From the NCBI RefSeq assembly GCF_002160895.1, contig NZ_NFLL01000004.1, forward strand, positions 62,001 to 126,000: 64,000 bases of DNA, given 5' to 3'. This document shows positions 1-64,000 of the stretch, piece after piece. Positions within the stretch are counted from its first letter, which is position 1. The number at the start of each line of letters is the position of its first letter. The position numbers and the translations under genes are program-made. Origin of the DNA: Faecalibacterium sp. An122. GTDB taxonomy: Bacteria; Bacillota; Clostridia; Oscillospirales; Ruminococcaceae. A model generated the notes under the pieces. The model had not been told where the DNA came from. It saw only the letters and a list, made by a program, of their open reading frames with translations, and searched no databases.

Positions 1-1
1 C

Positions 2-2287
2 GAGATGCAGGGCGCCCTGGCCACCCCCGAGGCCCAGCTGGACGCCGCCCTCAACGCCGCCCTGTTCCCCGACAACGGCTATGGCTTTGTGTCGGGCGGC
101 GACCCGGCCTCCATCCCCGGCCTGAGCTATGAGCAGTATGTGAAGATTTACCGCCGCCACTACCGGCCCGACAACTGCTGCATCACTCTGTACGGCCGGA
201 TGGACATGGCCGAAAAGCTGGCCTTCCTGGACGAGAACTATCTGAGCCGGATGCCCAAGGGGGCACCGCGGCCCCGCACCCCTCTTCAGTATCCCCAGGC
301 CGGAACCAAAAAAGTGGTGACCTACACCACCGAGACCCCCGAGACGGTGCCGGTCCAGTGTGCGCTGGGCTGGTACACCGGCCGGTTCGACGAGGCGGAA
401 AAGCAGACGGCGGTGAACCTGCTGCTGGATGCCCTGCTGAGCACCAACCAGTCCCCCCTGAAAAAATACCTGCTGGAACAGAACCTGGGCGCCGACATTG
501 ACGTGGGCTTTGACAGTTCGGTTCAGCAGCCGGTGCTGGAGCTGCTGCTCAAGGGCACCGACAAGGAGCGGGCTGCCCGCTTTGGGGCGGCGGTCAAGGA
601 GGGCGTGGCCAAAATCTGCGCCGAGGGCATCCCGGATGAGATGCTGACCGCCTCCATCAACTCTCTGGAATTCCAGGTCACCGAGCGGCCCGGCAGCCTG
701 CCGGACGGCGTGCTGGCGGCCATCGAGGCGGTGACCGGCTGGCTCCATACCGATGACCCCATGTCCGACCTGCGGCCGGAGGAGATTTTCGCCTTCCTGC
801 GGGGCAAGCTGGGGACCGACTGGTATACCCAGCTGCTGGGCGAGCTGTTTGCGCCCGACCCGGTGGAGGTGATTCTGGTCCCCGAAAAGCCCCGGGATGA
901 GGATGCCCCCTCGGCCCGGCAGGAGGGCAAACTCCAGCTGGACCACCCCCTGACGGTGGCCGACCTGAGCGAGCCGCCCCACTTTGCCGCCGCCCAGGTG
1001 GAGGATGTGGCCGGCCTGACCCTGGTGACCCGGCCCACCACCGGCAGCCTGTACCTGAACTTCTACTACGACATGGGCGCCCTGACCCCCGAGGAGATGA
1101 GCGACGCGGCCCTGCTGCCCTTCCTGCTGGAAGAGCTGGACAGCCGCCGCCATACCGCCATCGAGCTGACCACCCTGCGGAACACCTGGCTGGGTGAGAG
1201 TGTGGTGTCCACCGACCACTGGGCCGGCCGCCAGGAGGGCCAGCCCTGCATCGCCAAGTTTGAGGCCCGGACCAGCCTGCTGGAACGGAACCTGGACAAG
1301 GCGGTGGAGCTGATGAGCGAGCTGCTCTATGAGACCCGTCTGGACGGCCCCCAGGCCGAGGCGGCCTTTGAGCAGGTGCTGGAACAGTTCAAGCTGAACT
1401 TTGAGCAGGACTTCATCCAGAGCGGCCACAATTACGCCATCCTTCGGGCGGGCCGCTGCTTCTCGGTGAATGCCGCCCTGGGAGAGCGGAACGGCGGCGT
1501 CAGCCTGTACCGCCACATCTGCGCCCTGCTGGAAGCCAAAGACTGGGCGGGCCTGTCGGCTCGTCTGGAGGCAGTGCGGGACAAGATTCTGAATCACTGC
1601 GCCCTGACGGTGGCCTGTCACGGCAGCGAGGCCGCCTGCCAGCGGCTGCGGGAGCTGCTGCCCGGCAGCGCCTTTGCGGCGGAGGGCCGCGCCCCGGCCC
1701 AGCCCTACAGCGAACCCCTGCCCGCGCCCCGGAACGAGGCTTTTGTCATCCAGGGCGGGGTGAACTACGACGTCCTGGCCTGGCCGGGAACCGGCAGCGC
1801 CGCCCGGAAAGTTCTGGCCCGCTTTATGAGCTATGAGTATCTGTGGCAGGCCATCCGGGAAAAGGGCGGCGCCTACGGCACCGGCATGCTGAGCCGGGCC
1901 GACATGGAGCTGATTTACACCTACCGCGACCCCCACGCCGGCGGCAGCTACAAGCGCTTCGCCGAGGGCCCGGCCCTGCTGGCGGAAAAGGAATACACCC
2001 CTGCCGCCCTGAACGAGTGCATTGTGGGCACCGTGGCCCAGGTGGACCCGCCCCGCAAGCCGCGGCAGCAGGCTCTGGAGGCAGACCGGCGGTATTTCTG
2101 CGGTGTGACCGATGCCATGGCCGCCGCCGACCGGGCTGCCATCTGCGGTGTCACCAGCGAATGGCTGCAGCAGGAGTTTGGATGCCTGGCCGAAAAGATG
2201 GCCCAGGGCGTCCGCTGCGCCTTTGGCAGCAAGGAGGCCATCGACCGGGCCGCCGGGCTGTTTGACAGCATTGAAAACTTAGGGTAA
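2..2287 (+). CDS. M16C (PreP-like) zinc metallopeptidase, C-terminal part
   Basis: The frame is open to the left edge, so the start is outside the window and about 760 residues of the C-terminal part are present. Full-length PreP/insulinase-type M16C enzymes are about 970 residues, so the N-terminal lobe with the HxxEH zinc site should lie upstream and is not seen here. Visible family marks are the M16C-associated middle region and the late motif REKGGAYGTGM, which supplies substrate-contacting residues in M16 enzymes. The family degrades peptides inside a closed two-lobed chamber. No signal peptide can be judged. The gene ends at a hairpin shared with the convergent regulator gene. Family assignment is firm; the substrate is unknown. 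Confidence 0.85.
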   Translation, partial: EMQGALATPEAQLDAALNAALFPDNGYGFVSGGDPASIPGLSYEQYVKIYRRHYRPDNCCITLYGRMDMAEKLAFLDENYLSRMPKGAPRPRTPLQYPQAGTKKVVTYTTETPETVPVQCALGWYTGRFDEAEKQTAVNLLLDALLSTNQSPLKKYLLEQNLGADIDVGFDSSVQQPVLELLLKGTDKERAARFGAAVKEGVAKICAEGIPDEMLTASINSLEFQVTERPGSLPDGVLAAIEAVTGWLHTDDPMSDLRPEEIFAFLRGKLGTDWYTQLLGELFAPDPVEVILVPEKPRDEDAPSARQEGKLQLDHPLTVADLSEPPHFAAAQVEDVAGLTLVTRPTTGSLYLNFYYDMGALTPEEMSDAALLPFLLEELDSRRHTAIELTTLRNTWLGESVVSTDHWAGRQEGQPCIAKFEARTSLLERNLDKAVELMSELLYETRLDGPQAEAAFEQVLEQFKLNFEQDFIQSGHNYAILRAGRCFSVNAALGERNGGVSLYRHICALLEAKDWAGLSARLEAVRDKILNHCALTVACHGSEAACQRLRELLPGSAFAAEGRAPAQPYSEPLPAPRNEAFVIQGGVNYDVLAWPGTGSAARKVLARFMSYEYLWQAIREKGGAYGTGMLSRADMELIYTYRDPHAGGSYKRFAEGPALLAEKEYTPAALNECIVGTVAQVDPPRKPRQQALEADRRYFCGVTDAMAAADRAAICGVTSEWLQQEFGCLAEKMAQGVRCAFGSKEAIDRAAGLFDSIENLG

Positions 2288-2303
2288 ACCAAACACGAAA
2301 AAC

Positions 2304-2345
2304 AACAGAGCGACATGACCGGAAGGGCCATGCCGCTCTGTTTGT
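2304..2345. terminator. Terminator between convergent genes
   Basis: Near-perfect inverted repeat with arms AACAGAGCGACATG and CATGCCGCTCTGTT, preceded by an A-rich stretch and followed by TTTGTT. It can serve the protease gene and, in reverse, the XRE gene. Confidence 0.6.
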
Positions 2346-2362
2346 TGGGGTGGAATCTTGCT

Positions 2363-2968
2363 TCAGCGGATGATGCGGTGGCGGCACATGCTGGTTTTGC
2401 CGCAGGTGGGGCAGGTGAGACGACGCCGGGTCAAGGTGTGATAGCCTTTGACATAGGCGCCCAGGGTGGGGACAAAGGTCGCCCCACAGGCGGGACACTC
2501 ATAGTAGCCGGCCTGGGCATCCAGCACGGCGGCCGCCCCCACGCCGGCCACGGCGGTGGCCAGGGCCAGCAGAATCAAAAGAATCCGCACGGCGATGGGC
2601 AGTTCCAGATAGGACGCGATGATGACCAGGGAGCACACCGCGATGACGGTGATGGTGCCGCAGATGACAGACAGAACCATCCGCTTTTTGTTTTCCTGAT
2701 TTTCCTTGATGAGATCCATCATATTTTCCTCCGCTTTGGTCTGATAGTCGGATGCAGAGACCTTTTCGCCGGTGAGAAGGTCGTTGACGGTGATCTCCAG
2801 AGCCCGGCACAGGGGCAGCATCAGGGAGACATCCGGCAGACCTTTGCCGGTTTCCCATTTGCTGACCGTCTTGTCGCTGATGGCCAGAGCGTCGGCCAGC
2901 TGGCGCTGGGTGAGGTTTTTGGCTTTGCGGGTGTCGGCAATGAAATGCCCGATCTTGATCTGATCCAT
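2363..2968 (-). CDS. XRE-family regulator with C-terminal membrane segments
   Basis: 201 residues from the ATG at 2968, which has an AAGGAGG box just upstream; a longer in-frame start at 3022 lacks one. Residues 1-65 form a lambda-repressor-type helix-turn-helix (LTQRQLADALAISDKTVSKW). Two hydrophobic segments follow (about 95-115 and 122-145), then a small cysteine-containing tail with two CPxC knuckles (CPACG, CPTCG) that may bind zinc. The architecture suggests a membrane-tethered regulator. The target genes and the signal are unknown; the neighbours give no clue. The convergent protease gene shares its terminator. Confidence 0.8.
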   Translation of the reverse strand: MDQIKIGHFIADTRKAKNLTQRQLADALAISDKTVSKWETGKGLPDVSLMLPLCRALEITVNDLLTGEKVSASDYQTKAEENMMDLIKENQENKKRMVLSVICGTITVIAVCSLVIIASYLELPIAVRILLILLALATAVAGVGAAAVLDAQAGYYECPACGATFVPTLGAYVKGYHTLTRRRLTCPTCGKTSMCRHRIIR

Positions 2969-3063
2969 GGGGCGGGGCCTCCTTTCGCTATCAGTGTAGC
3001 AGACGGGCGGGCCGATGTACACACACGGAGCGTAGAGTTAGGGCAATCTGCGGGGCGGAGGGG

Positions 3064-3108
3064 CAAAAAGACGGGCCCCCGCCTTGGCGCTGCGCCAAAG
3101 CGGGGGCC
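3064..3108 (-). terminator. Terminator of the GH32 operon
   Basis: A 17-bp GC-rich stem (arms 3074-3090 and 3092-3108) followed on the minus strand by CGTCTTTTT. It lies about 45 bp after the GH32 stop codon. Confidence 0.8.
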
Positions 3109-3152
3109 TGCTTGCCTGTATGGCTTGGAGAATGTGAAGAAGATCGGGAAAA

Positions 3153-4628
3153 TCAGAAGGAGAGCTGGTACTGTTCGGCGGTGAGCAGGGCTTTGCCGTC
3201 GGCGGCAAAGGTGATGCCGTCGGCCTCCTGGGGGGTGTAGATGCAGGCCGTCATGGTCTGCTCGCCGCCGTTGATAAAGACCTCGACGCTGTTGCGGTCC
3301 AGCAGGATGCGCAGGCTGAGCGTTTCGCTCTCGCCGCGCACCGTGCAGCTGCGGATGTGGACAATATCCTGATGGAACCCTGCCTGGCTCCGGTCAAGGG
3401 TGAGCCGCCGTGTGCGCGGCTCATAGGTGAGGGTGGTGCAGTGGCCGGCGTCTGCGGCCAGCTTGACGGTGAAGGTGCGGCAGCCCGCCTCGGGGGTGAC
3501 GGTCAAGGTCAGATCGGCCACCCGGCCGCCGATGCCTTCCAGAGAAGTTTCCCCCGAGATGGGGACATTGGAGTGGAAAACCCGTTCGCCATGGGCGGCG
3601 TCCAGCTCCCGGACGGGGGTCTGGATGATGCGGCCGTCCCGGATGTGCAGCTCCCGCGGGCAGATGGTCTGCCCGAACCATTTGGCCCCGTGGGGCTTGT
3701 CGCTGATGCCGGCCCAGGCCTGCATCCAGGCGGTCATGATCCGGCGGCCGTCGGGCGCCTGGAGGGTCTGGGTGGCGTAGAAGTCGATGCCCTCGTCCAT
3801 CAGCTGGACGTTTTCGCGGACAAAGCGATGGTTCACAGGGTCATAGCTGCCGATCAGGGCGATGACGCAGTGGCCGTTGTGGTACTCGTCCCGGGCGTGC
3901 ATCTCCATCGGGCCGGCCATCAGCACCTGCTTGCCGTCCAGCTCGAAGAAGTCGGGGCATTCCCACATGACGCCGTACTCGCCGCGGCTGGCGTCCAGAA
4001 TGGTGACATATTCCCAGTGGAAGCCGTCGGCGCTGCGGAACAGTAGGGCCGCGCCGCCCTCCGCCCTGCCCTGCCCGACGATGACGGCGGAGTAGCTGCC
4101 GTCCGGCTCCTGCCAGATCTTGGGGTCCCGGAAGTCAAACCGGCTCCAGCCCTCCGGCAGGTCTTTGGCGTCCAGGACCGGGGCCGCGAAGGGCTTCTCA
4201 TAATCGAGGCCGTCCCCCACCGCGACGCTCTGGGTCTGCACCTCGCGCATCTCGCCGTCCGGCTGTTCCTGTTTGCACACGCTGGTGTAGAGCAGCAGCT
4301 GCCGGCCGTCGGGCAGCTCGGCCGCCGACCCGGAGAAGCATCCGTCCTGGTCAAAGGGAGCGTCGGGGGCCAGGGCTGCGGGCAGGTACTCCCAGTGGAG
4401 CAGGTCCCGGCTGACGGCGTGGCCCCAGTGCATGGGACCCCACACCGTCTTGTAGGGGTAATACTGATAAAACAGATGGTACTGACCCTGATAGAAGCAA
4501 AAGCCGTTGGGATCGTTCATCCAGCCCACCCAGGGGGTCAGGTGATAGACGGGTCGCTGGCCGGCGGGAATCTCCGGGCCGTGCTGCGCTTCATAGGCGC
4601 GGGCTTTCTGTAAAATCGGGCTGTTCAT
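3153..4628 (-). CDS. GH32 beta-fructosidase (sucrose / fructo-oligosaccharide hydrolase)
   Basis: 491 residues with no signal peptide, so it is probably cytoplasmic and acts on imported sugar. The three GH32 catalytic blocks are present: WMNDPNG with nucleophile Asp39, the transition-state motif RDP at 167-169, and ECPD with acid/base Glu223. The five-bladed propeller is followed by a C-terminal beta-sandwich from about residue 350. The length matches sucrose-6-phosphate hydrolases and intracellular invertases. The ATG follows an AGGAG box. It is the last gene of an operon with a CUT1 ABC transporter and faces a locus with LacI and fructokinase, so sucrose or short fructans are the likely substrates. 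Free rather than phosphorylated sugar is expected because import is by ABC transport; that point is inference. Confidence 0.92.
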   Translation of the reverse strand: MNSPILQKARAYEAQHGPEIPAGQRPVYHLTPWVGWMNDPNGFCFYQGQYHLFYQYYPYKTVWGPMHWGHAVSRDLLHWEYLPAALAPDAPFDQDGCFSGSAAELPDGRQLLLYTSVCKQEQPDGEMREVQTQSVAVGDGLDYEKPFAAPVLDAKDLPEGWSRFDFRDPKIWQEPDGSYSAVIVGQGRAEGGAALLFRSADGFHWEYVTILDASRGEYGVMWECPDFFELDGKQVLMAGPMEMHARDEYHNGHCVIALIGSYDPVNHRFVRENVQLMDEGIDFYATQTLQAPDGRRIMTAWMQAWAGISDKPHGAKWFGQTICPRELHIRDGRIIQTPVRELDAAHGERVFHSNVPISGETSLEGIGGRVADLTLTVTPEAGCRTFTVKLAADAGHCTTLTYEPRTRRLTLDRSQAGFHQDIVHIRSCTVRGESETLSLRILLDRNSVEVFINGGEQTMTACIYTPQEADGITFAADGKALLTAEQYQLSF

Positions 4629-4650
4629 GGTGTCTCCTGTGGAAGGTCAC

Positions 4651-4669
4651 CCCGGGCGGGCTGCCCGGG
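4651..4669 (-). other. Intercistronic stem-loop after the binding-protein gene
   Basis: Perfect 7-bp inverted repeat (CCCGGGC / GCCCGGG) with a 5-nt loop and no following T-run, located between the solute-binding protein gene and GH32. It probably trims or stabilises mRNA rather than terminating it. Confidence 0.45.
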
Positions 4670-4702
4670 ATGCTCCGTATTTGGTATAGTGGGGAAAGAA
4701 GA

Positions 4703-6367
4703 TCAGGCGTAGTAGGCGTCCAGATACTTCTGCATGATGTTCAGATAGTCGGGCAGACGGTAGGCGTCCAGCTTGTCCAGGTACTCGTTCCACTCGGCGT
4801 CGGTCAGACCGTTCATGATCCAGTTGGCCTTGCAGGTGTTCATGTAGGAGGTCAGGTCGGCCTGGAGGTTGGAAATCTCCACCGTGTCCTCACTGCTCAT
4901 AAAGACGTTGGGGTAGACGTACTCGTTGTTCATGTAGGGGGTGTAGATCTGCTCGATCCAGTCCAGACGGTACTGGGCGTCGTCGGGGCAGGTGACGTAG
5001 ACGTCGTAGTACTCGTCCAGCACCGCCAGAGGACCGCCCACGCACTCGGCCTCGCGGACTTCCACGGGGGAGGCGTCGCCCAGAGGAGCGTGCTTCAGCA
5101 TGGGCTCGCCGTCGGCGTTGGTGGACATCTCAAAGATATCAAACTCGTCCTCCTCGCCGTAGGTGCCCCAGTTGTTCTGGGCCGACTGGATGGGAATGTA
5201 CATCTGGTCCAGCCAGGCGCAGACCAGGGCGGGGTTGGCCGCCTTGGCGGTGACCACGCAGCGGCCGCGGTTGAAGCCGCTGGTGAAGGAGCCGTTCTGC
5301 GGGGTGATGTTGGTGGTGTCGGCGGCCAGCGGGGGCAGGGGCTGCCAGTCGGTCAGGTTGTCAATGTTGGCCACGTCCCAGCTGAAGCAGACGCCATAGC
5401 GGCCGGCCTTGCCCTTGGAAACGTAGGTGGACCACTCCTGGGTGAAGCACTCGGGGTCGATCAGGTTCTCGGCGTACAGCTTGTGGAGCCATTCCAGGCC
5501 GTCGCGGTAGCCCTGCTGGGTGGCGGCGCAGATGACCTTCAGGTCATTGGTGACGGCGATGTGACGGCTCTTGTCCATGTCGCCGTAGCCCTCGCCGAAG
5601 CCGTTGATCAGGATGCCGGGGTCCTGGTCGCCGTCGTTGATGATGCAGGACATGGGGATGATGTCGCCGTCGATGCCGTACTCGCTCTTGATGGAGGCGG
5701 CGTTGTCGCGGAAGGCGATCAGCACCTGCTCGAACTCATCCACGGTGGTGGGCATGGACAGGCCCAGGAAGTTCAGCCACTTGGTGTTGATGAAGCTCAT
5801 GCCGCCCACCGTCTGAATGGCGGTCTTGTTGGCGCCCAGCTGCTCGATCCAGGGCAGGGCCCAGATGTGGCCCTCGGTGTCGGTGCACATGGTGCGGTAC
5901 TCGGGGTACTTGTCAAAGACGGTCTTGAGGTTGGGCATGCAGGTGTCGATGTACTCCTCCAGGCTGACGATGACGCCCTGGTCTGCGTAGCGCAGCAGGT
6001 TGCTGTCCGAAAAGTCGGCGCTGAAGATGAAGTCGGTCAGGGTGTTGGGGTTGGCCATGGTCAGGGAGATCTTGTCGCCCCACTGATCGGACTGGATGGC
6101 GGTCCACTCGATGTGAATGTTGGTGGACTCCTCCAGGCGCTTGAAGATGGTGCGGTTATTGGGCTGGGACTCGCTGCCGGCGGGGTAGCTGGTGGTGCCG
6201 GTGAGGGTCGCCGTCTCGGCCAGAGGGAATTCCACCGGGCCGGTCACTTCCACAGCGGCGGCTGCATCGTTGGAAGAACCCTTGCTGCCGCAGGCAGTCA
6301 GGGCAAAGGCGGAGCCGGTCACAGCGCAGGCTTTGAGAAAATTGCGGCGGGAAATCAGCTTTTTCAT
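4703..6367 (-). CDS. Extracellular sugar-binding lipoprotein of a CUT1 ABC transporter (LplA-like)
   Basis: 554 residues, longer than MalE-type proteins and typical of the LplA class that pairs with LplB/LplC permeases. The N-terminus has a lipobox (LTAC, lipidated Cys26) and also a perfect twin-arginine motif, SRRNFLK at residues 6-12, so export could be through Tat or Sec. The mature part has the aromatic-rich ligand-binding fold of family 1 solute-binding proteins. It lies between the permease genes and GH32 in one operon, which points to sucrose or fructo-oligosaccharide binding. No ATPase is encoded nearby; LplBC-type systems usually share a general MsmX-like ATPase encoded elsewhere. 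Confidence 0.9.
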   Translation of the reverse strand: MKKLISRRNFLKACAVTGSAFALTACGSKGSSNDAAAAVEVTGPVEFPLAETATLTGTTSYPAGSESQPNNRTIFKRLEESTNIHIEWTAIQSDQWGDKISLTMANPNTLTDFIFSADFSDSNLLRYADQGVIVSLEEYIDTCMPNLKTVFDKYPEYRTMCTDTEGHIWALPWIEQLGANKTAIQTVGGMSFINTKWLNFLGLSMPTTVDEFEQVLIAFRDNAASIKSEYGIDGDIIPMSCIINDGDQDPGILINGFGEGYGDMDKSRHIAVTNDLKVICAATQQGYRDGLEWLHKLYAENLIDPECFTQEWSTYVSKGKAGRYGVCFSWDVANIDNLTDWQPLPPLAADTTNITPQNGSFTSGFNRGRCVVTAKAANPALVCAWLDQMYIPIQSAQNNWGTYGEEDEFDIFEMSTNADGEPMLKHAPLGDASPVEVREAECVGGPLAVLDEYYDVYVTCPDDAQYRLDWIEQIYTPYMNNEYVYPNVFMSSEDTVEISNLQADLTSYMNTCKANWIMNGLTDAEWNEYLDKLDAYRLPDYLNIMQKYLDAYYA

Positions 6368-6409
6368 AATCGTTCTCCTTATCAGTACAGGTTGGATGGT
6401 GGGGTGGGA

Positions 6410-7318
6410 TCAGCCCTTGATGGAACCGGCCATGATGCCGGAGTCGAAATACTTCTGGAAGAAGGGGTACATGACGATCAGAGGCAGGCTGGAGATGATG
6501 ATGGTGGCGTATTTCAGCAGCTCGGCCAGCTGGGCGCGCTCGGCGGTGCTCTGGATGTCGGCAATCATGCCGGACTCGGGCTGGCTCTGGATCAGGATGG
6601 AGCGGAGGACCAGCTGCAGGGGCTGCTTGGCGGTGTCGTTCAGGTAGATCATGGCGTCAAAGTAGCTGTTCCACATGGCCACGAACTGCCACAGGGCCAG
6701 CACGGCCACCACCGGCATACACACCGGCAGCAGGATCTTGAAGAAATAGAGCATCTCGCTGGCGCCGTCCACGTCGGCGGCTTCCCGCAGCTCGTGGGGG
6801 ATACCCTGGTAGTAGGTCCGGGCAATAATCATGTTCCAGACGCTGAAGGCGCCGGGCAGGATCACCGCCCACATGGAATCCAGCAGGCCCAGGTTGTTGA
6901 TCAGCAGGTAGGTGGGGATCAGGCCGCCGCCGAAGAACATGGTGATGACAAACAGGGTGTTGAAGATCTTCTTGCCCTTGAAGTCGGGCAGGGACATGGG
7001 GTAGGCGGCCAGCATGGTCACCGCCACCGAAATGATGGTGAACAAAATCGAGTAGACGACGGCGTTTTTGAAGCCGATCCAGATCTGGGCGTCGGTGGCC
7101 ACCCGCTCGTAAGCGGTGAGAGTCCATTTGCTGAAATCAAAGGTGATGCCCTTGTTCTGGAGGGTGACGGGGTCCATGAAGGATGCGAAGATGATGTACA
7201 CCACCGGCACGATGATGGCGATGACGAACAGGGCCAGCAGGAAGTAGCCGAAGTACAGGATGGCCTTGTCCTGGCGGGTGTAGAGGGCCATTTTGGATTT
7301 TTTCTTCTTGACTGTCAT
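6410..7318 (-). CDS. Carbohydrate ABC transporter permease (LplC-like)
   Basis: 302 residues from the ATG at 7318, which has AAGGAGG upstream; an in-frame extension to 7396 overlaps the preceding gene and lacks a ribosome site. Six membrane segments are predicted, and the EAA loop sequence EAADVDGASEMLYFFKILLP contacts the ATPase. It starts 13 bp after the other permease gene, so the two are co-transcribed and should form the heterodimeric channel for the fructoside importer. Confidence 0.92.
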   Translation of the reverse strand: MTVKKKKSKMALYTRQDKAILYFGYFLLALFVIAIIVPVVYIIFASFMDPVTLQNKGITFDFSKWTLTAYERVATDAQIWIGFKNAVVYSILFTIISVAVTMLAAYPMSLPDFKGKKIFNTLFVITMFFGGGLIPTYLLINNLGLLDSMWAVILPGAFSVWNMIIARTYYQGIPHELREAADVDGASEMLYFFKILLPVCMPVVAVLALWQFVAMWNSYFDAMIYLNDTAKQPLQLVLRSILIQSQPESGMIADIQSTAERAQLAELLKYATIIISSLPLIVMYPFFQKYFDSGIMAGSIKG

Positions 7319-7331
7319 GTGGGGCGCCTCC

Positions 7332-8279
7332 TTACAGTCCCTTGCCGTCGTTGAGCTTGGCGACAACCTTGTTGACGGCGATGAGCAGGATGACATTGAT
7401 GACGGTGTTGAACAGGCCCACAGCCGTCGAGAAGCTGTAGTCGCCGTCCAGCAGGCCTTTTTTGTAGACGTAGGTGGCGATGATCTCGGAGGAGCTGAGG
7501 TTCAGGTCGGTCTGGAGGGCGTAGGCCTTCTCAAAGCCGATGCTCATGATGTTGCCGGCCTGGAGGATGAACTGGATCACCACCATGTCCTTGATGGCGG
7601 GCCACTCCACTGTGACAATCTGCTGCAGGAGGTTGGCGCCGTCGATCATGGCGGCTTCCTTCAGGTCCTTGCTGGCGTTGGACAGGGAGGCGGTGTACAT
7701 GATGGAGGCCCAGCCTGCGCCCTGCCAGATGCCGCTGATGATGTAGATGGGGCGGAAGGCCTCGGGCAGGGTCATGAAGTTGATGCTGGTGTTCAGCAGG
7801 CCATTGACCGGGCCGGTGACCGACAGCAGCACACGCACAATGCCGCACAGGACGATGACCGAGATGAAGTTGGGCATGTAGAGGACCAGCTGGACCTTCT
7901 GCTTGATCTTTTTGCTCTCGATGCGGTTGAGCAGGAAAGCGAGGATGATGGGGATGGGGAAGCCCCACAGCAGGCCATAGACGCTCAGCTTGAGGGTGTT
8001 GACCAGATAGCGCTGGAAGTCGGGCGACGACATGAACCGGACAAAGTTGTCGAAGCCCACCCACTCGCTGCCCAGAATGCCCTTGAAGGGGTTATAGTTC
8101 TGGAACGCGATCAGGACGCCGCCCATGGGCGCGTACTTGAAAATCAAGGTCAGCGCAACGGCCGGCAGAAGGAACAGCAGGTACAGCTGCCAGTGACGCC
8201 GTACATAGACACAGGTGTTGTGCCAGCGCTGCCGGGATGAGACCGCAACCGTCCCGGACGGAGACGCTTTTGCTTTCAT
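7332..8279 (-). CDS. Carbohydrate ABC transporter permease (LplB-like)
   Basis: 315 residues with about six membrane segments and the EAA-loop motif EAAMIDGANLLQQI. It is the first gene of the minus-strand fructoside operon, with GGGAGG before its ATG. A canonical promoter lies at 8394-8422, and operator-like repeats lie between that promoter and this gene. LplB-class permeases carry a long N-terminal cytoplasmic stretch, as seen here (about 30 residues). The substrate is inferred from GH32 and fructokinase in the same locus. Confidence 0.92.
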   Translation of the reverse strand: MKAKASPSGTVAVSSRQRWHNTCVYVRRHWQLYLLFLLPAVALTLIFKYAPMGGVLIAFQNYNPFKGILGSEWVGFDNFVRFMSSPDFQRYLVNTLKLSVYGLLWGFPIPIILAFLLNRIESKKIKQKVQLVLYMPNFISVIVLCGIVRVLLSVTGPVNGLLNTSINFMTLPEAFRPIYIISGIWQGAGWASIMYTASLSNASKDLKEAAMIDGANLLQQIVTVEWPAIKDMVVIQFILQAGNIMSIGFEKAYALQTDLNLSSSEIIATYVYKKGLLDGDYSFSTAVGLFNTVINVILLIAVNKVVAKLNDGKGL

Positions 8280-8393
8280 GGATTCAAATCCTCCCTTTCA
8301 ATGTGATCTTGGTGACGTTTGAAGTTACGTTTGCACATCTGCTTGTGCGTGAACTGAGCTGGAAGTGTGCAAATGTAAATTCCTGACAGCATC

Positions 8394-8422
8394 TTTATAC
8401 CATGCTTATGGTCAAAAGTCAA
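8394..8422 (-). promoter_or_regulatory. Sigma-A promoter for the permease-binding protein-GH32 operon
   Basis: On the minus strand: -35 TTGACT (8417-8422), 17-bp spacer, -10 TATAAA (8394-8399). The TGTGCAAAT element at 8366-8374 lies just downstream of the expected start, a typical repressor position. Confidence 0.75.
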
Positions 8423-8468
8423 TGATATTTTCCATGAATCCGAAAGAATTTCTGTGGATTTATCTGGT

Positions 8469-8499
8469 TGCACAAAATGCAAAGTGTGCATTTGTGCAA
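8469..8499. promoter_or_regulatory. Large inverted-repeat operator
   Basis: Outer arms TTGCACAAA (8469-8477) and TTTGTGCAA (8491-8499) are perfect complements, and inner ATGCA/TGCAT copies extend the symmetry. It is centred between the two divergent promoters, so it is a probable binding site for the adjacent LacI-family regulator. Confidence 0.6.
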
Positions 8500-8522
8500 A
8501 TTTCCGTTTTGCATTTTTACAT

Positions 8523-8551
8523 TTGACTAATTCGTGCATTTGCACTATACT
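8523..8551 (+). promoter_or_regulatory. Sigma-A promoter of the LacI-regulator operon with embedded operator
   Basis: -35 TTGACT (8523-8528), 17-bp spacer, -10 TATACT (8546-8551). The spacer contains the palindrome GTGCATTTGCAC (8534-8545), so a bound repressor would block RNA polymerase directly. This implies autoregulation. Confidence 0.75.
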
Positions 8552-8596
8552 AGCAATCAGAACCAAACTTTTATTATAAAGAAGGAGGGGGACACC

Positions 8597-9655
8597 ATGG
8601 CCAACAAAGTGACGATTCAGGACATTGCCAACGAGCTGCAGCTGTCGCGCAATACGGTATCCAAAGCCATCAACAATACCGGCGCGCTGGCGGACGCCAC
8701 AAGGGAAAAGATCCTGCGCAAGGCCGCCGAAATGGGGTACAAGCAGTTCGCCTATCTGCCCCTGTTTCAGGAAGACAACCGCGAGCCGGCCAAGCCCGAC
8801 GGCAAGCGGGAAATCGCGATGCTGACCACCTGCTTTTTGAGCAATTCCCATTTTTCATCCATGATGCTGGACCGGTTCCAGTCGGAAATTCAGCATCTGC
8901 ACTACTGCATGACCATCCACCGGATTTCGCCGGCCGAGCTGAAGGCCTGCAGCCTGCCGGCCTCGGTTGACCTGGAGCGGACGGCCGGAATCATCTGCTT
9001 TGAGGTCTTTGACTACGACTATGCACAGATGCTGTGCGGGCAGGGGATTCCGCTGTTGTTTGTGGATACGCCGGTGATGGACCTGCACCCCCCGCTCAAG
9101 GCCGACCGGCTGTACATGGACAACCGGGTGGAGGTGCAGAACGTGGTCCGGCTGATGGCCCAGCGGGGCAAAAAGCGGATCGTCTACGCGGGCCCCATCT
9201 GGCACTGCCAGTCCTTCTATGAGCGGTACATGGCCTACAAGAGCGCCATGGAATGGCTGGGCCTGGCGGACAGCCTGCGCTGGTGCATGGTGGACAACGC
9301 GGAAGGGGAATACGCCGAGTACATCCGGGCCAGACTGGAAGCCTTTGACCAGCTGCCCGAGGCCATCGTCTGCGCCAACGACTTTGTGGCCATGGACGTG
9401 CTGCGGGCCCTCAAAACCCTGGGCTATTCCGCCCCGGAAAACGTCTGGATCTGCGGCTTTGATGACAGCCAGGAGGCCTCCTTCATGACCCCCAAGCTGA
9501 CCTCCATCCACATCCATGGGCAGATCATGGGCTTTACCGCCGCCGACCTGCTGATGACCCGGATCAAGGAGCCTTCCCTGAACTACCGGACGGTGTACAC
9601 CGAGACCGATCTGGTGCTGCGGGAGTCCACCGGAGACTGTGAGGCGAGCGTATGA
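8597..9655 (+). CDS. LacI-family transcriptional regulator
   Basis: 352 residues from the ATG at 8597, 6 bp after GAAGGAGGGG; the in-frame ATG at 8534 lies inside the promoter and cannot be used. Residues 5-25 are the LacI helix-turn-helix (TIQDIANELQLSRNTVSKAI) with the hinge near 55. The rest is a periplasmic-binding-like effector domain. It sits divergently from the fructoside transporter operon and heads the operon with fructokinase, so a sugar or sugar phosphate from this pathway is the likely inducer. Its stop overlaps the next start (ATGA). Confidence 0.9.
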   Translation: MANKVTIQDIANELQLSRNTVSKAINNTGALADATREKILRKAAEMGYKQFAYLPLFQEDNREPAKPDGKREIAMLTTCFLSNSHFSSMMLDRFQSEIQHLHYCMTIHRISPAELKACSLPASVDLERTAGIICFEVFDYDYAQMLCGQGIPLLFVDTPVMDLHPPLKADRLYMDNRVEVQNVVRLMAQRGKKRIVYAGPIWHCQSFYERYMAYKSAMEWLGLADSLRWCMVDNAEGEYAEYIRARLEAFDQLPEAIVCANDFVAMDVLRALKTLGYSAPENVWICGFDDSQEASFMTPKLTSIHIHGQIMGFTAADLLMTRIKEPSLNYRTVYTETDLVLRESTGDCEASV

Positions 9656-10299
9656 GAGACCTGCTGAACCCCGACCGCCCGCTGCTGTCCTTCATCACCA
9701 AGATGACCTACAGCGCCTATCTGAACATTCTCTGGCTGCTGTGCAGCCTGCCCGTTGTCACCATCGGGGCATCCACCACCGCCCTGTTCTATGTCACCCT
9801 CAAGATGGCAGAGGACCGGGACGAGGGTCTGACGGGAATGTTCTTCCGGGCGTTCCGCCAGAACTTTGTCCCCGCCACCAAGGTGTGGCTGATTCTGCTG
9901 GCGGTGGGCGGATTCTTTGCGGTGGACGGCTACGTCCTCAGCCGGATCTGGAGCGACAGCATCCTCTGGACCCTCATCGCCGCGCTGCTGATTGTGGCGG
10001 CCATCGTCTACGCCATCGTCCTGCTGTACGCATTCCCGCTGCTGGCACGGTTTGAAAACACCACCTTCGGCATTCTGAAAACCTCCCTGCTGGTGGGGCT
10101 GCGGTATTTGGTCTGCACCCTGCTGATGGCGGCCATCTACGCCGCCATGTTCTGGGTGGTGGTCTGGGTGTTTACCCCGGCGTTTTTGCTGGGGTTCGGG
10201 TGCTGCGCCATGCTGTGCTCATTTTTCCTGGTGAAGGTGATCCACGCCTGCGGCGGGGCGCCGCAACCGGTGGAGGAAGAAGAAAATGCAGAACACTAA
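9652..10299 (+). CDS. YesL-family (DUF624) membrane protein
   Basis: 215 residues, four to five membrane helices, with the DUF624 N-terminal signature of a helix ending in a small-residue turn (LPVVTIGAST). YesL proteins are encoded beside LplABC/YesOPQ-type sugar transporters, but their function is not established. Translation is coupled to the LacI gene by a 4-bp overlap, and the next gene starts within its 3' end. The context says it serves the fructoside importer. Confidence 0.85.
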   Translation: MRDLLNPDRPLLSFITKMTYSAYLNILWLLCSLPVVTIGASTTALFYVTLKMAEDRDEGLTGMFFRAFRQNFVPATKVWLILLAVGGFFAVDGYVLSRIWSDSILWTLIAALLIVAAIVYAIVLLYAFPLLARFENTTFGILKTSLLVGLRYLVCTLLMAAIYAAMFWVVVWVFTPAFLLGFGCCAMLCSFFLVKVIHACGGAPQPVEEEENAEH

Positions 10300-10909
10300 A
10301 TGGAAAGAGGACTGGCAGACCATTCAATCCCTCCACGGCCGCAAGCGGCTGGACCACATCTGGACCTATTACAAAATCCCCATCATCCTGGTGCTGATTG
10401 TGGTGTACATGGCGGCCTACATCGGCTACCGGCAGGCCACCCGAAAAGAGGACGTGCTGTATCTGGCCCTGGTGAACGTGTCGGCGGGGCAGGACCTGAC
10501 CGAGGATTTAACCACCGGCTTCCTGGAACAGCAGGGGCTGAGCAGCGAAAAACAGCAGGTCTACTTCTACAATGGCCTGCTGCTGAGCGAGGACGCCGAT
10601 CCCCAGTATGCCTACGCCTCCCGCATGAAAATCATGGGGGCCCTGGCGGCGGATCAGCTGGATGTGGTCCTGATGGACCAGGAGGCCCGGGACGCCTTTG
10701 TGCAGGAGGAGTATCTGGCCGACCTGCGGACCCTGGACCCGTCTCTGACCCGGGAAGAAGGGCTGGATGAATCGGGCCTGTGGATGGATGTTTCTTCGTC
10801 GCCTTTGCTGGAGGCGGCAGGCTTTTCGGACCGGGTGTATCTGGGTGTGATTCGGGAATCCCCCAACCCCGACCGGGCCGCCGCCTTTATCCACTATCTG
10901 ATGTCATAA
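10286..10909 (+). CDS. Uncharacterised single-pass membrane protein of the fructoside operon
   Basis: 207 residues. A cytoplasmic N-terminus (about 30 residues, basic and aromatic) is followed by one membrane helix at about 31-49 and an extracytoplasmic domain. That domain has a stretch (LDVVLMDQEARDAF..EYLADL) resembling a lobe of a periplasmic-binding fold, but it is far too short for a full binding protein. A GGAGG box 9 bp upstream supports the start, which overlaps the YesL gene by 14 bp. I do not recognise a named family. Its fixed place after YesL suggests a partner of YesL or the transporter. Confidence 0.75.
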   Translation: MQNTKWKEDWQTIQSLHGRKRLDHIWTYYKIPIILVLIVVYMAAYIGYRQATRKEDVLYLALVNVSAGQDLTEDLTTGFLEQQGLSSEKQQVYFYNGLLLSEDADPQYAYASRMKIMGALAADQLDVVLMDQEARDAFVQEEYLADLRTLDPSLTREEGLDESGLWMDVSSSPLLEAAGFSDRVYLGVIRESPNPDRAAAFIHYLMS

Positions 10910-10931
10910 AACCGAGAAGGAGATGCTGCAA

Positions 10932-11864
10932 ATGGACATTGTAACGATTGGTGAGGTCTTGATCGACCTGACCCAGACCGGACGGAACGAACAGGGAATC
11001 CCCCAGTTTGCGGCCAACCCCGGCGGCGCGCCCGCCAATCTGGCGGTGGCGGCGGCCCGGCTGGGCGCAAAAACCGCATTCATCGGCAAGGTGGGGGCGG
11101 ATGCCTTTGGCCGCTACCTGACCGAGGTGCTGGAGGAGAACAAGGTGGACGTGTCGGGTGTGGCGGTGGACCGCGCGCACCCCACCACCATGGCGGTGGT
11201 CTCGGTGGATGCGTCGGGCGAGCGGGATTTCAGTTTTTACCGCAGCGCCAACGCCGACGTCATGCTGACGGCGGAGGACATCCCCGACCAGGCCCTGCAG
11301 GGGGCCACCATGGTGCACTTCGGCTCAGTGAGCCTGACGGCAGACCCCTCCCGGTCCGCCACTCTGGATGCGGTGCGCCGCGCCAAAGCCATGGGCGCCG
11401 TCATTACATACGATCCCAACTACCGCGCCAACCTCTGGCCCGATCCGGAGGCCGCTGTGGCCCAGATGAAGGCGCCCCTGGAGATGGTGGACATCCTCAA
11501 GGTGTCGGATGAGGAGCTGCCTCTCCTGACCGGGACCACCGACTGCGCCGAGGGCACTGCTCAGCTGGCCCGGCAGGGCATCCGGCTGATCTTTGTCACC
11601 CTGGGCCCCGACGGCGTCTTTTACCGGATGGGAGACACCACCGGCCATGTGGCCGGCGTCCCCTGCAAGGTGGGGGACACCAACGGCGCCGGAGATACCT
11701 TCTTTGGCGCGGCGCTGTCCAAGCTGTGCAAAGAGCACCTGAACGCTCTCTCTGTAGAGAAGCTGGAACAGATTCTGGCTTTCGCCAACCGGGCCGCCAG
11801 CATCACCACCAGCCGCCGCGGAGCCATCTCTGCCATGCCCACCCTGGCCGAGGTGGAGGGATAA
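10932..11864 (+). CDS. PfkB-family fructokinase
   Basis: 310 residues from the ATG at 10932; the alternative ATG at 10923 touches the GAGAAGGAG ribosome site and so is unlikely. It has both PfkB signatures: GGAPANLAVAAARLG near residue 31 and DTNGAGDTFFGA at 249-260, with catalytic base Asp255. It phosphorylates fructose released by GH32 to fructose 6-phosphate using ATP, completing the route from imported fructoside to glycolysis. Ribokinase-family sugar specificity cannot be read from motifs alone, but the locus makes fructose by far the best candidate. Confidence 0.9.
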   Translation: MDIVTIGEVLIDLTQTGRNEQGIPQFAANPGGAPANLAVAAARLGAKTAFIGKVGADAFGRYLTEVLEENKVDVSGVAVDRAHPTTMAVVSVDASGERDFSFYRSANADVMLTAEDIPDQALQGATMVHFGSVSLTADPSRSATLDAVRRAKAMGAVITYDPNYRANLWPDPEAAVAQMKAPLEMVDILKVSDEELPLLTGTTDCAEGTAQLARQGIRLIFVTLGPDGVFYRMGDTTGHVAGVPCKVGDTNGAGDTFFGAALSKLCKEHLNALSVEKLEQILAFANRAASITTSRRGAISAMPTLAEVEG

Positions 11865-11900
11865 CGGCCGCCCCAACCCAAAAAGAAAACAGGACAACAA

Positions 11901-11937
11901 AAACCGGACTTCACGAGGCTGTGAAGTCCGGTTTTTT
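11901..11937. terminator. Bidirectional terminator after fructokinase
   Basis: Perfect 14-bp stem (AAACCGGACTTCAC / GTGAAGTCCGGTTT) with a 6-nt loop, A-rich before and T-rich after. It separates convergent transcription units. Confidence 0.9.
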
Positions 11938-11991
11938 GCGCGGCCGGCGGGGGCCGGCCCGCGGGACGGGAGAAGAAAGGAACGTTGCGCC

Positions 11992-12840
11992 TTATTCCTT
12001 GACAGCTCCGGCAGCGACGCCGGCCAGAATATAGCGCTGGAAGAAGATGTAAATCAGGATGGTGGGCAGCATGATGATGACGATGCCCGCCGCCAGGGAC
12101 TGCCAGGAACCCTGCTGGGCGTTGGCGTAGTCCATCAGGAAGGTGGTGAGGGTCCGCAGTTTGTTCTTGGGCATGTACAGGTAGGGGATGTACATGTCGT
12201 TGATGATGACGATGGCCTTGATGATGACCACGGTGGCAGTGGCCGGGGCCAGCAGGGGGAAGATGATCCGGGCGAACAGCTGGAAGTAGCTGCAGCCGTC
12301 CAGCAGGGCGCTTTCGTCCAGAGCCGGGGGAATGGTAGAGATGAACTGGCGGTAAATGTACAGCTGCATCAGGTCGGAGGCAATGTAGATCAGGATGGGG
12401 GCGCCCAGGGTGTTGTACAGGCCCAGACCGTTGATGATCTTGAAGCGGGCAATCTCGGTGACGAAGGTGGGCACCAGCATGCCGGCAAAGAACAGGCCCA
12501 CAATCACCTTTTTGCCACGGAAGGTAAAGCGCTCGATGATAAAGGCGGTGATGGTGCCCAGCAGCACATTGAAAATCAGGCTGACCGCCAGGATGATGAG
12601 GGTGTTTTTGAAGCCGATCCAAAGATACTTGTTGCTCAGAACGGTCTGGAAGTTCTCCAGGGTGATCCGGTCAAAGGGGGGCAGCATCAGGGGGGAGGTG
12701 TTGACCATGTCGCCCTTGGTTTTCAGGGCGGCAAAGACGGTCAGCAGGATGGGGGTGATGACGATGAGGGTCATGCTCAAGCAGACCAGCTGCTTGAGGA
12801 ACTGCGCCAGAATGGCGCGGGGAGAACGCTGGTTCAGCAT
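11992..12840 (-). CDS. Carbohydrate ABC transporter permease (MalG/AraQ-like)
   Basis: 282 residues from the ATG at 12840, 10 bp from AAAGGAGG. A GTG at 12846 that overlaps the previous stop (GTGA) is the alternative and adds two residues. Six membrane helices and the EAA loop (ESALLDGCSYFQLFARIIFP) identify the inner-membrane channel subunit of a CUT1 importer. It is the last gene of the second sugar transporter operon; no glycosidase accompanies this one, so the substrate is not evident. Confidence 0.9.
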   Translation of the reverse strand: MLNQRSPRAILAQFLKQLVCLSMTLIVITPILLTVFAALKTKGDMVNTSPLMLPPFDRITLENFQTVLSNKYLWIGFKNTLIILAVSLIFNVLLGTITAFIIERFTFRGKKVIVGLFFAGMLVPTFVTEIARFKIINGLGLYNTLGAPILIYIASDLMQLYIYRQFISTIPPALDESALLDGCSYFQLFARIIFPLLAPATATVVIIKAIVIINDMYIPYLYMPKNKLRTLTTFLMDYANAQQGSWQSLAAGIVIIMLPTILIYIFFQRYILAGVAAGAVKE

Positions 12841-12842
12841 CT

Positions 12843-13733
12843 TCACTTGTCCTCCTTTAAGATCACGCCGTGGATGATTTTATTCTGGATGACGTAAATC
12901 ACGATGATCAGCACCATGATGGCCACCGCCATGGTGGAGGCCAGACCGAAGTTGGAGAAGGTGAAGGCGGTCTTGATGGTGTAGAGGGTGAAGGTGCTGG
13001 AGGCGTAGCCGGGGCCGCCGGAGGTCATGACAAAGGGGATATCAAAGACCTGCAGGGCGCCGCGGATGTTGTCGAAGAGGACAAAGTCCACCATCAGCAT
13101 GATGGAAGGAATCTGGATGTAGCGGAACATCTGCCAGGTGTTGGCGCCGTCGATGATGGCGGCCTCCTGGATGTCCTTGGACACCGACTGCAGCGCCGCC
13201 AGGAACAGCACCACATGGTAACCGGAGTAGCGCCACAAGGAGACGAAGGCCAGCACAAAGTTGACGATCTTGGGGTCGGACAGCCAGTTCTGGCTCAGCA
13301 TCCCCAGGCGCAGGGCCTCCAGGATGGAGTCGAAGGCGCCGTTGATGGGGGAGAAGAAGTAGGAGAACGCATAGGAGATGGCCACGCCGTTGATGATGTA
13401 GGGCATGAAGACCATGGTCTTGTAGAACTTGGCGCCCCGGAGCTTGGAGTTCAGCAGGACGGCAAAGGCCAGCTCCACCGGGATCATCAGCAGGTGGGCG
13501 AAGAAATAGACGGCGTTGTTGCCCAGGCTCTGCCACAGGTCGGGGTTGTGGAGCATCGAGATGTAGTTGTCCAGCCCGATGAATTCACTGGTGGTGGACA
13601 GGCCGTCCCAGTTGGTAAAGCTCATGCGGAACAGGTCCACCGCCGGGAACACCACAAACCCCACCAGGAGCAGGACCGGGATGACCAGCGAAACCAAAAT
13701 AAAGACGCGCCGCTGTTTGGCGAGAGTATTCAT
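12843..13733 (-). CDS. Carbohydrate ABC transporter permease (MalF/UgpA-like)
   Basis: 296 residues from the ATG at 13733, preceded by AAGGAGG with a 6-bp gap; an upstream in-frame TTG at 13748 is inside that leader. Six membrane helices and the EAA loop EAAIIDGANTWQMFRYIQIP are visible. It pairs with the following permease gene, whose start it overlaps or abuts, to form the translocation pore of the second CUT1 system. Confidence 0.9.
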   Translation of the reverse strand: MNTLAKQRRVFILVSLVIPVLLLVGFVVFPAVDLFRMSFTNWDGLSTTSEFIGLDNYISMLHNPDLWQSLGNNAVYFFAHLLMIPVELAFAVLLNSKLRGAKFYKTMVFMPYIINGVAISYAFSYFFSPINGAFDSILEALRLGMLSQNWLSDPKIVNFVLAFVSLWRYSGYHVVLFLAALQSVSKDIQEAAIIDGANTWQMFRYIQIPSIMLMVDFVLFDNIRGALQVFDIPFVMTSGGPGYASSTFTLYTIKTAFTFSNFGLASTMAVAIMVLIIVIYVIQNKIIHGVILKEDK

Positions 13734-13755
13734 GGAAGCCTCCTTCAACAGAAAG

Positions 13756-13777
13756 GGGGCTGCTTTGCAGCAGCCCC
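13756..13777 (-). other. Stem-loop between binding-protein and permease genes
   Basis: Perfect 9-bp stem (GGGGCTGCT / AGCAGCCCC) with a tetraloop, followed on the minus strand by CCTTTCTGTT. Partial termination or 3' mRNA protection here would give an excess of binding protein over permeases, as known for malE-malF. Confidence 0.55.
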
Positions 13778-13787
13778 ACCGGTTGCT

Positions 13788-15125
13788 TTACTGGATGCCC
13801 AGTTTGGCGCGGGCTGCGGCCCACTTGGTGTCCAGATCGGCCAGGGTGGCGTCCAGATCGAACCCGTCGGTGAACATCTGTGCGCCCAGTTTCTTATAGT
13901 CGAAGGCGATCTCGTTCTGAATGGCGGTGAAGTCATCGCCGCCGCCGTCGTACATGACCATCTCGCCATCCGACTGGGCTGCGTCGGCCTCAGCCAGGAC
14001 GGGGTCCTTGTCCTTGGGGAAGTTGCTCATGGAGGAGGCGCTGGAAATGTAGGCGATGTAGCCGGGGTACCAGTCCTCGCTGTAGAACCACTCGATGAAG
14101 GCGCGGGCCAGCTCGGGGTTCTTGGAATGGGTGGTCACGCCCATGAAGCTGTCGCCCTGGACGATGTAGCGGAAGGGTTCACTCTTACTCTCGCGGACCG
14201 GCAGATAGAAGGCGCCCAGCTGATCGATGCTCTCTGCGCCGTTCTCGATGTTCTGCAGGCCCCAGTCGCCCAGCGCGATGATGGCGGCCTTCTTCTGGGC
14301 GAAGAGGGTGGTTGCCTGATCGTTGCCCAGGCCCAGGGGGTCCTTGCCGAAGACGCCGCTGGTGAACAGGTCATAAATCCGGTGATAGGCGATGTTGATG
14401 TCGGTGCCCTCTGCAAAGGGAGCGTCCACCTTGGCCATGTCGTTCCAGTTCTGGCCGTTGCCGTTCACCAGAGCGGGCATGAACTCCATGAAGGGGTAGT
14501 CGGGCCACTCGTCCTTGGCGCCCAGGGCAATGGCCATGAAGTCGGGGTCGGATGCGCCGAAGTGGTCCTGCAGCTTGGTGGCTGCGGCCTGGAAGTCGCC
14601 CCAGGTGGTGGGAACTTCCACGCCGGCTTCCTCAAACATATCTTTCCAGTAGTAGACGTACTCGTAGCCGGCGGTCATGGGAACGCCCAGAATCTTGCCG
14701 TCCACGGCGTAGCCGGCGGCCAGGGTGTTGTTCTTGGCGGCCTCGGTGTCGGACAGGTCCAGCAGGTAATCCTTGAACCGGGACAGGGTGAAGGGCTTGT
14801 TGAACATGACGTCGGGCAGCTGGTTGGCCGAGGCGCGCATCTTCATGGCGTTCCAGTACTCGCTGTCGTCCTTGATCTTTTCCACTTCGATTTCAGCGTC
14901 GGGGTACTTCTCCTGGAACTTGCCCACCATGTCGTTGGAGTCGATGTATTCCATCAGGTTGTTGTCCCAGATGGTGAAAACCAGTTCGCCCGAGAGCTCG
15001 CTGCCTGCTGCAGCTCCGCCCGAAGCAGCAGTGGTGCTCTGGGAACCGCCGCAGGCGGCCAGACCCATGGTGGCGGCGGCAGCGCCGGCAACCTTCAGAA
15101 ACGAGCGGCGTGAAATCTTCTTCAT
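13788..15125 (-). CDS. Extracellular sugar-binding lipoprotein (family 1)
   Basis: 445 residues, the usual length for CUT1 binding proteins. The leader has a lipobox (LAAC, Cys25) and a perfect twin-arginine motif, SRRSFLK at 5-11, like the other binding protein in this window. It is the first gene of the operon, preceded by GAGGAGG. The mature protein begins with a Gly/Ser/Ala-rich linker, then the two-lobed binding fold. Adjacent YesM/YesN-type regulator genes probably sense the same sugar and activate the operon. Confidence 0.92.
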   Translation of the reverse strand: MKKISRRSFLKVAGAAAATMGLAACGGSQSTTAASGGAAAGSELSGELVFTIWDNNLMEYIDSNDMVGKFQEKYPDAEIEVEKIKDDSEYWNAMKMRASANQLPDVMFNKPFTLSRFKDYLLDLSDTEAAKNNTLAAGYAVDGKILGVPMTAGYEYVYYWKDMFEEAGVEVPTTWGDFQAAATKLQDHFGASDPDFMAIALGAKDEWPDYPFMEFMPALVNGNGQNWNDMAKVDAPFAEGTDINIAYHRIYDLFTSGVFGKDPLGLGNDQATTLFAQKKAAIIALGDWGLQNIENGAESIDQLGAFYLPVRESKSEPFRYIVQGDSFMGVTTHSKNPELARAFIEWFYSEDWYPGYIAYISSASSMSNFPKDKDPVLAEADAAQSDGEMVMYDGGGDDFTAIQNEIAFDYKKLGAQMFTDGFDLDATLADLDTKWAAARAKLGIQ

Positions 15126-15200
15126 TGTTCAGATCCTCCTCTTTCTTGTGGGGCACAAGGACGGCTGCGTGTCGGTCCGTCCTCTCCTTACGTTGTCTAT

Positions 15201-15206
15201 AGTATA
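15201..15206 (-). promoter_or_regulatory. Probable -10 element of the second sugar transporter operon
   Basis: TATACT on the minus strand, 75 bp before the binding-protein start. No good -35 is visible at the right distance, which fits activation by the adjacent AraC-type response regulator. Confidence 0.45.
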
Positions 15207-15259
15207 GCAGCCGCACCGGGAGGAAAATAGGAACTCGGGTTGGATTTCTTGATGTTTTT

Positions 15260-16762
15260 TCAGATATTTTCACCCGATTGACGGTAGATTTTGGGCGTTA
15301 CGCCCATCTTTTTCTTGAAAACATGGTTAAAGTGCTCAACATTGTGGTAGCCCACCGCCTCACAGACTTCATAAATTTTAATGTCGGTCTGGAGCAGCAG
15401 CTGGCCGGCCCGCTCGATCCGCAGCCCGTTCAGATAGCTGATGAAGGTGCAGCCGCACTCTTTGGCAAAGCGGGTGCTGAAATATTTTTCGTTGAAGCCC
15501 ACATAGTCGGCCACCGTCTTTAGGGTCAGTTCGGGGTTGACGAAATTGTCCCGGATGAAGGCTCGGGCCCGCTCCATGACGTCGGGCTGGGCCTGGCTGG
15601 CGCCGGCGGTGCAGGCGGTGCGGACCCGGCGGAGAATCCCGTGGAGCCAGAGCTCCCGCTCCCGGGCGGATTCCATCTGCTGCAGGGCGCCCAGCAGGTC
15701 GGGCTGTTCGGGCAGGATGGCACCCAGGCTCTGGCCGTACTGGGCCAGGCGATGGCTCAGCCCCGCCAGCAGGGCGGCGCACCGGCCGGTGTGGCTTTCG
15801 CCGGTCTCTCCCCGCAGGCCCACAAACCAGGCGGCGGCCTCCCGCTGAAGTTCCTGGGGATTGTCGCCCCACAGAGCGTCCAGAAGGGGCGCGCAGGCGG
15901 AGGCTTCCCGGGCGCAGAGCCCGGCCAGGGCTCCATACCGCCACTGGGTGCAGATGGAGCCGGGGCCCCGCAGCTGGGCCAGGGCACAGAGCCCGGCGCA
16001 CTGCCGGGCCGCCTGGACCGCTTCGGTGTGGGGGATCATCTCGCTGACCCCCACCGCCACCTCCAGGTTCATCATGTCTTTCCAGACATGCTGGATCTGG
16101 CGGACGGCCAGGTCCACCGTGCTCTGAACCCGCAGGGGATCGCTGACCCGATAGTACAGCTCATAGTAGGAGGGATCGATAGCCCGGATGACCCCGTGGT
16201 TGCTGAGGCGGGGAATCTGGCGCACCAGCTCCAGCATGGGGCGCTGCATCCGCTCCCGCACCTCCCCGCCGTACCGCTGGGCCACCTGGGGAAAGTTCTG
16301 GACCGAAAAGGCCGCCGCCACATACTTGCCCGGCTCCAGGGACAGTTCCTCCCGCGGGGCGCGGCCCTCGGGCCGGGCCGCGTCGTGAAAGACCTTTTCC
16401 CGCAGGTCGGTCAAAAGCCGCCGGAGCTCGGCCTCGGTGAGGTTGGCTTTCAGCAGATAGTCGTAGGCGCCCAGGCGGAAGGCCTCACGCACCAGCTCAA
16501 ATTCATCATAGCCCGACAAGACCACCGACACCGGCATCCGGGCGCTGGCCCGCAGCTGTTCCAGCAGCTTCAGGCCGCCCATGCCCGGCATCTTGATGTC
16601 GGTGATGAGCAAATCCACGTCCTGCAGACGCAGATAGTCCAGGGCCTGCTGGCCGTTGAGGCAGTCCTGCACAATCCGGTAGCCGCAGCTCTCCCAGTCC
16701 AGCAGGGAGGACAGGGTGGCCCGCACCAGGGCGTCGTCATCCACGATCAGGGTTCGTATCAT
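15260..16762 (-). CDS. YesN-type response regulator (receiver + AraC DNA-binding domain)
   Basis: 500 residues from the ATG at 16762, which has GGAAAGGAG upstream and overlaps the kinase gene by 26 bp. The receiver domain spans residues 1-120 with phospho-acceptor Asp55 (LLITDIKMPG) and acidic DDD at 8-10. A long middle region follows, then two AraC helix-turn-helix motifs in the last 100 residues. YesN proteins activate neighbouring sugar transport genes. The middle region is Ala/Arg-rich and of no known function. Confidence 0.9.
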   Translation of the reverse strand: MIRTLIVDDDALVRATLSSLLDWESCGYRIVQDCLNGQQALDYLRLQDVDLLITDIKMPGMGGLKLLEQLRASARMPVSVVLSGYDEFELVREAFRLGAYDYLLKANLTEAELRRLLTDLREKVFHDAARPEGRAPREELSLEPGKYVAAAFSVQNFPQVAQRYGGEVRERMQRPMLELVRQIPRLSNHGVIRAIDPSYYELYYRVSDPLRVQSTVDLAVRQIQHVWKDMMNLEVAVGVSEMIPHTEAVQAARQCAGLCALAQLRGPGSICTQWRYGALAGLCAREASACAPLLDALWGDNPQELQREAAAWFVGLRGETGESHTGRCAALLAGLSHRLAQYGQSLGAILPEQPDLLGALQQMESARERELWLHGILRRVRTACTAGASQAQPDVMERARAFIRDNFVNPELTLKTVADYVGFNEKYFSTRFAKECGCTFISYLNGLRIERAGQLLLQTDIKIYEVCEAVGYHNVEHFNHVFKKKMGVTPKIYRQSGENI

Positions 16763-18584
16763 GGGGTTTGGTCTCCTTTCCGCAGCGTTCCAGCGGCAGA
16801 CGCAGCCGCACACAGGTCAAAACATTGGGCTCGCTCTCCACCTCCATCTGGGCCTGGGGGCCAAAATGGAGCCGCAGCCGGGCCAGCACATTCTCCAGCC
16901 CGATGCTGGTGTTGTCGTCGCTGGTGCGGGGCCGGCCCTTGAGAATCCGGGCGATTTGCTCAGGGGTCATCCCACGGCCGTTGTCCTTCACCGCCAGGCA
17001 GAGGCTGTCCCCCTCCTGATAGACCGACACCGTCACCTGGCCCATCTCCTCGTCCAGGTCGGCCAGGCCGTGGGTGATGGAGTTTTCCACCACCGGCTGG
17101 AGAATCAGCCGGGGCAGCAGATAATCCTCGCACCCGGGCTGAATCGCATAGTGGACCTCGAAACATTCGCTGTAGCGAATCCGCATCAGGTAGACGTAGC
17201 TGTCCAGGACGGCCAGCTCCTCCCGCACTGTGTACAGGCTGACGTTGCTGCGGAAGGAACAGGACACAATGCTGATGAGGGCCGCCGCCATATCCCGGAT
17301 GCCGTCGTAGCCCGCCACCTGGGCCATGAACCGGATGGAGTTGAGGCTGTTGACCACGAAATGGGGGTTGATCTGGCTCTGGAGGGCCTGCATCTCGGCG
17401 GTATGCTTGCGGCGCTGGGCCTCGGCGTTGATGGCCAGCATGTTTTTCAGGCTCAGGACCATCTGGTTGAAGGAGTCCATCAGATCCCGGATTTCCTGAT
17501 GGCCGCTGGGCTGGACCTGGACGTCCAGATTGTTGTTTTCCAGCTGGCGCATCCCCTGAACCACCGTCTGGACCGGCACCACAATGGCGTTGAGGAAGTA
17601 CAGGGAGAACACACAGAACAGGCCCAGCAGCAGGGCCACCACCAAAAGCAGCAGTCCGCCCACCATCTGGAACCCCTGGGTCAGGAGCCGTTCCTCCACA
17701 AAGGTGACCACCGTCCACCCGGTGTCGGGGATGGAGCGGGTGCGGAACAAAAATCCGGCGGTGCTGCCGTCGGGGCGCAGGGGCGCCCGCAGGCTCTTGC
17801 TGCCGGGGGTGAACTCCCCGGCGTGCTGAGAGAAGAAGTCCCGCAGGGCGTCGTTGCCAAAGTCGCCGTAAAGGACCTGGCCCGTCTCGTCCAGCAGAAC
17901 GGTGGAGCCCAGCTCGCTGCGGCCCCGGGCCCGGCGGATGACGTCGCCGGCCTGGGTGGCGGTGAAAAAGGCCATCAGGTCAATCTGATTGCTTTTGTCC
18001 ACCGAGCGGTCCAGGGCCATGGCGGTGACCAGGACAAAGACGTTGTTCTTCTGGCCGGGATAGGTCAGCCGGACCCGGCTGGTGTCGTAGCCGCCGATGC
18101 GCACCTGATTGGGAGAGGCCTGGGCTGCCGTATACCAGGAGGCGGCGCGGACCTCGCTGGAGGTGAGCATGATCTCTTTGTTCATGTAGATGCTGCCGCC
18201 GTCCCGCATATAGAACATCCCGCCCAGAATGTCCTCCGACGGGGTCATGGCGGTGTGAAAGGCCCGTTCCAGCTGCTGGCTGGTGGTGTAATACTGTACC
18301 GTCCCGGCCGAGTCGTACACCTGGGCGGCCATGGCGGGGAACTCCCCGTCGTTGACGTACACAAAGTGGGACAGCTGCAAAGAGGCTGTCCGCACGTCGG
18401 TCTGAAGGACCGAGGCGACGCTCTCCTGGAAGGCGTCGATGGTCTCGATGGAGGCGGCCCGGATCAGGTAGCTGACAATGCTGAAAGCTCCGATGAACAC
18501 CACCAGAAGAGGAATCACCACCAGAATGATGAAGCTGCGGAAATAAAGCTGTTTGAGCACCGACTGCTTTTTTGTGCGCGCCAT
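16737..18584 (-). CDS. YesM-type sensor histidine kinase
   Basis: 615 residues. A membrane helix at about 16-38, a large extracytoplasmic sensor domain of dCache type (about 40-285), a second helix (about 290-322), a HAMP segment, then a His_kinase (PF06580) module with phospho-acceptor His408 in QSQINPHFVVNSLNSI. The common family sequence is NPHFLYNTL, so VVNSL is a mild variant. The ATP site shows VVENSITHG, DNGRGM and IGLENV. It is the partner of the overlapping YesN gene and probably senses an oligosaccharide. Confidence 0.92.
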   Translation of the reverse strand: MARTKKQSVLKQLYFRSFIILVVIPLLVVFIGAFSIVSYLIRAASIETIDAFQESVASVLQTDVRTASLQLSHFVYVNDGEFPAMAAQVYDSAGTVQYYTTSQQLERAFHTAMTPSEDILGGMFYMRDGGSIYMNKEIMLTSSEVRAASWYTAAQASPNQVRIGGYDTSRVRLTYPGQKNNVFVLVTAMALDRSVDKSNQIDLMAFFTATQAGDVIRRARGRSELGSTVLLDETGQVLYGDFGNDALRDFFSQHAGEFTPGSKSLRAPLRPDGSTAGFLFRTRSIPDTGWTVVTFVEERLLTQGFQMVGGLLLLVVALLLGLFCVFSLYFLNAIVVPVQTVVQGMRQLENNNLDVQVQPSGHQEIRDLMDSFNQMVLSLKNMLAINAEAQRRKHTAEMQALQSQINPHFVVNSLNSIRFMAQVAGYDGIRDMAAALISIVSCSFRSNVSLYTVREELAVLDSYVYLMRIRYSECFEVHYAIQPGCEDYLLPRLILQPVVENSITHGLADLDEEMGQVTVSVYQEGDSLCLAVKDNGRGMTPEQIARILKGRPRTSDDNTSIGLENVLARLRLHFGPQAQMEVESEPNVLTCVRLRLPLERCGKETKPHDTNPDRG

Positions 18585-18625
18585 AAAATCTCCCCCAAAG
18601 GCTCTGGAAGTTGTTTTGCAGATCT

Positions 18626-18654
18626 ATTATAAGGGTTTGCAAACTTTTTCACAA
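18626..18654 (-). promoter_or_regulatory. Promoter of the YesM-YesN kinase-regulator operon
   Basis: Minus strand: -35 TTGTGA (18649-18654), 17-bp spacer, -10 TATAAT (18626-18631). It reads into the kinase gene start at 18584. Confidence 0.7.
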
Positions 18655-18787
18655 GGGGCCCTTTGGGGGCATTTTTTTGCGGCTTTTGCAAGCGAAAAAG
18701 GGAGCCAAAAGGACACACTGGGGGAAACGCAGAAACGGTGGTAGGATGTTGTCAGGCGGCCGGGAAACGGCAGAAAGGAGCGAAACG

Positions 18788-19063
18788 ATGGCGAGAAAAA
18801 AGAACGGCAGCCTGTCAGACTTGCAGCGGACCACCGATTTGCTGAGCGGCCTGCTGGTGCAGGAGGCAAGGGCTTTGGACCAGCGGCGGCGTCAGGAGGG
18901 CGGGCCGGGGGACATGAAGGCCCTCAAGGAAATCACAGCGGTGCTCAAGGACCTGGCGGCCGTGGCCAGAAGCCTGAGCGAGCAGGGCGGCGAGAGCGGC
19001 GGGCCGGAGTGCGGCGTGGTGCTGCTGCCGCCGGTGGAGCCGGGAAAGGAGGAATCAACATGA
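18788..19063 (+). CDS. Probable small terminase-like protein of the virion block
   Basis: 91 residues from the ATG at 18788, which follows GAAAGGAG. It is basic at the N-terminus and mostly helical, with a Gly/Pro-rich tail. I do not recognise a family by sequence. The position directly before, and overlapping (ATGA), the large terminase gene is that of a small terminase or DNA-recognition subunit. It is shorter than most TerS proteins, so an accessory role is possible. No clear sigma-A promoter is visible in the 150 bp upstream. Confidence 0.6.
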   Translation: MARKKNGSLSDLQRTTDLLSGLLVQEARALDQRRRQEGGPGDMKALKEITAVLKDLAAVARSLSEQGGESGGPECGVVLLPPVEPGKEEST

Positions 19064-20505
19064 ACCGGCAGGCCCCCATTATCTGGCAGCCCCAGCCCCG
19101 GCAGCGGGCGTTTATGGAGCGCAGCGAGCCGGAAGCCCTCTATGGGGGCGCGGCCGGCGGGGGAAAGAGCGACGCGCTGGTGATCGAGGCGCTGCGGCAG
19201 GTGGACATCCCCCACTACCGGGCCCTGATTTTGCGCAAGACCTTCCCCCAGCTGAGCGACCTGGTGGACAAGAGCATGAACTACTACCGGCGGGCTTTTC
19301 CCGCCGCCCAGTACAATGCCACCGCCCACGTCTGGATTTTCCCCAGCGGGGCCAAGATCTACTTCGGGTCCATGCAGTACACCAAGGACCGCACCAACTA
19401 CCAGGGCAAGGCCTTCGACTTCATCGGCTTTGACGAGCTGACCCACTTTGAATGGGAGGAGTACAGCTACATGATGAGCCGGAACCGTCCCACCGGGCCC
19501 GGCACCCGGGTGTATATGCGGGCCACCACCAACCCCGGCGGGGTGGGCCACGGCTGGGTCAAGGAGCGGTTCATCACCCCTGCCCCCGCCGGCACCCCCA
19601 TTCTGGAGGACTACCAGGTGCGGATGCCCGACGGCACCACCCGGACCTTCACCCGGGCCAGGGTGTTCATCCCTTCCAGCGTCTTTGACAACCCCGCCCT
19701 GCTGGCCAACGACCCGGGGTATCTGGCCAGTCTGGCCGCCCTGCCGGAGGCCGAAAAGCAGGCGCTGCTCTACGGCAGCTGGGACAGCTTTTCGGGTCAG
19801 GTGTTCACCGAGTGGCGCAACGACCCCGAACACTACCGGGACCAGCGATGGACCCATGTGGTGGAACCCTTCGAGATTCCCAAACACTGGCGGATCTGGC
19901 GGGGATACGACTTCGGGTATTCGCGGCCCTTCTCGGTGGGGTGGTATGCGGTGGACGAGGACGGCCGGATCTACCGGATCAAGGAGCTGTACGGCTGCAC
20001 CGGCCGACCCAACGAGGGTCTGCGGCTGGACCCGGTGGAACAGGCCCGGCGCATCCGGGAGGCGGAACAGAACGACCCGGTTCTCCGGGGACGGGTGATC
20101 CGCGGAGTGGCCGACCCGGCCATCTTCGACGAGAGCCGGGGGGAGAGCATTGCCGCCATGATGGAGCGGCCTCCCGCCTGCATCCACTGGTCGGGGGCGG
20201 ACAACACCCGTCTGGCCGGCAAGATGCAGATGCACTACCGTCTGGCCTTCGACGGGGAGGGGCGGCCCATGTTCCAGGTGTTCAGCACCTGCAAGCACTT
20301 TATCCGCACCATCCCGTCCCTGGTGTACGACGAGAGCAACGTGGAGGATGTGGATTCCCGTCAGGAGGACCACATCTACGACGAGTGCCGGTACGTCCTG
20401 ATGGAAAATCCCATCAGCCCGCCGGTGCGGCCTGCGCCGGCGCCACCGCCCGACGACCCGCTGGACCTGCGGCCCCGCAAGAAAACAGCATTCTACAGAA
20501 TATGA
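19060..20505 (+). CDS. terL: Phage terminase large subunit
   Basis: 481 residues from the ATG at 19060, 7 bp after AAAGGAGG. The packaging ATPase has Walker A GGAAGGGKS (29-37) and Walker B FIGFDE with Asp125-Glu126. The C-terminal RNase H-like nuclease shows acidic Asp283 (GYDFGYS) and Asp351 (GVADPAIFD). All essential residues are therefore intact. TerL docks on the portal and pumps DNA into the procapsid. It heads the structural gene order that continues with portal, scaffold and capsid. Confidence 0.93.
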   Translation: MNRQAPIIWQPQPRQRAFMERSEPEALYGGAAGGGKSDALVIEALRQVDIPHYRALILRKTFPQLSDLVDKSMNYYRRAFPAAQYNATAHVWIFPSGAKIYFGSMQYTKDRTNYQGKAFDFIGFDELTHFEWEEYSYMMSRNRPTGPGTRVYMRATTNPGGVGHGWVKERFITPAPAGTPILEDYQVRMPDGTTRTFTRARVFIPSSVFDNPALLANDPGYLASLAALPEAEKQALLYGSWDSFSGQVFTEWRNDPEHYRDQRWTHVVEPFEIPKHWRIWRGYDFGYSRPFSVGWYAVDEDGRIYRIKELYGCTGRPNEGLRLDPVEQARRIREAEQNDPVLRGRVIRGVADPAIFDESRGESIAAMMERPPACIHWSGADNTRLAGKMQMHYRLAFDGEGRPMFQVFSTCKHFIRTIPSLVYDESNVEDVDSRQEDHIYDECRYVLMENPISPPVRPAPAPPPDDPLDLRPRKKTAFYRI

Positions 20506-20514
20506 GGTGAAACC

Positions 20515-22314
20515 ATGCACGAACAGGAAATTCAGATCCAGGCCGCACCGCCCATCGGGCCGGAACAGGCCGCCGAGGCAGAGCGCATTCTGCACAAGTA
20601 CAAGGCCGGCAAGGCGGCGCTGGACCGGCGTCTCATCGACAACGAGCTGTGGTTCCGGATGGCCCACTGGAAGCAGTACAAAAACCGGATGATGGAGGGC
20701 AAGCCCCAGCCCTCCAGCGGGTGGCTGTTCAACTCCATCGCCAGCAAGCACGCCGACGCCATGGACAACTACCCCGAGCCCAACGTCCTGCCCCGGGCCG
20801 CCGACGACGAAAACACCGCCCGGATGCTGTCCAGCATTCTGCCGGTGGTGCTGGAACAGGCCGACTACGAGCAGGTCTATTCGGACAGCTGGTGGCGCAA
20901 GCTCAAGCAGGGCACCGGCGTCAAGGGCATCTTCTGGGACCCCACCGCCCGGGGCGGCATGGGCGAAATCGCCATCCGGTCCATGAACCTGCTGATGCTC
21001 TACTGGGAGCCGGGCATTATGGACATCCAGGACAGCCCCCACTTTTTCAGCCTGAGCCTGGAGGATTCGGACCAGCTGGCCGCCCGCTGGCCCCAGCTGC
21101 GGGGCCGCACCGGCGGCACCATCGATGCGGCCCGGTACATCCACGACGACAGCATCGACACCACCGACAAGAGCGTGGTGGTGGACTGGTACTACAAAAA
21201 GCCGGGCCCCGGCGGCAAGGAACTGGTCCACTACTGCAAGTTCTGCAACGGGATCGTTCTCTATGCCAGCGAAAACGACCCCCGTCTGGCCGAGAAAGGC
21301 TTCTACGACCACGGCAAGTACCCCTTTGTCTTTGACGTGCTGTTTCAGGAGGAGGACAGCCCGGCGGGCTTCGGGTACATCGACATCATGAAGGACTGCC
21401 AGAATTCCATCGACAAGATGAACCAGGCCATGGACGAAAACGTCCTGCTGGCGTCCAAACAGCGGTATGTCCTCAGCGATTCCGCCGGGGTCAACGAAGA
21501 AGAGCTGGCCGACTTTGGCCGGGACATCATCCATGTGACCGGCCGGCTCAACGACGACACCTTTCATCAGCTTCAGACCGCGGGGCTGCAGTCCAGCTCC
21601 ATCACCTACCGCAACAGCCGGGTGGACGAGCTGAAGGAAATCAGCGGCAACCGGGACATCAGCCAGGGCGGAACCTCGGGCGGCGTGACGGCGGCTTCGG
21701 CCATTGCGGCCCTGCAGGAGGCCGGCAGCAAACTGTCCCGGGATATGCTCAAGAGCGCGTACCGGGCGTTTGCCAAGGAGTGCTATCTGGTCATCGACCT
21801 GATGCGGCAGTTCTACGACGAGGAACGGGTCTTTCGCATTACGGGGGAGAAGGGACAGAACGTCTTTGTCCCGTTCAGCGGCGCAGCGCTGCGGGCCGTG
21901 CCGGCCGCCAGCGTGGGCGGCGTGGAGCTGGGCAGCCGGGAGCCGGTGTTTGATATCACCATCTCGGCGGCCAAAAAGTCCACCTTCAGCCGCCTGACCC
22001 AGAACGAGACCGCCAAGGAGTGCTACCAGCTGGGCTTTTTCAACCCGGCCAACGCCGACGCCGCTCTGGCCGCCCTGGAAATGATGGACTTTGAAGGGAT
22101 TGAGAAAGTCCGCCAGCGGGTGCGGCAGAACGGCACCATGGCCCGTCAGCTGCAGATGGCCCAGCAGCAGCTGGCCCGGCTGACCCAGGCCGCCGGAATG
22201 GTCCGGTCGGCCGGCCGGCAGAAGGCCGCCGGCGCCCGGACGGTCAGGGCGGCCCAGAGCCCCAGCCCCACAGCCGCCGCAGCCCGGGCCATGAACACCA
22301 ACACAAGGAGGTAA
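20515..22314 (+). CDS. Phage portal protein
   Basis: 599 residues, in the size range of podovirus-like (P22-type) portal proteins, following TerL by 9 bp. The sequence has a helical N-terminus, a wing/stem region and a C-terminal Gln/Ala-rich helical tail (about 530-599) such as P22-type portals use for a barrel. The central SITYRNSRVDELKEISGNRDIS region resembles portal crown segments. It forms the dodecameric DNA channel at one capsid vertex. The assignment rests on order, length and general resemblance, as no short diagnostic motif exists. Confidence 0.85.
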   Translation: MHEQEIQIQAAPPIGPEQAAEAERILHKYKAGKAALDRRLIDNELWFRMAHWKQYKNRMMEGKPQPSSGWLFNSIASKHADAMDNYPEPNVLPRAADDENTARMLSSILPVVLEQADYEQVYSDSWWRKLKQGTGVKGIFWDPTARGGMGEIAIRSMNLLMLYWEPGIMDIQDSPHFFSLSLEDSDQLAARWPQLRGRTGGTIDAARYIHDDSIDTTDKSVVVDWYYKKPGPGGKELVHYCKFCNGIVLYASENDPRLAEKGFYDHGKYPFVFDVLFQEEDSPAGFGYIDIMKDCQNSIDKMNQAMDENVLLASKQRYVLSDSAGVNEEELADFGRDIIHVTGRLNDDTFHQLQTAGLQSSSITYRNSRVDELKEISGNRDISQGGTSGGVTAASAIAALQEAGSKLSRDMLKSAYRAFAKECYLVIDLMRQFYDEERVFRITGEKGQNVFVPFSGAALRAVPAASVGGVELGSREPVFDITISAAKKSTFSRLTQNETAKECYQLGFFNPANADAALAALEMMDFEGIEKVRQRVRQNGTMARQLQMAQQQLARLTQAAGMVRSAGRQKAAGARTVRAAQSPSPTAAAARAMNTNTRR

Positions 22315-22320
22315 CAACGG

Positions 22321-23256
22321 ATGATCCAAGCAATTTACAGCGAGCTGGACGGCCCCGCCGGGGTGACCCGGCGGCTGGAGGTCAAGGGGCACGCCGGCTA
22401 CGCCCCCGCCGGCCAGGACATTGTCTGCGCCGGGGCCAGCATTCTGACGCAGGCCCTGGTCTGGATGACGGCGGAGGCCGAGCAGGCTGCCTGTACCGCG
22501 TCCGACGGCCCCGAGGGGCCCCGGGTGGTGATTACCGCCCAGCCCGGCCCCGACGCCCGGGAAAATCAGCGGATGGCCGGCGGGTTTGACCTGGCCAAGG
22601 CGGGCTTTGCCCTGCTGGCCGAGCGGTACCCCGACAACCTGCGGTTTGCCGACACCAGCAGCCGGGGCGAGGAGGGGATGATCGACCTGCAGCTCTTCGC
22701 CAAGAAGGACAAAAAGGGCCCCGCCCTCAGCCGGGAGCAGCAGCGCCAGGCTATGGCGGAGGGGACCATGGGCCGCCGCAAAAAGGCGGAGGAAACCCAG
22801 GAACCCCCGGCCCCGCCCAAGGACGCAGCCCCTCTGCGGCCCCAGGAACAGCCCCGCCGGGAGCCCATGATGGGCATTGGCGAGGTGGGCCGGTTCATCC
22901 GGGCGCTTCACCGCCAGTGGGCCCGGGAGGAGGCCGAGCTGCGCCGGGGCGACCCCAAGTTCTCGTTCCGTGAGGCGCTGAAAAGTCCCGCCATGCGCCG
23001 GATGATGCGGATGCCCGGGATGCGGATGCAGGAGGCCTACCATGCGGCCTTTTATGACCAGCTGATGGCCGGTACCGCCCGCACCGTGGAACAGGGGGTG
23101 GTGAACCGGGTCCAGGAGCGAGGCGCACGCCCCGCCGAAAACGGCATCCACAGCAAGGCCGCCGTCACCACCGCCCCCGACGTGAGCCGGATGAGTCGGG
23201 CCCAGCGGGAGGCCATCGAGCGGGAAGCCCTCCACGGGGCCAAGATCCGGCTGTAA
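22321..23256 (+). CDS. Prp-type cysteine protease fused to phage scaffold-like domain
   Basis: 311 residues. Residues 1-112 are a Prp (YsxB) domain: KGHAGYAPAGQDIVCAGAS carries the catalytic His24 and Cys36 with the 12-residue spacing known for Staphylococcus aureus Prp (His22/Cys34). Residues 119-130, GMIDLQLFAKKD, match the Prp cleavage signal LQxFA found at the N-terminus of Firmicute ribosomal protein L27. Residues 130-311 are charged, Pro-rich then helical with a basic C-terminus, as in phage scaffolds. The position between portal and capsid is where prohead protease and scaffold genes lie. I infer one polyprotein that releases a protease and a scaffold by self-cleavage after Ala127. Confidence 0.85.
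   Translation: MIQAIYSELDGPAGVTRRLEVKGHAGYAPAGQDIVCAGASILTQALVWMTAEAEQAACTASDGPEGPRVVITAQPGPDARENQRMAGGFDLAKAGFALLAERYPDNLRFADTSSRGEEGMIDLQLFAKKDKKGPALSREQQRQAMAEGTMGRRKKAEETQEPPAPPKDAAPLRPQEQPRREPMMGIGEVGRFIRALHRQWAREEAELRRGDPKFSFREALKSPAMRRMMRMPGMRMQEAYHAAFYDQLMAGTARTVEQGVVNRVQERGARPAENGIHSKAAVTTAPDVSRMSRAQREAIEREALHGAKIRL
22687..22701 (+). other. Predicted internal Prp cleavage site (LQLFA)
   Basis: Codons 123-127 of the protease-scaffold gene encode LQLFA followed by KKDKKG, close to the L27 precursor site LQFFA followed by SKKG. Cleavage after Ala127 would separate the two halves. Confidence 0.6.
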
Positions 23257-23313
23257 GTTTCAGGATACGCGCCGGCTTCGGCCGGCATGGCACGATAAAG
23301 AAAGGACGACTTT

Positions 23314-24351
23314 ATGAATCAGAACGAAATCCGCTTTGACCTGCAGTTCTTTGCCGACGCATCCAGCCAGCTGCAGAACACCACCTCCGCCTCGGGCATG
23401 ACCGCCGAGATGAAGACCTTCTATGAGAAGCGTCTGATCGACCAGGCCGAGCCCCGGCTGGTTCACGACCAGTTCGCCGACTACTACCCCATGCCGGTGG
23501 GCGGCGGCAAGACCATCGAGTTCCGCAAGTACGACAGCCTGCCCAAGGCTACCACCCCTCTGACTGAGGGCGTCACCCCCGACGGCCAGAGCCTGACCGT
23601 CTCCACCATCAAGAGCGATCTGCACCAGTACGGCGGCTGGACCCCCCTGACCGACGTGCTGCAGATGACCGCCATCGACAACAACGTGGTGCAGGCCACC
23701 CGCATTCTGGCCAGCCAGGCGGGCCGCACTCTGGACACCCTGACCCGTGACGTTCTGGCCGGCGGCACCAACGTCATCTATGCGCCCAAGGTGGCCGAGG
23801 ACGGCACCGAGACCCCCGTCAGCAGCCGTTCCGCCCTGACCCTGGACTGCAAGCTGACCCCCAAGCTGTTCTTCCAGGCAGCCGCCCAGCTGGGCGCCAT
23901 GAACGCCGACACCCTGGGCGACAGCTATGTGGCCATCATCCATCCCTACGCCGCCTACGACCTCAAGACCAGCAAGGAGTGGATCGAAGTCCACAAGTAC
24001 GCCGACCCCGAGGCCATGTACCGCGGCGAGATCGGCAAGCTGGGCAACATCCGCTTCATCGAGACCAGCGAGGCCAAGATCTGGAAGGACGAGACCTGCC
24101 CCGCCAACGGCGGCGACCATTACGCCGTGTTCGGCACCCTGGTGCTGGGCGCCCACGCCTACGGCGTCACCGAGCTGGAGGGCGGCGGCCTGGAGCACAT
24201 CGTCAAGCAGCTGGGCTATGGCGACGACCCCCTGAACCAGCGCGCTTCGGTGGGCTGGAAGGGCATGCGCGCCGCCGAGCGTCTGGTGGAACAGTACATG
24301 GTCCGTATCGAGAGCCTGTCCAGCTATTCGGCTTCGGCAGCCGCCAACTGA
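23314..24351 (+). CDS. Major capsid protein (N4-gp56 family type) with N-terminal Prp site
   Basis: 345 residues, starting after AAAGGACGA. The sequence from about residue 25 (KTFYEKRLIDQAEPRLVHDQ) and the segment GGWTPLTDVLQMT are typical of the N4-gp56-type HK97-fold capsid family. Residues 1-14 form a short leader ending FDLQFFA, the canonical Prp recognition sequence, so maturation should remove 14 residues. In Staphylococcus phage 80alpha the host Prp is known to cleave capsid and scaffold at such sites. The upstream gene supplies a Prp domain in the same operon. The gene is complete with no frameshift. Confidence 0.9.
   Translation: MNQNEIRFDLQFFADASSQLQNTTSASGMTAEMKTFYEKRLIDQAEPRLVHDQFADYYPMPVGGGKTIEFRKYDSLPKATTPLTEGVTPDGQSLTVSTIKSDLHQYGGWTPLTDVLQMTAIDNNVVQATRILASQAGRTLDTLTRDVLAGGTNVIYAPKVAEDGTETPVSSRSALTLDCKLTPKLFFQAAAQLGAMNADTLGDSYVAIIHPYAAYDLKTSKEWIEVHKYADPEAMYRGEIGKLGNIRFIETSEAKIWKDETCPANGGDHYAVFGTLVLGAHAYGVTELEGGGLEHIVKQLGYGDDPLNQRASVGWKGMRAAERLVEQYMVRIESLSSYSASAAAN
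23341..23355 (+). other. Predicted capsid maturation site (LQFFA)
   Basis: Codons 10-14 of the capsid gene encode LQFFA, identical to the canonical Prp target of ribosomal protein L27. Cleavage is expected after Ala14. Confidence 0.65.
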
Positions 24352-24380
24352 GCCAAAACGGCAGAAAGGAGAAATGACCT

Positions 24381-24596
24381 ATGGCAGAGGACAAGGTCCG
24401 CATCCGCCTGTTTAAGGACAACGGCCGCTACAAGGGCGACCTGTTCGTCAGCGTCAACGGCGTCAACTACAAGATTCGCCGGGGCGTGGAAGTGGAGGTG
24501 CCCCGGGCGGTGGCCGAGGTGCTGGAACACAGCCAGCGCCAGGACGATCTGACCGCCGCCCGCATTGCGGCGGCCGAGGACGCGGCAGGAAAGTAA
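24381..24596 (+). CDS. Small phage-block protein, function unknown
   Basis: 71 residues with AAAGGAG before the ATG. It is predicted to be a small beta domain (VRIRLFKDNGRYKGDLFVSVNGVNYKI) followed by a charged helix. It lies directly after the capsid gene and before a terminator. Capsid decoration or head-completion proteins occupy this place in many phages, but I cannot assign it by sequence. Confidence 0.7.
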   Translation: MAEDKVRIRLFKDNGRYKGDLFVSVNGVNYKIRRGVEVEVPRAVAEVLEHSQRQDDLTAARIAAAEDAAGK

Positions 24597-24604
24597 ACTG
24601 AATC

Positions 24605-24644
24605 AGCCCGGCACAGCCACAGACCGGTGTGCCGGGCTCTTTTT
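24605..24644 (+). terminator. Terminator inside the virion block, after the capsid genes
   Basis: Perfect 11-bp stem (AGCCCGGCACA / TGTGCCGGGCT) with a 12-nt loop and CTTTTT. It probably attenuates transcription so that capsid genes exceed tail genes. Confidence 0.85.
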
Positions 24645-24664
24645 CAAAGAAAGGAGGCTTGCAG

Positions 24665-25045
24665 ATGACGGCAGGCGAGGCCATCAACCAGGCCAGGGCG
24701 CTGCGCCCGGGCTGTGAGATCGGCGAAGAAACCATGAAGGAATGGCTGCGCAGAGAGGACGGGGAAATCCGCACCCGGCTTTTGGAACCCGCCGGCGCAG
24801 ACGGATTCGACGGGGTGGGGGCAGACCTGCTCTGGACCGACGGGCTGGCGGACAGCGCGGAACTGCTGGTTCCGTTCCCCTTTGACGGGATGTACCCCCA
24901 CTATCTGTCCGCCATGGTGGACGCAGCCCTGGGGGAGAACGACCGCTACAGCGGCGAGATGTCCCGCTGCAATGCGGTGCTGAGCGAGTTTGCGGTCTGG
25001 CTGCGGCGCAGTTTCCGGCCCGCGCCCCGCTCGGTGCGGTGGTAA
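24665..25045 (+). CDS. Probable head-tail connector protein
   Basis: 126 residues from the ATG at 24665, 6 bp after AAAGGAGG. It is helical with a repeated acidic/aromatic pattern, and the C-terminus is basic (WLRRSFRPAPRSVRW). Size and position (after capsid, before the large tail protein) match head-completion or adaptor proteins of podovirus-like phages, but no motif confirms it. Confidence 0.6.
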   Translation: MTAGEAINQARALRPGCEIGEETMKEWLRREDGEIRTRLLEPAGADGFDGVGADLLWTDGLADSAELLVPFPFDGMYPHYLSAMVDAALGENDRYSGEMSRCNAVLSEFAVWLRRSFRPAPRSVRW

Positions 25046-25058
25046 AGGGGGGAGCAGT

Positions 25059-26933
25059 ATGTACCTGCCTGAATTGCCCTCCCTCAAAAACAGCCGCCAG
25101 CAGATGCGGGTGTTCGGGGGTCTGAACGAGACCTTCGGCTGCACCGAGGCGGAGTATGCGGCGGGGAAGAATTTTTCCAGCCGGGATTTCCCGGCCCTGT
25201 CCACACGGACCCCCCGCCGCCGGCTGCGGGAGCTGGACAGCGTGGACGGGATGTACCATCTGAACGGCTTTCTCCTCATCCGCAAGGGCGGGCTGACCTA
25301 CACCCCCGACAGCGGGGACGAGCCGGTGAACCTCAGCGGCGTGCTGGAGGAGGGGAAAAAGATTCTGGTGGGCATCGGCACCCAGGTGCTGATTTTCCCC
25401 GACAAGAAAACCTTTGACACCGCCGACGGCACCCTCAAGCCCCTGGGGGCTTCCTGGGGCGGCGGGGGCGCCTCCATCGAGATGACCCCCTGCGACGCCG
25501 AGGGCAACACCTACACCGTCCAGAGCTGGGGGCTGGCCGAGCCCGAAAGCCCCGAGGACGGGGAGGTGTTCCTGAAAGTGGTGAGCCAGTCCAGCCCCTG
25601 GAACGCCGACGGGGTGCTGGAAGTCTACAGCAGCTCGCTGGAGCGGTGGACTTCGGTGACCCTGGACTACTGCAAGATCAACGCCGAGGGGATCGGAAAA
25701 AACTTTGCGGTGTGGGACACCGTCACGGTGGAGGGCACCGCCGCCTCGGCCGCCGGGGTGTGCGACGATCTGGACGGGGAGAAAATCCTCTACGACGTCA
25801 GCGACGACTGGCTGATGGTTCCGGTGACGCCGGGAGGCGAACACTTCTACGGGCGGGTGCTGCAGACCGGCAAAGAGGCCACATGGACCAGCCTGGACGG
25901 CAAAAACACCCTGTCCTATACGGTGGAAACCCCCATCCAGTGCACCCGCCGGGTGCCCGACATGGACTATCTGACCGAGTGCGACAACCGGGTCTGGGGC
26001 TGTTCCAGCGGGGAAAATGTGATCTACTCCTGCAAGCTGGGAGACCCCACCAACTGGTTCTCCTACCGGAATACCGCCGCCGACAGCTATGCGGTGACGG
26101 TGGGCAGCGACGGACGGTTTACCGGCGCGGCCACCTGCATGGGGTATGTGCTGTTTTTCAAGGAGAACACCCTCCACAAGCTCTGCGGCACCAAGCCCTC
26201 CGACTTTCAGCTCAGTTCCCTGCGGTGCCGCGGCGTGGCCAAGAACGCCGCCGGGAGCCTCTGCGTCATCAACGAAACCCTGTACTATCTCTCCCCCGAG
26301 GGGGTGATGGCCTGGGACGGCAGTCTGCCGGTGAAGGTATCCGGCGTGCTGGACCCGGAGGGTCTGGCCGCCGTCCGGCAGGCCGCCGGCGGATGGCTGG
26401 ACGGGCGGTATTACCTCTGGCTGGGCACCGACCAGGGAGGCCGGCTGCTGGTGTACGACACCGAGCGGGGCCTGTGGCATCAGGAGGACCCCGGGGCCTC
26501 CGGCACCCTGGACATGATGTCCAGCGGGCGGCAGCTCTATCTCTGGGACGGCGCGGCCCTCTGGGCGGCGGGCCCGGCCCGGGACGAGGACGCCGTCATG
26601 ACCGCCGAAGGGGAGGGCCAGGCGGAAACCGGCATCCCCTTCCAGATGGTGACGGGGGACATCGGCCTGGACGACAGCGAGGACAAGTACCTCTCCCGGC
26701 TGACCCTGCGGCTGGACGCCCAGCCGGGGACCTGGCTGGAAGTATGGGCCAGCTGCGACGGCGGACCATGGGAAAAGCTGGCCGCCGCCCGCACCCGGGA
26801 TGAAAAGGAAAAGCTGTGCATCCCCCTTGTTCCCCGCCGCCACGACACCCTCCGCCTTCAGCTGACCGGCACCGGACAGCTGACCCTGCGCAGCGTCAGC
26901 CGCACCATGGCTGCCGCCCGGGGCGGACTGTAA
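25059..26933 (+). CDS. Large tail/hub protein with propeller-like repeats
   Basis: 624 residues from the ATG at 25059, preceded by GGGGGGAG. After a 60-residue N-terminal arm the protein is almost all beta, with repeated short blades carrying G-x-W-D or W-x-C-S type turns (for example DNRVWGCSS, GVMAWDGS, GRYYLWLGTD, LYLWDGAALWAAG). This resembles the propeller-like tail-hub/stabilisation proteins of short-tailed phages such as P22 gp10, by analogy only. It probably plugs the portal channel or forms the tail stump. No tail tape measure is present in the block. Confidence 0.65.
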   Translation: MYLPELPSLKNSRQQMRVFGGLNETFGCTEAEYAAGKNFSSRDFPALSTRTPRRRLRELDSVDGMYHLNGFLLIRKGGLTYTPDSGDEPVNLSGVLEEGKKILVGIGTQVLIFPDKKTFDTADGTLKPLGASWGGGGASIEMTPCDAEGNTYTVQSWGLAEPESPEDGEVFLKVVSQSSPWNADGVLEVYSSSLERWTSVTLDYCKINAEGIGKNFAVWDTVTVEGTAASAAGVCDDLDGEKILYDVSDDWLMVPVTPGGEHFYGRVLQTGKEATWTSLDGKNTLSYTVETPIQCTRRVPDMDYLTECDNRVWGCSSGENVIYSCKLGDPTNWFSYRNTAADSYAVTVGSDGRFTGAATCMGYVLFFKENTLHKLCGTKPSDFQLSSLRCRGVAKNAAGSLCVINETLYYLSPEGVMAWDGSLPVKVSGVLDPEGLAAVRQAAGGWLDGRYYLWLGTDQGGRLLVYDTERGLWHQEDPGASGTLDMMSSGRQLYLWDGAALWAAGPARDEDAVMTAEGEGQAETGIPFQMVTGDIGLDDSEDKYLSRLTLRLDAQPGTWLEVWASCDGGPWEKLAAARTRDEKEKLCIPLVPRRHDTLRLQLTGTGQLTLRSVSRTMAAARGGL

Positions 26934-26953
26934 ACGAAAGGAGCTTTTAGCCT

Positions 26954-27145
26954 ATGGCAAGCATTGCAGGGCTGAGCAAGCTGGGCCTGCCCCGGCTGAG
27001 CGACAGCATGAACCCGGAGGATGCGCGGGTGATCCGCAACTACCTCTATCAGATGCAGGAACAGTTACAGTATGTTTTGACCAATATCGACACCGATAAC
27101 CTCTCGGAGGGGCTGCGAAGCCAGCTCCAGGGGAACGGGCAGTGA
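26954..27145 (+). CDS. Small helical phage-block protein
   Basis: 63 residues with GAAAGGAGC before the start. A single amphipathic helix-rich stretch (ARVIRNYLYQMQEQLQYVLTN) suggests oligomerisation. It lies between the hub-like protein and the ejection-type protein and may be a small tail or internal component. No family is recognised. Confidence 0.65.
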   Translation: MASIAGLSKLGLPRLSDSMNPEDARVIRNYLYQMQEQLQYVLTNIDTDNLSEGLRSQLQGNGQ

Positions 27146-27160
27146 GAAAGGGGGAGCCAG

Positions 27161-28429
27161 ATGGCAACCAATCGCAAAAATGACCCCTACAGCACCCAGG
27201 GCCTCAACAGCAAAAGCGACGTGCAGCAGGCGCTGGCCTCGGCCCAGTACAAGCCGGGGGAGGCGGTGAACAACGCGGCCAGCGCCCTGGAACAGTGGCA
27301 GGCCAGCCGGCCCGGCGCCTACCAGAGCCAGTACCAGGACCAGATCAACAGTCTGCTGGACAAGGCCATGTCCCAGGAGAGTTTCTCCTATAACTACGCC
27401 TCCGACCCGCTGTACCGGCAGTACGCCCAGACCTACCGCCAGAACGCCCACAACGCCAGCACCGACGCGGCCGCCCAGGCCGCCTCCCTGACCGGCGGCT
27501 ATGGTTCCAGCTACGCCACCAGCGCGGCCCAGCAGGCCTATCAGCAGCAGATGAACGGGCTGAACAGCGTGATTCCCACCCTGTACAATCTGGCCCTGGA
27601 CAGCTACACCAGCGAAGGGGATATGCTGATGAACCAGATCAGCGCCCTGAACACCCAGGAGCAGAACGCCCAGGATCTGTACTACCGTCAGCTGGACGAC
27701 TACTACACCCAGCTGGAACAGAAACAGGACGCCTACGAGAGTGCCTATGCCCAGGACTACGCCCAGTACACCAACTACCTGGCCAACCTGAACGACCTGT
27801 ACGGCTACTACACCCAGGAGGAAGAGGCGGAGGCCAGCCGCCGCCAGCAGACCTTCAACAACGTCATGAGCGTGCTGGGCCTGCTGGGCAACGTGGCCCA
27901 GCTGGCCATCAGCGGTACCACCGGCCTGGGTTCCCTGTTCAGCAATCTGGCCCAGGCGGGCTACAGCATGTACGCCGACAGCCGGGACTACGAGGCCGAC
28001 CGGGCCGACGCGGCATGGAACCAGCAGATGCAGGAACAGCTCCGCCAGGACAGTCTGGCCCAGCAGTCCTATGAGGACCAGACCGCCGCCCAGAAGTATC
28101 AGGATGCCCTGGCCCAGCAGCAGTTTGACAACGACGTCACCAGCCAGAAGCTGGCCATCGCCCAGGGCGAATGGGAGCTCAAGCGCACCCAGGCCCAGCA
28201 GGAAGCGGCCGCCGCCAGCATGCGGGCGGCCTCCAAGGCCTCGGGTTCGGGCAGCTCGGGCAGTTCCGGCTCGGGCAGCAAGAGCGGTTCGGGCTCCAGC
28301 GGCGGGTCCTCCGCTTCGGGCACCGCGGGCGGCATGGATTACCTGACCTTTGCCCGGCAGATGCGGTCCCAGGGGTACAGCATCGACGAAATCAAGGATA
28401 TGTTTGACGCCATGAGGGAAGAGCGTTAA
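27161..28429 (+). CDS. Gln/Ala/Tyr-rich internal or ejection-type virion protein
   Basis: 422 residues following a GGGGGAG box. It is dominated by Gln, Ala, Ser and Tyr in long helices (about 20-270), with one short hydrophobic segment at about 228-250 (VMSVLGLLGNVAQLAISGTTGLGSLF) that could insert into a membrane. A coiled-coil (about 280-345), a Ser-Gly linker (about 355-385) and a compact C-terminal helix pair follow (MDYLTFARQMRSQGYSIDEIKDMF). Composition and position match the internal proteins that short-tailed phages eject to carry DNA across the envelope. It is the last gene of the virion block; no lysis gene follows. Confidence 0.65.
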   Translation: MATNRKNDPYSTQGLNSKSDVQQALASAQYKPGEAVNNAASALEQWQASRPGAYQSQYQDQINSLLDKAMSQESFSYNYASDPLYRQYAQTYRQNAHNASTDAAAQAASLTGGYGSSYATSAAQQAYQQQMNGLNSVIPTLYNLALDSYTSEGDMLMNQISALNTQEQNAQDLYYRQLDDYYTQLEQKQDAYESAYAQDYAQYTNYLANLNDLYGYYTQEEEAEASRRQQTFNNVMSVLGLLGNVAQLAISGTTGLGSLFSNLAQAGYSMYADSRDYEADRADAAWNQQMQEQLRQDSLAQQSYEDQTAAQKYQDALAQQQFDNDVTSQKLAIAQGEWELKRTQAQQEAAAASMRAASKASGSGSSGSSGSGSKSGSGSSGGSSASGTAGGMDYLTFARQMRSQGYSIDEIKDMFDAMREER

Positions 28430-28449
28430 TTCCCGGCGGGCCTTTCGCG

Positions 28450-28467
28450 CCCCCTAGAGGGGGCGGG
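28450..28467. other. GC hairpin at the right edge of the virion block
   Basis: CGCCCCC-TAGA-GGGGGCG, a perfect 7-bp stem with tetraloop and no T-run, 20 bp after the last virion gene. Confidence 0.4.
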
Positions 28468-28489
28468 AGGCAGGCAGAAGCGTCAAAAG

Positions 28490-28534
28490 AAACCGGCGTG
28501 TTGTTTCGCAGAGAGACGGCGCGCCGGTTTTCTG
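28490..28534 (+). terminator. Probable terminator of the virion block
   Basis: 9-bp perfect arms AAACCGGCG and CGCCGGTTT separated by 23 nt and followed by TCTGCGTTT. The long loop lowers certainty. Confidence 0.5.
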
Positions 28535-28686
28535 CGTTTCCGCCATGGACGGGGGAGAAAACCGCAGACAGGCCCCGCGGCGGGCAAAGTAAGAAAAAAG
28601 CAAGATTTCCCCCGAAGTATCGGCGCGGATTTTATGTTATAATACACGGTACACAGGACCGAACCAAACCGATTGAGGTGAGACAG

Positions 28687-31368
28687 ATGAAAAAGCTTTC
28701 CATGGTCCATCGGCGTGTGCTGGATGACGCACAGGCGGACATCGGCGCGCTGTACAGGACGTTTCATATTTCCGAGCAGGGCTACAGTGAGGAACAGGTG
28801 GAAAAAAGCCGCGCCCGGTACGGAGAAAATGTTTTGTCGGGGCGCACCGCCGACACGGTTTTCTACCGGCTGCGGCGGGCTTTTGTGAATCCCTTCACGG
28901 TGATTCTGTTTGTGCTGGCGGTGATCTCCTTTTTGACCGACGTGGTGCTGGTGTCCAATTTCAGCCGCAACGTCACCACGCCGGTGATTATTTTGGGGAT
29001 GCTGCTGACCAGCGGCGTGGTCCGCTTTGTACAGGAACTCCGGGCCAAACGCATCGCCGACCATCTGACCCAGATGGTTTCCTCCACCGTGCTGGTGCTC
29101 CGGGACGGCCAATGGGTCAAGCTCTCCTCAACGGAACTGGTGGTGGGGGATCAGGTGCGCCTGCTGGCCGGGGACCGGGTCCCGGCGGATATCCGGCTGA
29201 CCGCGGCCAAAGATCTGTTTGTGTCCCAGTCGGTCCTGACGGGGGAGAGCGCCATTGTGGAAAAAAGCGCCGGCGTTCTGCCCCGGGGACAGGCCCGGTC
29301 CTATGCCGACTGCAGCAACCTGGTTTTCATGGGATCGTCGGTCACCGGCGGCACCGGGGAGGGCATTGTGCTGGCGGTGGGGGAAGATACCGTGTACGGC
29401 GGCTTCTCCACCGCGGAATCCCACCGGAAAAACGGTTTTGACCAGGGGGCCAATTCCATCGCGTGGGTGCTGATCCGCTTTATGGCGGTTTTGATCCCGG
29501 TGGTGTTCATGGCCTGCGGGCTGACCAAAGGGGACTGGATTTCGGCGTTTCTGTTTGCCCTGTCGGTGGCGGTGGGCCTGACCCCGGAAATGCTGCCCAT
29601 GGTCATCAACGCCTGCCTGGCCAAAGGCAGCGCCGCCATGGGCAAAAAGCAGACGGTGGTCAAAAACATCAACGCCATGCAGGGCTTCGGCAGCATGGAT
29701 ATCCTGTGCGTGGACAAGACCGGAACATTGACCGGGGACCAGATCGCCCTGGAATATTACATGGACATCCTGGGCAACGAGAGCCAGGCGGTGCTGGACT
29801 TTGGGTATCTGAACAGCCTTTATCACACCGGGGTGAAAAACCATCTGGACGAGGCCGTGGTCCGGTGCCGGAAAATGCCGGGGCACCGGATCCATTATCA
29901 GGAGCTGGAAGGGCAGTACCAAAAGCTGGACGAGCTTCCTTTCGACCACGAGCGAAGGTTTGCCAGCGTGCTGGTGGGGCGCGGGGAGGAAAAGCTGCTG
30001 CTGGTGAAGGGCAGCATCCGCGAGGTATGCCGCCGCTGCAGCTGGATTGAGTACAAGGGAGAGCGCCGCAGCATGGGAGGCGAGGGCAGCGCCAGCGTCC
30101 ACGCCATTGTGGACGACATGCTGGAGGACGGCATGAAGGTCCTGGCGGTGGCGTATAAGCCGATGCAGCGGGACCGGCTGTCGAGAGAGGACGAAAACGG
30201 GCTGATTCTGCTGGGATATCTGGCGTTTTTTGATGCGCCCAAGCAGAGCGCCGCCGCGGCCATCGGCCGGCTGCAGAAACTGCAGGTGGATGTGCGGGTG
30301 CTGACGGGGGACAACCGGGATGTGGCGGTTTCCATCTGCCGCCGGCTGGGAATCGACACGGCCCGCAACCTGACGGGGGAAGAGCTGGAACAGCTCACCG
30401 ACAACGAAAGGCCGGTGGCCATCGAGCGCACCGCGGTGTTTTCCGAGCTGTCCCCCAAACAGAAGGTCCAGGTGGTGCAGACCCTCCGGGCCAACGGGCA
30501 CACGGTGGGCTTTCTGGGGGACGGCATGAACGACCTGCCGGCGGTGGTGGAGTCGGATGTGGGGATCTCGGTGGATACCGCCGCCGAGGCGGTCAAGGAA
30601 GCCGCCGACGTGGTGCTGCTGAAAAAAGACCTGAACGTGCTGGAGGAAGGCATCCAGGAGGGCCGCAAGACCTACGCCAACATGATCAAGTACATCAAAA
30701 TGACCGCCTCGTCCAACTTCGGCAATATGTTTTCGGTGCTGGCCGCATCGGCCCTGCTGCCCTTCCTGCCCATGATGAGCCTGCATCTGATCCTGCTGAA
30801 CCTGATCTATGACCTGTCCTGCACCGCCATTCCCTGGGACAACGTGGACGAGGAGTTCATCGCCAAACCCCGGAAGTGGGACGCCTCCAGCGTGGGGAAC
30901 TTCATGCTCTGGATTGGACCCACCAGCTCCATCTTTGACTTTACCACCTATCTGTTCATGTACTTCGTGTTCTGCCCGCTGTTCATCTCGGGCGGGGTGC
31001 TGTTCAATGACCTGCCGGCCCATTTCAGCGGGATGGAACTGGCCATGATGCAGGCCAAGTACATCGGCATGTTCCAGGCCGGCTGGTTTGTGGAGTCCAT
31101 GTGGAGCCAGACGCTGGTCATCCACATGATCCGCACCCCCAAGCTCCCCTTTATCCAGAGACGGGCATCTGCACCCCTCACGCTGCTCACCCTCACCGGC
31201 ATTACGGTGCTGACCATCATTCCCTTTACCCCCTTTGGCGCCGCGCTGGGATTTGTCGCGCTGCCGGCTGCATACTTTGCCTATCTCATCCCCTGCATTC
31301 TGCTGTATATGGTCCTGGCAACCAGCCTCAAAAAGGCCTATGTCCGGCACTGTGGGGAACTGCTTTAA
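28687..31368 (+). CDS. mgtA: MgtA-type magnesium-importing P-type ATPase
   Basis: 893 residues from the ATG at 28687, which has GAGGTGAGAC upstream and a TATAAT box at 28638-28643; a longer in-frame start lies upstream of that promoter. P-type ATPase motifs are in order: actuator TGES (LTGESAIVEK), phosphorylated Asp343 in CVDKTGTLTGD, TGDNRDVA, and GDGMNDLPA. Ten membrane helices are expected. The metal-site helix sequence LTPEMLPMVI is that of MgtA/MgtB-type Mg2+ importers. The following small membrane gene is probably co-transcribed. No M-box riboswitch structure was recognised in the short leader. Confidence 0.92.
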   Translation: MKKLSMVHRRVLDDAQADIGALYRTFHISEQGYSEEQVEKSRARYGENVLSGRTADTVFYRLRRAFVNPFTVILFVLAVISFLTDVVLVSNFSRNVTTPVIILGMLLTSGVVRFVQELRAKRIADHLTQMVSSTVLVLRDGQWVKLSSTELVVGDQVRLLAGDRVPADIRLTAAKDLFVSQSVLTGESAIVEKSAGVLPRGQARSYADCSNLVFMGSSVTGGTGEGIVLAVGEDTVYGGFSTAESHRKNGFDQGANSIAWVLIRFMAVLIPVVFMACGLTKGDWISAFLFALSVAVGLTPEMLPMVINACLAKGSAAMGKKQTVVKNINAMQGFGSMDILCVDKTGTLTGDQIALEYYMDILGNESQAVLDFGYLNSLYHTGVKNHLDEAVVRCRKMPGHRIHYQELEGQYQKLDELPFDHERRFASVLVGRGEEKLLLVKGSIREVCRRCSWIEYKGERRSMGGEGSASVHAIVDDMLEDGMKVLAVAYKPMQRDRLSREDENGLILLGYLAFFDAPKQSAAAAIGRLQKLQVDVRVLTGDNRDVAVSICRRLGIDTARNLTGEELEQLTDNERPVAIERTAVFSELSPKQKVQVVQTLRANGHTVGFLGDGMNDLPAVVESDVGISVDTAAEAVKEAADVVLLKKDLNVLEEGIQEGRKTYANMIKYIKMTASSNFGNMFSVLAASALLPFLPMMSLHLILLNLIYDLSCTAIPWDNVDEEFIAKPRKWDASSVGNFMLWIGPTSSIFDFTTYLFMYFVFCPLFISGGVLFNDLPAHFSGMELAMMQAKYIGMFQAGWFVESMWSQTLVIHMIRTPKLPFIQRRASAPLTLLTLTGITVLTIIPFTPFGAALGFVALPAAYFAYLIPCILLYMVLATSLKKAYVRHCGELL

Positions 31369-31386
31369 AACCGGGAGGTGTTCGCT

Positions 31387-31539
31387 ATGAAATGGACGAC
31401 GATTTGGATGGATCTCTTTGGCACCACATCCATGCTGGGGATCAATATGGGGTTTTGGGTGGCCATGGCGGCGGTGCTGCTGATTGTGATTGGGATGAAC
31501 GCGGTATTCTGGGGCATGAAGCCGAAACAGAACCGCTGA
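31387..31539 (+). CDS. 50-residue membrane protein after mgtA
   Basis: 50 residues, ATG 18 bp after the mgtA stop and preceded by GGGAGGTG. An N-terminal amphipathic stretch (MKWTTIWMDLFGTTSMLG) is followed by one strong membrane helix (about 21-43) and a basic end (KPKQNR). A terminator follows, so mgtA and this gene form one unit. Short membrane peptides such as MgtS and MgtR regulate MgtA in enterobacteria; there is no sequence resemblance, but the placement suggests a similar role. That function is inference. Confidence 0.7.
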   Translation: MKWTTIWMDLFGTTSMLGINMGFWVAMAAVLLIVIGMNAVFWGMKPKQNR

Positions 31540-31590
31540 GCCGCTGTCCCGCGGCGTGAAAGGAAGGCCGCGGGCGGCCCGAAACAAAAG

Positions 31591-31639
31591 AAAAGCAATA
31601 GCCGGCGCGCAGAGAGGTTGCGTTCGGCTATTGCTTTTT
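31591..31639 (+). terminator. Terminator of the mgtA unit
   Basis: Perfect 14-bp stem (AAAAGCAATAGCCG / CGGCTATTGCTTTT) followed by TGTTTTG. Confidence 0.9.
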
Positions 31640-31660
31640 GTTTTGCGGCGGAAATGGAAA

Positions 31661-31688
31661 GCGGGCGTACCCGCCAGAGTACGCCCGC
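31661..31688 (-). terminator. Hairpin after the GH2 gene
   Basis: Perfect 10-bp stem GCGGGCGTAC / GTACGCCCGC with an 8-nt loop, followed on the minus strand by TTTCCATTTCC. It is a probable terminator for the GH2 gene. Confidence 0.6.
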
Positions 31689-31753
31689 TCCCGTAAGGAT
31701 TGGAAAAGAAAGGAAAAATGAAATGGAGAGGAAAATTGAGGTAGGGAAGGAAA

Positions 31754-33985
31754 TCAGTTCTTCTTGATCTTGGTCAGAGCCTCGTTGATCTGGCGCTTGA
31801 CGTCGGAGGAGAAGGACTTGCTGGCCATCTTCATCATGTCGCTCAGGCGCATGGTGCCCATGAAGCCGCCCTGATCGTCCTCCTTGTCGCTGCCCATCAT
31901 GCTCATCATGCTGCTCTTGGCAAAGACCTGCATGGCGTCATGGATGACGGCAGCGGTCTCGCTGTTGGCCAGCAGATCCACCACCCGGTCCTTGATGGAG
32001 TAGAAGCCCTCGGGGTAATCCAGAGGCTTGCGGGCAGCGCGGGCGGCGGGGTCGTCAAACCAGTTGGCGGCGTCGTTGCCCTCGGGCAGGTCGTAGGCGT
32101 AGTTGTGCTCGGCCACGGCCTTCAGGGTGATGGTGTTGGCGGTGACGTCGCCGCACTTGGCGGTGACGATGTTGGGGCCGTCGTTCAGGGCCACATCCTT
32201 GAACACGGCGGCGTGATCCTCAGCGGGCAGGGTGGCAACCTCCACGCCGTTCACCACCAGGGTGACGGTGGGGCAGTTGGTGTAGACGGTGACGTTCCGC
32301 TCGCCGGGGGCGCGGTCCACAAACCGCTCGCCGCAGACGTGCATCATGGGCTCGGTGGTCCAGTAGGCCTGGTAGATATAGAAGGCGTCCTTCTTGAGCT
32401 TGCGGTCGTAGGTCACCAGGCCCTTGTTGTTGCGGCCCTGGATGCCGCCCTCGTCGCGGCCGTCGGCGGCGAAGTCGAACATATTCCACAGGTGGGTGGC
32501 CCACAGGTAGGGACGGGTGGCGAAGGTCTTGAGCATCTCGTGGTGATACTCGCAGGCGTACTCCTCGGTGTAGTCGTGGTTCTCAGGGTAGGCGGAGTGC
32601 CACTTGGTGATGGCCTCCGAGCCGTACTCGGACACGCCCAGGCAGCGGTCGGGGTACAGGGCGTGGAACTTGTCCAGCCAGGGGCCGTTGTCGGAGGCCT
32701 CGCCGAAGTACCAGCCGAAATAGTGGTTGTAGCTGACCACGTCGGTGATGGTGTTGTGCTCGCTCTCCATGGGGGTCATGGAAACCTGGGCCATGGTGGT
32801 CATGCGGCTGGGGTCCATCCGCTTGGCCAGGGCATTCAGCTCACGCAGGTTCCGGCGCAGGTCCTCGCGGTCCTTGCCGATGAGGATTTCGTTGGAAATG
32901 CCCCAGAAGAAGATGGAGGGATGGTTGTAGTTCTGGCTGATGAGCTCGGTCATCTGGCTGATGGTGTTGTCATGGGCCTCCTTGCCGGGGATGAAGCGGC
33001 TGATGAAGGGGATCTCGGCCCAGACCACGAAACCGGTGTGGTCGCACAGGTCGTAGAAGTACTGGTCGTGCTGATAGTGGGCCAGACGGACGGTGTTGGC
33101 GCCCACTTCCTTAATCAGGGCGATGTCCTCCTCGTGGTCGGCGCGGCTGATGGCCCAGCCCTTGTCCAGACGGTCCTGATGGCGGGCGACGCCGTGCAGG
33201 GGCACGTTCTTGCCGTTGAGCCAGAAGCCGGTGTTGGGGTCCACGTGGAAGGAGCGGTAGCCGTAGTCCACGGCCACGGTGTCCAGCACTTCCTCGCCGC
33301 GGGTGATGGATGCCTCGGCGGTGTAGCAGTAGGGATCGGCCATGCCGTTCCACAGGTGGGGGGCCTTGACCGCCAGGGTCATGACCAGGTGGGGCTCGGC
33401 GGGGGCCGAGCCGGAGGCCACCACGGCGCCGTCGGCGTCCTTCAGGTCCACGCTGACGGTGCAGCCCTCAGCCTCCACCGGGAACAGGTCCAGACGGGTG
33501 GTGCCCGAGACCATGGGGGTGACGAACACAGCGCTGGTGCCGCCCTTCATCAGGTCGAAGTGGGCGGGGGAAGTCTCAATAAAGCTGACCTCGCGGTACA
33601 GGCCGCCGAAGAAGGTGAAGTCTGCGGTCTGGGGGTAGATGTCCGACACAGCGTTGGACACGTCCACACGCACCACGTTGCCGGTGGGCTTCATGGCGGG
33701 GGTCAGGTCAAAGCGGAAGGTGGAGAAACCGCCCTTGTGCTCGCCCATCAGGCGGCCGTTGCAGTAGACGGTGGCCACATGGTTGGCGCCCTTGAACTCG
33801 ATGAACTGACGTTTGCCGTCGGTGGGGTCGGGAATTGCAATCTCATAGGTGCCGACGCCGCGCCAGTAGTCGTTGCCGCCGTCCTGGCCGTCCTTCGCAT
33901 TCCAGGTGTGGGGAAGTGCGACCGTGGCAAAGGGCTCGCCGCCCTTGGAGAAGCGGGCAGAGGTGAGGAGTGTGGTTGTGCGCAT
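31754..33985 (-). CDS. Glycoside hydrolase family 2 (beta-galactosidase-like)
   Basis: 743 residues, no signal peptide, so it is intracellular. A jelly-roll sugar-binding domain (about 1-140), an immunoglobulin-like domain (about 150-245) and a TIM barrel (from about 250) are visible. The acid/base is Glu366 in WGISNEI and the nucleophile is Glu453 in GVSEYGS. The segment RHQDRLDKGWAISRADHEED is usual in beta-galactosidases of this subgroup. The neighbouring UxuB gene would also fit a beta-glucuronidase, but the Asn-x-Lys carboxylate-binding motif of those enzymes is not evident. The last 60 residues (Met/Ser/Lys-rich) are an unusual helical tail of unknown role. Confidence 0.88.
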   Translation of the reverse strand: MRTTTLLTSARFSKGGEPFATVALPHTWNAKDGQDGGNDYWRGVGTYEIAIPDPTDGKRQFIEFKGANHVATVYCNGRLMGEHKGGFSTFRFDLTPAMKPTGNVVRVDVSNAVSDIYPQTADFTFFGGLYREVSFIETSPAHFDLMKGGTSAVFVTPMVSGTTRLDLFPVEAEGCTVSVDLKDADGAVVASGSAPAEPHLVMTLAVKAPHLWNGMADPYCYTAEASITRGEEVLDTVAVDYGYRSFHVDPNTGFWLNGKNVPLHGVARHQDRLDKGWAISRADHEEDIALIKEVGANTVRLAHYQHDQYFYDLCDHTGFVVWAEIPFISRFIPGKEAHDNTISQMTELISQNYNHPSIFFWGISNEILIGKDREDLRRNLRELNALAKRMDPSRMTTMAQVSMTPMESEHNTITDVVSYNHYFGWYFGEASDNGPWLDKFHALYPDRCLGVSEYGSEAITKWHSAYPENHDYTEEYACEYHHEMLKTFATRPYLWATHLWNMFDFAADGRDEGGIQGRNNKGLVTYDRKLKKDAFYIYQAYWTTEPMMHVCGERFVDRAPGERNVTVYTNCPTVTLVVNGVEVATLPAEDHAAVFKDVALNDGPNIVTAKCGDVTANTITLKAVAEHNYAYDLPEGNDAANWFDDPAARAARKPLDYPEGFYSIKDRVVDLLANSETAAVIHDAMQVFAKSSMMSMMGSDKEDDQGGFMGTMRLSDMMKMASKSFSSDVKRQINEALTKIKKN

Positions 33986-34069
33986 GGGTCATGGCTCCTT
34001 TCAAATCAAGAAACAGTCGGGCACAGCGGCGGACCGGGCCGGCGCCGTGCATTCCTTTGAACTGGTTTT

Positions 34070-34075
34070 AGTATA
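34070..34075 (-). promoter_or_regulatory. Probable -10 element of the GH2 gene
   Basis: TATACT on the minus strand, 85 bp before the GH2 start, without a clear -35. This suggests activation by the nearby AraC-type regulator. Confidence 0.4.
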
Positions 34076-34184
34076 TCATCCCGTGGAAAAAGACGGTAGG
34101 AATATTTTGGGAAAGTTCCGTATAATTTTTGTGCCATGACGGAGGGATTTAGACAATGTTTATAAAATGCTTAAAAACCGGCGC

Positions 34185-34222
34185 AAAAAAGTCCCCGCGC
34201 CCGGGGCAAGCCAGGCGCGGGG
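34185..34222 (-). terminator. Terminator of the GH3-UxuB operon
   Basis: Stem arms CCCCGCGCC (34193-34201) and GGCGCGGGG (34214-34222), followed on the minus strand by ACTTTTTT. Confidence 0.85.
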
Positions 34223-34248
34223 GATGAAAAATAGGGTCCCGCAGGGTT

Positions 34249-35103
34249 TTATACGCCGGAGTAGGCCGAGAATCCGCCGTCCACCGGCAGGGTGACGCCG
34301 GTGATGAAGCTGGCGGCCTTGTCGTTCACCAGGAACAGCAGCGCGCCCTCCAGCTCGGCGCTGTCGCCGAAGCGGCCCATGGGGGTGGCGGCAAGAATCT
34401 TGCCGGTGCGGGCGGTGGGGGTGCCGTCCTCGTTGTAGAGGAGCTGCTTGTTCTGCCCGGCGGCGAAGAAGCCGGGGGCGATGGCGTTTACCCGGATGCC
34501 CTGGCGGCTGAAATGCACCGCCAGCCACTCGGTCAGGTTGCTCACCGCCGCCTTGGCCCCCGAGTAGGCGGGGATTTTGGTCAGGGGGATGTGGGCGTTC
34601 ATGCTGGAGATGTTCAGGATGCAGCAGCCGGAGCGGCCCAGCATCTGGGGCACAAAGGCCTGGGTGGGCAGGATGGTGCCCAGGAAGTTCAGGTCAAAGA
34701 CCCCGGTCACCGCCTCGGGGGACAGGTCAAAGAAGCTGCGGACGTTCTCGGCGGTGATGTCGCCGTCCTCATAGTATTCCTTGTCGGTGGTGGCCTTGGG
34801 GTTGTTGCCGCCGGCGCCGTTGACCAGGATGTCGCAGGGGCCGAAGTCGGCCAGCACCTGGGCCGCGGCGGCCTGGCAGCTGGCTGCGTCCACCACGTTG
34901 CAGGGGTAGGCCTTGGCCACGCCGCCCTCGGCGGCGATTTCATCGGCGTAGACCTGGGCCTTGGAGGCGGTGCGGTTCAGCAGGGCCACCTTGGCCCCGG
35001 CCCGGGCCAGAACCTTGGCCATGTCCGAGCAGAGCACACCACCCGCGCCGGTGACCACGGCGACTTTGCCGGTGAGGTCGGTATCCAATACGTTTTTCTG
35101 CAT
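34249..35103 (-). CDS. uxuB: D-mannonate oxidoreductase (fructuronate reductase), SDR type
   Basis: 284 residues, Rossmann fold with NAD-binding TGAGGVLC near residue 18 and catalytic Ser166/167, Tyr180 and Lys184 (YSGAK). The stretches NGAGGN, LNFLGTILPTQ, NISSMNA, LTKIPAYSGAKAA and PVDGGFSAYSGV closely follow Bacillus subtilis UxuB (YjmF), as I remember that sequence. The enzyme interconverts D-fructuronate and D-mannonate in hexuronate breakdown. It lies 25 bp after the GH3 gene and has AGGAGG before its ATG. UxuA and UxuC are not in the window. Confidence 0.85.
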   Translation of the reverse strand: MQKNVLDTDLTGKVAVVTGAGGVLCSDMAKVLARAGAKVALLNRTASKAQVYADEIAAEGGVAKAYPCNVVDAASCQAAAAQVLADFGPCDILVNGAGGNNPKATTDKEYYEDGDITAENVRSFFDLSPEAVTGVFDLNFLGTILPTQAFVPQMLGRSGCCILNISSMNAHIPLTKIPAYSGAKAAVSNLTEWLAVHFSRQGIRVNAIAPGFFAAGQNKQLLYNEDGTPTARTGKILAATPMGRFGDSAELEGALLFLVNDKAASFITGVTLPVDGGFSAYSGV

Positions 35104-35128
35104 CCTGTGTTCCTCCTGTGGACGGCCC

Positions 35129-37378
35129 TTAGTAGCGCAGGCCGAAGTTCAGCTCGTAGTAGTTGCCGGCGGCGTCGCGGTAGGCGTAGGCCTTGCCGTT
35201 CTCGTCCTTGAGGGCGTCGGCCATGTACTGGTCCTTGTCGTAGCCGGGCACGTCGTTGGGGCTGGCGCAGATGCCGTCGGCATTCACGGCCAGGACCTCA
35301 TCGCCCCGGGGCAGGGTGATGGGCAGGCGGCCCACCGGTGCAAACCGGCCGAAGATCACGTCCATGGTGGCGGAGGGGTAGGTGTCGAAGCCGGCGGTCA
35401 GGGCGTCGGCGTAGGGCTCCACGTTGCCCACCATCCAGGCCAGGGGGAAGTTGATGTTGGCGATGACCTTGCCGCCGTGGGCACGGACCGCCGCCGCAAT
35501 CTCGGGAATCCGCTTGGCGCCGGACAGGGTGGTCTCCAGATGGGTCTCGGCCAGGGGCTTGCCGTCGGCGCCCACGTTGCAGACTTCCTTGTCCTCGCAG
35601 ATGTCCAGCTCCAGATAGCCCGGGGTGGCGTTGAAGTAGGCGCCCGAGGAGGGGCTCACCATCAGGATGGCGTAGTCGGCCTGGGCGGGGTCGTCGGTCA
35701 GGTGGTAGTTGGCCAGCATTTCCCGCAGGGCCTTGGTGGCGGCGGCGCCGCCCTCGGCGGTCTTGGCAAAGGCCTCGGCGTAAATCTTGCTGCCCGACAG
35801 CTTGTCGCTGGTGAGGGGCAGGGTGCGGTCCTGGTTCTTCAGCAGGACCACGCTCTCACGATGGACCAGGGAAGCTTCGTTCCAGTCGGCCTCGTTGGCC
35901 ACCACCTCGGCGGCGGTCTTGGGGTCGGCGTAGGGGTTCTCGAACATGCCCTGCTGGAACAGCTCGGTGAGGGTGCGGGTGACGGCGCGGTCCAGGCTGG
36001 CGTCGGTCAGCACCAGATCCTCTTTCTTGAATCCCTCGGGAACCGGGTGGGTGTCGTAGTAGCCGTTGGTGGCGCGCTCATAGGCTTCGCGGCCGTCGGC
36101 GTTGTCAAACAGGCCGCTGATCAGGTCCACGCCCGACTGGGTGACGGCAAAGCCGATCCGCTCGGGCACGTCCAGCGCCTCGACGCCCCACTTCATGTTG
36201 TGGGTGATGCCGGTATCCGAGTTGATGTAGCCCTCAAAGCCCATCTGGCCCCGCAGGATGCCGTCGATGAATACCTTGTTGTAGGCGAAGCCGTAGGGGT
36301 CCATCCGCAGGGGATTGCCCTCGCAGTCGGTCTGGGGGCCGCTCTTGGCGGCAGCCGGCTTGGAGTAATAGGGCATGATGGAGGCGGCGTGGTACTTGAC
36401 GGCGGGGCGGAAGGTGGGGATGTGGTATTTCTGCAGAGAGCCCTCGGTGGCGTAGACGTTCCACTGGCCGGCGGCGTAGTGGGGGTCAAAGCCGTTCTCG
36501 CGGGCGCCGCCGCCGGGGAAGTGCTTGACGGTCATGGAGACGCCGTCTTTGGTGACGCCGTCGGGGCTGCCCTGGATGCCGGGGATCAGCCGCTCAAAGA
36601 TCTTCTCGATCAGGACGGGGTCCTCGCCGAAGGTGCCGAAGGTGCGCTGCCAGCGGGGATCGCTGACGCAGTCGGCCATGTACATATAGCCCTTGCGCAG
36701 GCCGCAGGCCGACCACTCACGGCGGATGCAGTCCGCAAACTTGTCGATGATGGCCAGGTCGCCGTCCTCGCCCCGGATGGCGGCGGCAATGCCCATGGTG
36801 CCGGGCCAGGTGGCAAAGACGCCGGAGGCGTCGTTCATGCCAAAGACCACCTCGCCGTTCTCATTGCGGGAGTTGGACACCACCTGCACCGGCACAAAGT
36901 GGTCGCACTCCTCGGCCACGGCGTGGAGCTGGTTGAGCCAGTCGGCCATGTAGGAGGGGGTGGGGTTGGCGCGGAGGATCAGATGGCGGTTGAACCAGTC
37001 CTTGATCAGGGTGGTGGTGCCGGGCAGGTGCTGCTCGCCGAAAATGGTCTTGCCGTTGAACTCGGCGTCGTCCAGGACGCCCGACTCATCGGGAATCACC
37101 TTGTGGTCGGCGCTGGGGGCGGGGCACTCGGCGCCCATCCGCCAGTCCGAAATGAACAGCTGGGCGATCTTCTCCTGAACGGTCAGGGTCTTGACGTAGG
37201 CGGCGGCCCGCTCGGCGGGGGACAGGCGCCAGTCGTTGACGGCGGTTACCTCGCCGGTGCCGTCGATATCCTTAAAGGTCAGGCCGTCCTTCTCGATGAC
37301 GCGGCGGGACACCGTGCCGATGGTGGGGCCGTTGGGATTGTGGTAATATTTAAGGTTGTCGGATGCTTTTTTTGCCAT
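35129..37378 (-). CDS. Glycoside hydrolase family 3 (beta-glucosidase/xylosidase type)
   Basis: 749 residues with no signal peptide. An N-terminal TIM-like domain has nucleophile Asp388 in YINSDTGITH (the family motif is usually SDW; Thr replaces Trp here). An alpha/beta sandwich domain begins near residue 500 and a C-terminal segment follows, but no clear fibronectin type III end is seen. KHFPGGG and related metal/substrate loops are present. It is the first gene of an operon with uxuB, divergent from an AraC regulator. It probably removes terminal beta-linked sugars from a uronic acid-containing oligosaccharide; the exact substrate is inference. Confidence 0.9.
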   Translation of the reverse strand: MAKKASDNLKYYHNPNGPTIGTVSRRVIEKDGLTFKDIDGTGEVTAVNDWRLSPAERAAAYVKTLTVQEKIAQLFISDWRMGAECPAPSADHKVIPDESGVLDDAEFNGKTIFGEQHLPGTTTLIKDWFNRHLILRANPTPSYMADWLNQLHAVAEECDHFVPVQVVSNSRNENGEVVFGMNDASGVFATWPGTMGIAAAIRGEDGDLAIIDKFADCIRREWSACGLRKGYMYMADCVSDPRWQRTFGTFGEDPVLIEKIFERLIPGIQGSPDGVTKDGVSMTVKHFPGGGARENGFDPHYAAGQWNVYATEGSLQKYHIPTFRPAVKYHAASIMPYYSKPAAAKSGPQTDCEGNPLRMDPYGFAYNKVFIDGILRGQMGFEGYINSDTGITHNMKWGVEALDVPERIGFAVTQSGVDLISGLFDNADGREAYERATNGYYDTHPVPEGFKKEDLVLTDASLDRAVTRTLTELFQQGMFENPYADPKTAAEVVANEADWNEASLVHRESVVLLKNQDRTLPLTSDKLSGSKIYAEAFAKTAEGGAAATKALREMLANYHLTDDPAQADYAILMVSPSSGAYFNATPGYLELDICEDKEVCNVGADGKPLAETHLETTLSGAKRIPEIAAAVRAHGGKVIANINFPLAWMVGNVEPYADALTAGFDTYPSATMDVIFGRFAPVGRLPITLPRGDEVLAVNADGICASPNDVPGYDKDQYMADALKDENGKAYAYRDAAGNYYELNFGLRY

Positions 37379-37752
37379 GAAGCGTTCCTCCTTACAGAAA
37401 CAGAAAAGACGCAGGTGGACCGGCGGGTGAAACCGGCAGGCGGACCGTGGGTGTCGAGTCCCATAGTATTTTTATTATCGCATAAATACACAGAAAAAGG
37501 GAAGGATTATTTTTGGGCGAATCCGTAGAATTTTTTCATTGTGCCCGATTTTGACGGTGTTTTGGCAAAGAAATCGTGAATATCAGAGGAAAATCACAGG
37601 CCCGGCGGACCCGGAAGGGGGACCGGGCTCTCTTTTCTATACTAAAATTTTGTGATATAATATGATAATTAAAATACGGTTGTAGGAACATGCGCCATGG
37701 GATGGGCGGAAAAGAACGGAAAAGAGCGAAACGGGAACAAGAGGTGATTTGC
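37379..37752. promoter_or_regulatory. Divergent control region between GH3 and AraC genes
   Basis: AT-rich patches at 37464-37490 and 37636-37680 mark the two promoter zones in an otherwise GC-rich gap. TATAAT at 37656-37661 is the likely -10 of the regulator gene; its -35 is weak. No gene is seen. Confidence 0.5.
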
Positions 37753-39042
37753 TTGAAAGTGGAGATCAGCCGCGTGCTGGAGAAACTGACCAGCGCCCAG
37801 AATCTGGGCCTGACCAAAATGACGCCGCCCTTTGAAGGGATCGAAAACTTTGACTATGGGCTGCGCCGGGCGCTGGATGCGGCGTTTGACTGGAAGGCCT
37901 TTGGGGATATGCTGCTCCACCAGATCCCGGCCCGGACCCTGGTGTTTGCCCGTGGGGTGTTTGAGCTGCGGTTTGCGCTGTTTCTCTCCCCGGACGAAAA
38001 AGACACCCTCTACTGCATCGGCCCCTGGGCGGAGGGGCCCCGGTCCAAGGAATCCATCGCCTGGTGCAAGAACTATCTGGACGAAAAGGCCCAGGACGTC
38101 ATCCAGGAATACCACAACCGGGTCCGGCAGATTGACGACAACGCCATCAAGTCCACCCTATTCGGGGTGATCTCCCTGATCTATCCCGAGGGAGAGCTGA
38201 AAACCGAGGAGTGGCGGGAGTTTATGCCTCTGAACTTCCGCCCCGGCCTGGAGAGCTTCAGCGACACGTCTTTCACCGAGGAACTGCCCGCCGAGCTGGT
38301 GGCCGAGCGCTACGCCGCCGAAAACCGGATGCTGCAGGCGGTGGTGAAGGGGGATTCCTCCTCGGCACTGGGAGCCTATGAGAGTTTTCGGCGGTTCCAG
38401 GTGACGCCGCGGCTTCACAGCCTGCTGCGGGACTTCAAAAACTTTTCCATCATCCTCAACAGCCTGCTGCGCAAGTCCATCGAGCAGGCCAGCGTCCACC
38501 CCTATTACATCGACCAGATTTCGGCCCGCTTTGCCATCGAGATCGAGGCCCTGACCAGTCTGGAGGAGGGGGAGCGGCTGCGGGTCCGGATGGTCAAGGA
38601 GTACTGCCTCTATGTCCAGAAGTACTCCCTGCGCCAGTACAGCCCCCTGATTCAAAAGGTCATCAACCAGGTCAACCTCCATATGGACTCGGACCTGTCC
38701 CTCAAGAGCCTGGCGGCCCAGTGCTACATCAGCCCCAGCTATCTGTCCAGCGTCTTTAAACAGGAGACCGGCCAGACCCTCACCGACTACATCAGCCGCC
38801 GCCGGATGGAGCGGGCGGCCAAGCTCCTGCTGACCACCAACGCCCGGATCGCGGTGGTGGCCGAGGAGGTGGGAATCCTGGATGTGAACTACTTCACCAA
38901 GATGTTCAAGAGCGCCACCGGCCAGACCCCCACCCATTACCGGCGGGACAAGCGGGCCCAGCTGTCCCTGGAAGTGGCCCCCGACGGCGCCCCGCCCCTG
39001 CTCCAGGAAAAAGAAAAACGGGAAAAATTAAAAAAATTCTGA
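37753..39042 (+). CDS. AraC-family transcriptional regulator
   Basis: 429 residues if translation begins at the TTG at 37753, which has GAGGTG 6 bp upstream; an ATG at 37690 in frame (450 residues) has only a weak site. The N-terminal 320 residues are of a type seen in long Firmicute AraC proteins, without a recognised sensor motif. The final 100 residues hold two helix-turn-helix motifs (LSLKSLAAQCYISPSYLSSV and IAVVAEEVGILDVNYFTKMF). It is divergent from the GH3-uxuB operon and near GH2, which it probably activates. Confidence 0.85.
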   Translation: MKVEISRVLEKLTSAQNLGLTKMTPPFEGIENFDYGLRRALDAAFDWKAFGDMLLHQIPARTLVFARGVFELRFALFLSPDEKDTLYCIGPWAEGPRSKESIAWCKNYLDEKAQDVIQEYHNRVRQIDDNAIKSTLFGVISLIYPEGELKTEEWREFMPLNFRPGLESFSDTSFTEELPAELVAERYAAENRMLQAVVKGDSSSALGAYESFRRFQVTPRLHSLLRDFKNFSIILNSLLRKSIEQASVHPYYIDQISARFAIEIEALTSLEEGERLRVRMVKEYCLYVQKYSLRQYSPLIQKVINQVNLHMDSDLSLKSLAAQCYISPSYLSSVFKQETGQTLTDYISRRRMERAAKLLLTTNARIAVVAEEVGILDVNYFTKMFKSATGQTPTHYRRDKRAQLSLEVAPDGAPPLLQEKEKREKLKKF

Positions 39043-39051
39043 AATTAGCCC

Positions 39052-39080
39052 TTGCAAAGCTGCGCGGAGTATGCTATAAT
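39052..39080 (+). promoter_or_regulatory. tRNA promoter
   Basis: -35 TTGCAA (39052-39057), 17-bp spacer, consensus -10 TATAAT (39075-39080), 15 bp before the tRNA. Confidence 0.85.
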
Positions 39081-39095
39081 ACAACCCGCAGTTGC

Positions 39096-39171
<76 letters not shown>

Positions 39172-39181
39172 TGCAGAAAAC

Positions 39182-39217
39182 CGCTCTTTCCCGGTCGGGA
39201 GAGGGCGATTTTGTTTT
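39182..39217 (+). terminator. Terminator after tRNA-Thr
   Basis: 11-bp stem with GGTC loop (39182-39207, including two G-T pairs) followed by ATTTTGTTTTT. Confidence 0.85.
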
Positions 39218-39307
39218 TGCCTGTCCGGGCGGGCGAAACCCTTTGCGCCGGCGTCCTGCCGGTGGAGCCCGCCAAGGCATAATGGGCCAGTAAACCCCTG
39301 ACCCCAG

Positions 39308-39349
39308 CACCCCATTTCTCCGCAATCTGCGGGGGAGCGGGGTGTTTTT
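39308..39349 (+). terminator. Second hairpin terminator downstream of tRNA-Thr
   Basis: Arms CACCCC and GGGGTG with an inner CTCCGCA / TGCGGGGGAG stem, followed by TTTTT. Confidence 0.7.
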
Positions 39350-39614
39350 GGTTTCGTGGGGAAGTGAAAGCAGGTCTGTAAAAATTGCAGGCAATTTTTT
39401 GTGCGAAAAAGCGGATTTTGCGACGTAAAAATCCTCTTAATAGGATGATGAGTTTGATAAAATCCAAACACAGAGAGAAGGCCCCGCCCGGCGGCTTCCC
39501 GGCGGGGAAAAGGGGCCGGACAAAGGGGCTTGCCAGTTTTCCTGCGGGCAGGTAAACTACAATCAAACGACTTTGACCGGCCGCGGGCCGGATCTTTCCA
39601 ATGAGGTGATCAAG

Positions 39615-40730
39615 ATGGAACAATCGGTCCTCCGTCCCCAGGCGGAACAGCGCTACCGGGACGAACTGGAAGCACTGCAGATCTGGGATCAGGGCAACCG
39701 CAAGCCCGCCAACTGGCGCCTGTCGCCCAAGGCGGTGCGGCTGTTTATCCTGGGCTCCCGCAGCCCGGTCCGCTGCGGCGGCCAGACTTTCACCATCCGG
39801 AAAAAATACCTGGGCAATGACGCCCTGGTGGAGCGGTGCATCATCACCCTGGCGGGCAACCGGGGCCTGATGCTGGTGGGAGAGCCCGGCACCGCCAAGA
39901 CCATGCTGTCCGAGCTGCTGTCGGCGGCCATCAGCGGATGCAGCACCAACACCGTCCAGGGCACCGCCGGCACCACCGAGGACATGATCAAATACAGCTG
40001 GAACTACGCCCTGCTGCTGGCCAACGGCCCCAGCCGGGAAGCGCTGGTGCCCGCGCCCCTCTATGTGGGGATGGAAAAGGGGATTCTCACCCGGTTTGAG
40101 GAGATCACCCGCACCCCCGCCGAGGTGCAGGACAGCCTGATCAGCGTTTTGAGCGACAAGGTGCTGAACATCCCCGAGCTGGGGGATGAGGGGCTGCTGT
40201 TTGCCCGGCCCGGCTTCAACGTCATCGGCACCGCCAACACCCGGGACAAGGGCGTCAACGAGATGTCCAGCGCCCTCAAGCGCCGGTTCAACTTTGAGAC
40301 CGTCCAGCCGGTGCGGGATGTGGCCCTGGAAAAACAGATCATCCTCAACGAGGTGGGAGCCCTGGCCGAGGCCGCCGGCATCCATCAGCCCCTGGACGAG
40401 GAGGCCGCCGAACTGCTGGCCACCACCTACCACGAACTGCGGGAGGGCATCTCGGCAGAGGGGCAGCGGATCGAAAAGCCCGCCGCCGTCATGAGCACCG
40501 CCGAGGCCATCTCGGTCTACTACCAGACCATGATGACCGCCTGGTACTACGGGGACGGCCATATGGACGAGAGCTGCCTGGTGGAAAACCTGGTGGGCGC
40601 CGTCGCCAAGGAGTCCCGGGAGGATATGGACAAGATCGCGGACTACTTCTCCACGGTGGTCCGGGACAAAGCACGACGGGAGGGCGGAGCATGGACGCGC
40701 TATTATCAGGCGAGAGGCAAACTGAAGTAA
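39615..40730 (+). CDS. MoxR-type AAA ATPase (YehL-like)
   Basis: 371 residues from the ATG at 39615, 6 bp after GAGGTG. It has Walker A GEPGTAKT (89-96), Walker B region GILTRFEEITR (156-166), sensor-1 GTANTRD and arginine-finger segment ALKRRF. MoxR ATPases act with VWA proteins as chaperone-like machines that insert cofactors or remodel partners. The size and gene order match Escherichia coli YehL (about 384 residues). It is the first gene of a six-gene operon in which nearly every junction overlaps. No function has been established for the yeh set. Confidence 0.9.
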   Translation: MEQSVLRPQAEQRYRDELEALQIWDQGNRKPANWRLSPKAVRLFILGSRSPVRCGGQTFTIRKKYLGNDALVERCIITLAGNRGLMLVGEPGTAKTMLSELLSAAISGCSTNTVQGTAGTTEDMIKYSWNYALLLANGPSREALVPAPLYVGMEKGILTRFEEITRTPAEVQDSLISVLSDKVLNIPELGDEGLLFARPGFNVIGTANTRDKGVNEMSSALKRRFNFETVQPVRDVALEKQIILNEVGALAEAAGIHQPLDEEAAELLATTYHELREGISAEGQRIEKPAAVMSTAEAISVYYQTMMTAWYYGDGHMDESCLVENLVGAVAKESREDMDKIADYFSTVVRDKARREGGAWTRYYQARGKLK

Positions 40731-43093
40731 TCCCGTTTTCCCTGGAGGATGCGGTGGTGTACTATCCGGTGCGCCACCACAGCCCGGTCTGCGCCTGGCA
40801 TCTGGAACAGGTGATCGCCCGGTACAACCCCGCCTGCATCCTGGTGGAGGGCCCCGAAAACGCCAACGACCTGATCCCGGTCCTCACCGACCCCGACACC
40901 GCCGCCCCGGTGGCCCTCTATTACGCCTACCGGGACGATGCCGGGTTGCTGTCCAAAGAGGAGGGGGAGCCGGAGAGCTGCCGGTGTTATTACCCCTTTC
41001 TGGATCATTCCCCCGAGCTGGCAGCCCTGCGGGCCGCCGCAGCCCGGGGCATCCCGGCGGCCTTCATCGACCTGCCCTATGCCGAGATCCTGCTGGCCAC
41101 CCAGGCGGCCCGGGGCCTGCGGACCCGGGAGGAAAAACAGAGCTACGCCAGCGACCAGTATCTGGCCCACAACCGCTTTCAGGAGCGGCTGTGCGAAAAG
41201 GCCGGCCTGCGCAGCTTTGAGGAGTTCTGGGAGAAATATTTCGAGACGGCGGGGCTGGACCTGAGCGACGAGGCCTTTGTCCGCCAGATGAACACCTACT
41301 GTTTCCTCTCCCGCCAGAACACCCCTTCGGTGGAACTGGAGGAGGACGGCTGTCTGGCCCGGGAGGCCCACATGGCCCGCCGGATTCAGGAGGCCGCCGC
41401 CCGGTATGACCGGGTTCTGGTGGTGGCGGGCGGGTTCCATATCTGGGGCCTGCTGCACCCCGGTCAGGAGCCGTCCAGGCCCGCTCTGCCGGCATCGGCC
41501 CACGCCGTCTACCCCATGCGCTATACCATGCCGGCCGCCGACGCCCTGGCGGGTTACGCCAGCGGCATGCCGTCCCCCGGCTTTTACGCCAGCGTGTGGA
41601 CGGCCCTCCACGGCGACCGGCCCCGGCAGGCCTGGACCGACACGGTGCTGGATTATCTGGTGCGGACCGGCCGGCGGCTGCGGAAGGACGGGACCCTCAT
41701 CTCCGCCTTTGATGAGACCTGCGCCTTTCAGCAGGCCCAGATGCTGGCCCAGCTGCGGGACAAGCCCGCCCCCGGCCTGTACGAGCTTCAGGACGCGGTC
41801 CTGAGCAATTTCGTGAAGGGCGAGGCCAGCCTGTCCGGGGTGGAACCTCTCCGGGTGCTGCGGCAGCTGACCACCGGCCAGGCCGTGGGCCGGCTGTGCA
41901 GCGGCGCCCTGGTGCCGCCCCTGGCCCGGGACTTCGACAGCCAGTGCAGGAGCTTTCGCCTCCGGCTGGAAGGCGCGGCCCAGCAGGAAATCACCCTGGC
42001 CATCTTTTCGGAGGAACGCCACCGGGCCATCAGCCGGTTTTTCCATCAGACCGTCTTTTTGGACTGCGGCTTTGCCCAGCGGAAGAAAGGCCCCGACCTT
42101 CTCCGCCGCCGGGACCGCAACCTGATCCGGGAAGTGTGGGAATACCGCTGGACCGCCGCCGTGGATGCGGCCCTCATTGAACACGCCGTGTCGGGCGCCA
42201 CCATGCGGGAGGCCTGCTCCACCGAGCTGCGGGGCCGGATGGCTGCCGCCGCCCGGGCCGAACAGGGCGCGGACCTGCTGGTCCAGGGCTTTTTGATGGG
42301 GATTGGGGACCTGGCCGACCAGCTGGCCGGCCGGATGGATGAACTGCTCATCGCCGACGGCGATTTTGCCTCTCTGTGCGCCGCCTGCGCCTCCCTCACC
42401 ACCTTGGAGGAATGGCAGGACCAGTATGGCGAGCGGGGCGGCTACGATTATCCGGCCCTGCTGCGCCGGTGCTTTGCCCGGGTGCTGCAGATGCTGCCCC
42501 AGATGAACACGGTGGACGACCACAACGTCCAGAAGGTGCAGCAGGCCTGCATTTTGCTGTATCAGGTGACGGGGCGGGAGGCCTTTGCCGACCAGCGCCC
42601 CGCCCTGCTGGAAGCCTTTGAGCGGCTGGTGGGCCAGAACCCCATCCATCCCGCCCTCCATGGAGCGGCGCTGGGCCTGCTCTACGGCGCCCGGCCCGCC
42701 TGGAAACAGACCATCGACGGGGTGGTGCGGGGCTACCTGCAGGGCACCCGGGCCATGATGCTGCAGTCGGCGGCCTTTTTGCAGGGATTGTTCTCCACCG
42801 CCCGGGACTTGCTGCTGGTGGACGACGGCTTTCTGCGGCAGATCGACGCCCTGCTTGTGGGACTGGAAGAGGAAGATTTCATCGCCCTGCTGCCCGAGCT
42901 GCGGCTGGCGTTCAGTTATTTTGTGCCCATGGAGACCGACCGCATCGCCCGGCGGGCAGCGGAGCTCCACGGGGCCAGAGGGTCCGACCTGCGCCGCGGC
43001 GCGGTGGACCCCGCCGACTATGCCCGGGCCGAGGCGCTGGACGCCTGGGCGGCTGCCCGTCTGGACGGGCCGGAAGGAGAGGATGACCCATGA
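40691..43093 (+). CDS. DUF5682 protein (YehM-like)
   Basis: 800 residues, start overlapping the ATPase gene by 40 bp. The N-terminal 260 residues have conserved patterns YYPVRHHSPVCAWHL, LVEGPENAN, AAFIDLPYAEILL and VAGGFHIWGLL; the His-rich HHSP motif and acidic LVEGP recall the TraB/EreA/ChaN-type erythromycin-esterase-like fold, where such residues form a hydrolytic or metal site. The remaining 500 residues are helical and Leu/Ala-rich. Escherichia coli YehM is of similar size. An enzymatic role in the yeh-type complex is inference. Confidence 0.82.
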   Translation: MDALLSGERQTEVIPFSLEDAVVYYPVRHHSPVCAWHLEQVIARYNPACILVEGPENANDLIPVLTDPDTAAPVALYYAYRDDAGLLSKEEGEPESCRCYYPFLDHSPELAALRAAAARGIPAAFIDLPYAEILLATQAARGLRTREEKQSYASDQYLAHNRFQERLCEKAGLRSFEEFWEKYFETAGLDLSDEAFVRQMNTYCFLSRQNTPSVELEEDGCLAREAHMARRIQEAAARYDRVLVVAGGFHIWGLLHPGQEPSRPALPASAHAVYPMRYTMPAADALAGYASGMPSPGFYASVWTALHGDRPRQAWTDTVLDYLVRTGRRLRKDGTLISAFDETCAFQQAQMLAQLRDKPAPGLYELQDAVLSNFVKGEASLSGVEPLRVLRQLTTGQAVGRLCSGALVPPLARDFDSQCRSFRLRLEGAAQQEITLAIFSEERHRAISRFFHQTVFLDCGFAQRKKGPDLLRRRDRNLIREVWEYRWTAAVDAALIEHAVSGATMREACSTELRGRMAAAARAEQGADLLVQGFLMGIGDLADQLAGRMDELLIADGDFASLCAACASLTTLEEWQDQYGERGGYDYPALLRRCFARVLQMLPQMNTVDDHNVQKVQQACILLYQVTGREAFADQRPALLEAFERLVGQNPIHPALHGAALGLLYGARPAWKQTIDGVVRGYLQGTRAMMLQSAAFLQGLFSTARDLLLVDDGFLRQIDALLVGLEEEDFIALLPELRLAFSYFVPMETDRIARRAAELHGARGSDLRRGAVDPADYARAEALDAWAAARLDGPEGEDDP

Positions 43094-44211
43094 TGACCGA
43101 CGGCGCCGCCCTCAACCGCTGGCGGCTGATCCTGGGCAAAAACGCCGGCCAGCAGCTGGAGCTGGACACCGCCCGGCTGGCCCGGATGGACGACGCGCTG
43201 GACTTCCTCTATGGCCGGGAGGCCGGAGAGGACGTCAGGGACCGGGACCCTCAGGGCGGCCATGGGTCCAGTCAGCTGACGGTGGCCAGGTGGCTCAGTG
43301 AGGTGCGCCAGCTGTTCCCCCAGGAGACGGCGGAAATTTTGCAGCGCCACGCCCTGGACCGGTATCAGCTCACCGAGCTGCTGGCCGACCGGGAAGTGCT
43401 GGAAAAGATGGAGCCCAACCAGGCTTTGCTGGAGACGGTTCTGAGCCTGAAACATATGATGCGGGGCCCGGTGCTGGACACCGCCCGGCGGATCGTCCGG
43501 CGGGTGGTGGAGCAGATGACCGAGAAGATGCGCAGCGAAATCCAGCGCTCGGCCCTGGGCAAGCTGGACCGCACCAGCCGCAGCTCGGTCCGGTCTTTGC
43601 GGAACCTGGACATTCAGCGCACCATCCGGAAAAACCTGGCCCACTATGACACCGAAAACCACCGCCTCATGCTGGAACAGGTCTATTTCAACGGCCGGGT
43701 CAAGCGCTATAACCCCTGGCGGGTGATTCTGGCGGTGGACGAGAGCGGCTCCATGATGCCCAGCATCATCCACAGCGCCGTCATGGCGGGGATTTTTGCC
43801 GCCCTGCCCATGCTGGACACCCGGCTGGTGATCTTTGATACCCAGGTGGTGGACCTGAGCGGCTATGTGGAGGACCCGGTGGAAACCCTCATGAGCGTAC
43901 AGCTGGGGGGCGGCACCGACATTGCCGGGGCGCTGCGGTACTGTGAATCCCTGATCTCCATGCCCCACCGGACCATGGTGGTGCTGGTCAGCGACCTGTG
44001 CGAGGGCAACAGCCGGCAGAATCTCTACGGCGTCTGCCGGGATATCCTGGAGAGCGGGGCCAAACTGGTGGCCCTGACCGCTCTGGACGAAAATGCCGCC
44101 CCCGCCTATGACCGGTCCACCGCCCAGGCGCTGGCCGGGATGGGGGCTTATGTAGGGGCTATGACGCCGGCGCGGCTGGCGGATTTTATGGCCGATGTGA
44201 TGCGGGAATGA
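43090..44211 (+). CDS. VWA-domain protein (YehP-like)
   Basis: 373 residues, start ATGA-overlapping the previous gene. The C-terminal half is a von Willebrand A domain with complete MIDAS: DESGSMM at 217-223, the Thr in GGGTDIAGAL, and Asp in VLVSDLCEG. The N-terminal half is helical. VWA proteins are the usual partners of MoxR ATPases, which remodel targets bound through the metal site. Length matches Escherichia coli YehP (about 378). Confidence 0.9.
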   Translation: MMTDGAALNRWRLILGKNAGQQLELDTARLARMDDALDFLYGREAGEDVRDRDPQGGHGSSQLTVARWLSEVRQLFPQETAEILQRHALDRYQLTELLADREVLEKMEPNQALLETVLSLKHMMRGPVLDTARRIVRRVVEQMTEKMRSEIQRSALGKLDRTSRSSVRSLRNLDIQRTIRKNLAHYDTENHRLMLEQVYFNGRVKRYNPWRVILAVDESGSMMPSIIHSAVMAGIFAALPMLDTRLVIFDTQVVDLSGYVEDPVETLMSVQLGGGTDIAGALRYCESLISMPHRTMVVLVSDLCEGNSRQNLYGVCRDILESGAKLVALTALDENAAPAYDRSTAQALAGMGAYVGAMTPARLADFMADVMRE

Positions 44212-45872
44212 GGGGGGGATCTGTCGTGAAGTTACCGGGCCCGCTGGCCGCCGCCCTGGCGGCTGCGGATGACAATTACCTGATCGGCCTGTGCAACAAG
44301 GGCACCGTCAACCGGGCCAAAAAAGACCTGGCCGCCCTGGCGGAACCCTCAGTCGCCGTAACCGAGGAGGGGGTCCAGGTCCAGATGGGGGACGTCACCT
44401 GCCAGATCTGCGCCCCGCTGGGGGAGAGCCGGTGCTCCTGCCCCAGCAGCGGCATCTGCCGCCACCGGATCACCGCCATTCTCTGGCTGCAGCAGGCCCA
44501 AGGGGAGGAAACCGCCCCAGGCCCTGCGGCCGAGCCCGCGAAACCCACCTTTGAGACCCTGCGGGCCTATCCGGCGGACAAGCTGGCAAAGCAGCTGGGC
44601 CCCAAGCGTCTGGCGGCCGCTCTGTTCCGCCAGCGCAGCGGGACAGGCCCCTCCATAGAGGAAACCTCTGTGGTGACGGTGGAAATGCCCTGGATTCCCG
44701 CCGCTGTGCGGCTGCTGGACCCTCTGGAACACAGCACCTGCACCTGTCACAGCAAGACCTTTTGCATCCACAAGGCCGAAGCCCTGCTCTACTGGCAGAT
44801 GAGCCGGAACATTCTGGACCCGGCGGCCCTGGAAGCCGCCCGACCCCCGGAGGAGGAACTGGACCTGGAAGCGGTCCAGGGCGTCTGCCAGGCGGTGCAG
44901 CAGACCCTGGCCGCCCAGATGGCCACCGGCCTGAGCCGGATGCCTGCCGGCGTCTGCGAGACGGTGGAGCGGATGGCGGCTCTCTGCCATACCGCCCGGC
45001 TCCCGGCCCTGGAACGGGCCCTGCGGGGCGTTCACGGGGAATATCAGGCCTACTTTGCCCGGTCGGCCTCCTACCGGGACACCGCCCTCCTGACGCGGCT
45101 GAGCCGGGCGTTCCGGCTGGCGGCGGCCCTGGAAACCGCCGACCCCAAAGCCGCCCTGGACCGGGCGGGCCGCTTCCGGGACGACTACGAGGCGGTGGGG
45201 GACCTGGAACTGTATCTGCTGGGCCAGCGGGATTTCGATGGCCGCAGCGGCTACGCCGGCACCATCTATTATTTCTGGGAGCGGGAGGAACAGCGGTTTT
45301 ACACCTACGCCGACGTCCGGCCCACCTTTTATGAGGGCAAGGCGCGACGCCGCACCGCCGCCGTTCCATGGGGGCTGCCCTGCACGTTGGGTCAGGCCTG
45401 GAACTGCGGCCTGAACCTGTCGGGGGCGAAGGCCTCCCGGGACCGGGCCCTCTCGGCCACCGAACAGTGCCGGGCCGTCCTGCTGGGCCGCCAGGACCCC
45501 GCTCAGGTCATCCCGGCCAAGGCGGTCTGCACCGACTTTGAATGGCTGCTGCGGGAGCGCAGCGGTCCCCATGACCCCGAGGTGGAACGGCTGGCGGTGG
45601 TCCGTCCGGCCCGGTGCCTGCCTCAGGACTACGACCAGGTCCGCCAGGTGTTTTCCATCCGGCTGGTGGACGGGGCAGGACGGGACCTCTTTCTGGAGGT
45701 GCACTACAAAAAAGAGGAGGAAAAGGTGGTGGAGGCGCTGGAACAGCTGGCCCGCCGGCTCCGTCGGAAACCGGATTTCCGGCCGGTGTTCTTTGGGCTG
45801 ATCTACCGGGAGGAAGACCGGCTCAAGCTCTACCCCATTGAATATTTCGCCGAGTGGGAGGAGTGCCTATGA
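44208..45872 (+). CDS. SWIM zinc-finger protein with two fingers (YehQ-like)
   Basis: 554 residues from the ATG at 44208 that overlaps the previous stop; a GTG at 44226 after a G-rich run is an alternative. Two SWIM fingers of the same spacing (CxC-x5-CxH) are visible: Cys76, Cys78, Cys84, His86 and Cys178, Cys180, Cys186, His188. SWIM domains bind DNA or protein. The rest is helical and then, from about 330, a conserved globular region with a WEREEQRFYTYADVRP stretch. YehQ of Escherichia coli is the likely counterpart. Confidence 0.87.
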   Translation: MRGGSVVKLPGPLAAALAAADDNYLIGLCNKGTVNRAKKDLAALAEPSVAVTEEGVQVQMGDVTCQICAPLGESRCSCPSSGICRHRITAILWLQQAQGEETAPGPAAEPAKPTFETLRAYPADKLAKQLGPKRLAAALFRQRSGTGPSIEETSVVTVEMPWIPAAVRLLDPLEHSTCTCHSKTFCIHKAEALLYWQMSRNILDPAALEAARPPEEELDLEAVQGVCQAVQQTLAAQMATGLSRMPAGVCETVERMAALCHTARLPALERALRGVHGEYQAYFARSASYRDTALLTRLSRAFRLAAALETADPKAALDRAGRFRDDYEAVGDLELYLLGQRDFDGRSGYAGTIYYFWEREEQRFYTYADVRPTFYEGKARRRTAAVPWGLPCTLGQAWNCGLNLSGAKASRDRALSATEQCRAVLLGRQDPAQVIPAKAVCTDFEWLLRERSGPHDPEVERLAVVRPARCLPQDYDQVRQVFSIRLVDGAGRDLFLEVHYKKEEEKVVEALEQLARRLRRKPDFRPVFFGLIYREEDRLKLYPIEYFAEWEECL

Positions 45873-46216
45873 CCCAACTGCTGGATGAGCTGGAACGGGC
45901 TGTGACCGACCTTTTGCAGTCGGGGCTGGATACCGGCGGCCCCGCCGCCTGCGCCCGGCTGCGGACGCTGGCGGTCCGGTGTGAGGATGCCGGACTGCAC
46001 ACCGGGGCGGCGCTGGCCCGGGAGCTGGAAACTGCTCTGGAGGCCCGCCCCCACGCTCTGGAAAAAGACAATTTGACCCCGGCGGCCTGCATTTGCCGGC
46101 TGGCCCGCTATCTGGAACTGTGCCGGGAAAAGGCACAGGAGGACGCCATCGTCCGGCGCTGGCAGGCCCGGGGACAGGATTCGCAGGACACCCAGAAACC
46201 AGGAGGGAACCTATGA
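45869..46216 (+). CDS. Small helical protein of the yeh-like operon
   Basis: 115 residues from the ATG at 45869, which overlaps the previous stop and has GGGAGGAG upstream. It is predicted to be all helical, with several Cys residues (37, 46, 83, 85, 94 approximately) but no clear metal motif. Its stop overlaps the next start. I know no family. Translation coupling on both sides says it belongs to the complex. Confidence 0.7.
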   Translation: MTQLLDELERAVTDLLQSGLDTGGPAACARLRTLAVRCEDAGLHTGAALARELETALEARPHALEKDNLTPAACICRLARYLELCREKAQEDAIVRRWQARGQDSQDTQKPGGNL

Positions 46217-49200
46217 ACACCTTGCAAGCACAGAAAAAGGCCAAACTGGACCGGCTGCTGTCCAAACTGCAGCTCACCCCCGCCAACCGGGCCCTGGCCG
46301 AGGAATACCTGACGGCGGAACAGCGGGACGACAGCCTGCTGCAGCGGGCCGAGGAAGAGGACTTCCACGAGGTCAGCTGGGAGGTGCGGGGAGAGGCGGT
46401 GGACTACGCCAACGACCTGCGCAGCTGGGACAACCCCGACCCCCTGGCCCGGCTGATCAAGCTGTACTGGGCCATGGGCAAGAGCACCGCGGTGTTTTTG
46501 CTGGAGCGCAGCAGCGATTCCAAGACCGGCCGGGAGGAACAGAAACTCCGGACCGAGCTGCTGGGCAAGCCGGCGGCGGTGGCGCTGGAGGCGGAACGGG
46601 TGGTCTGGTATGAGCCGGGGTACCGGGATTTGGAGTGGTTTTATGCCCTGGCGGCCAGCGAGCCCGAAATCCTGGAACAGGCCCAGGCCCTGGCCGGCGG
46701 CCACCGGGACAATTACAAGGTGATGCTGGCGGGTATTCTGGTGGCGGTGCAGCAGGGGAGCAAGCTGAGCCTGTTCCAGAAGCTGGTGGGCGCAAAACAG
46801 CCCCTGGTGGCCCGGCAAATCCAGCTGATCCACCGCAACAACCTGGAAACCATGGCCGCCGCCCTGCCCAAACTGCCCGACAAGGACCGCCAGGCCCTGG
46901 CGGAATACCTGGAAAAAGGCGACCTGAACGCCCCCAAGCCGGCCCTGTCGGCGGGGTGGGCCAATGCCGCCAATCCCAGCGCCGCCCTGGCCGCCCGCGG
47001 GGCCGAAACTTACCTGGCCGGCCTGCTGGGCACCGCCTCCTTCCTGGGGGCGGAACAGGACCCCCGGCTGCGGTGTGCGCTGCGGATGTATCTGGGCCTC
47101 AACCCTGCGGCGGTGCTCCAGAACATCCTGCGGGGAGTGTCCCAGCATGTGATGCTGGACCAGAAGGACCGCCTGAACCATCTGCTGGAGGACCTGCCCG
47201 GCGGCGATGTCACCATGCTGATCTTCCTGACCATGCTGCCCACCTGGGACGGCCGCAACAGCTTTTATAAAGTGGTGGCCCGCCAGTGCCGCAATGGACT
47301 CAAGCAGGCGCTGGATTTGGCCGACGCCCAGCAGTATGTCCGGCTCACCGATATGATGCCGGGAGCCGGCGACGTGGACCGGGACCAGCGGAACAAGATC
47401 AACACCCTGCTGTCCAAGTACATCCAGAACGGCGCCAGCGCCATGACCCAATACCTGGAAGGCACCGGCAGCCTGAAGGACAGCGCCGTCCGGCTGGCCG
47501 GCGTCACGGTGCAGCCCTATGTTTATCCGTCCCAGGCGGCCCAGCTGGTGGAACGGTACGTCAAGGCCGCCGGCTGGGATGAATTTGCCTGCCGGTGCGC
47601 CACGGTCTTTGGCCTGGTGTTTGAGGGGTCGGGGATGAACCATCTGCTTCACAGCGACCAGGACGTGGCCCGTCTGGCGGCCGCCCTGCAGGAGCAGGAA
47701 CTGCCTCTGGGGGAGATCCTGCGGATCTTTGGGTACTTCTGCGATGGCTGCTACGACGAGCGCCGCAAGACCACAACCCGCAACACCCTTTACAAAAACT
47801 TCAGCAAGCCGGTCTATCTGGAGGACCTGTGCGCCGCCGCCCTCAACAGCGGCGTCTTTGGGCGGTATGTGGCCCTCTCGGCGCTGGACGACCTGACGGC
47901 TTCCCCCGAGTGCGGCTCCCGGGCCAAAGAGGGGCTGCTGGCCGGTGCGGGCGATTCCTCCAAACAGATTCAGGAGCTGATGGTGGACCTGCTCACCAGC
48001 CATCCCGACTGGACCGAGGAGGTGACCGGCCTGCTGCGGAGCAAAAAGGCCGCCGAGCGGCTGATCGCAGTGCGGGCCGCCGCCAAGATGGGGGAGGCCA
48101 TCCGCCCCGCCCTGGAGGAAGCCCTGGAAAAGGAAAAGAGCGCCAAGGTGGCCGACGCCATCCGCGGCGCCCTGGGCCGGGCCTCGGCCCCTGCAGAGCA
48201 GGCCGCTGCCCTGACCATCGACGAGAAGGCCGCCCAGATTTTGAAGGGCGGCAAAAAGCGGAAAGTCCAGTGGGTGCTGGATCACCCTCTGCCCGAACTG
48301 CACCTGCAGGACGAGGCCCGCACCCCGGTGAACGAGGACCGGCAGGCGGCGCTGCTGGTGGCTTACAGTGAGCTGGGCCGGATTGGCCGCAGCGAAACCG
48401 CCGCCCTGCTGGCCGAGGGCATCGACCCGGCGGATCTGGCCGCCCTGGCGGGGGAAGTCTATGAGATTTGGCTGGCCGCCGGAGCCCAGAGCAAGACCAA
48501 GTGGGTGCTGGCCTTTGCGGCGGCCTTTGGCGGGGCCGCCATGACCCCGCGGCTGAGCCACGCCATCAACGAGTGGCCCCAGCAGTCCCGCGGCGCCATC
48601 GCCTGCGACGCCGTCACCGCCCTGGCCCTCAGCAGCGACCCCGCCGCCCTGCTGGTGGTGGACTCCATCTCCCGCAAATTCAAGTTCCGCCAGGTGAAGG
48701 CCGCGGCGGCCGCCGCCCTGGACAACGCCGCCCGGGAACTGGGCATCACCGCCGAGGAGCTGGCCGACCGGATTGTCCCCGACCTGGGCTTTGGGGCCGA
48801 CGGCAAGCGGGTCTTTGACTACGGTCCCCGGAGCTTTACGGTGCGGCTGACCCCCACCCTGGAGCTGGAAATCACCAACGACGCCGGCAAGACGGTGAAA
48901 AACCTGCCCGCCCCCGGCAAGACCGACGACCCCGAAAAGGCCGAGGCCGCCTACAACGAATTCAAGACCATGAAAAAGCAGATCCGCACCACCGTGACGG
49001 CCCAGAAGGCCCGTCTGGAGGCGGCGCTGTCGGTGCTGCGCTGCTGGAGCAGCGACGCATGGAAGGCCCTCTTTGTGGGCAACCCCATTATGCACCAGTT
49101 TGCCATGAGTCTCATCTGGGGCGTGTACCAGGATGGAACGCTGCAGGAGACCTTCCGCTATATGGAGGACGGCTCCTTCAACACGGTGGACGAGGAAGAA

Positions 49201-49761
49201 TACACCCTGCCCGACGACGCCCGGATCGGTCTGGCCCACCCGGTGGAGATGGACCAGGAGACCCTGGACGCCTGGAAACAGCAACTGGAAGACTACGAGA
49301 TCACCCAGAGCATTCCCCAGCTGGACCGCCCGGTGTTCCAGCTGGAACCCGGCCAGGAACAGGCCCGGACCCTGGACCGCTTCGGCGGCAAGAAGCTCAA
49401 CGGCCTGTCCCTGTCGGGCAAGCTGCTGGGCCTGGGCTGGTACCGCGGCAGCGTCCAGGACGCCGGCGGCTACTACACCTTCTACCGGGAGGACCCCGGC
49501 CTGGGCATGGGGGTGGAGCTGGAATTCTCGGGCTGCTTTGTGGGAGACGAAAACGAGACGGTCACCGTCTACGAGGCGACCTTCTACCGTCAGGGCACCG
49601 TCCAGCGGGGCAGCTACTGCTATGACACCCCCAAACCGGAAAACATCTTCGCCCTGGGGGAGGTTCCCGCCCGCTATTACAGCGAGGTGGTGTACCAGCT
49701 GGACAAGGCCACCGCTTCCAGCACCGAGACCGACCCCGATTGGAGAAAAAAGAACCGCTGA
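46213..49761 (+). CDS. DUF4132 large protein (YehI/MolR-like)
   Basis: 1182 residues from the ATG at 46213, 7 bp after AGGAGGG; upstream in-frame starts would overlap the whole preceding gene. The central 800 residues are repetitive helices of HEAT/Armadillo character (for example blocks near 580-690). The C-terminal DUF4132 domain includes NPIMHQFAMSLIWGVY and is followed by an EEYTLPDDARIGLAHP segment, as in YehI and MolR of Escherichia coli. It is the last and largest member of the operon and is probably the scaffold or the substrate-handling unit. No enzyme residues can be named. Confidence 0.88.
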   Translation: MNTLQAQKKAKLDRLLSKLQLTPANRALAEEYLTAEQRDDSLLQRAEEEDFHEVSWEVRGEAVDYANDLRSWDNPDPLARLIKLYWAMGKSTAVFLLERSSDSKTGREEQKLRTELLGKPAAVALEAERVVWYEPGYRDLEWFYALAASEPEILEQAQALAGGHRDNYKVMLAGILVAVQQGSKLSLFQKLVGAKQPLVARQIQLIHRNNLETMAAALPKLPDKDRQALAEYLEKGDLNAPKPALSAGWANAANPSAALAARGAETYLAGLLGTASFLGAEQDPRLRCALRMYLGLNPAAVLQNILRGVSQHVMLDQKDRLNHLLEDLPGGDVTMLIFLTMLPTWDGRNSFYKVVARQCRNGLKQALDLADAQQYVRLTDMMPGAGDVDRDQRNKINTLLSKYIQNGASAMTQYLEGTGSLKDSAVRLAGVTVQPYVYPSQAAQLVERYVKAAGWDEFACRCATVFGLVFEGSGMNHLLHSDQDVARLAAALQEQELPLGEILRIFGYFCDGCYDERRKTTTRNTLYKNFSKPVYLEDLCAAALNSGVFGRYVALSALDDLTASPECGSRAKEGLLAGAGDSSKQIQELMVDLLTSHPDWTEEVTGLLRSKKAAERLIAVRAAAKMGEAIRPALEEALEKEKSAKVADAIRGALGRASAPAEQAAALTIDEKAAQILKGGKKRKVQWVLDHPLPELHLQDEARTPVNEDRQAALLVAYSELGRIGRSETAALLAEGIDPADLAALAGEVYEIWLAAGAQSKTKWVLAFAAAFGGAAMTPRLSHAINEWPQQSRGAIACDAVTALALSSDPAALLVVDSISRKFKFRQVKAAAAAALDNAARELGITAEELADRIVPDLGFGADGKRVFDYGPRSFTVRLTPTLELEITNDAGKTVKNLPAPGKTDDPEKAEAAYNEFKTMKKQIRTTVTAQKARLEAALSVLRCWSSDAWKALFVGNPIMHQFAMSLIWGVYQDGTLQETFRYMEDGSFNTVDEEEYTLPDDARIGLAHPVEMDQETLDAWKQQLEDYEITQSIPQLDRPVFQLEPGQEQARTLDRFGGKKLNGLSLSGKLLGLGWYRGSVQDAGGYYTFYREDPGLGMGVELEFSGCFVGDENETVTVYEATFYRQGTVQRGSYCYDTPKPENIFALGEVPARYYSEVVYQLDKATASSTETDPDWRKKNR

Positions 49762-49965
49762 TCCTTTAAAAGAATTTCAAATCGTATAGAAGCAAAAAAT
49801 GATACAAAGAGTCTCTGAACAAAACGCAAAACGGCGTGCACAGGGGGGCCGAGAGGCGCCTGACCCGGTCCGGCGGCGCCTGCCCGCAGGGGCCGGCACC
49901 GAAAAGGGGAGGGCAGCCCCAACCCCCTGAAAACCTATCCTGAAAGTATAAAGCGCACACAGTAT

Positions 49966-49993
49966 GCCCCTGGGGCCTGACGGCCCCGGGGGC
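49966..49993 (+). terminator. Probable terminator of the yeh-like operon
   Basis: 12-bp GC stem GCCCCTGGGGCC / GGCCCCGGGGGC (one mismatch) with loop TGAC, followed by TTTGG; the short T-run makes it weak. Confidence 0.5.
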
Positions 49994-50068
49994 TTTGGTG
50001 CGAAGATGCGTCCAAAATGGGATTGGAATATCAGTAAAAGAAAAATTTTGATTTTTTGGGATTTTCAC

Positions 50069-50097
50069 TTGACAAAGTCAAATGAATCCAGTATACT
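50069..50097 (+). promoter_or_regulatory. Promoter of the MarR gene with two palindromic operators
   Basis: -35 TTGACA (50069-50074), 17-bp spacer, -10 TATACT (50092-50097). The -35 is inside TTGAC-AAA-GTCAA (50069-50081), and the -10 lies in the left arm of ATACTTGA-N5-TCAAGTAT (50093-50113). Both share the TTGA/TCAA half-site, so MarR autoregulation is likely. Confidence 0.8.
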
Positions 50098-50130
50098 TGA
50101 TCTCGTCAAGTATGGGAAAGGAGCGGACCC

Positions 50131-50589
50131 ATGTTCAACACACTTGCCTATTTTTCCTCCGTGCTGTACCGGGATTTTACGGCCTACACCAGTGAAAAGC
50201 TGGAAAAGCTCGGGCTGCATTTTGGACTGTTGTTTTTCCTGATTTACGTGGGAAAGCACCCGGGTGCTACGCCCTCGGACTTGACCCAGACGCTGCATCT
50301 GGACTGGGGCCATTCGCAGCGCTGCATCACCAAACTGGTGGAGAGCGGCTTCCTCACCAAAGAAAAGGTTGGCCGGCGCTATCACCTGCATCTGACTGAG
50401 AAGGGACAGGAGGCGTTTGAAGTCAGCCATCAGGTCTTTTTCGACTGGGACGCCCAGCGCCTGGAGGCCCTGACCGACGAGGAGCGCCAGACCCTGTTCG
50501 CCCTGATGCGCAAGGTAGCCCGCCGCCCGGAACCCGCACCCCACCCCGCCGCAGAGTGCACCAACTCTGCCGGGCAGGCCGGAGAATAA
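50131..50589 (+). CDS. MarR-family transcriptional regulator
   Basis: 152 residues, with GGAAAGGAG before the start. A winged helix (about 46-105) includes ATPSDLTQTLHLDWGHSQRCITKLVESGFL and the wing GRRYHLHLTEKG. MarR proteins are dimers that respond to small molecules, often aromatics, or to oxidation. Two operator-like palindromes overlap its own promoter. The following membrane protein gene is 97 bp away and may be its target. No drug efflux pump is adjacent. Confidence 0.9.
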   Translation: MFNTLAYFSSVLYRDFTAYTSEKLEKLGLHFGLLFFLIYVGKHPGATPSDLTQTLHLDWGHSQRCITKLVESGFLTKEKVGRRYHLHLTEKGQEAFEVSHQVFFDWDAQRLEALTDEERQTLFALMRKVARRPEPAPHPAAECTNSAGQAGE

Positions 50590-50686
50590 AACGGACCGTT
50601 CTCCGGCGGCCCATGGGGCGCTTTCCGCGCCCTTGACCCGTCATAACCGCCGTTGATACCTCTTTCATGGATAGGAAACTCTGAAA

Positions 50687-51010
50687 ATGAAGAAAGCATC
50701 GAAAATCTGGCTCTGGATCGCCCTGGTCCTCTGCGTCTGCACCACCTGCCTCAACCTGTCGGAGGGCCGCTGGCTGTCGGTGGCCATCGCCGTCGTTTCC
50801 ATCGCAGGCCTGTGCCTGCTGCTGTTCCGCCATCAGAAGCTGGGCTTCCTGATCATGTGCGTCTGCGCCGTGGGCTCGTTTGTGGTGGGCTCGGTCCAGA
50901 ACTTCGCCGATCTGGGCGCCGTCAGCATCCTGATGTCCTTCATCGGCTCGGCCCTGGTGCCCGGCATCACCGGCCTGTTTATCAAGAGCCAGTGGAACGA
51001 GCTGAAGTAA
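50687..51010 (+). CDS. Small membrane protein of unknown function
   Basis: 107 residues with three hydrophobic segments plus a weaker fourth (about 6-22, 30-46, 52-72, 82-99). The ribosome site is weak (GGAAACTC). No family is recognised. It lies downstream of the MarR gene in the same direction and before a strong terminator, so the two may be one unit. Confidence 0.7.
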   Translation: MKKASKIWLWIALVLCVCTTCLNLSEGRWLSVAIAVVSIAGLCLLLFRHQKLGFLIMCVCAVGSFVVGSVQNFADLGAVSILMSFIGSALVPGITGLFIKSQWNELK

Positions 51011-51080
51011 TCTGAATCAACCTTCCCCCGCATGGCCTGCGTGTCCCTTTCTTTCCGCGCAGGCTGCATGCTAGATAAAG

Positions 51081-51120
51081 CCCCCGCCTTTTTCCTGCAA
51101 AAGGCGGGGGGTTCTTTTTT
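51081..51120 (+). terminator. Strong rho-independent terminator
   Basis: 12-bp stem CCCCCGCCTTTT / AAAAGGCGGGGG with a 6-nt loop and TTCTTTTTT. Confidence 0.92.
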
Positions 51121-51209
51121 GTCCGTTTTTGGGCATAAAAATACCGCTGCAGACGGCCCGGGGCCGGTGCGGCGGCGTGGGGAAGCGCGTCCTCCCGGGA
51201 GACGCAGGG

Positions 51210-51551
51210 TTACTGCAGCTTCTCCAGGATTTCCTCGACGCTGATGCCGTTGGTGATGAGCTTCTGGACGGCTGTGTCAATCTCGGCCTTCCGGGCTTCC
51301 TGGGTGGCTTTTGCCTCCTCGGCGGCCTGCTTGGCCTCCAGCTTGGCGACCACCTTCTCGAGGGATTTTACGGCGGATTTCTTGCTCTTGAGCTGGGCTT
51401 TCAGCTCGGTGATCTGGCCGTTGATGTCGGCAATCTCACCGTTCAGCTGCTCCATCTCTGCATTTTTTTCTGCGAGAGCTGCTGCGTAATCCGCTGCACT
51501 GTGGCCTTTGATCGCTTTCACCTTGTTTTTGCTTCCCTTGGGTCTGGGCAT
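51210..51551 (-). CDS. Basic coiled-coil protein
   Basis: 113 residues from the ATG at 51551, which follows GGGAGGAA; a longer frame to 51623 has no ribosome site. It begins with a basic MPRPKGSKNKVK segment resembling an AT-hook-like DNA-binding arm. A long coiled-coil (about 22-90) follows, and it ends in a short helix (GISVEEILEKL). It is possibly nucleoid-associated or a phage-type small protein. No partner is obvious. Confidence 0.7.
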   Translation of the reverse strand: MPRPKGSKNKVKAIKGHSAADYAAALAEKNAEMEQLNGEIADINGQITELKAQLKSKKSAVKSLEKVVAKLEAKQAAEEAKATQEARKAEIDTAVQKLITNGISVEEILEKLQ

Positions 51552-52134
51552 AATACATTTCCTCCCAACAATATAAATTCTTTTGATATTTCTGAGTATA
51601 ACATGAACCATATTCCGGTGCAATATTTTTGTGTCGAAAAATAGATTTTCACAAAAATTTTATTGCGTAAACCCAGGGGCCGTTATCTTATGCGAAATAT
51701 AAAGAAACGACTCGCTTTTTGGCGCGGCAAAACAGGCGCTCTGCGCCCAAAACCGACCCGGAACCCGCCGCCGGACAGGGTCAAACCGGGGATAAAATCC
51801 AGGCCGGACCAAACGCAAAAAATAAAATACATCGCCCCAAAATCCAAACCGTTTTTTCTCTGCGAATTACCCCGCCCGGGCCGGGAATGGCGGAAACCCG
51901 GGGCCCGAAAAAACGGATTTTTTGCCGGAACAGGGAGGGGCGGAGTCATTTTTTACAAAACGCTTACCCAATTTGTGGCTCTGGCAACAAATTGGCCATG
52001 ATTTTGCCATACCGCGGAAAAAATGGAGTGCTATACTAGGTCTGGTCTGCCGGGCGCGCCGAATCAGTCCGAGGGACCTGTTTCACAAATCAAGATCCTG
52101 ACATGAGACCGCATGCAGAAAGGATTGTACGCAG
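51552..52134. promoter_or_regulatory. Gap between coiled-coil gene and sulfotransferase gene
   Basis: 583 bp with no credible gene. It contains a 9-bp inverted repeat CCAATTTGT-N10-ACAAATTGG (51968-51995) and, 37 bp further, an extended -10 TGC-TATACT (52029-52037) lacking a -35, which probably drives the sulfotransferase gene. The part from 51660 to 51950 is GC-rich without notable structure. Confidence 0.5.
51968..51995. promoter_or_regulatory. Inverted-repeat operator upstream of the sulfotransferase gene
   Basis: Perfect 9-bp arms CCAATTTGT and ACAAATTGG separated by 10 nt, 34 bp before an extended -10 element. The spacing suits an activator or repressor dimer. Confidence 0.5.
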
Positions 52135-53922
52135 ATGAAAACAGAGCCAAAACATAAACGACGTATATGGATCCCGCTGCTGATTCTGGCGGCGGTGATT
52201 TTGCTGATTGCCGCCCTGGTGCCGGTGGTGGTACCGGCGGTGGGCAAGTGGTTCACCGACCAGGAGGGCGAAGTCCGGGACGGCTGGGCCGTGGACGTGG
52301 GCGATCTGGTGGGCGTGGACGAGGCCGAACAAATCGAAATCCGCACCGCCCCCGTGGAGTCCAGCATCACCGTGATGCAGCTGGTGCCGGTGGAGGTGGA
52401 AGAGGAAGGCTTTACATACTACGACACCGACGTCCAGCAGCGCATCCGCCGGATGGTGGACCGGGGACAGCAGATGTCGGTCAACGGCCACACCTGGACC
52501 GCCGAAACCCCCATGGCCTTTTTGAACCCCTTCGGCACCGGTTCCAACGGGCTGTATCTGTATTTTGAGACCGACCTTCCCACCCGGGTGGAATACACCA
52601 TCCATGTGGACGACGAGCGAATCCCCGATTTCACCGCCACCGCCGCCGACAGCTCGGGGGAGGAATATTCCACCGTCCATAAATTCCAGATGATCGGCCT
52701 GGTGCCCGGAGAGACCAACGAGGTCACCATGACCATCCGGGGCAAGTGGGGGAACGTCCGCCAGCGGGTGCGGTTTACCATCGAGATGCCCGAACCCTAT
52801 TCCGGCTACGACACCCTGCTGAAGGTCACCGACGGCACCAGCACCGCCGCCCAGGACGAGGGCCTGTTCACCATGATGCGCACCAACGGCTATCTGGGCT
52901 ATGGCTTCCTGTACGACAACAGCGGCGTCATGCGCTATGAGATGGAGCTGGAAGGCTTCGGAATGGACCGCATCCTCACCTATGGGGATGAGATCGTCAC
53001 CTGTGTTTCGGCCAACAAGCTGGCCCGGATCAACGGTCTGGGCGAGGTAACCCAGGTGTATCCCCTGGGGGACTATGAGCTTCACCACGACATCAACTAC
53101 GGGCAGGACCACACGGTGGTGGCCCTGGCCGAAAAGACCGACGCGGTGGACGTGGAGGACATCGTCCTGGAGATCAACCTGGACACCGGCGAGGTCACCG
53201 AACTGCTGGACTTCAAGGACCTGATGGGCTCCTACCACGAGGAGACCCGGCCCATCAAGGGCACCGACCCCTTCTTCTGGCAGGTGGGAGAGCAGGACTG
53301 GATTCACCTGAACACCATCCAGTACCTGCCCGACAGCGACAGCCTGGTGGTCTCCTCCCGGGAGACGTCCACCGTCATCTGCGTAAAGGATGTCCACACC
53401 ACCCCCGCCATCGACTGGATGTGCGGCGACCCCGATTTCTGGGAGGGCACCGAATACGCCCAGTACTGCCTGGAGCCGGCGAATGACTTCACCTGGCAGT
53501 ACGGCCAGCACAGCGTGGAATATGCCGAGGGCGAGGAGCCGGGCATCTGCTACCTGCGGATGTACAACAACAACTATTGGGCCCTGTCCTCCCGGGACGA
53601 CTACACCCCCGACCTGGACAAAGGGGTGAACACCGAGCTCTACGGCGGCGACGGGGACAACAGCTATACCTACGTCTACCGCATCGACACCAACGCCGGT
53701 ACGGTGGAACTGGTGGAGTCCTTCCCGGTGCCCTATTCCAGCATCGTGTCCAACTCCACCCTGAATACGGATACCGGCCACTGGACCGTCAACAGCGGCG
53801 TGGCCATGGTGTTCGGCGAGTACGACGCCGACGGCGTCCTGATCCGCCAGTACAGCTACGACTGCACCATGCAGGGCTACCGCACCTTCAAATACGATTA
53901 CAAGGGCTTCTGGTTCCAGTAA
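52135..53922 (+). CDS. Arylsulfate sulfotransferase (ASST family), membrane anchored
   Basis: 595 residues. A basic start and one membrane helix (about 12-31) anchor the enzyme outside the cell. An N-terminal beta-sandwich (about 70-220) and a six-bladed propeller domain follow. The catalytic His391 is visible in DWIHLNTIQYLPDSD, with the following SLVVSSRETS strand that is conserved in PF05935. The family transfers sulfate between phenolic compounds without PAPS. The dsbL/dsbI genes that accompany assT in proteobacteria are absent. In a gut organism it could act on sulfated phenols or drugs; this role is inference. Confidence 0.88.
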   Translation: MKTEPKHKRRIWIPLLILAAVILLIAALVPVVVPAVGKWFTDQEGEVRDGWAVDVGDLVGVDEAEQIEIRTAPVESSITVMQLVPVEVEEEGFTYYDTDVQQRIRRMVDRGQQMSVNGHTWTAETPMAFLNPFGTGSNGLYLYFETDLPTRVEYTIHVDDERIPDFTATAADSSGEEYSTVHKFQMIGLVPGETNEVTMTIRGKWGNVRQRVRFTIEMPEPYSGYDTLLKVTDGTSTAAQDEGLFTMMRTNGYLGYGFLYDNSGVMRYEMELEGFGMDRILTYGDEIVTCVSANKLARINGLGEVTQVYPLGDYELHHDINYGQDHTVVALAEKTDAVDVEDIVLEINLDTGEVTELLDFKDLMGSYHEETRPIKGTDPFFWQVGEQDWIHLNTIQYLPDSDSLVVSSRETSTVICVKDVHTTPAIDWMCGDPDFWEGTEYAQYCLEPANDFTWQYGQHSVEYAEGEEPGICYLRMYNNNYWALSSRDDYTPDLDKGVNTELYGGDGDNSYTYVYRIDTNAGTVELVESFPVPYSSIVSNSTLNTDTGHWTVNSGVAMVFGEYDADGVLIRQYSYDCTMQGYRTFKYDYKGFWFQ

Positions 53923-53930
53923 CTAAAGCA

Positions 53931-53966
53931 AAAACCCCGGCCTGGGCGTTCCAGGCCGGGGTTTTT
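53931..53966. terminator. Bidirectional terminator
   Basis: 11-bp stem CCCCGGCCTGG / CCAGGCCGGGG with a 5-nt loop, A-run before and T-run after. It lies between convergent genes. Confidence 0.9.
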
Positions 53967-53985
53967 CTGTGGAGGGAAAGAGGAA

Positions 53986-54411
53986 TTACTCGGCGTGGCA
54001 GCCGCCGTTGCCGGCGCAGCCGTGCTTTTCCTCGCTGCCGCAGGCGTGCTCGCCGCAGCTGTGGCCCTGCTCATGGCCGTGATGGTCGCAGTGGACGTCG
54101 GGATTGTAGCTGAGGGTGCCGTCCAGCAGAGCCTGGACCGCAGCGTCCGCCTGGCCCGACACGCCGCCGTACAGGCGGATGCCGGCCGAGGCCAGGGCGG
54201 CCTGTGCGCCGCCGCCGATGCCGCCGCAGATCAGGGTGTCAGTCTGCAGCTGGCTCAGCAGACCCGCCAGAGCGCCGTGGCCCTGGCCGTTGGTGCTGAC
54301 CACCTGACTGCGCACCACCTGGCCGTTTTCCACATCGTAGACCTTGAACTGGGCGGTGTGGCCGAAATGGGGGAAAACAAAACCATCCTGATAGGTAACT
54401 GCAATTCTCAT
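53986..54411 (-). CDS. NifX/NifB-type iron-molybdenum cofactor-binding domain protein
   Basis: 141 residues from the ATG at 54411 after AAAGGAAA. The first 105 residues follow the dinitrogenase FeMo-cofactor biosynthesis fold (MRIAVTYQDGFVFPHFGHTAQF, TDTLICGGIGGGAQAALASAGI). The last 35 residues are extremely rich in His and Cys (13 His, Cys pairs), a likely metal-binding tail. Non-diazotrophic anaerobes carry such proteins; known relatives bind Fe-S or Mo clusters. No nitrogenase genes are near, so the metal and role are unknown. Confidence 0.85.
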   Translation of the reverse strand: MRIAVTYQDGFVFPHFGHTAQFKVYDVENGQVVRSQVVSTNGQGHGALAGLLSQLQTDTLICGGIGGGAQAALASAGIRLYGGVSGQADAAVQALLDGTLSYNPDVHCDHHGHEQGHSCGEHACGSEEKHGCAGNGGCHAE

Positions 54412-54570
54412 AGTCGTTTCCTTTCTGTTGTGAAAAGCCGGCGCCTCCCGACGGCCGGCGGGAAGATGTGGTTCCCTGCTATTGTAGCACGGTTTGCCGC
54501 CGGATGCCAGTGCCTGGGTCTCATTCGTCGGAACAAAAGCCAAAAGGCGGCGAAAAAGGGGCCCGGCCCG

Positions 54571-54603
54571 GCGCTTGACAAGCGCGGCGGAATTGTGTAT
54601 TTT
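54571..54603 (+). promoter_or_regulatory. Promoter of the LytTR two-component operon with palindrome
   Basis: -35 TTGACA (54575-54580), 17-bp spacer, -10 TATTTT (54598-54603). The -35 lies inside the perfect palindrome GCGCTTG-A-CAAGCGC (54571-54585), a probable operator. Confidence 0.65.
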
Positions 54604-54681
54604 TATTGAAAAAATACCGTGATGCCGGCGCCGGATCAGGCCGGAAGTGACTGCAAAAAACAGGGGATTGGCGGAGGAATG

Positions 54682-55404
54682 ATGAATATATTGATATGCG
54701 ACGATGAACCCGCCTTTGGGGAGCGGATTCAAAAAGCGGTGACCTCTTTTTTTGGAACAAAAGGGGTGGAAGTCCAGACCCGGGTCTGCACCCGTGCGGA
54801 GGAGGCAGAGGCCCTGCCGGATCTGGAACAATATCAGCTGGCGTTCCTGGATGTGGATTTGATCACCGCCAGCGGCATCCAGCTGGGCCGTACCCTCAAA
54901 CAGAAAAATCACGACATCATGCTGGTGTATATCTCGGCCTATCTGGAATTTGCCACCCAGGGATATACCGTCAGCGCCTTCCGGTATCTTTTGAAGGAGT
55001 CGCTGCGCCAGACCCTGCCGGTCTGCCTGGAGGAAGTTTATACCGAATTGTTTATCAGCCAGAAGGCCCTGGTGGTGGAGGTCAACCGGGAAGTGGTGCG
55101 GATTCCCTATGACCGGATTTATTCCCTGGAAAGCGAAGGCCGCCGGGTGATGGTCTTTGGAGAGACGCCCCATAAACCGCTGTGCATTTATTACGGAAAA
55201 CTGTCCGAGCTGCCGGAGGAACTGTACCGCAGCGGATTCCTGCGGGTGGGCCGGAGCGCCGTGGTGAATATGCGGTATATTCACAAGATTCTGGGCTATA
55301 AAGTCCAGATGGAAAATCAGGTGGAGCTGAGCGTCAGCCGGGCCGGATACGGCGCGATCCGGGGCACCTATCTGGAGTGGAAAGGGCGATTTGGCAATGG
55401 ATAA
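54682..55404 (+). CDS. LytTR-type response regulator (AgrA/ComE-like)
   Basis: 240 residues from the ATG at 54682; an adjacent ATG at 54679 is too close to the GGAGG box. The receiver domain has acidic DDE near residue 7 and phospho-acceptor Asp57 in FLDVDL. The LytTR DNA-binding domain is the last 110 residues (IPYDRIYSLESEGRRVMVF...FLRVGRSAVVNMRYIHKI). Such regulators pair with GHKL kinases; the kinase gene overlaps this one by 8 bp. The target may be its own operon, including the ferredoxin gene. Confidence 0.9.
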   Translation: MNILICDDEPAFGERIQKAVTSFFGTKGVEVQTRVCTRAEEAEALPDLEQYQLAFLDVDLITASGIQLGRTLKQKNHDIMLVYISAYLEFATQGYTVSAFRYLLKESLRQTLPVCLEEVYTELFISQKALVVEVNREVVRIPYDRIYSLESEGRRVMVFGETPHKPLCIYYGKLSELPEELYRSGFLRVGRSAVVNMRYIHKILGYKVQMENQVELSVSRAGYGAIRGTYLEWKGRFGNG

Positions 55405-56719
55405 ACAATGGCTGATGTATCTGCCCTGCGCGGGGGAATTCCTGGCGGTGCTCCAGATTGAGGCGGCCATGCTGGGCCGCGGCAGATTGTCCTGCCGGCG
55501 GGCCGCCGCTCTGGCCATGGGTCTGTGGATGATCTCCCAGGTTCTGTGGGGGGATTATGTCCCATACTCCCCCTGGTCGCTGACCTTCAACGGGCTGCGG
55601 TTTGCGGCCGCGTCCCTGCTGTTCGGCGGGAAACTGCTGGAAAAGTTCTTTTCGGTGGTGGTCTGCGGGGTGACGGTGCTGGGCTATGAAAACGTCATGA
55701 CCTCGCTGGCGGCCACATTCTGGGGCGTCCGGCTGGCGGACGTGTGGCCCATGCCCTTTTCCATCCTGGCCTATGACGTGGTGCTGAACCTGCTGGTCTG
55801 GCTTGCCGTCCGCGGGATGAAAAAGTTTGTGGTATACGTTGAGCCCCGCCAGCGGCTGGTGGCCGACATTTATCTCTGCGTGGCCGCCGCCATGAATGTG
55901 CTGCTGGCGGCCTTTGACCAGGTTTCGGATCAATACAGCTTTATGCTGCTGCTCTGCGTGGGGCTGCTGCTGTCGGTGGCGGTGTATTTTGTGCTGCTGA
56001 CCATGTTCAGCGGCCAGACCCTGCGGGCCAGCCGGGCCCAGAGCCGGATGGAAATGGAACAGGAGCGGGCCGACGCCCTGATGGAATCCTACCAGACCCA
56101 GCGGCGGCTGACCCATGAGTTCACCAACCACCTGGATGCGATCCACTTTTATCTGGAACAGCAGGACATGGAGGGGGCCCGGGCCTACCTGGCCAGCGTC
56201 TCCCAGAAGATTTCGGCGGGGACCGCGGTGGTCGACACCCACAACCCCCTGATGGACGCCCTCCTGAGCAAGGAATACCATCAGGCCGCCGAAAAAGGGG
56301 TGATGCTCCACTTTGACCTGTGCGATCTGCGCAGCTTTCCGCTGCGGAACGCCGACCTGGTGACGGTGATGTGCAACCTGCTGGACAATGCCATCGAGGC
56401 GGCGGTGCGGGCCGACCCGCCCCAGATCACCCTCCGCATCCGCCGCACCGGAGAGGAATATATTGTGTCGGTGCGCAACCGGGTGGAACAGGATCTGGAT
56501 TGGCCCGGCGGCACCCTGCCGCCCACCACCAAGACCGGGCCCGGCCATGGCATGGGCCTGGTGAACGTCTGCAGCGTGCTGGACCGCTGGGGCGGCGAGT
56601 ATACCATCAGCTGCAGGGATCGGTGGTTCTGCTTTACCTTCACCCTGCCGGCCCCCGGCCCGGCAGAAGGGGAGGAGATCCGCCCGGCGGAGGCGGCAAA
56701 AGGAGGACAGCAAGGATGA
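55397..56719 (+). CDS. GHKL sensor histidine kinase (AgrC/NatK-type)
   Basis: 440 residues from the ATG at 55397, overlapping the regulator gene. Five to six membrane helices fill residues 10-215. The H-box is LTHEFTNHLDAI with phospho-acceptor His240, followed by the ATP-binding domain with NLLDNAIEAA and GHGMGLVNV. Kinases of this type often read peptide or membrane signals. No peptide precursor gene is seen nearby. Its stop overlaps the ferredoxin gene start (ATGA). Confidence 0.9.
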   Translation: MDKQWLMYLPCAGEFLAVLQIEAAMLGRGRLSCRRAAALAMGLWMISQVLWGDYVPYSPWSLTFNGLRFAAASLLFGGKLLEKFFSVVVCGVTVLGYENVMTSLAATFWGVRLADVWPMPFSILAYDVVLNLLVWLAVRGMKKFVVYVEPRQRLVADIYLCVAAAMNVLLAAFDQVSDQYSFMLLLCVGLLLSVAVYFVLLTMFSGQTLRASRAQSRMEMEQERADALMESYQTQRRLTHEFTNHLDAIHFYLEQQDMEGARAYLASVSQKISAGTAVVDTHNPLMDALLSKEYHQAAEKGVMLHFDLCDLRSFPLRNADLVTVMCNLLDNAIEAAVRADPPQITLRIRRTGEEYIVSVRNRVEQDLDWPGGTLPPTTKTGPGHGMGLVNVCSVLDRWGGEYTISCRDRWFCFTFTLPAPGPAEGEEIRPAEAAKGGQQG

Positions 56720-57447
56720 TTTTTTATTTTTCCGGCACCGGAAATTCCCGGTGGGCTGCGCAGCAGCTGGCGTCCTATACCGGGGACACGGTCTGTGACC
56801 TGGCCCGGATGGACAATCTGCCCGACCTGCAGGGGGAGAGCCGGATCGGCCTGGTGTTCCCGGTGTATGCCTGGGGCCCGCCCCAGATGGTGATGGAGTT
56901 TGCCCAAAACCTGCCCCGGACGGGGGCCTTCACCTTTGGCGTGGGGACCTGCGGCTCGGAGGCCGGCCTGGCCCTGAAAAAGCTGGCGGCGGTCTACCCG
57001 CTGGACAGCAGCTACAGCCTGGTGATGCCCAACAACTATATTCTGGCCGAGGACGTGGAGAGCGACGGCGCCGTCCGGCGGAAACTGGCGGACGCCTCCT
57101 GGCAGATGGAGCGGATGGCCAAGGAGATTTTGGCCGGTCAGAAGGTCTATCGTGTCAAAGAGGGGCCCATGGCCTGGATTAAGTCGGGGGTGGTGAACGC
57201 CGGATTCAACCGGTTCGCCCGGGACACCAAGCCCTTCCACGCCGATGACCGGTGCAACGGCTGCGGCCTGTGCGCCTGGAACTGCCCGGCACACGCCATC
57301 ACCGTCACCGACGGCCGGCCCCCGGTCTGGACCGGGAATTGCTGCCAGTGCCTGCGGTGCCTCCATGAGTGCCCCCAGCAGGCCATCCAGTACGGCAGCA
57401 AGACCCAAAACCGGGGCCGGTACACCATCTACAAGTATCTGGGCTGA
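56716..57447 (+). CDS. EFR1-type ferrodoxin (flavodoxin fold + two 4Fe-4S clusters)
   Basis: 243 residues. An N-terminal flavodoxin-like fold carries the FMN phosphate loop FSGTGNSRWAAQ, and a C-terminal domain has two 4Fe-4S cysteine sets, CNGCGLCAWNCP and CCQCLRCLHECP. The domain order is that of the EFR1 family of electron-transfer proteins. It is translationally coupled to the two-component genes, which is unusual and suggests a redox signal or output. The role is unproven. Confidence 0.9.
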   Translation: MIFYFSGTGNSRWAAQQLASYTGDTVCDLARMDNLPDLQGESRIGLVFPVYAWGPPQMVMEFAQNLPRTGAFTFGVGTCGSEAGLALKKLAAVYPLDSSYSLVMPNNYILAEDVESDGAVRRKLADASWQMERMAKEILAGQKVYRVKEGPMAWIKSGVVNAGFNRFARDTKPFHADDRCNGCGLCAWNCPAHAITVTDGRPPVWTGNCCQCLRCLHECPQQAIQYGSKTQNRGRYTIYKYLG

Positions 57448-57620
57448 CCGGAAATCCACCAGAACGCCTGTCTTTGTGAAAAACAGGCCGCGGTTTGGCC
57501 CCGCAGGGGTCCCGGCGGGGAACACCGCTGCACCTCCCGGCTTTTTCAACCCGGATCCGCCGTAGGGTGGAATGCTGCCGGGAGGCGAACGCGCCTCCCG
57601 CAAACAAATGACGCAAAAAG

Positions 57621-57656
57621 CGGGCTGAGAACTTTGTTTCTCAGCCCGTCTTTTTT
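57621..57656. terminator. Terminator between ferredoxin and sigma fragment genes
   Basis: 11-bp stem CGGGCTGAGAA / TTCTCAGCCCG with a 6-nt loop and TCTTTTTT. It is oriented for the ferredoxin gene. Confidence 0.9.
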
Positions 57657-57686
57657 GTGGAGCGGGGAAAAGGCCGGCCGCGCCTT

Positions 57687-58028
57687 TTACCGCTCCCACT
57701 GCGCCCGGATTTCTTCCAGGGCGTGGGTTTCCAGGCGGGAGACATAGCTCCGGCTGATGCCCAGCAGCTGGGCGGTCTCGGACTGGGTCAGGGGCGGCTG
57801 GCCGCCCAGGCCGTAGCGCAGCAGCACCAGCTGGCGCTCCCGGGCGGGCAGCGCCTCGATGAGGCCCCGCAGGCGGGATGCGTCGTCTTTCTTTTCACAG
57901 GTTTCTTCCATGCAGGCGGTGTCCTGCAGCAGGTCGGAGAGGGTCAGGGCCGAGTCGTCTTTGCCGGTGTCGAGGGATTCCTGCAGAGAGAACGTCGGCC
58001 CGACCTTTTTTTCGCGCCGGAACTGCAT
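57687..58028 (-). CDS. sigK: C-terminal half of a sigma-K-like factor (interrupted sigK)
   Basis: 113 codons from the ATG at 58028, encoding sigma region 3 remnants and region 4 (QLVLLRYGLGG, TQSETAQLLGISRSYVSRLE). The frame stays open upstream through RIANEIR-MQFRREKK, which lines up with the conserved ENEIxMxxR segment of sigma-K proteins. There is no ribosome site before the ATG and the N-terminal half (regions 1-2) is missing. The next sequence upstream is a serine recombinase gene. This is the picture of the SpoIIIC half of a sigK gene split by a skin element. No N-terminal half was found in the window. It could also be a decayed remnant. Confidence 0.8.
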   Translation of the reverse strand: MQFRREKKVGPTFSLQESLDTGKDDSALTLSDLLQDTACMEETCEKKDDASRLRGLIEALPARERQLVLLRYGLGGQPPLTQSETAQLLGISRSYVSRLETHALEEIRAQWER

Positions 58029-58046
58029 CCGGATTTCATTTGCTAT
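58026..58046 (-). other. Putative recombination junction (att site)
   Basis: On the minus strand ATAGCAAATGAAATCCGG (the IANEIR codons of the sigma frame) runs directly into ATG. The recombinase stop codon TGA (58036-58038) is formed inside it. This marks the point where element and sigK coding sequence meet. Confidence 0.55.
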
Positions 58047-59859
58047 CCTCTCCCCAGAGAGCCGAATCGGGCGAATCGGCCCCCAAAGCGCCGGATTCCA
58101 CCCAATGTCCCGGATGGCCGGAGGATTCGCGGGGGTTCATCGACTCGGGACCCCCGGGTTCGACGGAATTTGCCTCCGCGCCAGGGCCGGGGGTCAGCCC
58201 GTCCGGGGTCTCGTCCTCCGCGCCAAAAAACACCACATGGGCCCACGTCCCGTCCCAGACCACCTTTTGCACCAGGGTGCGGAGGGCGGCCCGCTTTTGT
58301 TCCACCGACATCCGGTCCAGGCTGTCCCGGAAAACCGCCAGCAGCTGACGCAGCAGGTCCAGTTCGGCCGGGCTGAGGGTGTTTTGCGGGGGAGCGCTTT
58401 CCAGCTCCTGAATCCGGGACTGCAGCGCGGCGTCCTGGGCGTGGAGCTCCTCCAGACGCTCTTTCAGGTGGACCGAGGCGGCGCTGCCGCCGAAATCGGC
58501 CAGAGCGTCCAGCAGGGCGGTGATTTTGCGCCGGGTGAGGACCTGCTGCTGGCGCAGGTCCTCCAGCATGGGCGGGGATTCCTCCCGGCTGCCGGTGTAT
58601 GAGCGCTTGCTCTTTTCCAGCAGGGTCAAAAATACGTCCCGGTCGCCCGCCAGCTGTTTGACCTGCTCCACCACGGCGGCGTCCAGCCGGCCGCCGCTGG
58701 CGTTGGGACAGCTGCACAGGCTCCGCTTGCTGTGCTCTTTTTGTTTGCACACATAGGCGTAGACCGGTTTGCCGTCGGCGGCCGGTCGGGACAGTTTGGG
58801 GTACATGCGGCTGCCGCACCGGCACCAGAGCAGGCCGGTGAGCAGCGCCTCATTGCTGCGGGGCTTGCGGTAGCTCTTGGCCTTGTTCCGTTCCAGAGAT
58901 TCCTGCACCCGCACCCAGACCCGGCCGGGGATCAGGCCCGGATGCTGCCCCACCGACACAATCCATTCGCTGGGGGGCAGGTAGAGGGTGGCCCGGCCCT
59001 TTTCCTGGTCGGTGCGGTTGTAGGCCAGGATGCCCCGTTCCCCGTCAAAATCCCCGGCGGGGGAACACAGGCCGGCCTGCTTGTCCACAAAATACCGGTA
59101 GGCGTCCGGGTCGGCCAGGAGATATACGGGGTTCTGCAAAATCCCCTTGATGGAAAACCGGGTGAAGTTTCGCCCGGTTTTGGTGTGGATCTGCCGGCGC
59201 AGCAGTTCCGCCTCGGTCATGGTGAGGGAATCGGTCTCGCTGTACAGCTGATAGATGGTGCGGACGATGTCCGCCTCCTGAGGGATCAATTTCAGTTTGC
59301 AGGCCCGCTTGGTCTTGCCGTCCACCGTCACCGTTTGGACCGCCTCGGAAGTGTAGCCGGTGGGGGTGGTGCCTCCCAGCCAGCGGCCGGTTTTGGCCAG
59401 CTCCTGCATATTGTCCCGGATGCGCTCGGCGATGGTCTCCCGTTCCAGCTGGCTGAACACCGACGCAATGTACATCATGGCCCGGCCCATGGGGCTGGAG
59501 GTGTCGAAGCTCTCCCGGATGGAGACAAAGTCGATCTGCAGCCGGCCCAGCTCCTGGATGAGGGCGGAAAAGTCGCTGATGCTGCGGCTGATCCGGTCCA
59601 GCCGGTAGACCACCACCGCCCGGAACTGCCTCTGCCGGGCGGCCCGCATCATTTTCTGGAAGCCGGGGCGGTTCAGGTTGCCGCCCGAGAAGCCCTCGTC
59701 CTCAAAGACCACCGCCCCGTCGGCGCAGAGGTCCCCGAAGGCAGTGCGGATATAGGCCCGGCAAAGCTCCACCTGGTTCCCGACGCTTTCCCCCTTGCCG
59801 GTGAAGCGGGATTTCCGGGAATAGATGGCGATGACGTTGGGATTTGGCTGTTTCTGCAT
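58036..59859 (-). CDS. Large serine recombinase (SpoIVCA-like)
   Basis: 607 residues from the ATG at 59859, with AAAGGAG upstream; longer in-frame starts lack one. The catalytic domain has Ser17 in IYSRKS, followed by RLDRISRS and other resolvase motifs. A recombinase domain (about 170-280), a zinc-ribbon (CRCG ... CKQ ... CSCP around 390-430) and a coiled-coil (about 440-520) come next. The last 60 residues are Gly/Pro/Ser-rich. Large serine integrases excise skin elements from sigK during sporulation in Bacillus and Clostridioides difficile. Its 3' end abuts the sigma fragment, so it is the candidate excisionase. Confidence 0.92.
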   Translation of the reverse strand: MQKQPNPNVIAIYSRKSRFTGKGESVGNQVELCRAYIRTAFGDLCADGAVVFEDEGFSGGNLNRPGFQKMMRAARQRQFRAVVVYRLDRISRSISDFSALIQELGRLQIDFVSIRESFDTSSPMGRAMMYIASVFSQLERETIAERIRDNMQELAKTGRWLGGTTPTGYTSEAVQTVTVDGKTKRACKLKLIPQEADIVRTIYQLYSETDSLTMTEAELLRRQIHTKTGRNFTRFSIKGILQNPVYLLADPDAYRYFVDKQAGLCSPAGDFDGERGILAYNRTDQEKGRATLYLPPSEWIVSVGQHPGLIPGRVWVRVQESLERNKAKSYRKPRSNEALLTGLLWCRCGSRMYPKLSRPAADGKPVYAYVCKQKEHSKRSLCSCPNASGGRLDAAVVEQVKQLAGDRDVFLTLLEKSKRSYTGSREESPPMLEDLRQQQVLTRRKITALLDALADFGGSAASVHLKERLEELHAQDAALQSRIQELESAPPQNTLSPAELDLLRQLLAVFRDSLDRMSVEQKRAALRTLVQKVVWDGTWAHVVFFGAEDETPDGLTPGPGAEANSVEPGGPESMNPRESSGHPGHWVESGALGADSPDSALWGEDSK

Positions 59860-59947
59860 GGCGGAACTCCTTTCACTGGATGTTATATGCGGGGGAGGGA
59901 CATCCCATGAAGGAGAGGACGGGGCAAGCCGGTAAAAGAAGTTTTGG

Positions 59948-60625
59948 TTATTGGGATAAGGGGGTGAATACTCGGACATCCCCCAGAAGTTTGGTTTCGG
60001 AACCGTCGATTAGGATGGCAGAACGGTCTGTGACGGTGGCGTAAACGATTTTCCTGCGTTCATTCAGGACCCGCTGAATGGCCTGATTTTGCACATCGGT
60101 TCCTTCATAGTGGACTTCCAGATAAAAATCTTTGAGAATTGGGAGTCCGCTATAGTAGGAAAATTCCGGATAGTCTGAATCCGGCGACAGATGGTATTCC
60201 TGCAGCTGAAGAACTGCGCCAGCGCTGTAGCCCATCATAATCCCCTGAAAAGAGAGCAGAGTGTTTCTCAAATCAAAGGCGTCAATCCGTTCCAGCATAC
60301 GGTCGGGCAGCCCGCCCGGGAAATAGACGATGTCAGCTTGGCGAAGGAGTTCTGCGACTTGGGATGGAGTGTCGGTATAGTAGTTGATGATCCGGATGTT
60401 GGATTCGGGAATGCCGTAATGCAGGAAGGGGGTGACCATAGCATCGTAATACATGCCGCCATCTTTTCCGTATAAAGTATTCCAGTCTTTCAGGCAATGG
60501 ACGGCGCTGTCGCGGTAGGAAAAGGCAAGGATAACCACCTTGTTTTTCGGGCGAATATAGCGGCGAAGCTCCGCTGAGAGGAAATCGGAGGAGAAATCCA
60601 GAATATCCAACAGAATATGTACCAT
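59948..60625 (-). CDS. Peptidase S51 (dipeptidase E-like)
   Basis: 225 residues with AAAGGAGG 6 bp before the ATG. The nucleophile elbow GYSAGA places catalytic Ser134; other class I glutamine-amidotransferase-like features include VYFPGGLPDRM. Dipeptidase E and cyanophycinase relatives cleave aspartyl or isopeptide bonds. It has its own promoter at 60676-60704 on the minus strand. It lies beside the recombinase gene and could be cargo or an ordinary host gene. Confidence 0.85.
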   Translation of the reverse strand: MVHILLDILDFSSDFLSAELRRYIRPKNKVVILAFSYRDSAVHCLKDWNTLYGKDGGMYYDAMVTPFLHYGIPESNIRIINYYTDTPSQVAELLRQADIVYFPGGLPDRMLERIDAFDLRNTLLSFQGIMMGYSAGAVLQLQEYHLSPDSDYPEFSYYSGLPILKDFYLEVHYEGTDVQNQAIQRVLNERRKIVYATVTDRSAILIDGSETKLLGDVRVFTPLSQ

Positions 60626-60675
60626 GAGCGCCTCCTTTGGCGATATTGAATGCTCTGTGAAAAACAGTTGATTTT

Positions 60676-60704
60676 ACTATAGCACAGATAGTGTCTGCAA
60701 ACAA
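60676..60704 (-). promoter_or_regulatory. Promoter of the S51 peptidase gene
   Basis: Minus strand: -35 TTGTTT (60699-60704), 17-bp spacer, -10 TATAGT (60676-60681). Confidence 0.6.
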
Positions 60705-60778
60705 TCTGCTTCCCAGTCATACCAGACAGGCCGTGCACAATAGGATAGAACCAGGCGAACAGGCGGGAGGCGGTGGGG

Positions 60779-61012
60779 ATGAGACGGAGCGCACCCATTC
60801 GGGTGGTGGTATATGGCCCCGGCACCGGGGCGGGCCGGCAGGAACTGGCCCGGCGGGCGGCGGAAGTCCACGCCGAATTTGTGGCCGACGCCGTCCGGCG
60901 TCTGGACTGTCCGGCCCGGCAGAAGCTGGAACTGCTGCAGGCGGTGATGGACACGGTCCAGAGCGCCTGTCCCTCCGGACAGCCCGGGAAAACCCCGCCC
61001 CCTCGCCCCTGA
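60779..61012 (+). CDS. Small helical protein near the recombinase
   Basis: 77 residues from the ATG at 60779, 8 bp after GGGAGG. It has a short beta start (IRVVVYGPGTGAGR) and two helices with a conserved-looking LDCPARQKLELLQAVMDTV stretch, then a Pro-rich tail. The name of the family is unknown to me. A strong terminator follows. Proximity to the recombinase makes a link to the element possible but unproven. Confidence 0.65.
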   Translation: MRRSAPIRVVVYGPGTGAGRQELARRAAEVHAEFVADAVRRLDCPARQKLELLQAVMDTVQSACPSGQPGKTPPPRP

Positions 61013-61019
61013 AGAGAAA

Positions 61020-61069
61020 CAGCCGCCCGGAACCCATCCCGCAACGGGGAGAGGCCGGGCGGCTGTTTT
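61020..61069 (+). terminator. Terminator of the small gene
   Basis: Perfect 11-bp stem CAGCCGCCCGG / CCGGGCGGCTG with a 24-nt loop and TTTTGTTT. Confidence 0.8.
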
Positions 61070-61085
61070 GTTTGGAATAAACGGG

Positions 61086-61370
61086 TCAACGGGAGCGCTT
61101 TTTGTCGTACCAGGAGTTCCAGGTCCGGCGGGCGGGCTGGGGGTCCTTGCGCAGGGTGTAGACCAGCAGCACCAGCATCAGCAGGGCGAACAGGGCCATG
61201 ACCGTGCCCTTGACCGGGGCGCCCTGGCTGTAAAAGAGAACGGCCACGCCGGCAAAAACGGCAATGAAGCCGCCCATAATCAGAACATAGAGAGCCCGGT
61301 TCTTTTCCCGCAGGCGGAACAGCACGTCACTCAGGAAAAACGAGGCCAGATCCATCAGCAATTCACCCAT
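61086..61370 (-). CDS. Small two-helix membrane protein
   Basis: 94 residues from the ATG at 61370, with GGAAGGAG upstream; a TTG at 61388 is inside the ribosome site. Two membrane helices (about 29-47 and 55-74) are followed by a basic cytoplasmic end (DPQPARRTWNSWYDKKRSR). No family is recognised. Confidence 0.75.
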   Translation of the reverse strand: MGELLMDLASFFLSDVLFRLREKNRALYVLIMGGFIAVFAGVAVLFYSQGAPVKGTVMALFALLMLVLLVYTLRKDPQPARRTWNSWYDKKRSR

Positions 61371-61473
61371 ACACAGCGCTCCTTCCAACGTCTTTTTTCA
61401 TTCTAGCACAGATGCGGGAAAAAGAAAAGAAGGGGGACGAATGTGCGTCAGTCACAGTGGAGCCAAAGAGGCG

Positions 61474-61502
61474 TTGTGAGGGGAAACGGGGCATGTTATA
61501 AT
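61474..61502 (+). promoter_or_regulatory. Promoter of the SGNH-rhodanese pair
   Basis: -35 TTGTGA (61474-61479), 17-bp spacer, consensus -10 TATAAT (61497-61502). Confidence 0.75.
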
Positions 61503-61575
61503 AAGACCATCCAACCCACACGCGCACGCTGCGGCGGGCGGGGAATGCAAAGGAAACAGACCGGAGGAACGCCGT

Positions 61576-62112
61576 ATGAACGTCATCTGTTTTGGGGATT
61601 CCAATACCTATGGCTACGACCCCCGCTCCTGGCTGGGGGACCGGTACGACCCCCAAAACCGGTGGGTGGACATTCTGGCCGGGAAAACCGGCTGGAACAT
61701 CTCCAACCGGGGCCAGAACGGCCGGGAGATTCCCCGGCAGCCCGTTTCCTTTCCGGCGGACACCGGCCTGCTGGTGGTGATGTTGGGCACCAATGACCTG
61801 CTGCAGGGCTGCACCCCGGCGGAGGCCGCCGGCCGGCTGGAACGGTTTCTCACCGGGCTGGACCTGGAGCGGGAAAAGATTCTGTTGATTGCCCCGCCGC
61901 CGGTGACCTTTGGGGAATGGGTTCAGGACGAGCATTTGATGGACGCTTCCAAAGCGTTTGCCCGGCTCTGCCGGGAGCTGGCGGCGCGGCTGGGAATCCG
62001 GTTCGCCGATGCAGGGCTCTGGGGCGTGGGCCTGGCCTACGACGGCGTCCATTTCACCGAGCAGGGCCACCGGGCCTTTGCAGAGGGTCTATACAAGGAG
62101 GTGTTTCGATGA
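61576..62112 (+). CDS. SGNH/GDSL-family hydrolase
   Basis: 178 residues, cytoplasmic. The four blocks are present: GDSNTYG with nucleophile Ser9, NRGQNGR, GTNDL, and the catalytic Asp-x-x-His in YDGVHFTEQGH. Family members deacetylate or de-esterify small esters and acetylated sugars. It overlaps the next gene by 4 bp. The substrate is unknown. Confidence 0.9.
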   Translation: MNVICFGDSNTYGYDPRSWLGDRYDPQNRWVDILAGKTGWNISNRGQNGREIPRQPVSFPADTGLLVVMLGTNDLLQGCTPAEAAGRLERFLTGLDLEREKILLIAPPPVTFGEWVQDEHLMDASKAFARLCRELAARLGIRFADAGLWGVGLAYDGVHFTEQGHRAFAEGLYKEVFR

Positions 62113-62492
62113 AAAAGCGCATTCTGCCGATGTTGTGTTCGGTGCTGATGATGCTCACCGCCTGCGGTGCCGCATCCTCCGACGCCTACAAGAAGATCAG
62201 CCAGGAAGAAGCCAAAGAGATGATGGACACCCAGGAGGTTCTAATCCTGGATGTGCGGGAGCAGAGCGAATACGACGGCGGCCACATTCCCGGGGCCGTC
62301 CTGCTGCCGGTGGGCACCATCGACGAGGAGAGCGCCGCCGCCGTCATCCCTGAAAAGGACACGGTGGTGCTGGTCTACTGCCGCAGCGGCAACCGCAGCA
62401 AAAAGGCCGCCAAGGCCCTGGCCGATCTGGGGTATACCGGCATTTATGACTTCGGCGGGATCACTACCTGGCCCTACGACATTGAGTCCTGA
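62109..62492 (+). CDS. Rhodanese-domain lipoprotein
   Basis: 127 residues. A signal peptide with lipobox (LTAC, Cys19) anchors it outside the membrane. The single rhodanese domain has DVREQSEYDGGHIPGA and active-site Cys91 in VYCRSGNRS, so it is catalytically complete. Exported single-domain rhodaneses handle sulfane sulfur or act in redox chemistry. ATGA overlap with the SGNH gene shows co-expression. Confidence 0.9.
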   Translation: MKKRILPMLCSVLMMLTACGAASSDAYKKISQEEAKEMMDTQEVLILDVREQSEYDGGHIPGAVLLPVGTIDEESAAAVIPEKDTVVLVYCRSGNRSKKAAKALADLGYTGIYDFGGITTWPYDIES

Positions 62493-62519
62493 CCGAAGAA
62501 CTGAACAGGAAAACCACCG

Positions 62520-62552
62520 CCGCCCGGAGGGAAACCTCTCCGGGCGGTTTTT
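62520..62552 (+). terminator. Terminator of the SGNH-rhodanese operon
   Basis: Stem CCGCCCGGAG / CTCTCCGGGCGG with one bulged base, followed by TTTTTG. Confidence 0.85.
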
Positions 62553-62583
62553 GCACGTCGGGACGTCATGCGGGTTTCAAAAA

Positions 62584-62597
62584 GAAAATATATTTTC
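62584..62597. promoter_or_regulatory. AT-rich palindrome before the ECF transporter
   Basis: GAAAATATATTTTC is a perfect 14-nt palindrome 133 bp before the transporter gene; it is a possible operator. No riboswitch fold was recognised in the leader. Confidence 0.3.
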
Positions 62598-62729
62598 ATA
62601 AAAACAAGAAACTGAAATAATTACAAACATTTTACAGGGCCTTGGTCGCAGGATTTACATTCCTCTGGTAGACTGTGAATTGTTCCAAGAAGCTAACAAA
62701 TTCATGGATATCATTGGGAGGTATCATGT

Positions 62730-63578
62730 ATGACGTCCATCCATAAGCAAGCGGCCAACCAGTCGCAGAAGCTGATGATTTTTGTGCTGTCCATGGCCCT
62801 TTACGGCCTGGCTACCCTGTTCTCGGAGCTGATCCCCAAGTTTCAGGTGGGCATTGTGGAGTTCTCGGTGGAGTACTTCCTGTTCATCCCCCTGACGCTG
62901 GCCATGCTCTTTGACCCCATGTCGGCGGCCCTGGGCGCCGCCACCGGTGAGCTGGTGTTCAGCGAGATCATGCTGGGCCAGTTCGGCGGTCTGGGCGAAG
63001 TGGAAAAATTCATCACCGTCACCATCGGCGTCTACGTCGCCGGCCGTCTGGTCCGCGACCCCGCCAACCGCACCATGGTGGGTGCGGCGGCCATCGGCGG
63101 CACCGCCATCCAGCTGTTCCTGGGCATGGTGGTGGACATCCTGAAAGTTCAGCTGGCTGTGGATGACTTTGAGGCGGTGGCCGGCCTGCCCGAGAGCGTC
63201 TTTGCCACCGAGGGCTTCGCCTTCCTGAACGACCTGCTGTTCTCCGGCATCCTGTTCTGCCTGCTGCCCACCCTCTACCTGGTGCCCAAGCTCCACGGCA
63301 AGATCGAGCCCCTGCTGGGCATGGAGCCCCGCACCACCCAGACCGCCCTGGAACCCCTGGGCGCAAAAGCCATCCTGGGCTGCGCTGCGGCCTTTGTGGT
63401 GGCAGCCGTCACCCAGCTGCTGGCCAAGAGCGGCATGAGCCTGATCGACTGGGAGGCCGACTGGGCCGAGAGCTCCACCTCCATTGCGGTGGCCATGGTG
63501 GCAGCCGCTGTGGTTGTGGTGGCCGTGGTGCTGGCCATGCGGAAACGCACCGAACAGATCCCCTCAGAAAGAGGTTGA
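62730..63578 (+). CDS. Probable ECF-transporter S component or associated membrane protein
   Basis: 282 residues with TGGGAGG before the start. About six membrane helices are predicted: four in residues 15-145, one at 170-190 and two near the end (about 210-270). The general pattern (FLFIPLTLAMLFDPMSAALGAATGEL) resembles substrate-binding S components of energy-coupling-factor transporters. It lies 4 bp before an ECF-type ATPase gene, so the pair should work together. The vitamin or metal carried cannot be told from sequence. Confidence 0.75.
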   Translation: MTSIHKQAANQSQKLMIFVLSMALYGLATLFSELIPKFQVGIVEFSVEYFLFIPLTLAMLFDPMSAALGAATGELVFSEIMLGQFGGLGEVEKFITVTIGVYVAGRLVRDPANRTMVGAAAIGGTAIQLFLGMVVDILKVQLAVDDFEAVAGLPESVFATEGFAFLNDLLFSGILFCLLPTLYLVPKLHGKIEPLLGMEPRTTQTALEPLGAKAILGCAAAFVVAAVTQLLAKSGMSLIDWEADWAESSTSIAVAMVAAAVVVVAVVLAMRKRTEQIPSERG

Positions 63579-63582
63579 ACCC

Positions 63583-64000
63583 ATGCACGCGATAGAGATA
63601 GATCATCTGACCTATTCCTATCCAGGCGCAGAGCATCCCACCCTCAACGACATCACCGTAACCATTGAACAAGGGGACTTTCTCGCCATCGTTGGAAACA
63701 ACGGCTGCGGAAAGTCCACTTTTTGCAAGACCCTCAACGGTCTGATTCCTCAGTTCATCAGCGGTGCGATGGAAGGGCGGGTCCTTGCCTGCGGGCTGGA
63801 TACCCGGGAAACCGATGTGGGCACCCTGGCCCGCAAGGTCGGCTATGTGTACCAGGATTTCGAAAACCAGATCATCCGGCCCACCGTGCTGGACGATGCG
63901 TCCTATGCCTGCCAGAACTACGCCATGCCCGATTACCGCCAGCGGGGCCTGGACGCCCTGGAACAGTGCGGCCTGCGGGGCAGGGAAAACGATTTCATCT
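63583..64000 (+). CDS. ECF-type ABC transporter ATPase, N-terminal part
   Basis: 139 residues are visible before the right window edge cuts the gene. It has the A-loop Tyr in TYSYPG, Walker A GNNGCGKST, and a Q-loop VYQDFENQII that is characteristic of ECF ATPases (EcfA). The start follows AAAGAGGT with a short gap from the previous stop. It powers uptake through the upstream membrane protein and probably a T component encoded beyond the window. Confidence 0.9.
   Translation, partial: MHAIEIDHLTYSYPGAEHPTLNDITVTIEQGDFLAIVGNNGCGKSTFCKTLNGLIPQFISGAMEGRVLACGLDTRETDVGTLARKVGYVYQDFENQIIRPTVLDDASYACQNYAMPDYRQRGLDALEQCGLRGRENDFI

Follow-up and report, generated by a model that had tools for sequence, protein, structure and literature searches.

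A predicted Prp-type protease fused to a scaffold in a GTA-like capsid cluster of Faecalibacterium

The window analyzed here, a stretch of 64,000 nucleotides from Faecalibacterium sp. An122, contains an open frame (22321-23256, + strand; 311 aa as read in translation) in which the motifs GHAGYAP (His24) and DIVCAGAS (Cys36) are followed by LQLFA at residues 123-127 and then by KKDKKG. The first two motifs recall the cysteine protease Prp and the third recalls the sites that Prp cuts, which raises the question of why such an enzyme stands in one frame with a capsid-cluster protein and what it would cut there. We consider it likely that this gene codes for the enzyme that processes the capsid of a GTA matching FpGTA I, namely a prohead protease of the Prp class that is fused to a scaffold and processes both scaffold and capsid, the cleavage itself being predicted.

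The initial annotation of this frame had proposed a Prp catalytic pair in its N-terminal part and had suggested a Pfam profile search, a structure prediction and a survey of other genomes as checks. The profile PF04327 (Peptidase_Prp) matched residues 13-107 of the 311-aa protein with 49.8 bits against a cut-off of 27, and aa 1-119 alone with 52.9 bits. An AF2 model, calculated from an input of 17 window and related proteins, gave a confident N-terminal domain, with a pLDDT of 70-91 per 10-residue block over aa 1-110; with a mean pLDDT of 70 and a pTM of 0.39 for the model, all statements on the fold refer to this domain only. When the domain was compared with the PDB using Foldseek, all of the top 12 matches were Prp structures, including 2idl (E 3e-7), 2g0j, 2g0i, 7kld, 7jvs, and 4peo. 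The last three are S. aureus Prp, and an excerpt of PMC9405229 identifies the streptococcal entries 2idl and 2g0i as Prp. A sequence profile built from 13 Prps of GTAs and phages found the same structures. Thirty-one fused proteins reaching down to 39% identity to the window protein were aligned, without the insert-bearing L008 and the frameshifted L142 and with some rows being near-copies. G23, H24, D33, C36, and S40 were invariant in this alignment; these correspond to the catalytic His and Cys and to the Gly, Asp, and Ser of the active site, with roles as given in the same excerpt. The proposed protease domain is thus borne out by profile, fold, and catalytic residues. The NCBIfam equivalog for ribosomal Prp reached at best 27.7 bits on the window protein, below its cut-off of 171.

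The C-terminal part of the fused protein had no Pfam match and matched phrog_13908, whose function in PHROG is unknown. Based on its position, its helices, and the phrog match, it is scaffold-like, in line with the first description of it. The gene belongs to a cluster of about 10 kb (Table 1), which is flanked by host genes for a histidine kinase, a response regulator, and a binding-protein transporter on one side and for a P-type ATPase, a GH2 enzyme, and a short-chain dehydrogenase on the other. Searches of eight cluster genes, the TerS-position ORF, and seven flanking genes gave no hit to an integrase or a replication protein. The P-type cation ATPase gene (28498-31368) lies between the cluster and the GH2 gene in the window, and in L016 and L018 the GH2 gene directly follows the cluster.

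Table 1 Features of the fused gene and of the surrounding cluster in the window
Feature	Position	Strand	Basis
Small ORF in TerS position	18788..19063	+	Position only; no Pfam match; homologues in most, not all, genus loci
Terminase large subunit (TerL)	19009..20505	+	PF03237, 60 bits
Portal protein, P22-like	20515..22314	+	PF16510, 107 bits
Prp cysteine protease domain, aa 1-111	22321..22653	+	PF04327, AF2, Foldseek, invariant residues; dyad His24/Cys36, also G23, D33, S40
Linker, aa 112-131	22654..22713	+	AF2 pLDDT <50 at aa 117-131
Purine-rich Shine-Dalgarno-like stretch ggcgaggagggg before internal ATG	22666..22677	+	Duplex energy -11.0 kcal/mol
Met120 codon, probable internal start of free scaffold	22678..22680	+	Invariant in 31/31; Shine-Dalgarno pairing
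Scaffold region, M120 to stop	22678..23256	+	AF2 helices 186-210, 245-269, 293-304; phrog_13908; between portal and MCP
Prp-type site LQLF|A, predicted bond F126|A127	22687..22701	+	Sequence, conservation; cut position by analogy with 80alpha
Major capsid protein (MCP), N4-gp56 family	23314..24351	+	TIGR04387, 310 bits
Second Prp-type site LQFF|A, MCP N-terminus, predicted F13|A14	23341..23355	+	Sequence
Small conserved ORF of cluster	24381..24596	+	phrog_15239; genus homologues
Conserved ORF of cluster	24629..25045	+	phrog_12105; genus homologues
Internal virion/short-tail type protein	24990..26933	+	phrog_511, 135 bits; true start probably downstream of 24990
Last conserved ORF of cluster	27161..28429	+	Genus-locus homologues; phrog match weak

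The two parts are joined by a linker that is disordered in the AF2 model at aa 117-131 and carries MIDLQLFA; given this disorder and the pTM of 0.39, the model says nothing about docking of the site. Across the fused proteins, M120, L123, Q124, and F126 were invariant (31/31) and A127 was conserved in 30 of 31, with Gly in L153, so the Prp-type site claimed at the joint is present and conserved. Cleavage had been placed after Ala127. In phage 80alpha, Prp cuts between F and A in both scaffold and capsid (excerpt of PMC5744158), and by this analogy we reject a cut after Ala127 and expect F126|A127 as the scissile bond.

A likely second substrate, absent from the initial annotation, is the N-terminus of the MCP, which starts MNQNEIRFDLQFFADASS and thereby carries a second Prp-type site; the uncut N-terminus is of the MNQNEIRFDLQFFA type. 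By inspection, [LI]QxFA was present at the MCP N-terminus in all 32 genus loci. A search of the host genome with a DNA pattern covering LQ[LFIMV]FA-type words only returned 18 matches, against 3 for a backward control pattern, and the 18 include the sites at the scaffold joint and in the MCP. The remaining 16 do not resemble protein N-termini: eight lack a Met in the 20 codons upstream, in five (L309, L313, L314, L315, L317) a longer frame lies in another reading at the same place, and in three (L311, L323, L325) the motif is far from the frame start.

The invariant Met at the joint bears on how the scaffold is made. Since the position matching M120 varies among the MCP sites, Prp need not require Met there, and an internal start is the likelier explanation for its invariance. 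The Shine-Dalgarno energy at the Met120 ATG had a median of -7.2 kcal/mol over 33 loci, compared with -3.3 kcal/mol for 338 other internal ATGs and -12.0 kcal/mol for gene starts. Because the loci are related, the p-value of this difference is inflated. These sequence features suggest that in Faecalibacterium the scaffold is also translated alone. The frame had been described as apparently a self-processing polyprotein; Prp, site, and scaffold-like part do stand in one frame, but Met120 suggests a free scaffold too, so that the product here may not be purely a polyprotein.

With this in mind, a reading as nested genes, in which most scaffold comes from the Met120 start and the long chain only carries the protease into the shell, has a chance only slightly short of even; it is compatible with the explanation we favor and differs in weight. 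In addition to the invariance of Met120 and its pairing above that of other internal ATGs, this reading is favored by five genus loci (L154, L155, L165, L166, L167) in which Prp and scaffold are separate frames. Four of these separate scaffolds have a similar site near the start (LQQFA or LQLFG), and that of L167 is poor (LHRFG). Against it, several loci have weak Shine-Dalgarno pairing (-3.2 kcal/mol in L140, L151, L152, L007), and some phage relatives offer little to start from. In L202 the 40 codons preceding the site include neither ATG nor GTG nor TTG, so that cleavage should be the only source of its scaffold, and in L188, L190, L198, and L263 such codons occur only at least 15 codons upstream, mostly with weak Shine-Dalgarno pairing; L259 and L277 do have plausible ATGs upstream of the site with good pairing.

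Under the preferred reading of a self-processing Prp-scaffold fusion, the Prp domain would cut F126|A127 during procapsid assembly, freeing itself and trimming the scaffold, and would cut the MCP at F13|A14; these are the same two protein classes that host Prp trims in 80alpha. In Faecalibacterium two products would be made, the full Prp-scaffold chain and a free scaffold from Met120, so that only a fraction of the scaffold copies would bring the protease into the small shell, the internal start letting free scaffold outnumber protease-bearing scaffold. An internal start has the same effect in lambda C/Nu3 and in herpesvirus UL26/UL26.5. In some phage relatives that have no start codon near the joint, the scaffold would arise from cleavage alone.

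Is there another Prp in the host, or another substrate for this one? The host genome (G000, 99.9% complete) contains a single PF04327 match, the fusion gene. The host L27 is short and starts MAHKKG, and rplU is directly upstream of rpmA with no prp between them. Across the genus, 27 genomes had an L27 match, and all 24 N-termini that could be read were short (3 of 27 were unreadable). In the host family, the best 30 of 139 L27 loci were read, with adjacency judged by eye from coordinates: 18 have a long L27 and all 18 adjoin a prp match, while the 12 with a short L27, from 11 genera, have no prp match anywhere in the genome. Thus, in all 30 loci read, a ribosomal Prp goes with the L27 extension and the lack of one with the lack of the other, and the phage-type Prp is the only Prp detected in Faecalibacterium. 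The window gene, which is not beside rplU/rpmA and has no long L27 to process, does not have the setting of a ribosomal Prp. The suggestion that this system supplies its own Prp instead of relying on the host therefore agrees with both the lack of another host match and the place of the gene within the capsid cluster.

The missing long L27 could also be taken to mean that the Prp domain is an inactive relic that survives as a structural element at the N-terminus of the scaffold, and 80alpha itself does not need the cut: its mutants with uncleavable scaffold or capsid are viable (excerpt of PMC5744158), so cleavage may not be essential. We find a relic very improbable given the invariance of G23, H24, D33, C36, and S40 down to 39% identity, the retention of two sites, and the selection on the domain. 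Median dN/dS over 24 fused genus genes, taken from pairs with 0.1<dS<1 only, was 0.32 for the Prp part, 0.42 for the scaffold, and 0.17 for the MCP, and all three are under purifying selection in the genus. Cys36 offers a simple handle on whether particle maturation needs cleavage.

To what kind of element does the cluster belong? PF04327 matches were found in 30 of 31 same-genus genomes, the genome without a match being only 80% complete, and each of the 32 matches belongs to a cluster that also has portal and MCP homologues. The same fused frame occurs in 26 of the 32 loci and also in IMG/VR and in faecal phage records. A sequencing or assembly frameshift as the source of the fusion is ruled out by these 26 loci, and a one-off event by the fused homologues across genus, IMG/VR, and faecal phage records. 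The other six loci are unfused, five by arrangement and one by frameshift, so fusion is not required. The frameshifted locus, L142 (G174; ~10160-10360, reverse strand), has an insert of ~150 bases behind the site, which brings a second LQLFA, and a frameshift separates Prp from scaffold; the insert is also present in L008, in frame there, and the frameshift is either real decay or an assembly error.

A tree of the cluster (TerL, portal, MCP) shared 15 of 22 splits with a tree of rplU-rpmA-obg over 25 genomes, with one cluster per genome taken for G159 and G163, whereas the maximum under 1000 label permutations was 3. Seven of the 22 splits differ, and inheritance of the cluster in the genus is largely vertical. 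The two genomes just named each have a second cluster, L145 (G159) and L148 (G163), fused and with a much longer scaffold (frames of 460 and 484 aa). In the MCP tree, L145 and L265 have identical MCPs, L265 being part of a viral record with an integrase, and the second clusters are probably related prophages beside the GTA.

FpGTA I (Borodovich et al. 2026, PMC12946183; CP030777 2536737-2546346) is an operon of ~10 kb for TerS, TerL, portal, scaffolding, MCP, and short-tail proteins, present in all twelve Faecalibacterium genomes examined there. Particles of F. prausnitzii ATCC 27766 measured ~40 nm and held 8.4-8.9 kb of seemingly random host DNA, and FpGTA I structural proteins were detected by LC-MS. 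A second operon, FpGTA II (baseplate, fibre, lysis), was not found there in seven strains. The window contains the same series TerS-TerL-portal-scaffold-MCP-short-tail in ~10 kb, with TerS assigned by position only and no replication genes found. By gene content, order, size, and genus-wide presence, not by sequence comparison, the window cluster is very probably of the FpGTA I kind. The accessions given for FpGTA I (portal RCH50851.1, MCP RCH50849.1) leave a single number between them, which would fit one fused gene in that place. The words Prp, protease, cleavage, peptidase, and L27 do not occur in the main text of PMC12946183, and its authors state that further maturation genes cannot be excluded; the operon is like the window cluster in size, gene set, and genus, and the fusion and the sites are not described in that main text. 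The "phage-type" label of the initial annotation holds for a capsid-cluster gene, but in order, size, and genus-wide presence the cluster matches a domesticated GTA and not a live phage.

The small size of the cluster, the lack of an integrase or replication match in the cluster and flanking genes examined, and the frameshift after the site in one genome would also fit a defective prophage remnant in which the fusion is a product of decay. This is very unlikely when the Prp match is present in 30 of 31 genus genomes, the tree is largely vertical with purifying selection, and particles, DNA, and proteomics have been published for an operon of the same kind (PMC12946183).

The distribution beyond the genus was assessed with two IMG/VR scans of one or two peptide patterns each, from which the best 80 of 277 and the best 80 of 133 matches were taken. 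Among these best matches, 81 distinct Prp-bearing stretches comprised 61 with a separate Prp and 20 with a fused one (the Prp motif of L212 and L252 was not recognized by the survey script); because the set is biased towards the query, 20 of 81 is not a population frequency. All 20 fused stretches have the site in the linker. Around the separate Prps, 360 downstream and 227 upstream ORFs were surveyed: an ORF starting [LI]QxF[AG] follows in 48 of the 61 contigs, with two or more in 28, against 0 of 61 for each of four control motifs and 1 of 61 on the upstream side. A Prp that carries no annotation in Dorea phage DO134P1 likewise precedes a gene in scaffold position whose product contains ANLQLFA; such separate phage Prps and the "peptidase" phrog_4478 differ from the window gene in that they are not fused.

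A tyrosine integrase was found in four of eight checked records holding fused loci. On the MCP tree, for which 77 of 109 loci had a usable MCP, the fused label needs 4 changes, a count that cannot separate gain from loss. Since L273 and L278 pair up away from the main group of fused loci, the fusion probably arose at least twice. In a tree of Prp domains, 27 ribosomal Prps of the host family lie on one side of a branch (SH-aLRT 99) and GTA and phage Prps on the other; few columns were available, a domain was obtained from 27 of 30 ribosomal loci, and chosen phage loci only were included. That the fused Prp was captured from the host ribosomal prp when the latter was lost, as the lack of a ribosomal prp in the host lineage might suggest, is unsupported by this split (few columns) and is highly improbable also because the same fusion occurs in integrase-bearing viral records.

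Protease and scaffold share one frame in lambda gpC/Nu3, P2 gpO, and herpesvirus UL26/UL26.5, with or without an internal scaffold start, and gpC, gpO, and UL26 are serine proteases of other folds. The window gene has this common one-frame design, with a protease followed in frame by a predicted scaffold between portal and MCP as in lambda C/Nu3, whereas its enzyme is a Prp-type cysteine protease. The nearest relative in enzyme and substrates is 80alpha with S. aureus Prp (excerpts of PMC5744158 and PMC9405229), which has the same protease family, the site type LQFF|A, and the N-termini of scaffold and capsid as targets. In that system, however, the host ribosomal Prp is used, a separate protein acting on separate substrates (PMC5744158), while the window Prp is encoded in the cluster and fused to the scaffold, in a host without another Prp match or a long L27. 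RcGTA and RcGTA-like regions (PMC11409702) also have a prohead protease gene in a GTA, and in the related LC2 and LC3 the protease domain lies within a longer capsid gene; this is another protease, joined, where joined, to the MCP and not to the scaffold. ORF22 of Shewanella phage vB_SbaS_Y11 is a predicted protease discussed beside Prp, in a phage with an N4-gp56 capsid protein; compared by description only, the excerpt of PMC10846135 does not call it Prp and gives no substrate, site, or fusion.

The protease-with-scaffold design and the Prp enzyme family are thus known already, while no description was found of Prp combined with a scaffold, of such a gene in a GTA, or of its occurrence in a host lacking a Prp of its own. 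The literature covered, which left subscription journals mostly outside its scope, contained neither a fusion of Prp to a scaffold nor a GTA with a Prp, and nothing in it clearly reported a phage-encoded Prp, the Shewanella phage ORF22 (PMC10846135) being the nearest case. The claim of novelty made for the fusion stands to this extent, but separate Prps often precede scaffold genes in the viral contigs surveyed, and the fusion turns up again in phages. We lean towards a broader proposal, that there is a class of prohead protease not recorded in the literature covered, in which phages and a domesticated GTA encode their own Prp with L27-like sites on scaffold and capsid, a self-processing fusion arose in probably at least two lineages, and the GTA Prp is the only one of its cell, serving particle assembly alone.

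The gene supplies a candidate maturation protease for the GTA of a human gut genus, and it would give the protease-plus-scaffold design a cysteine-protease version, with the processing enzyme apparently supplied by the particle itself. Prp, known as a host ribosome factor that phages borrow, is also a phage and GTA gene with predicted substrates of its own, which may bear on the origin of ribosomal Prp. In phages like L011 and L012, a tail protein may be a third Prp substrate: a further downstream gene (L011 8584-9228, annotated as putative tail protein; L012 8677-9216) starts with a Prp-like site, GLQVFSES and GLQLFAEA, respectively.
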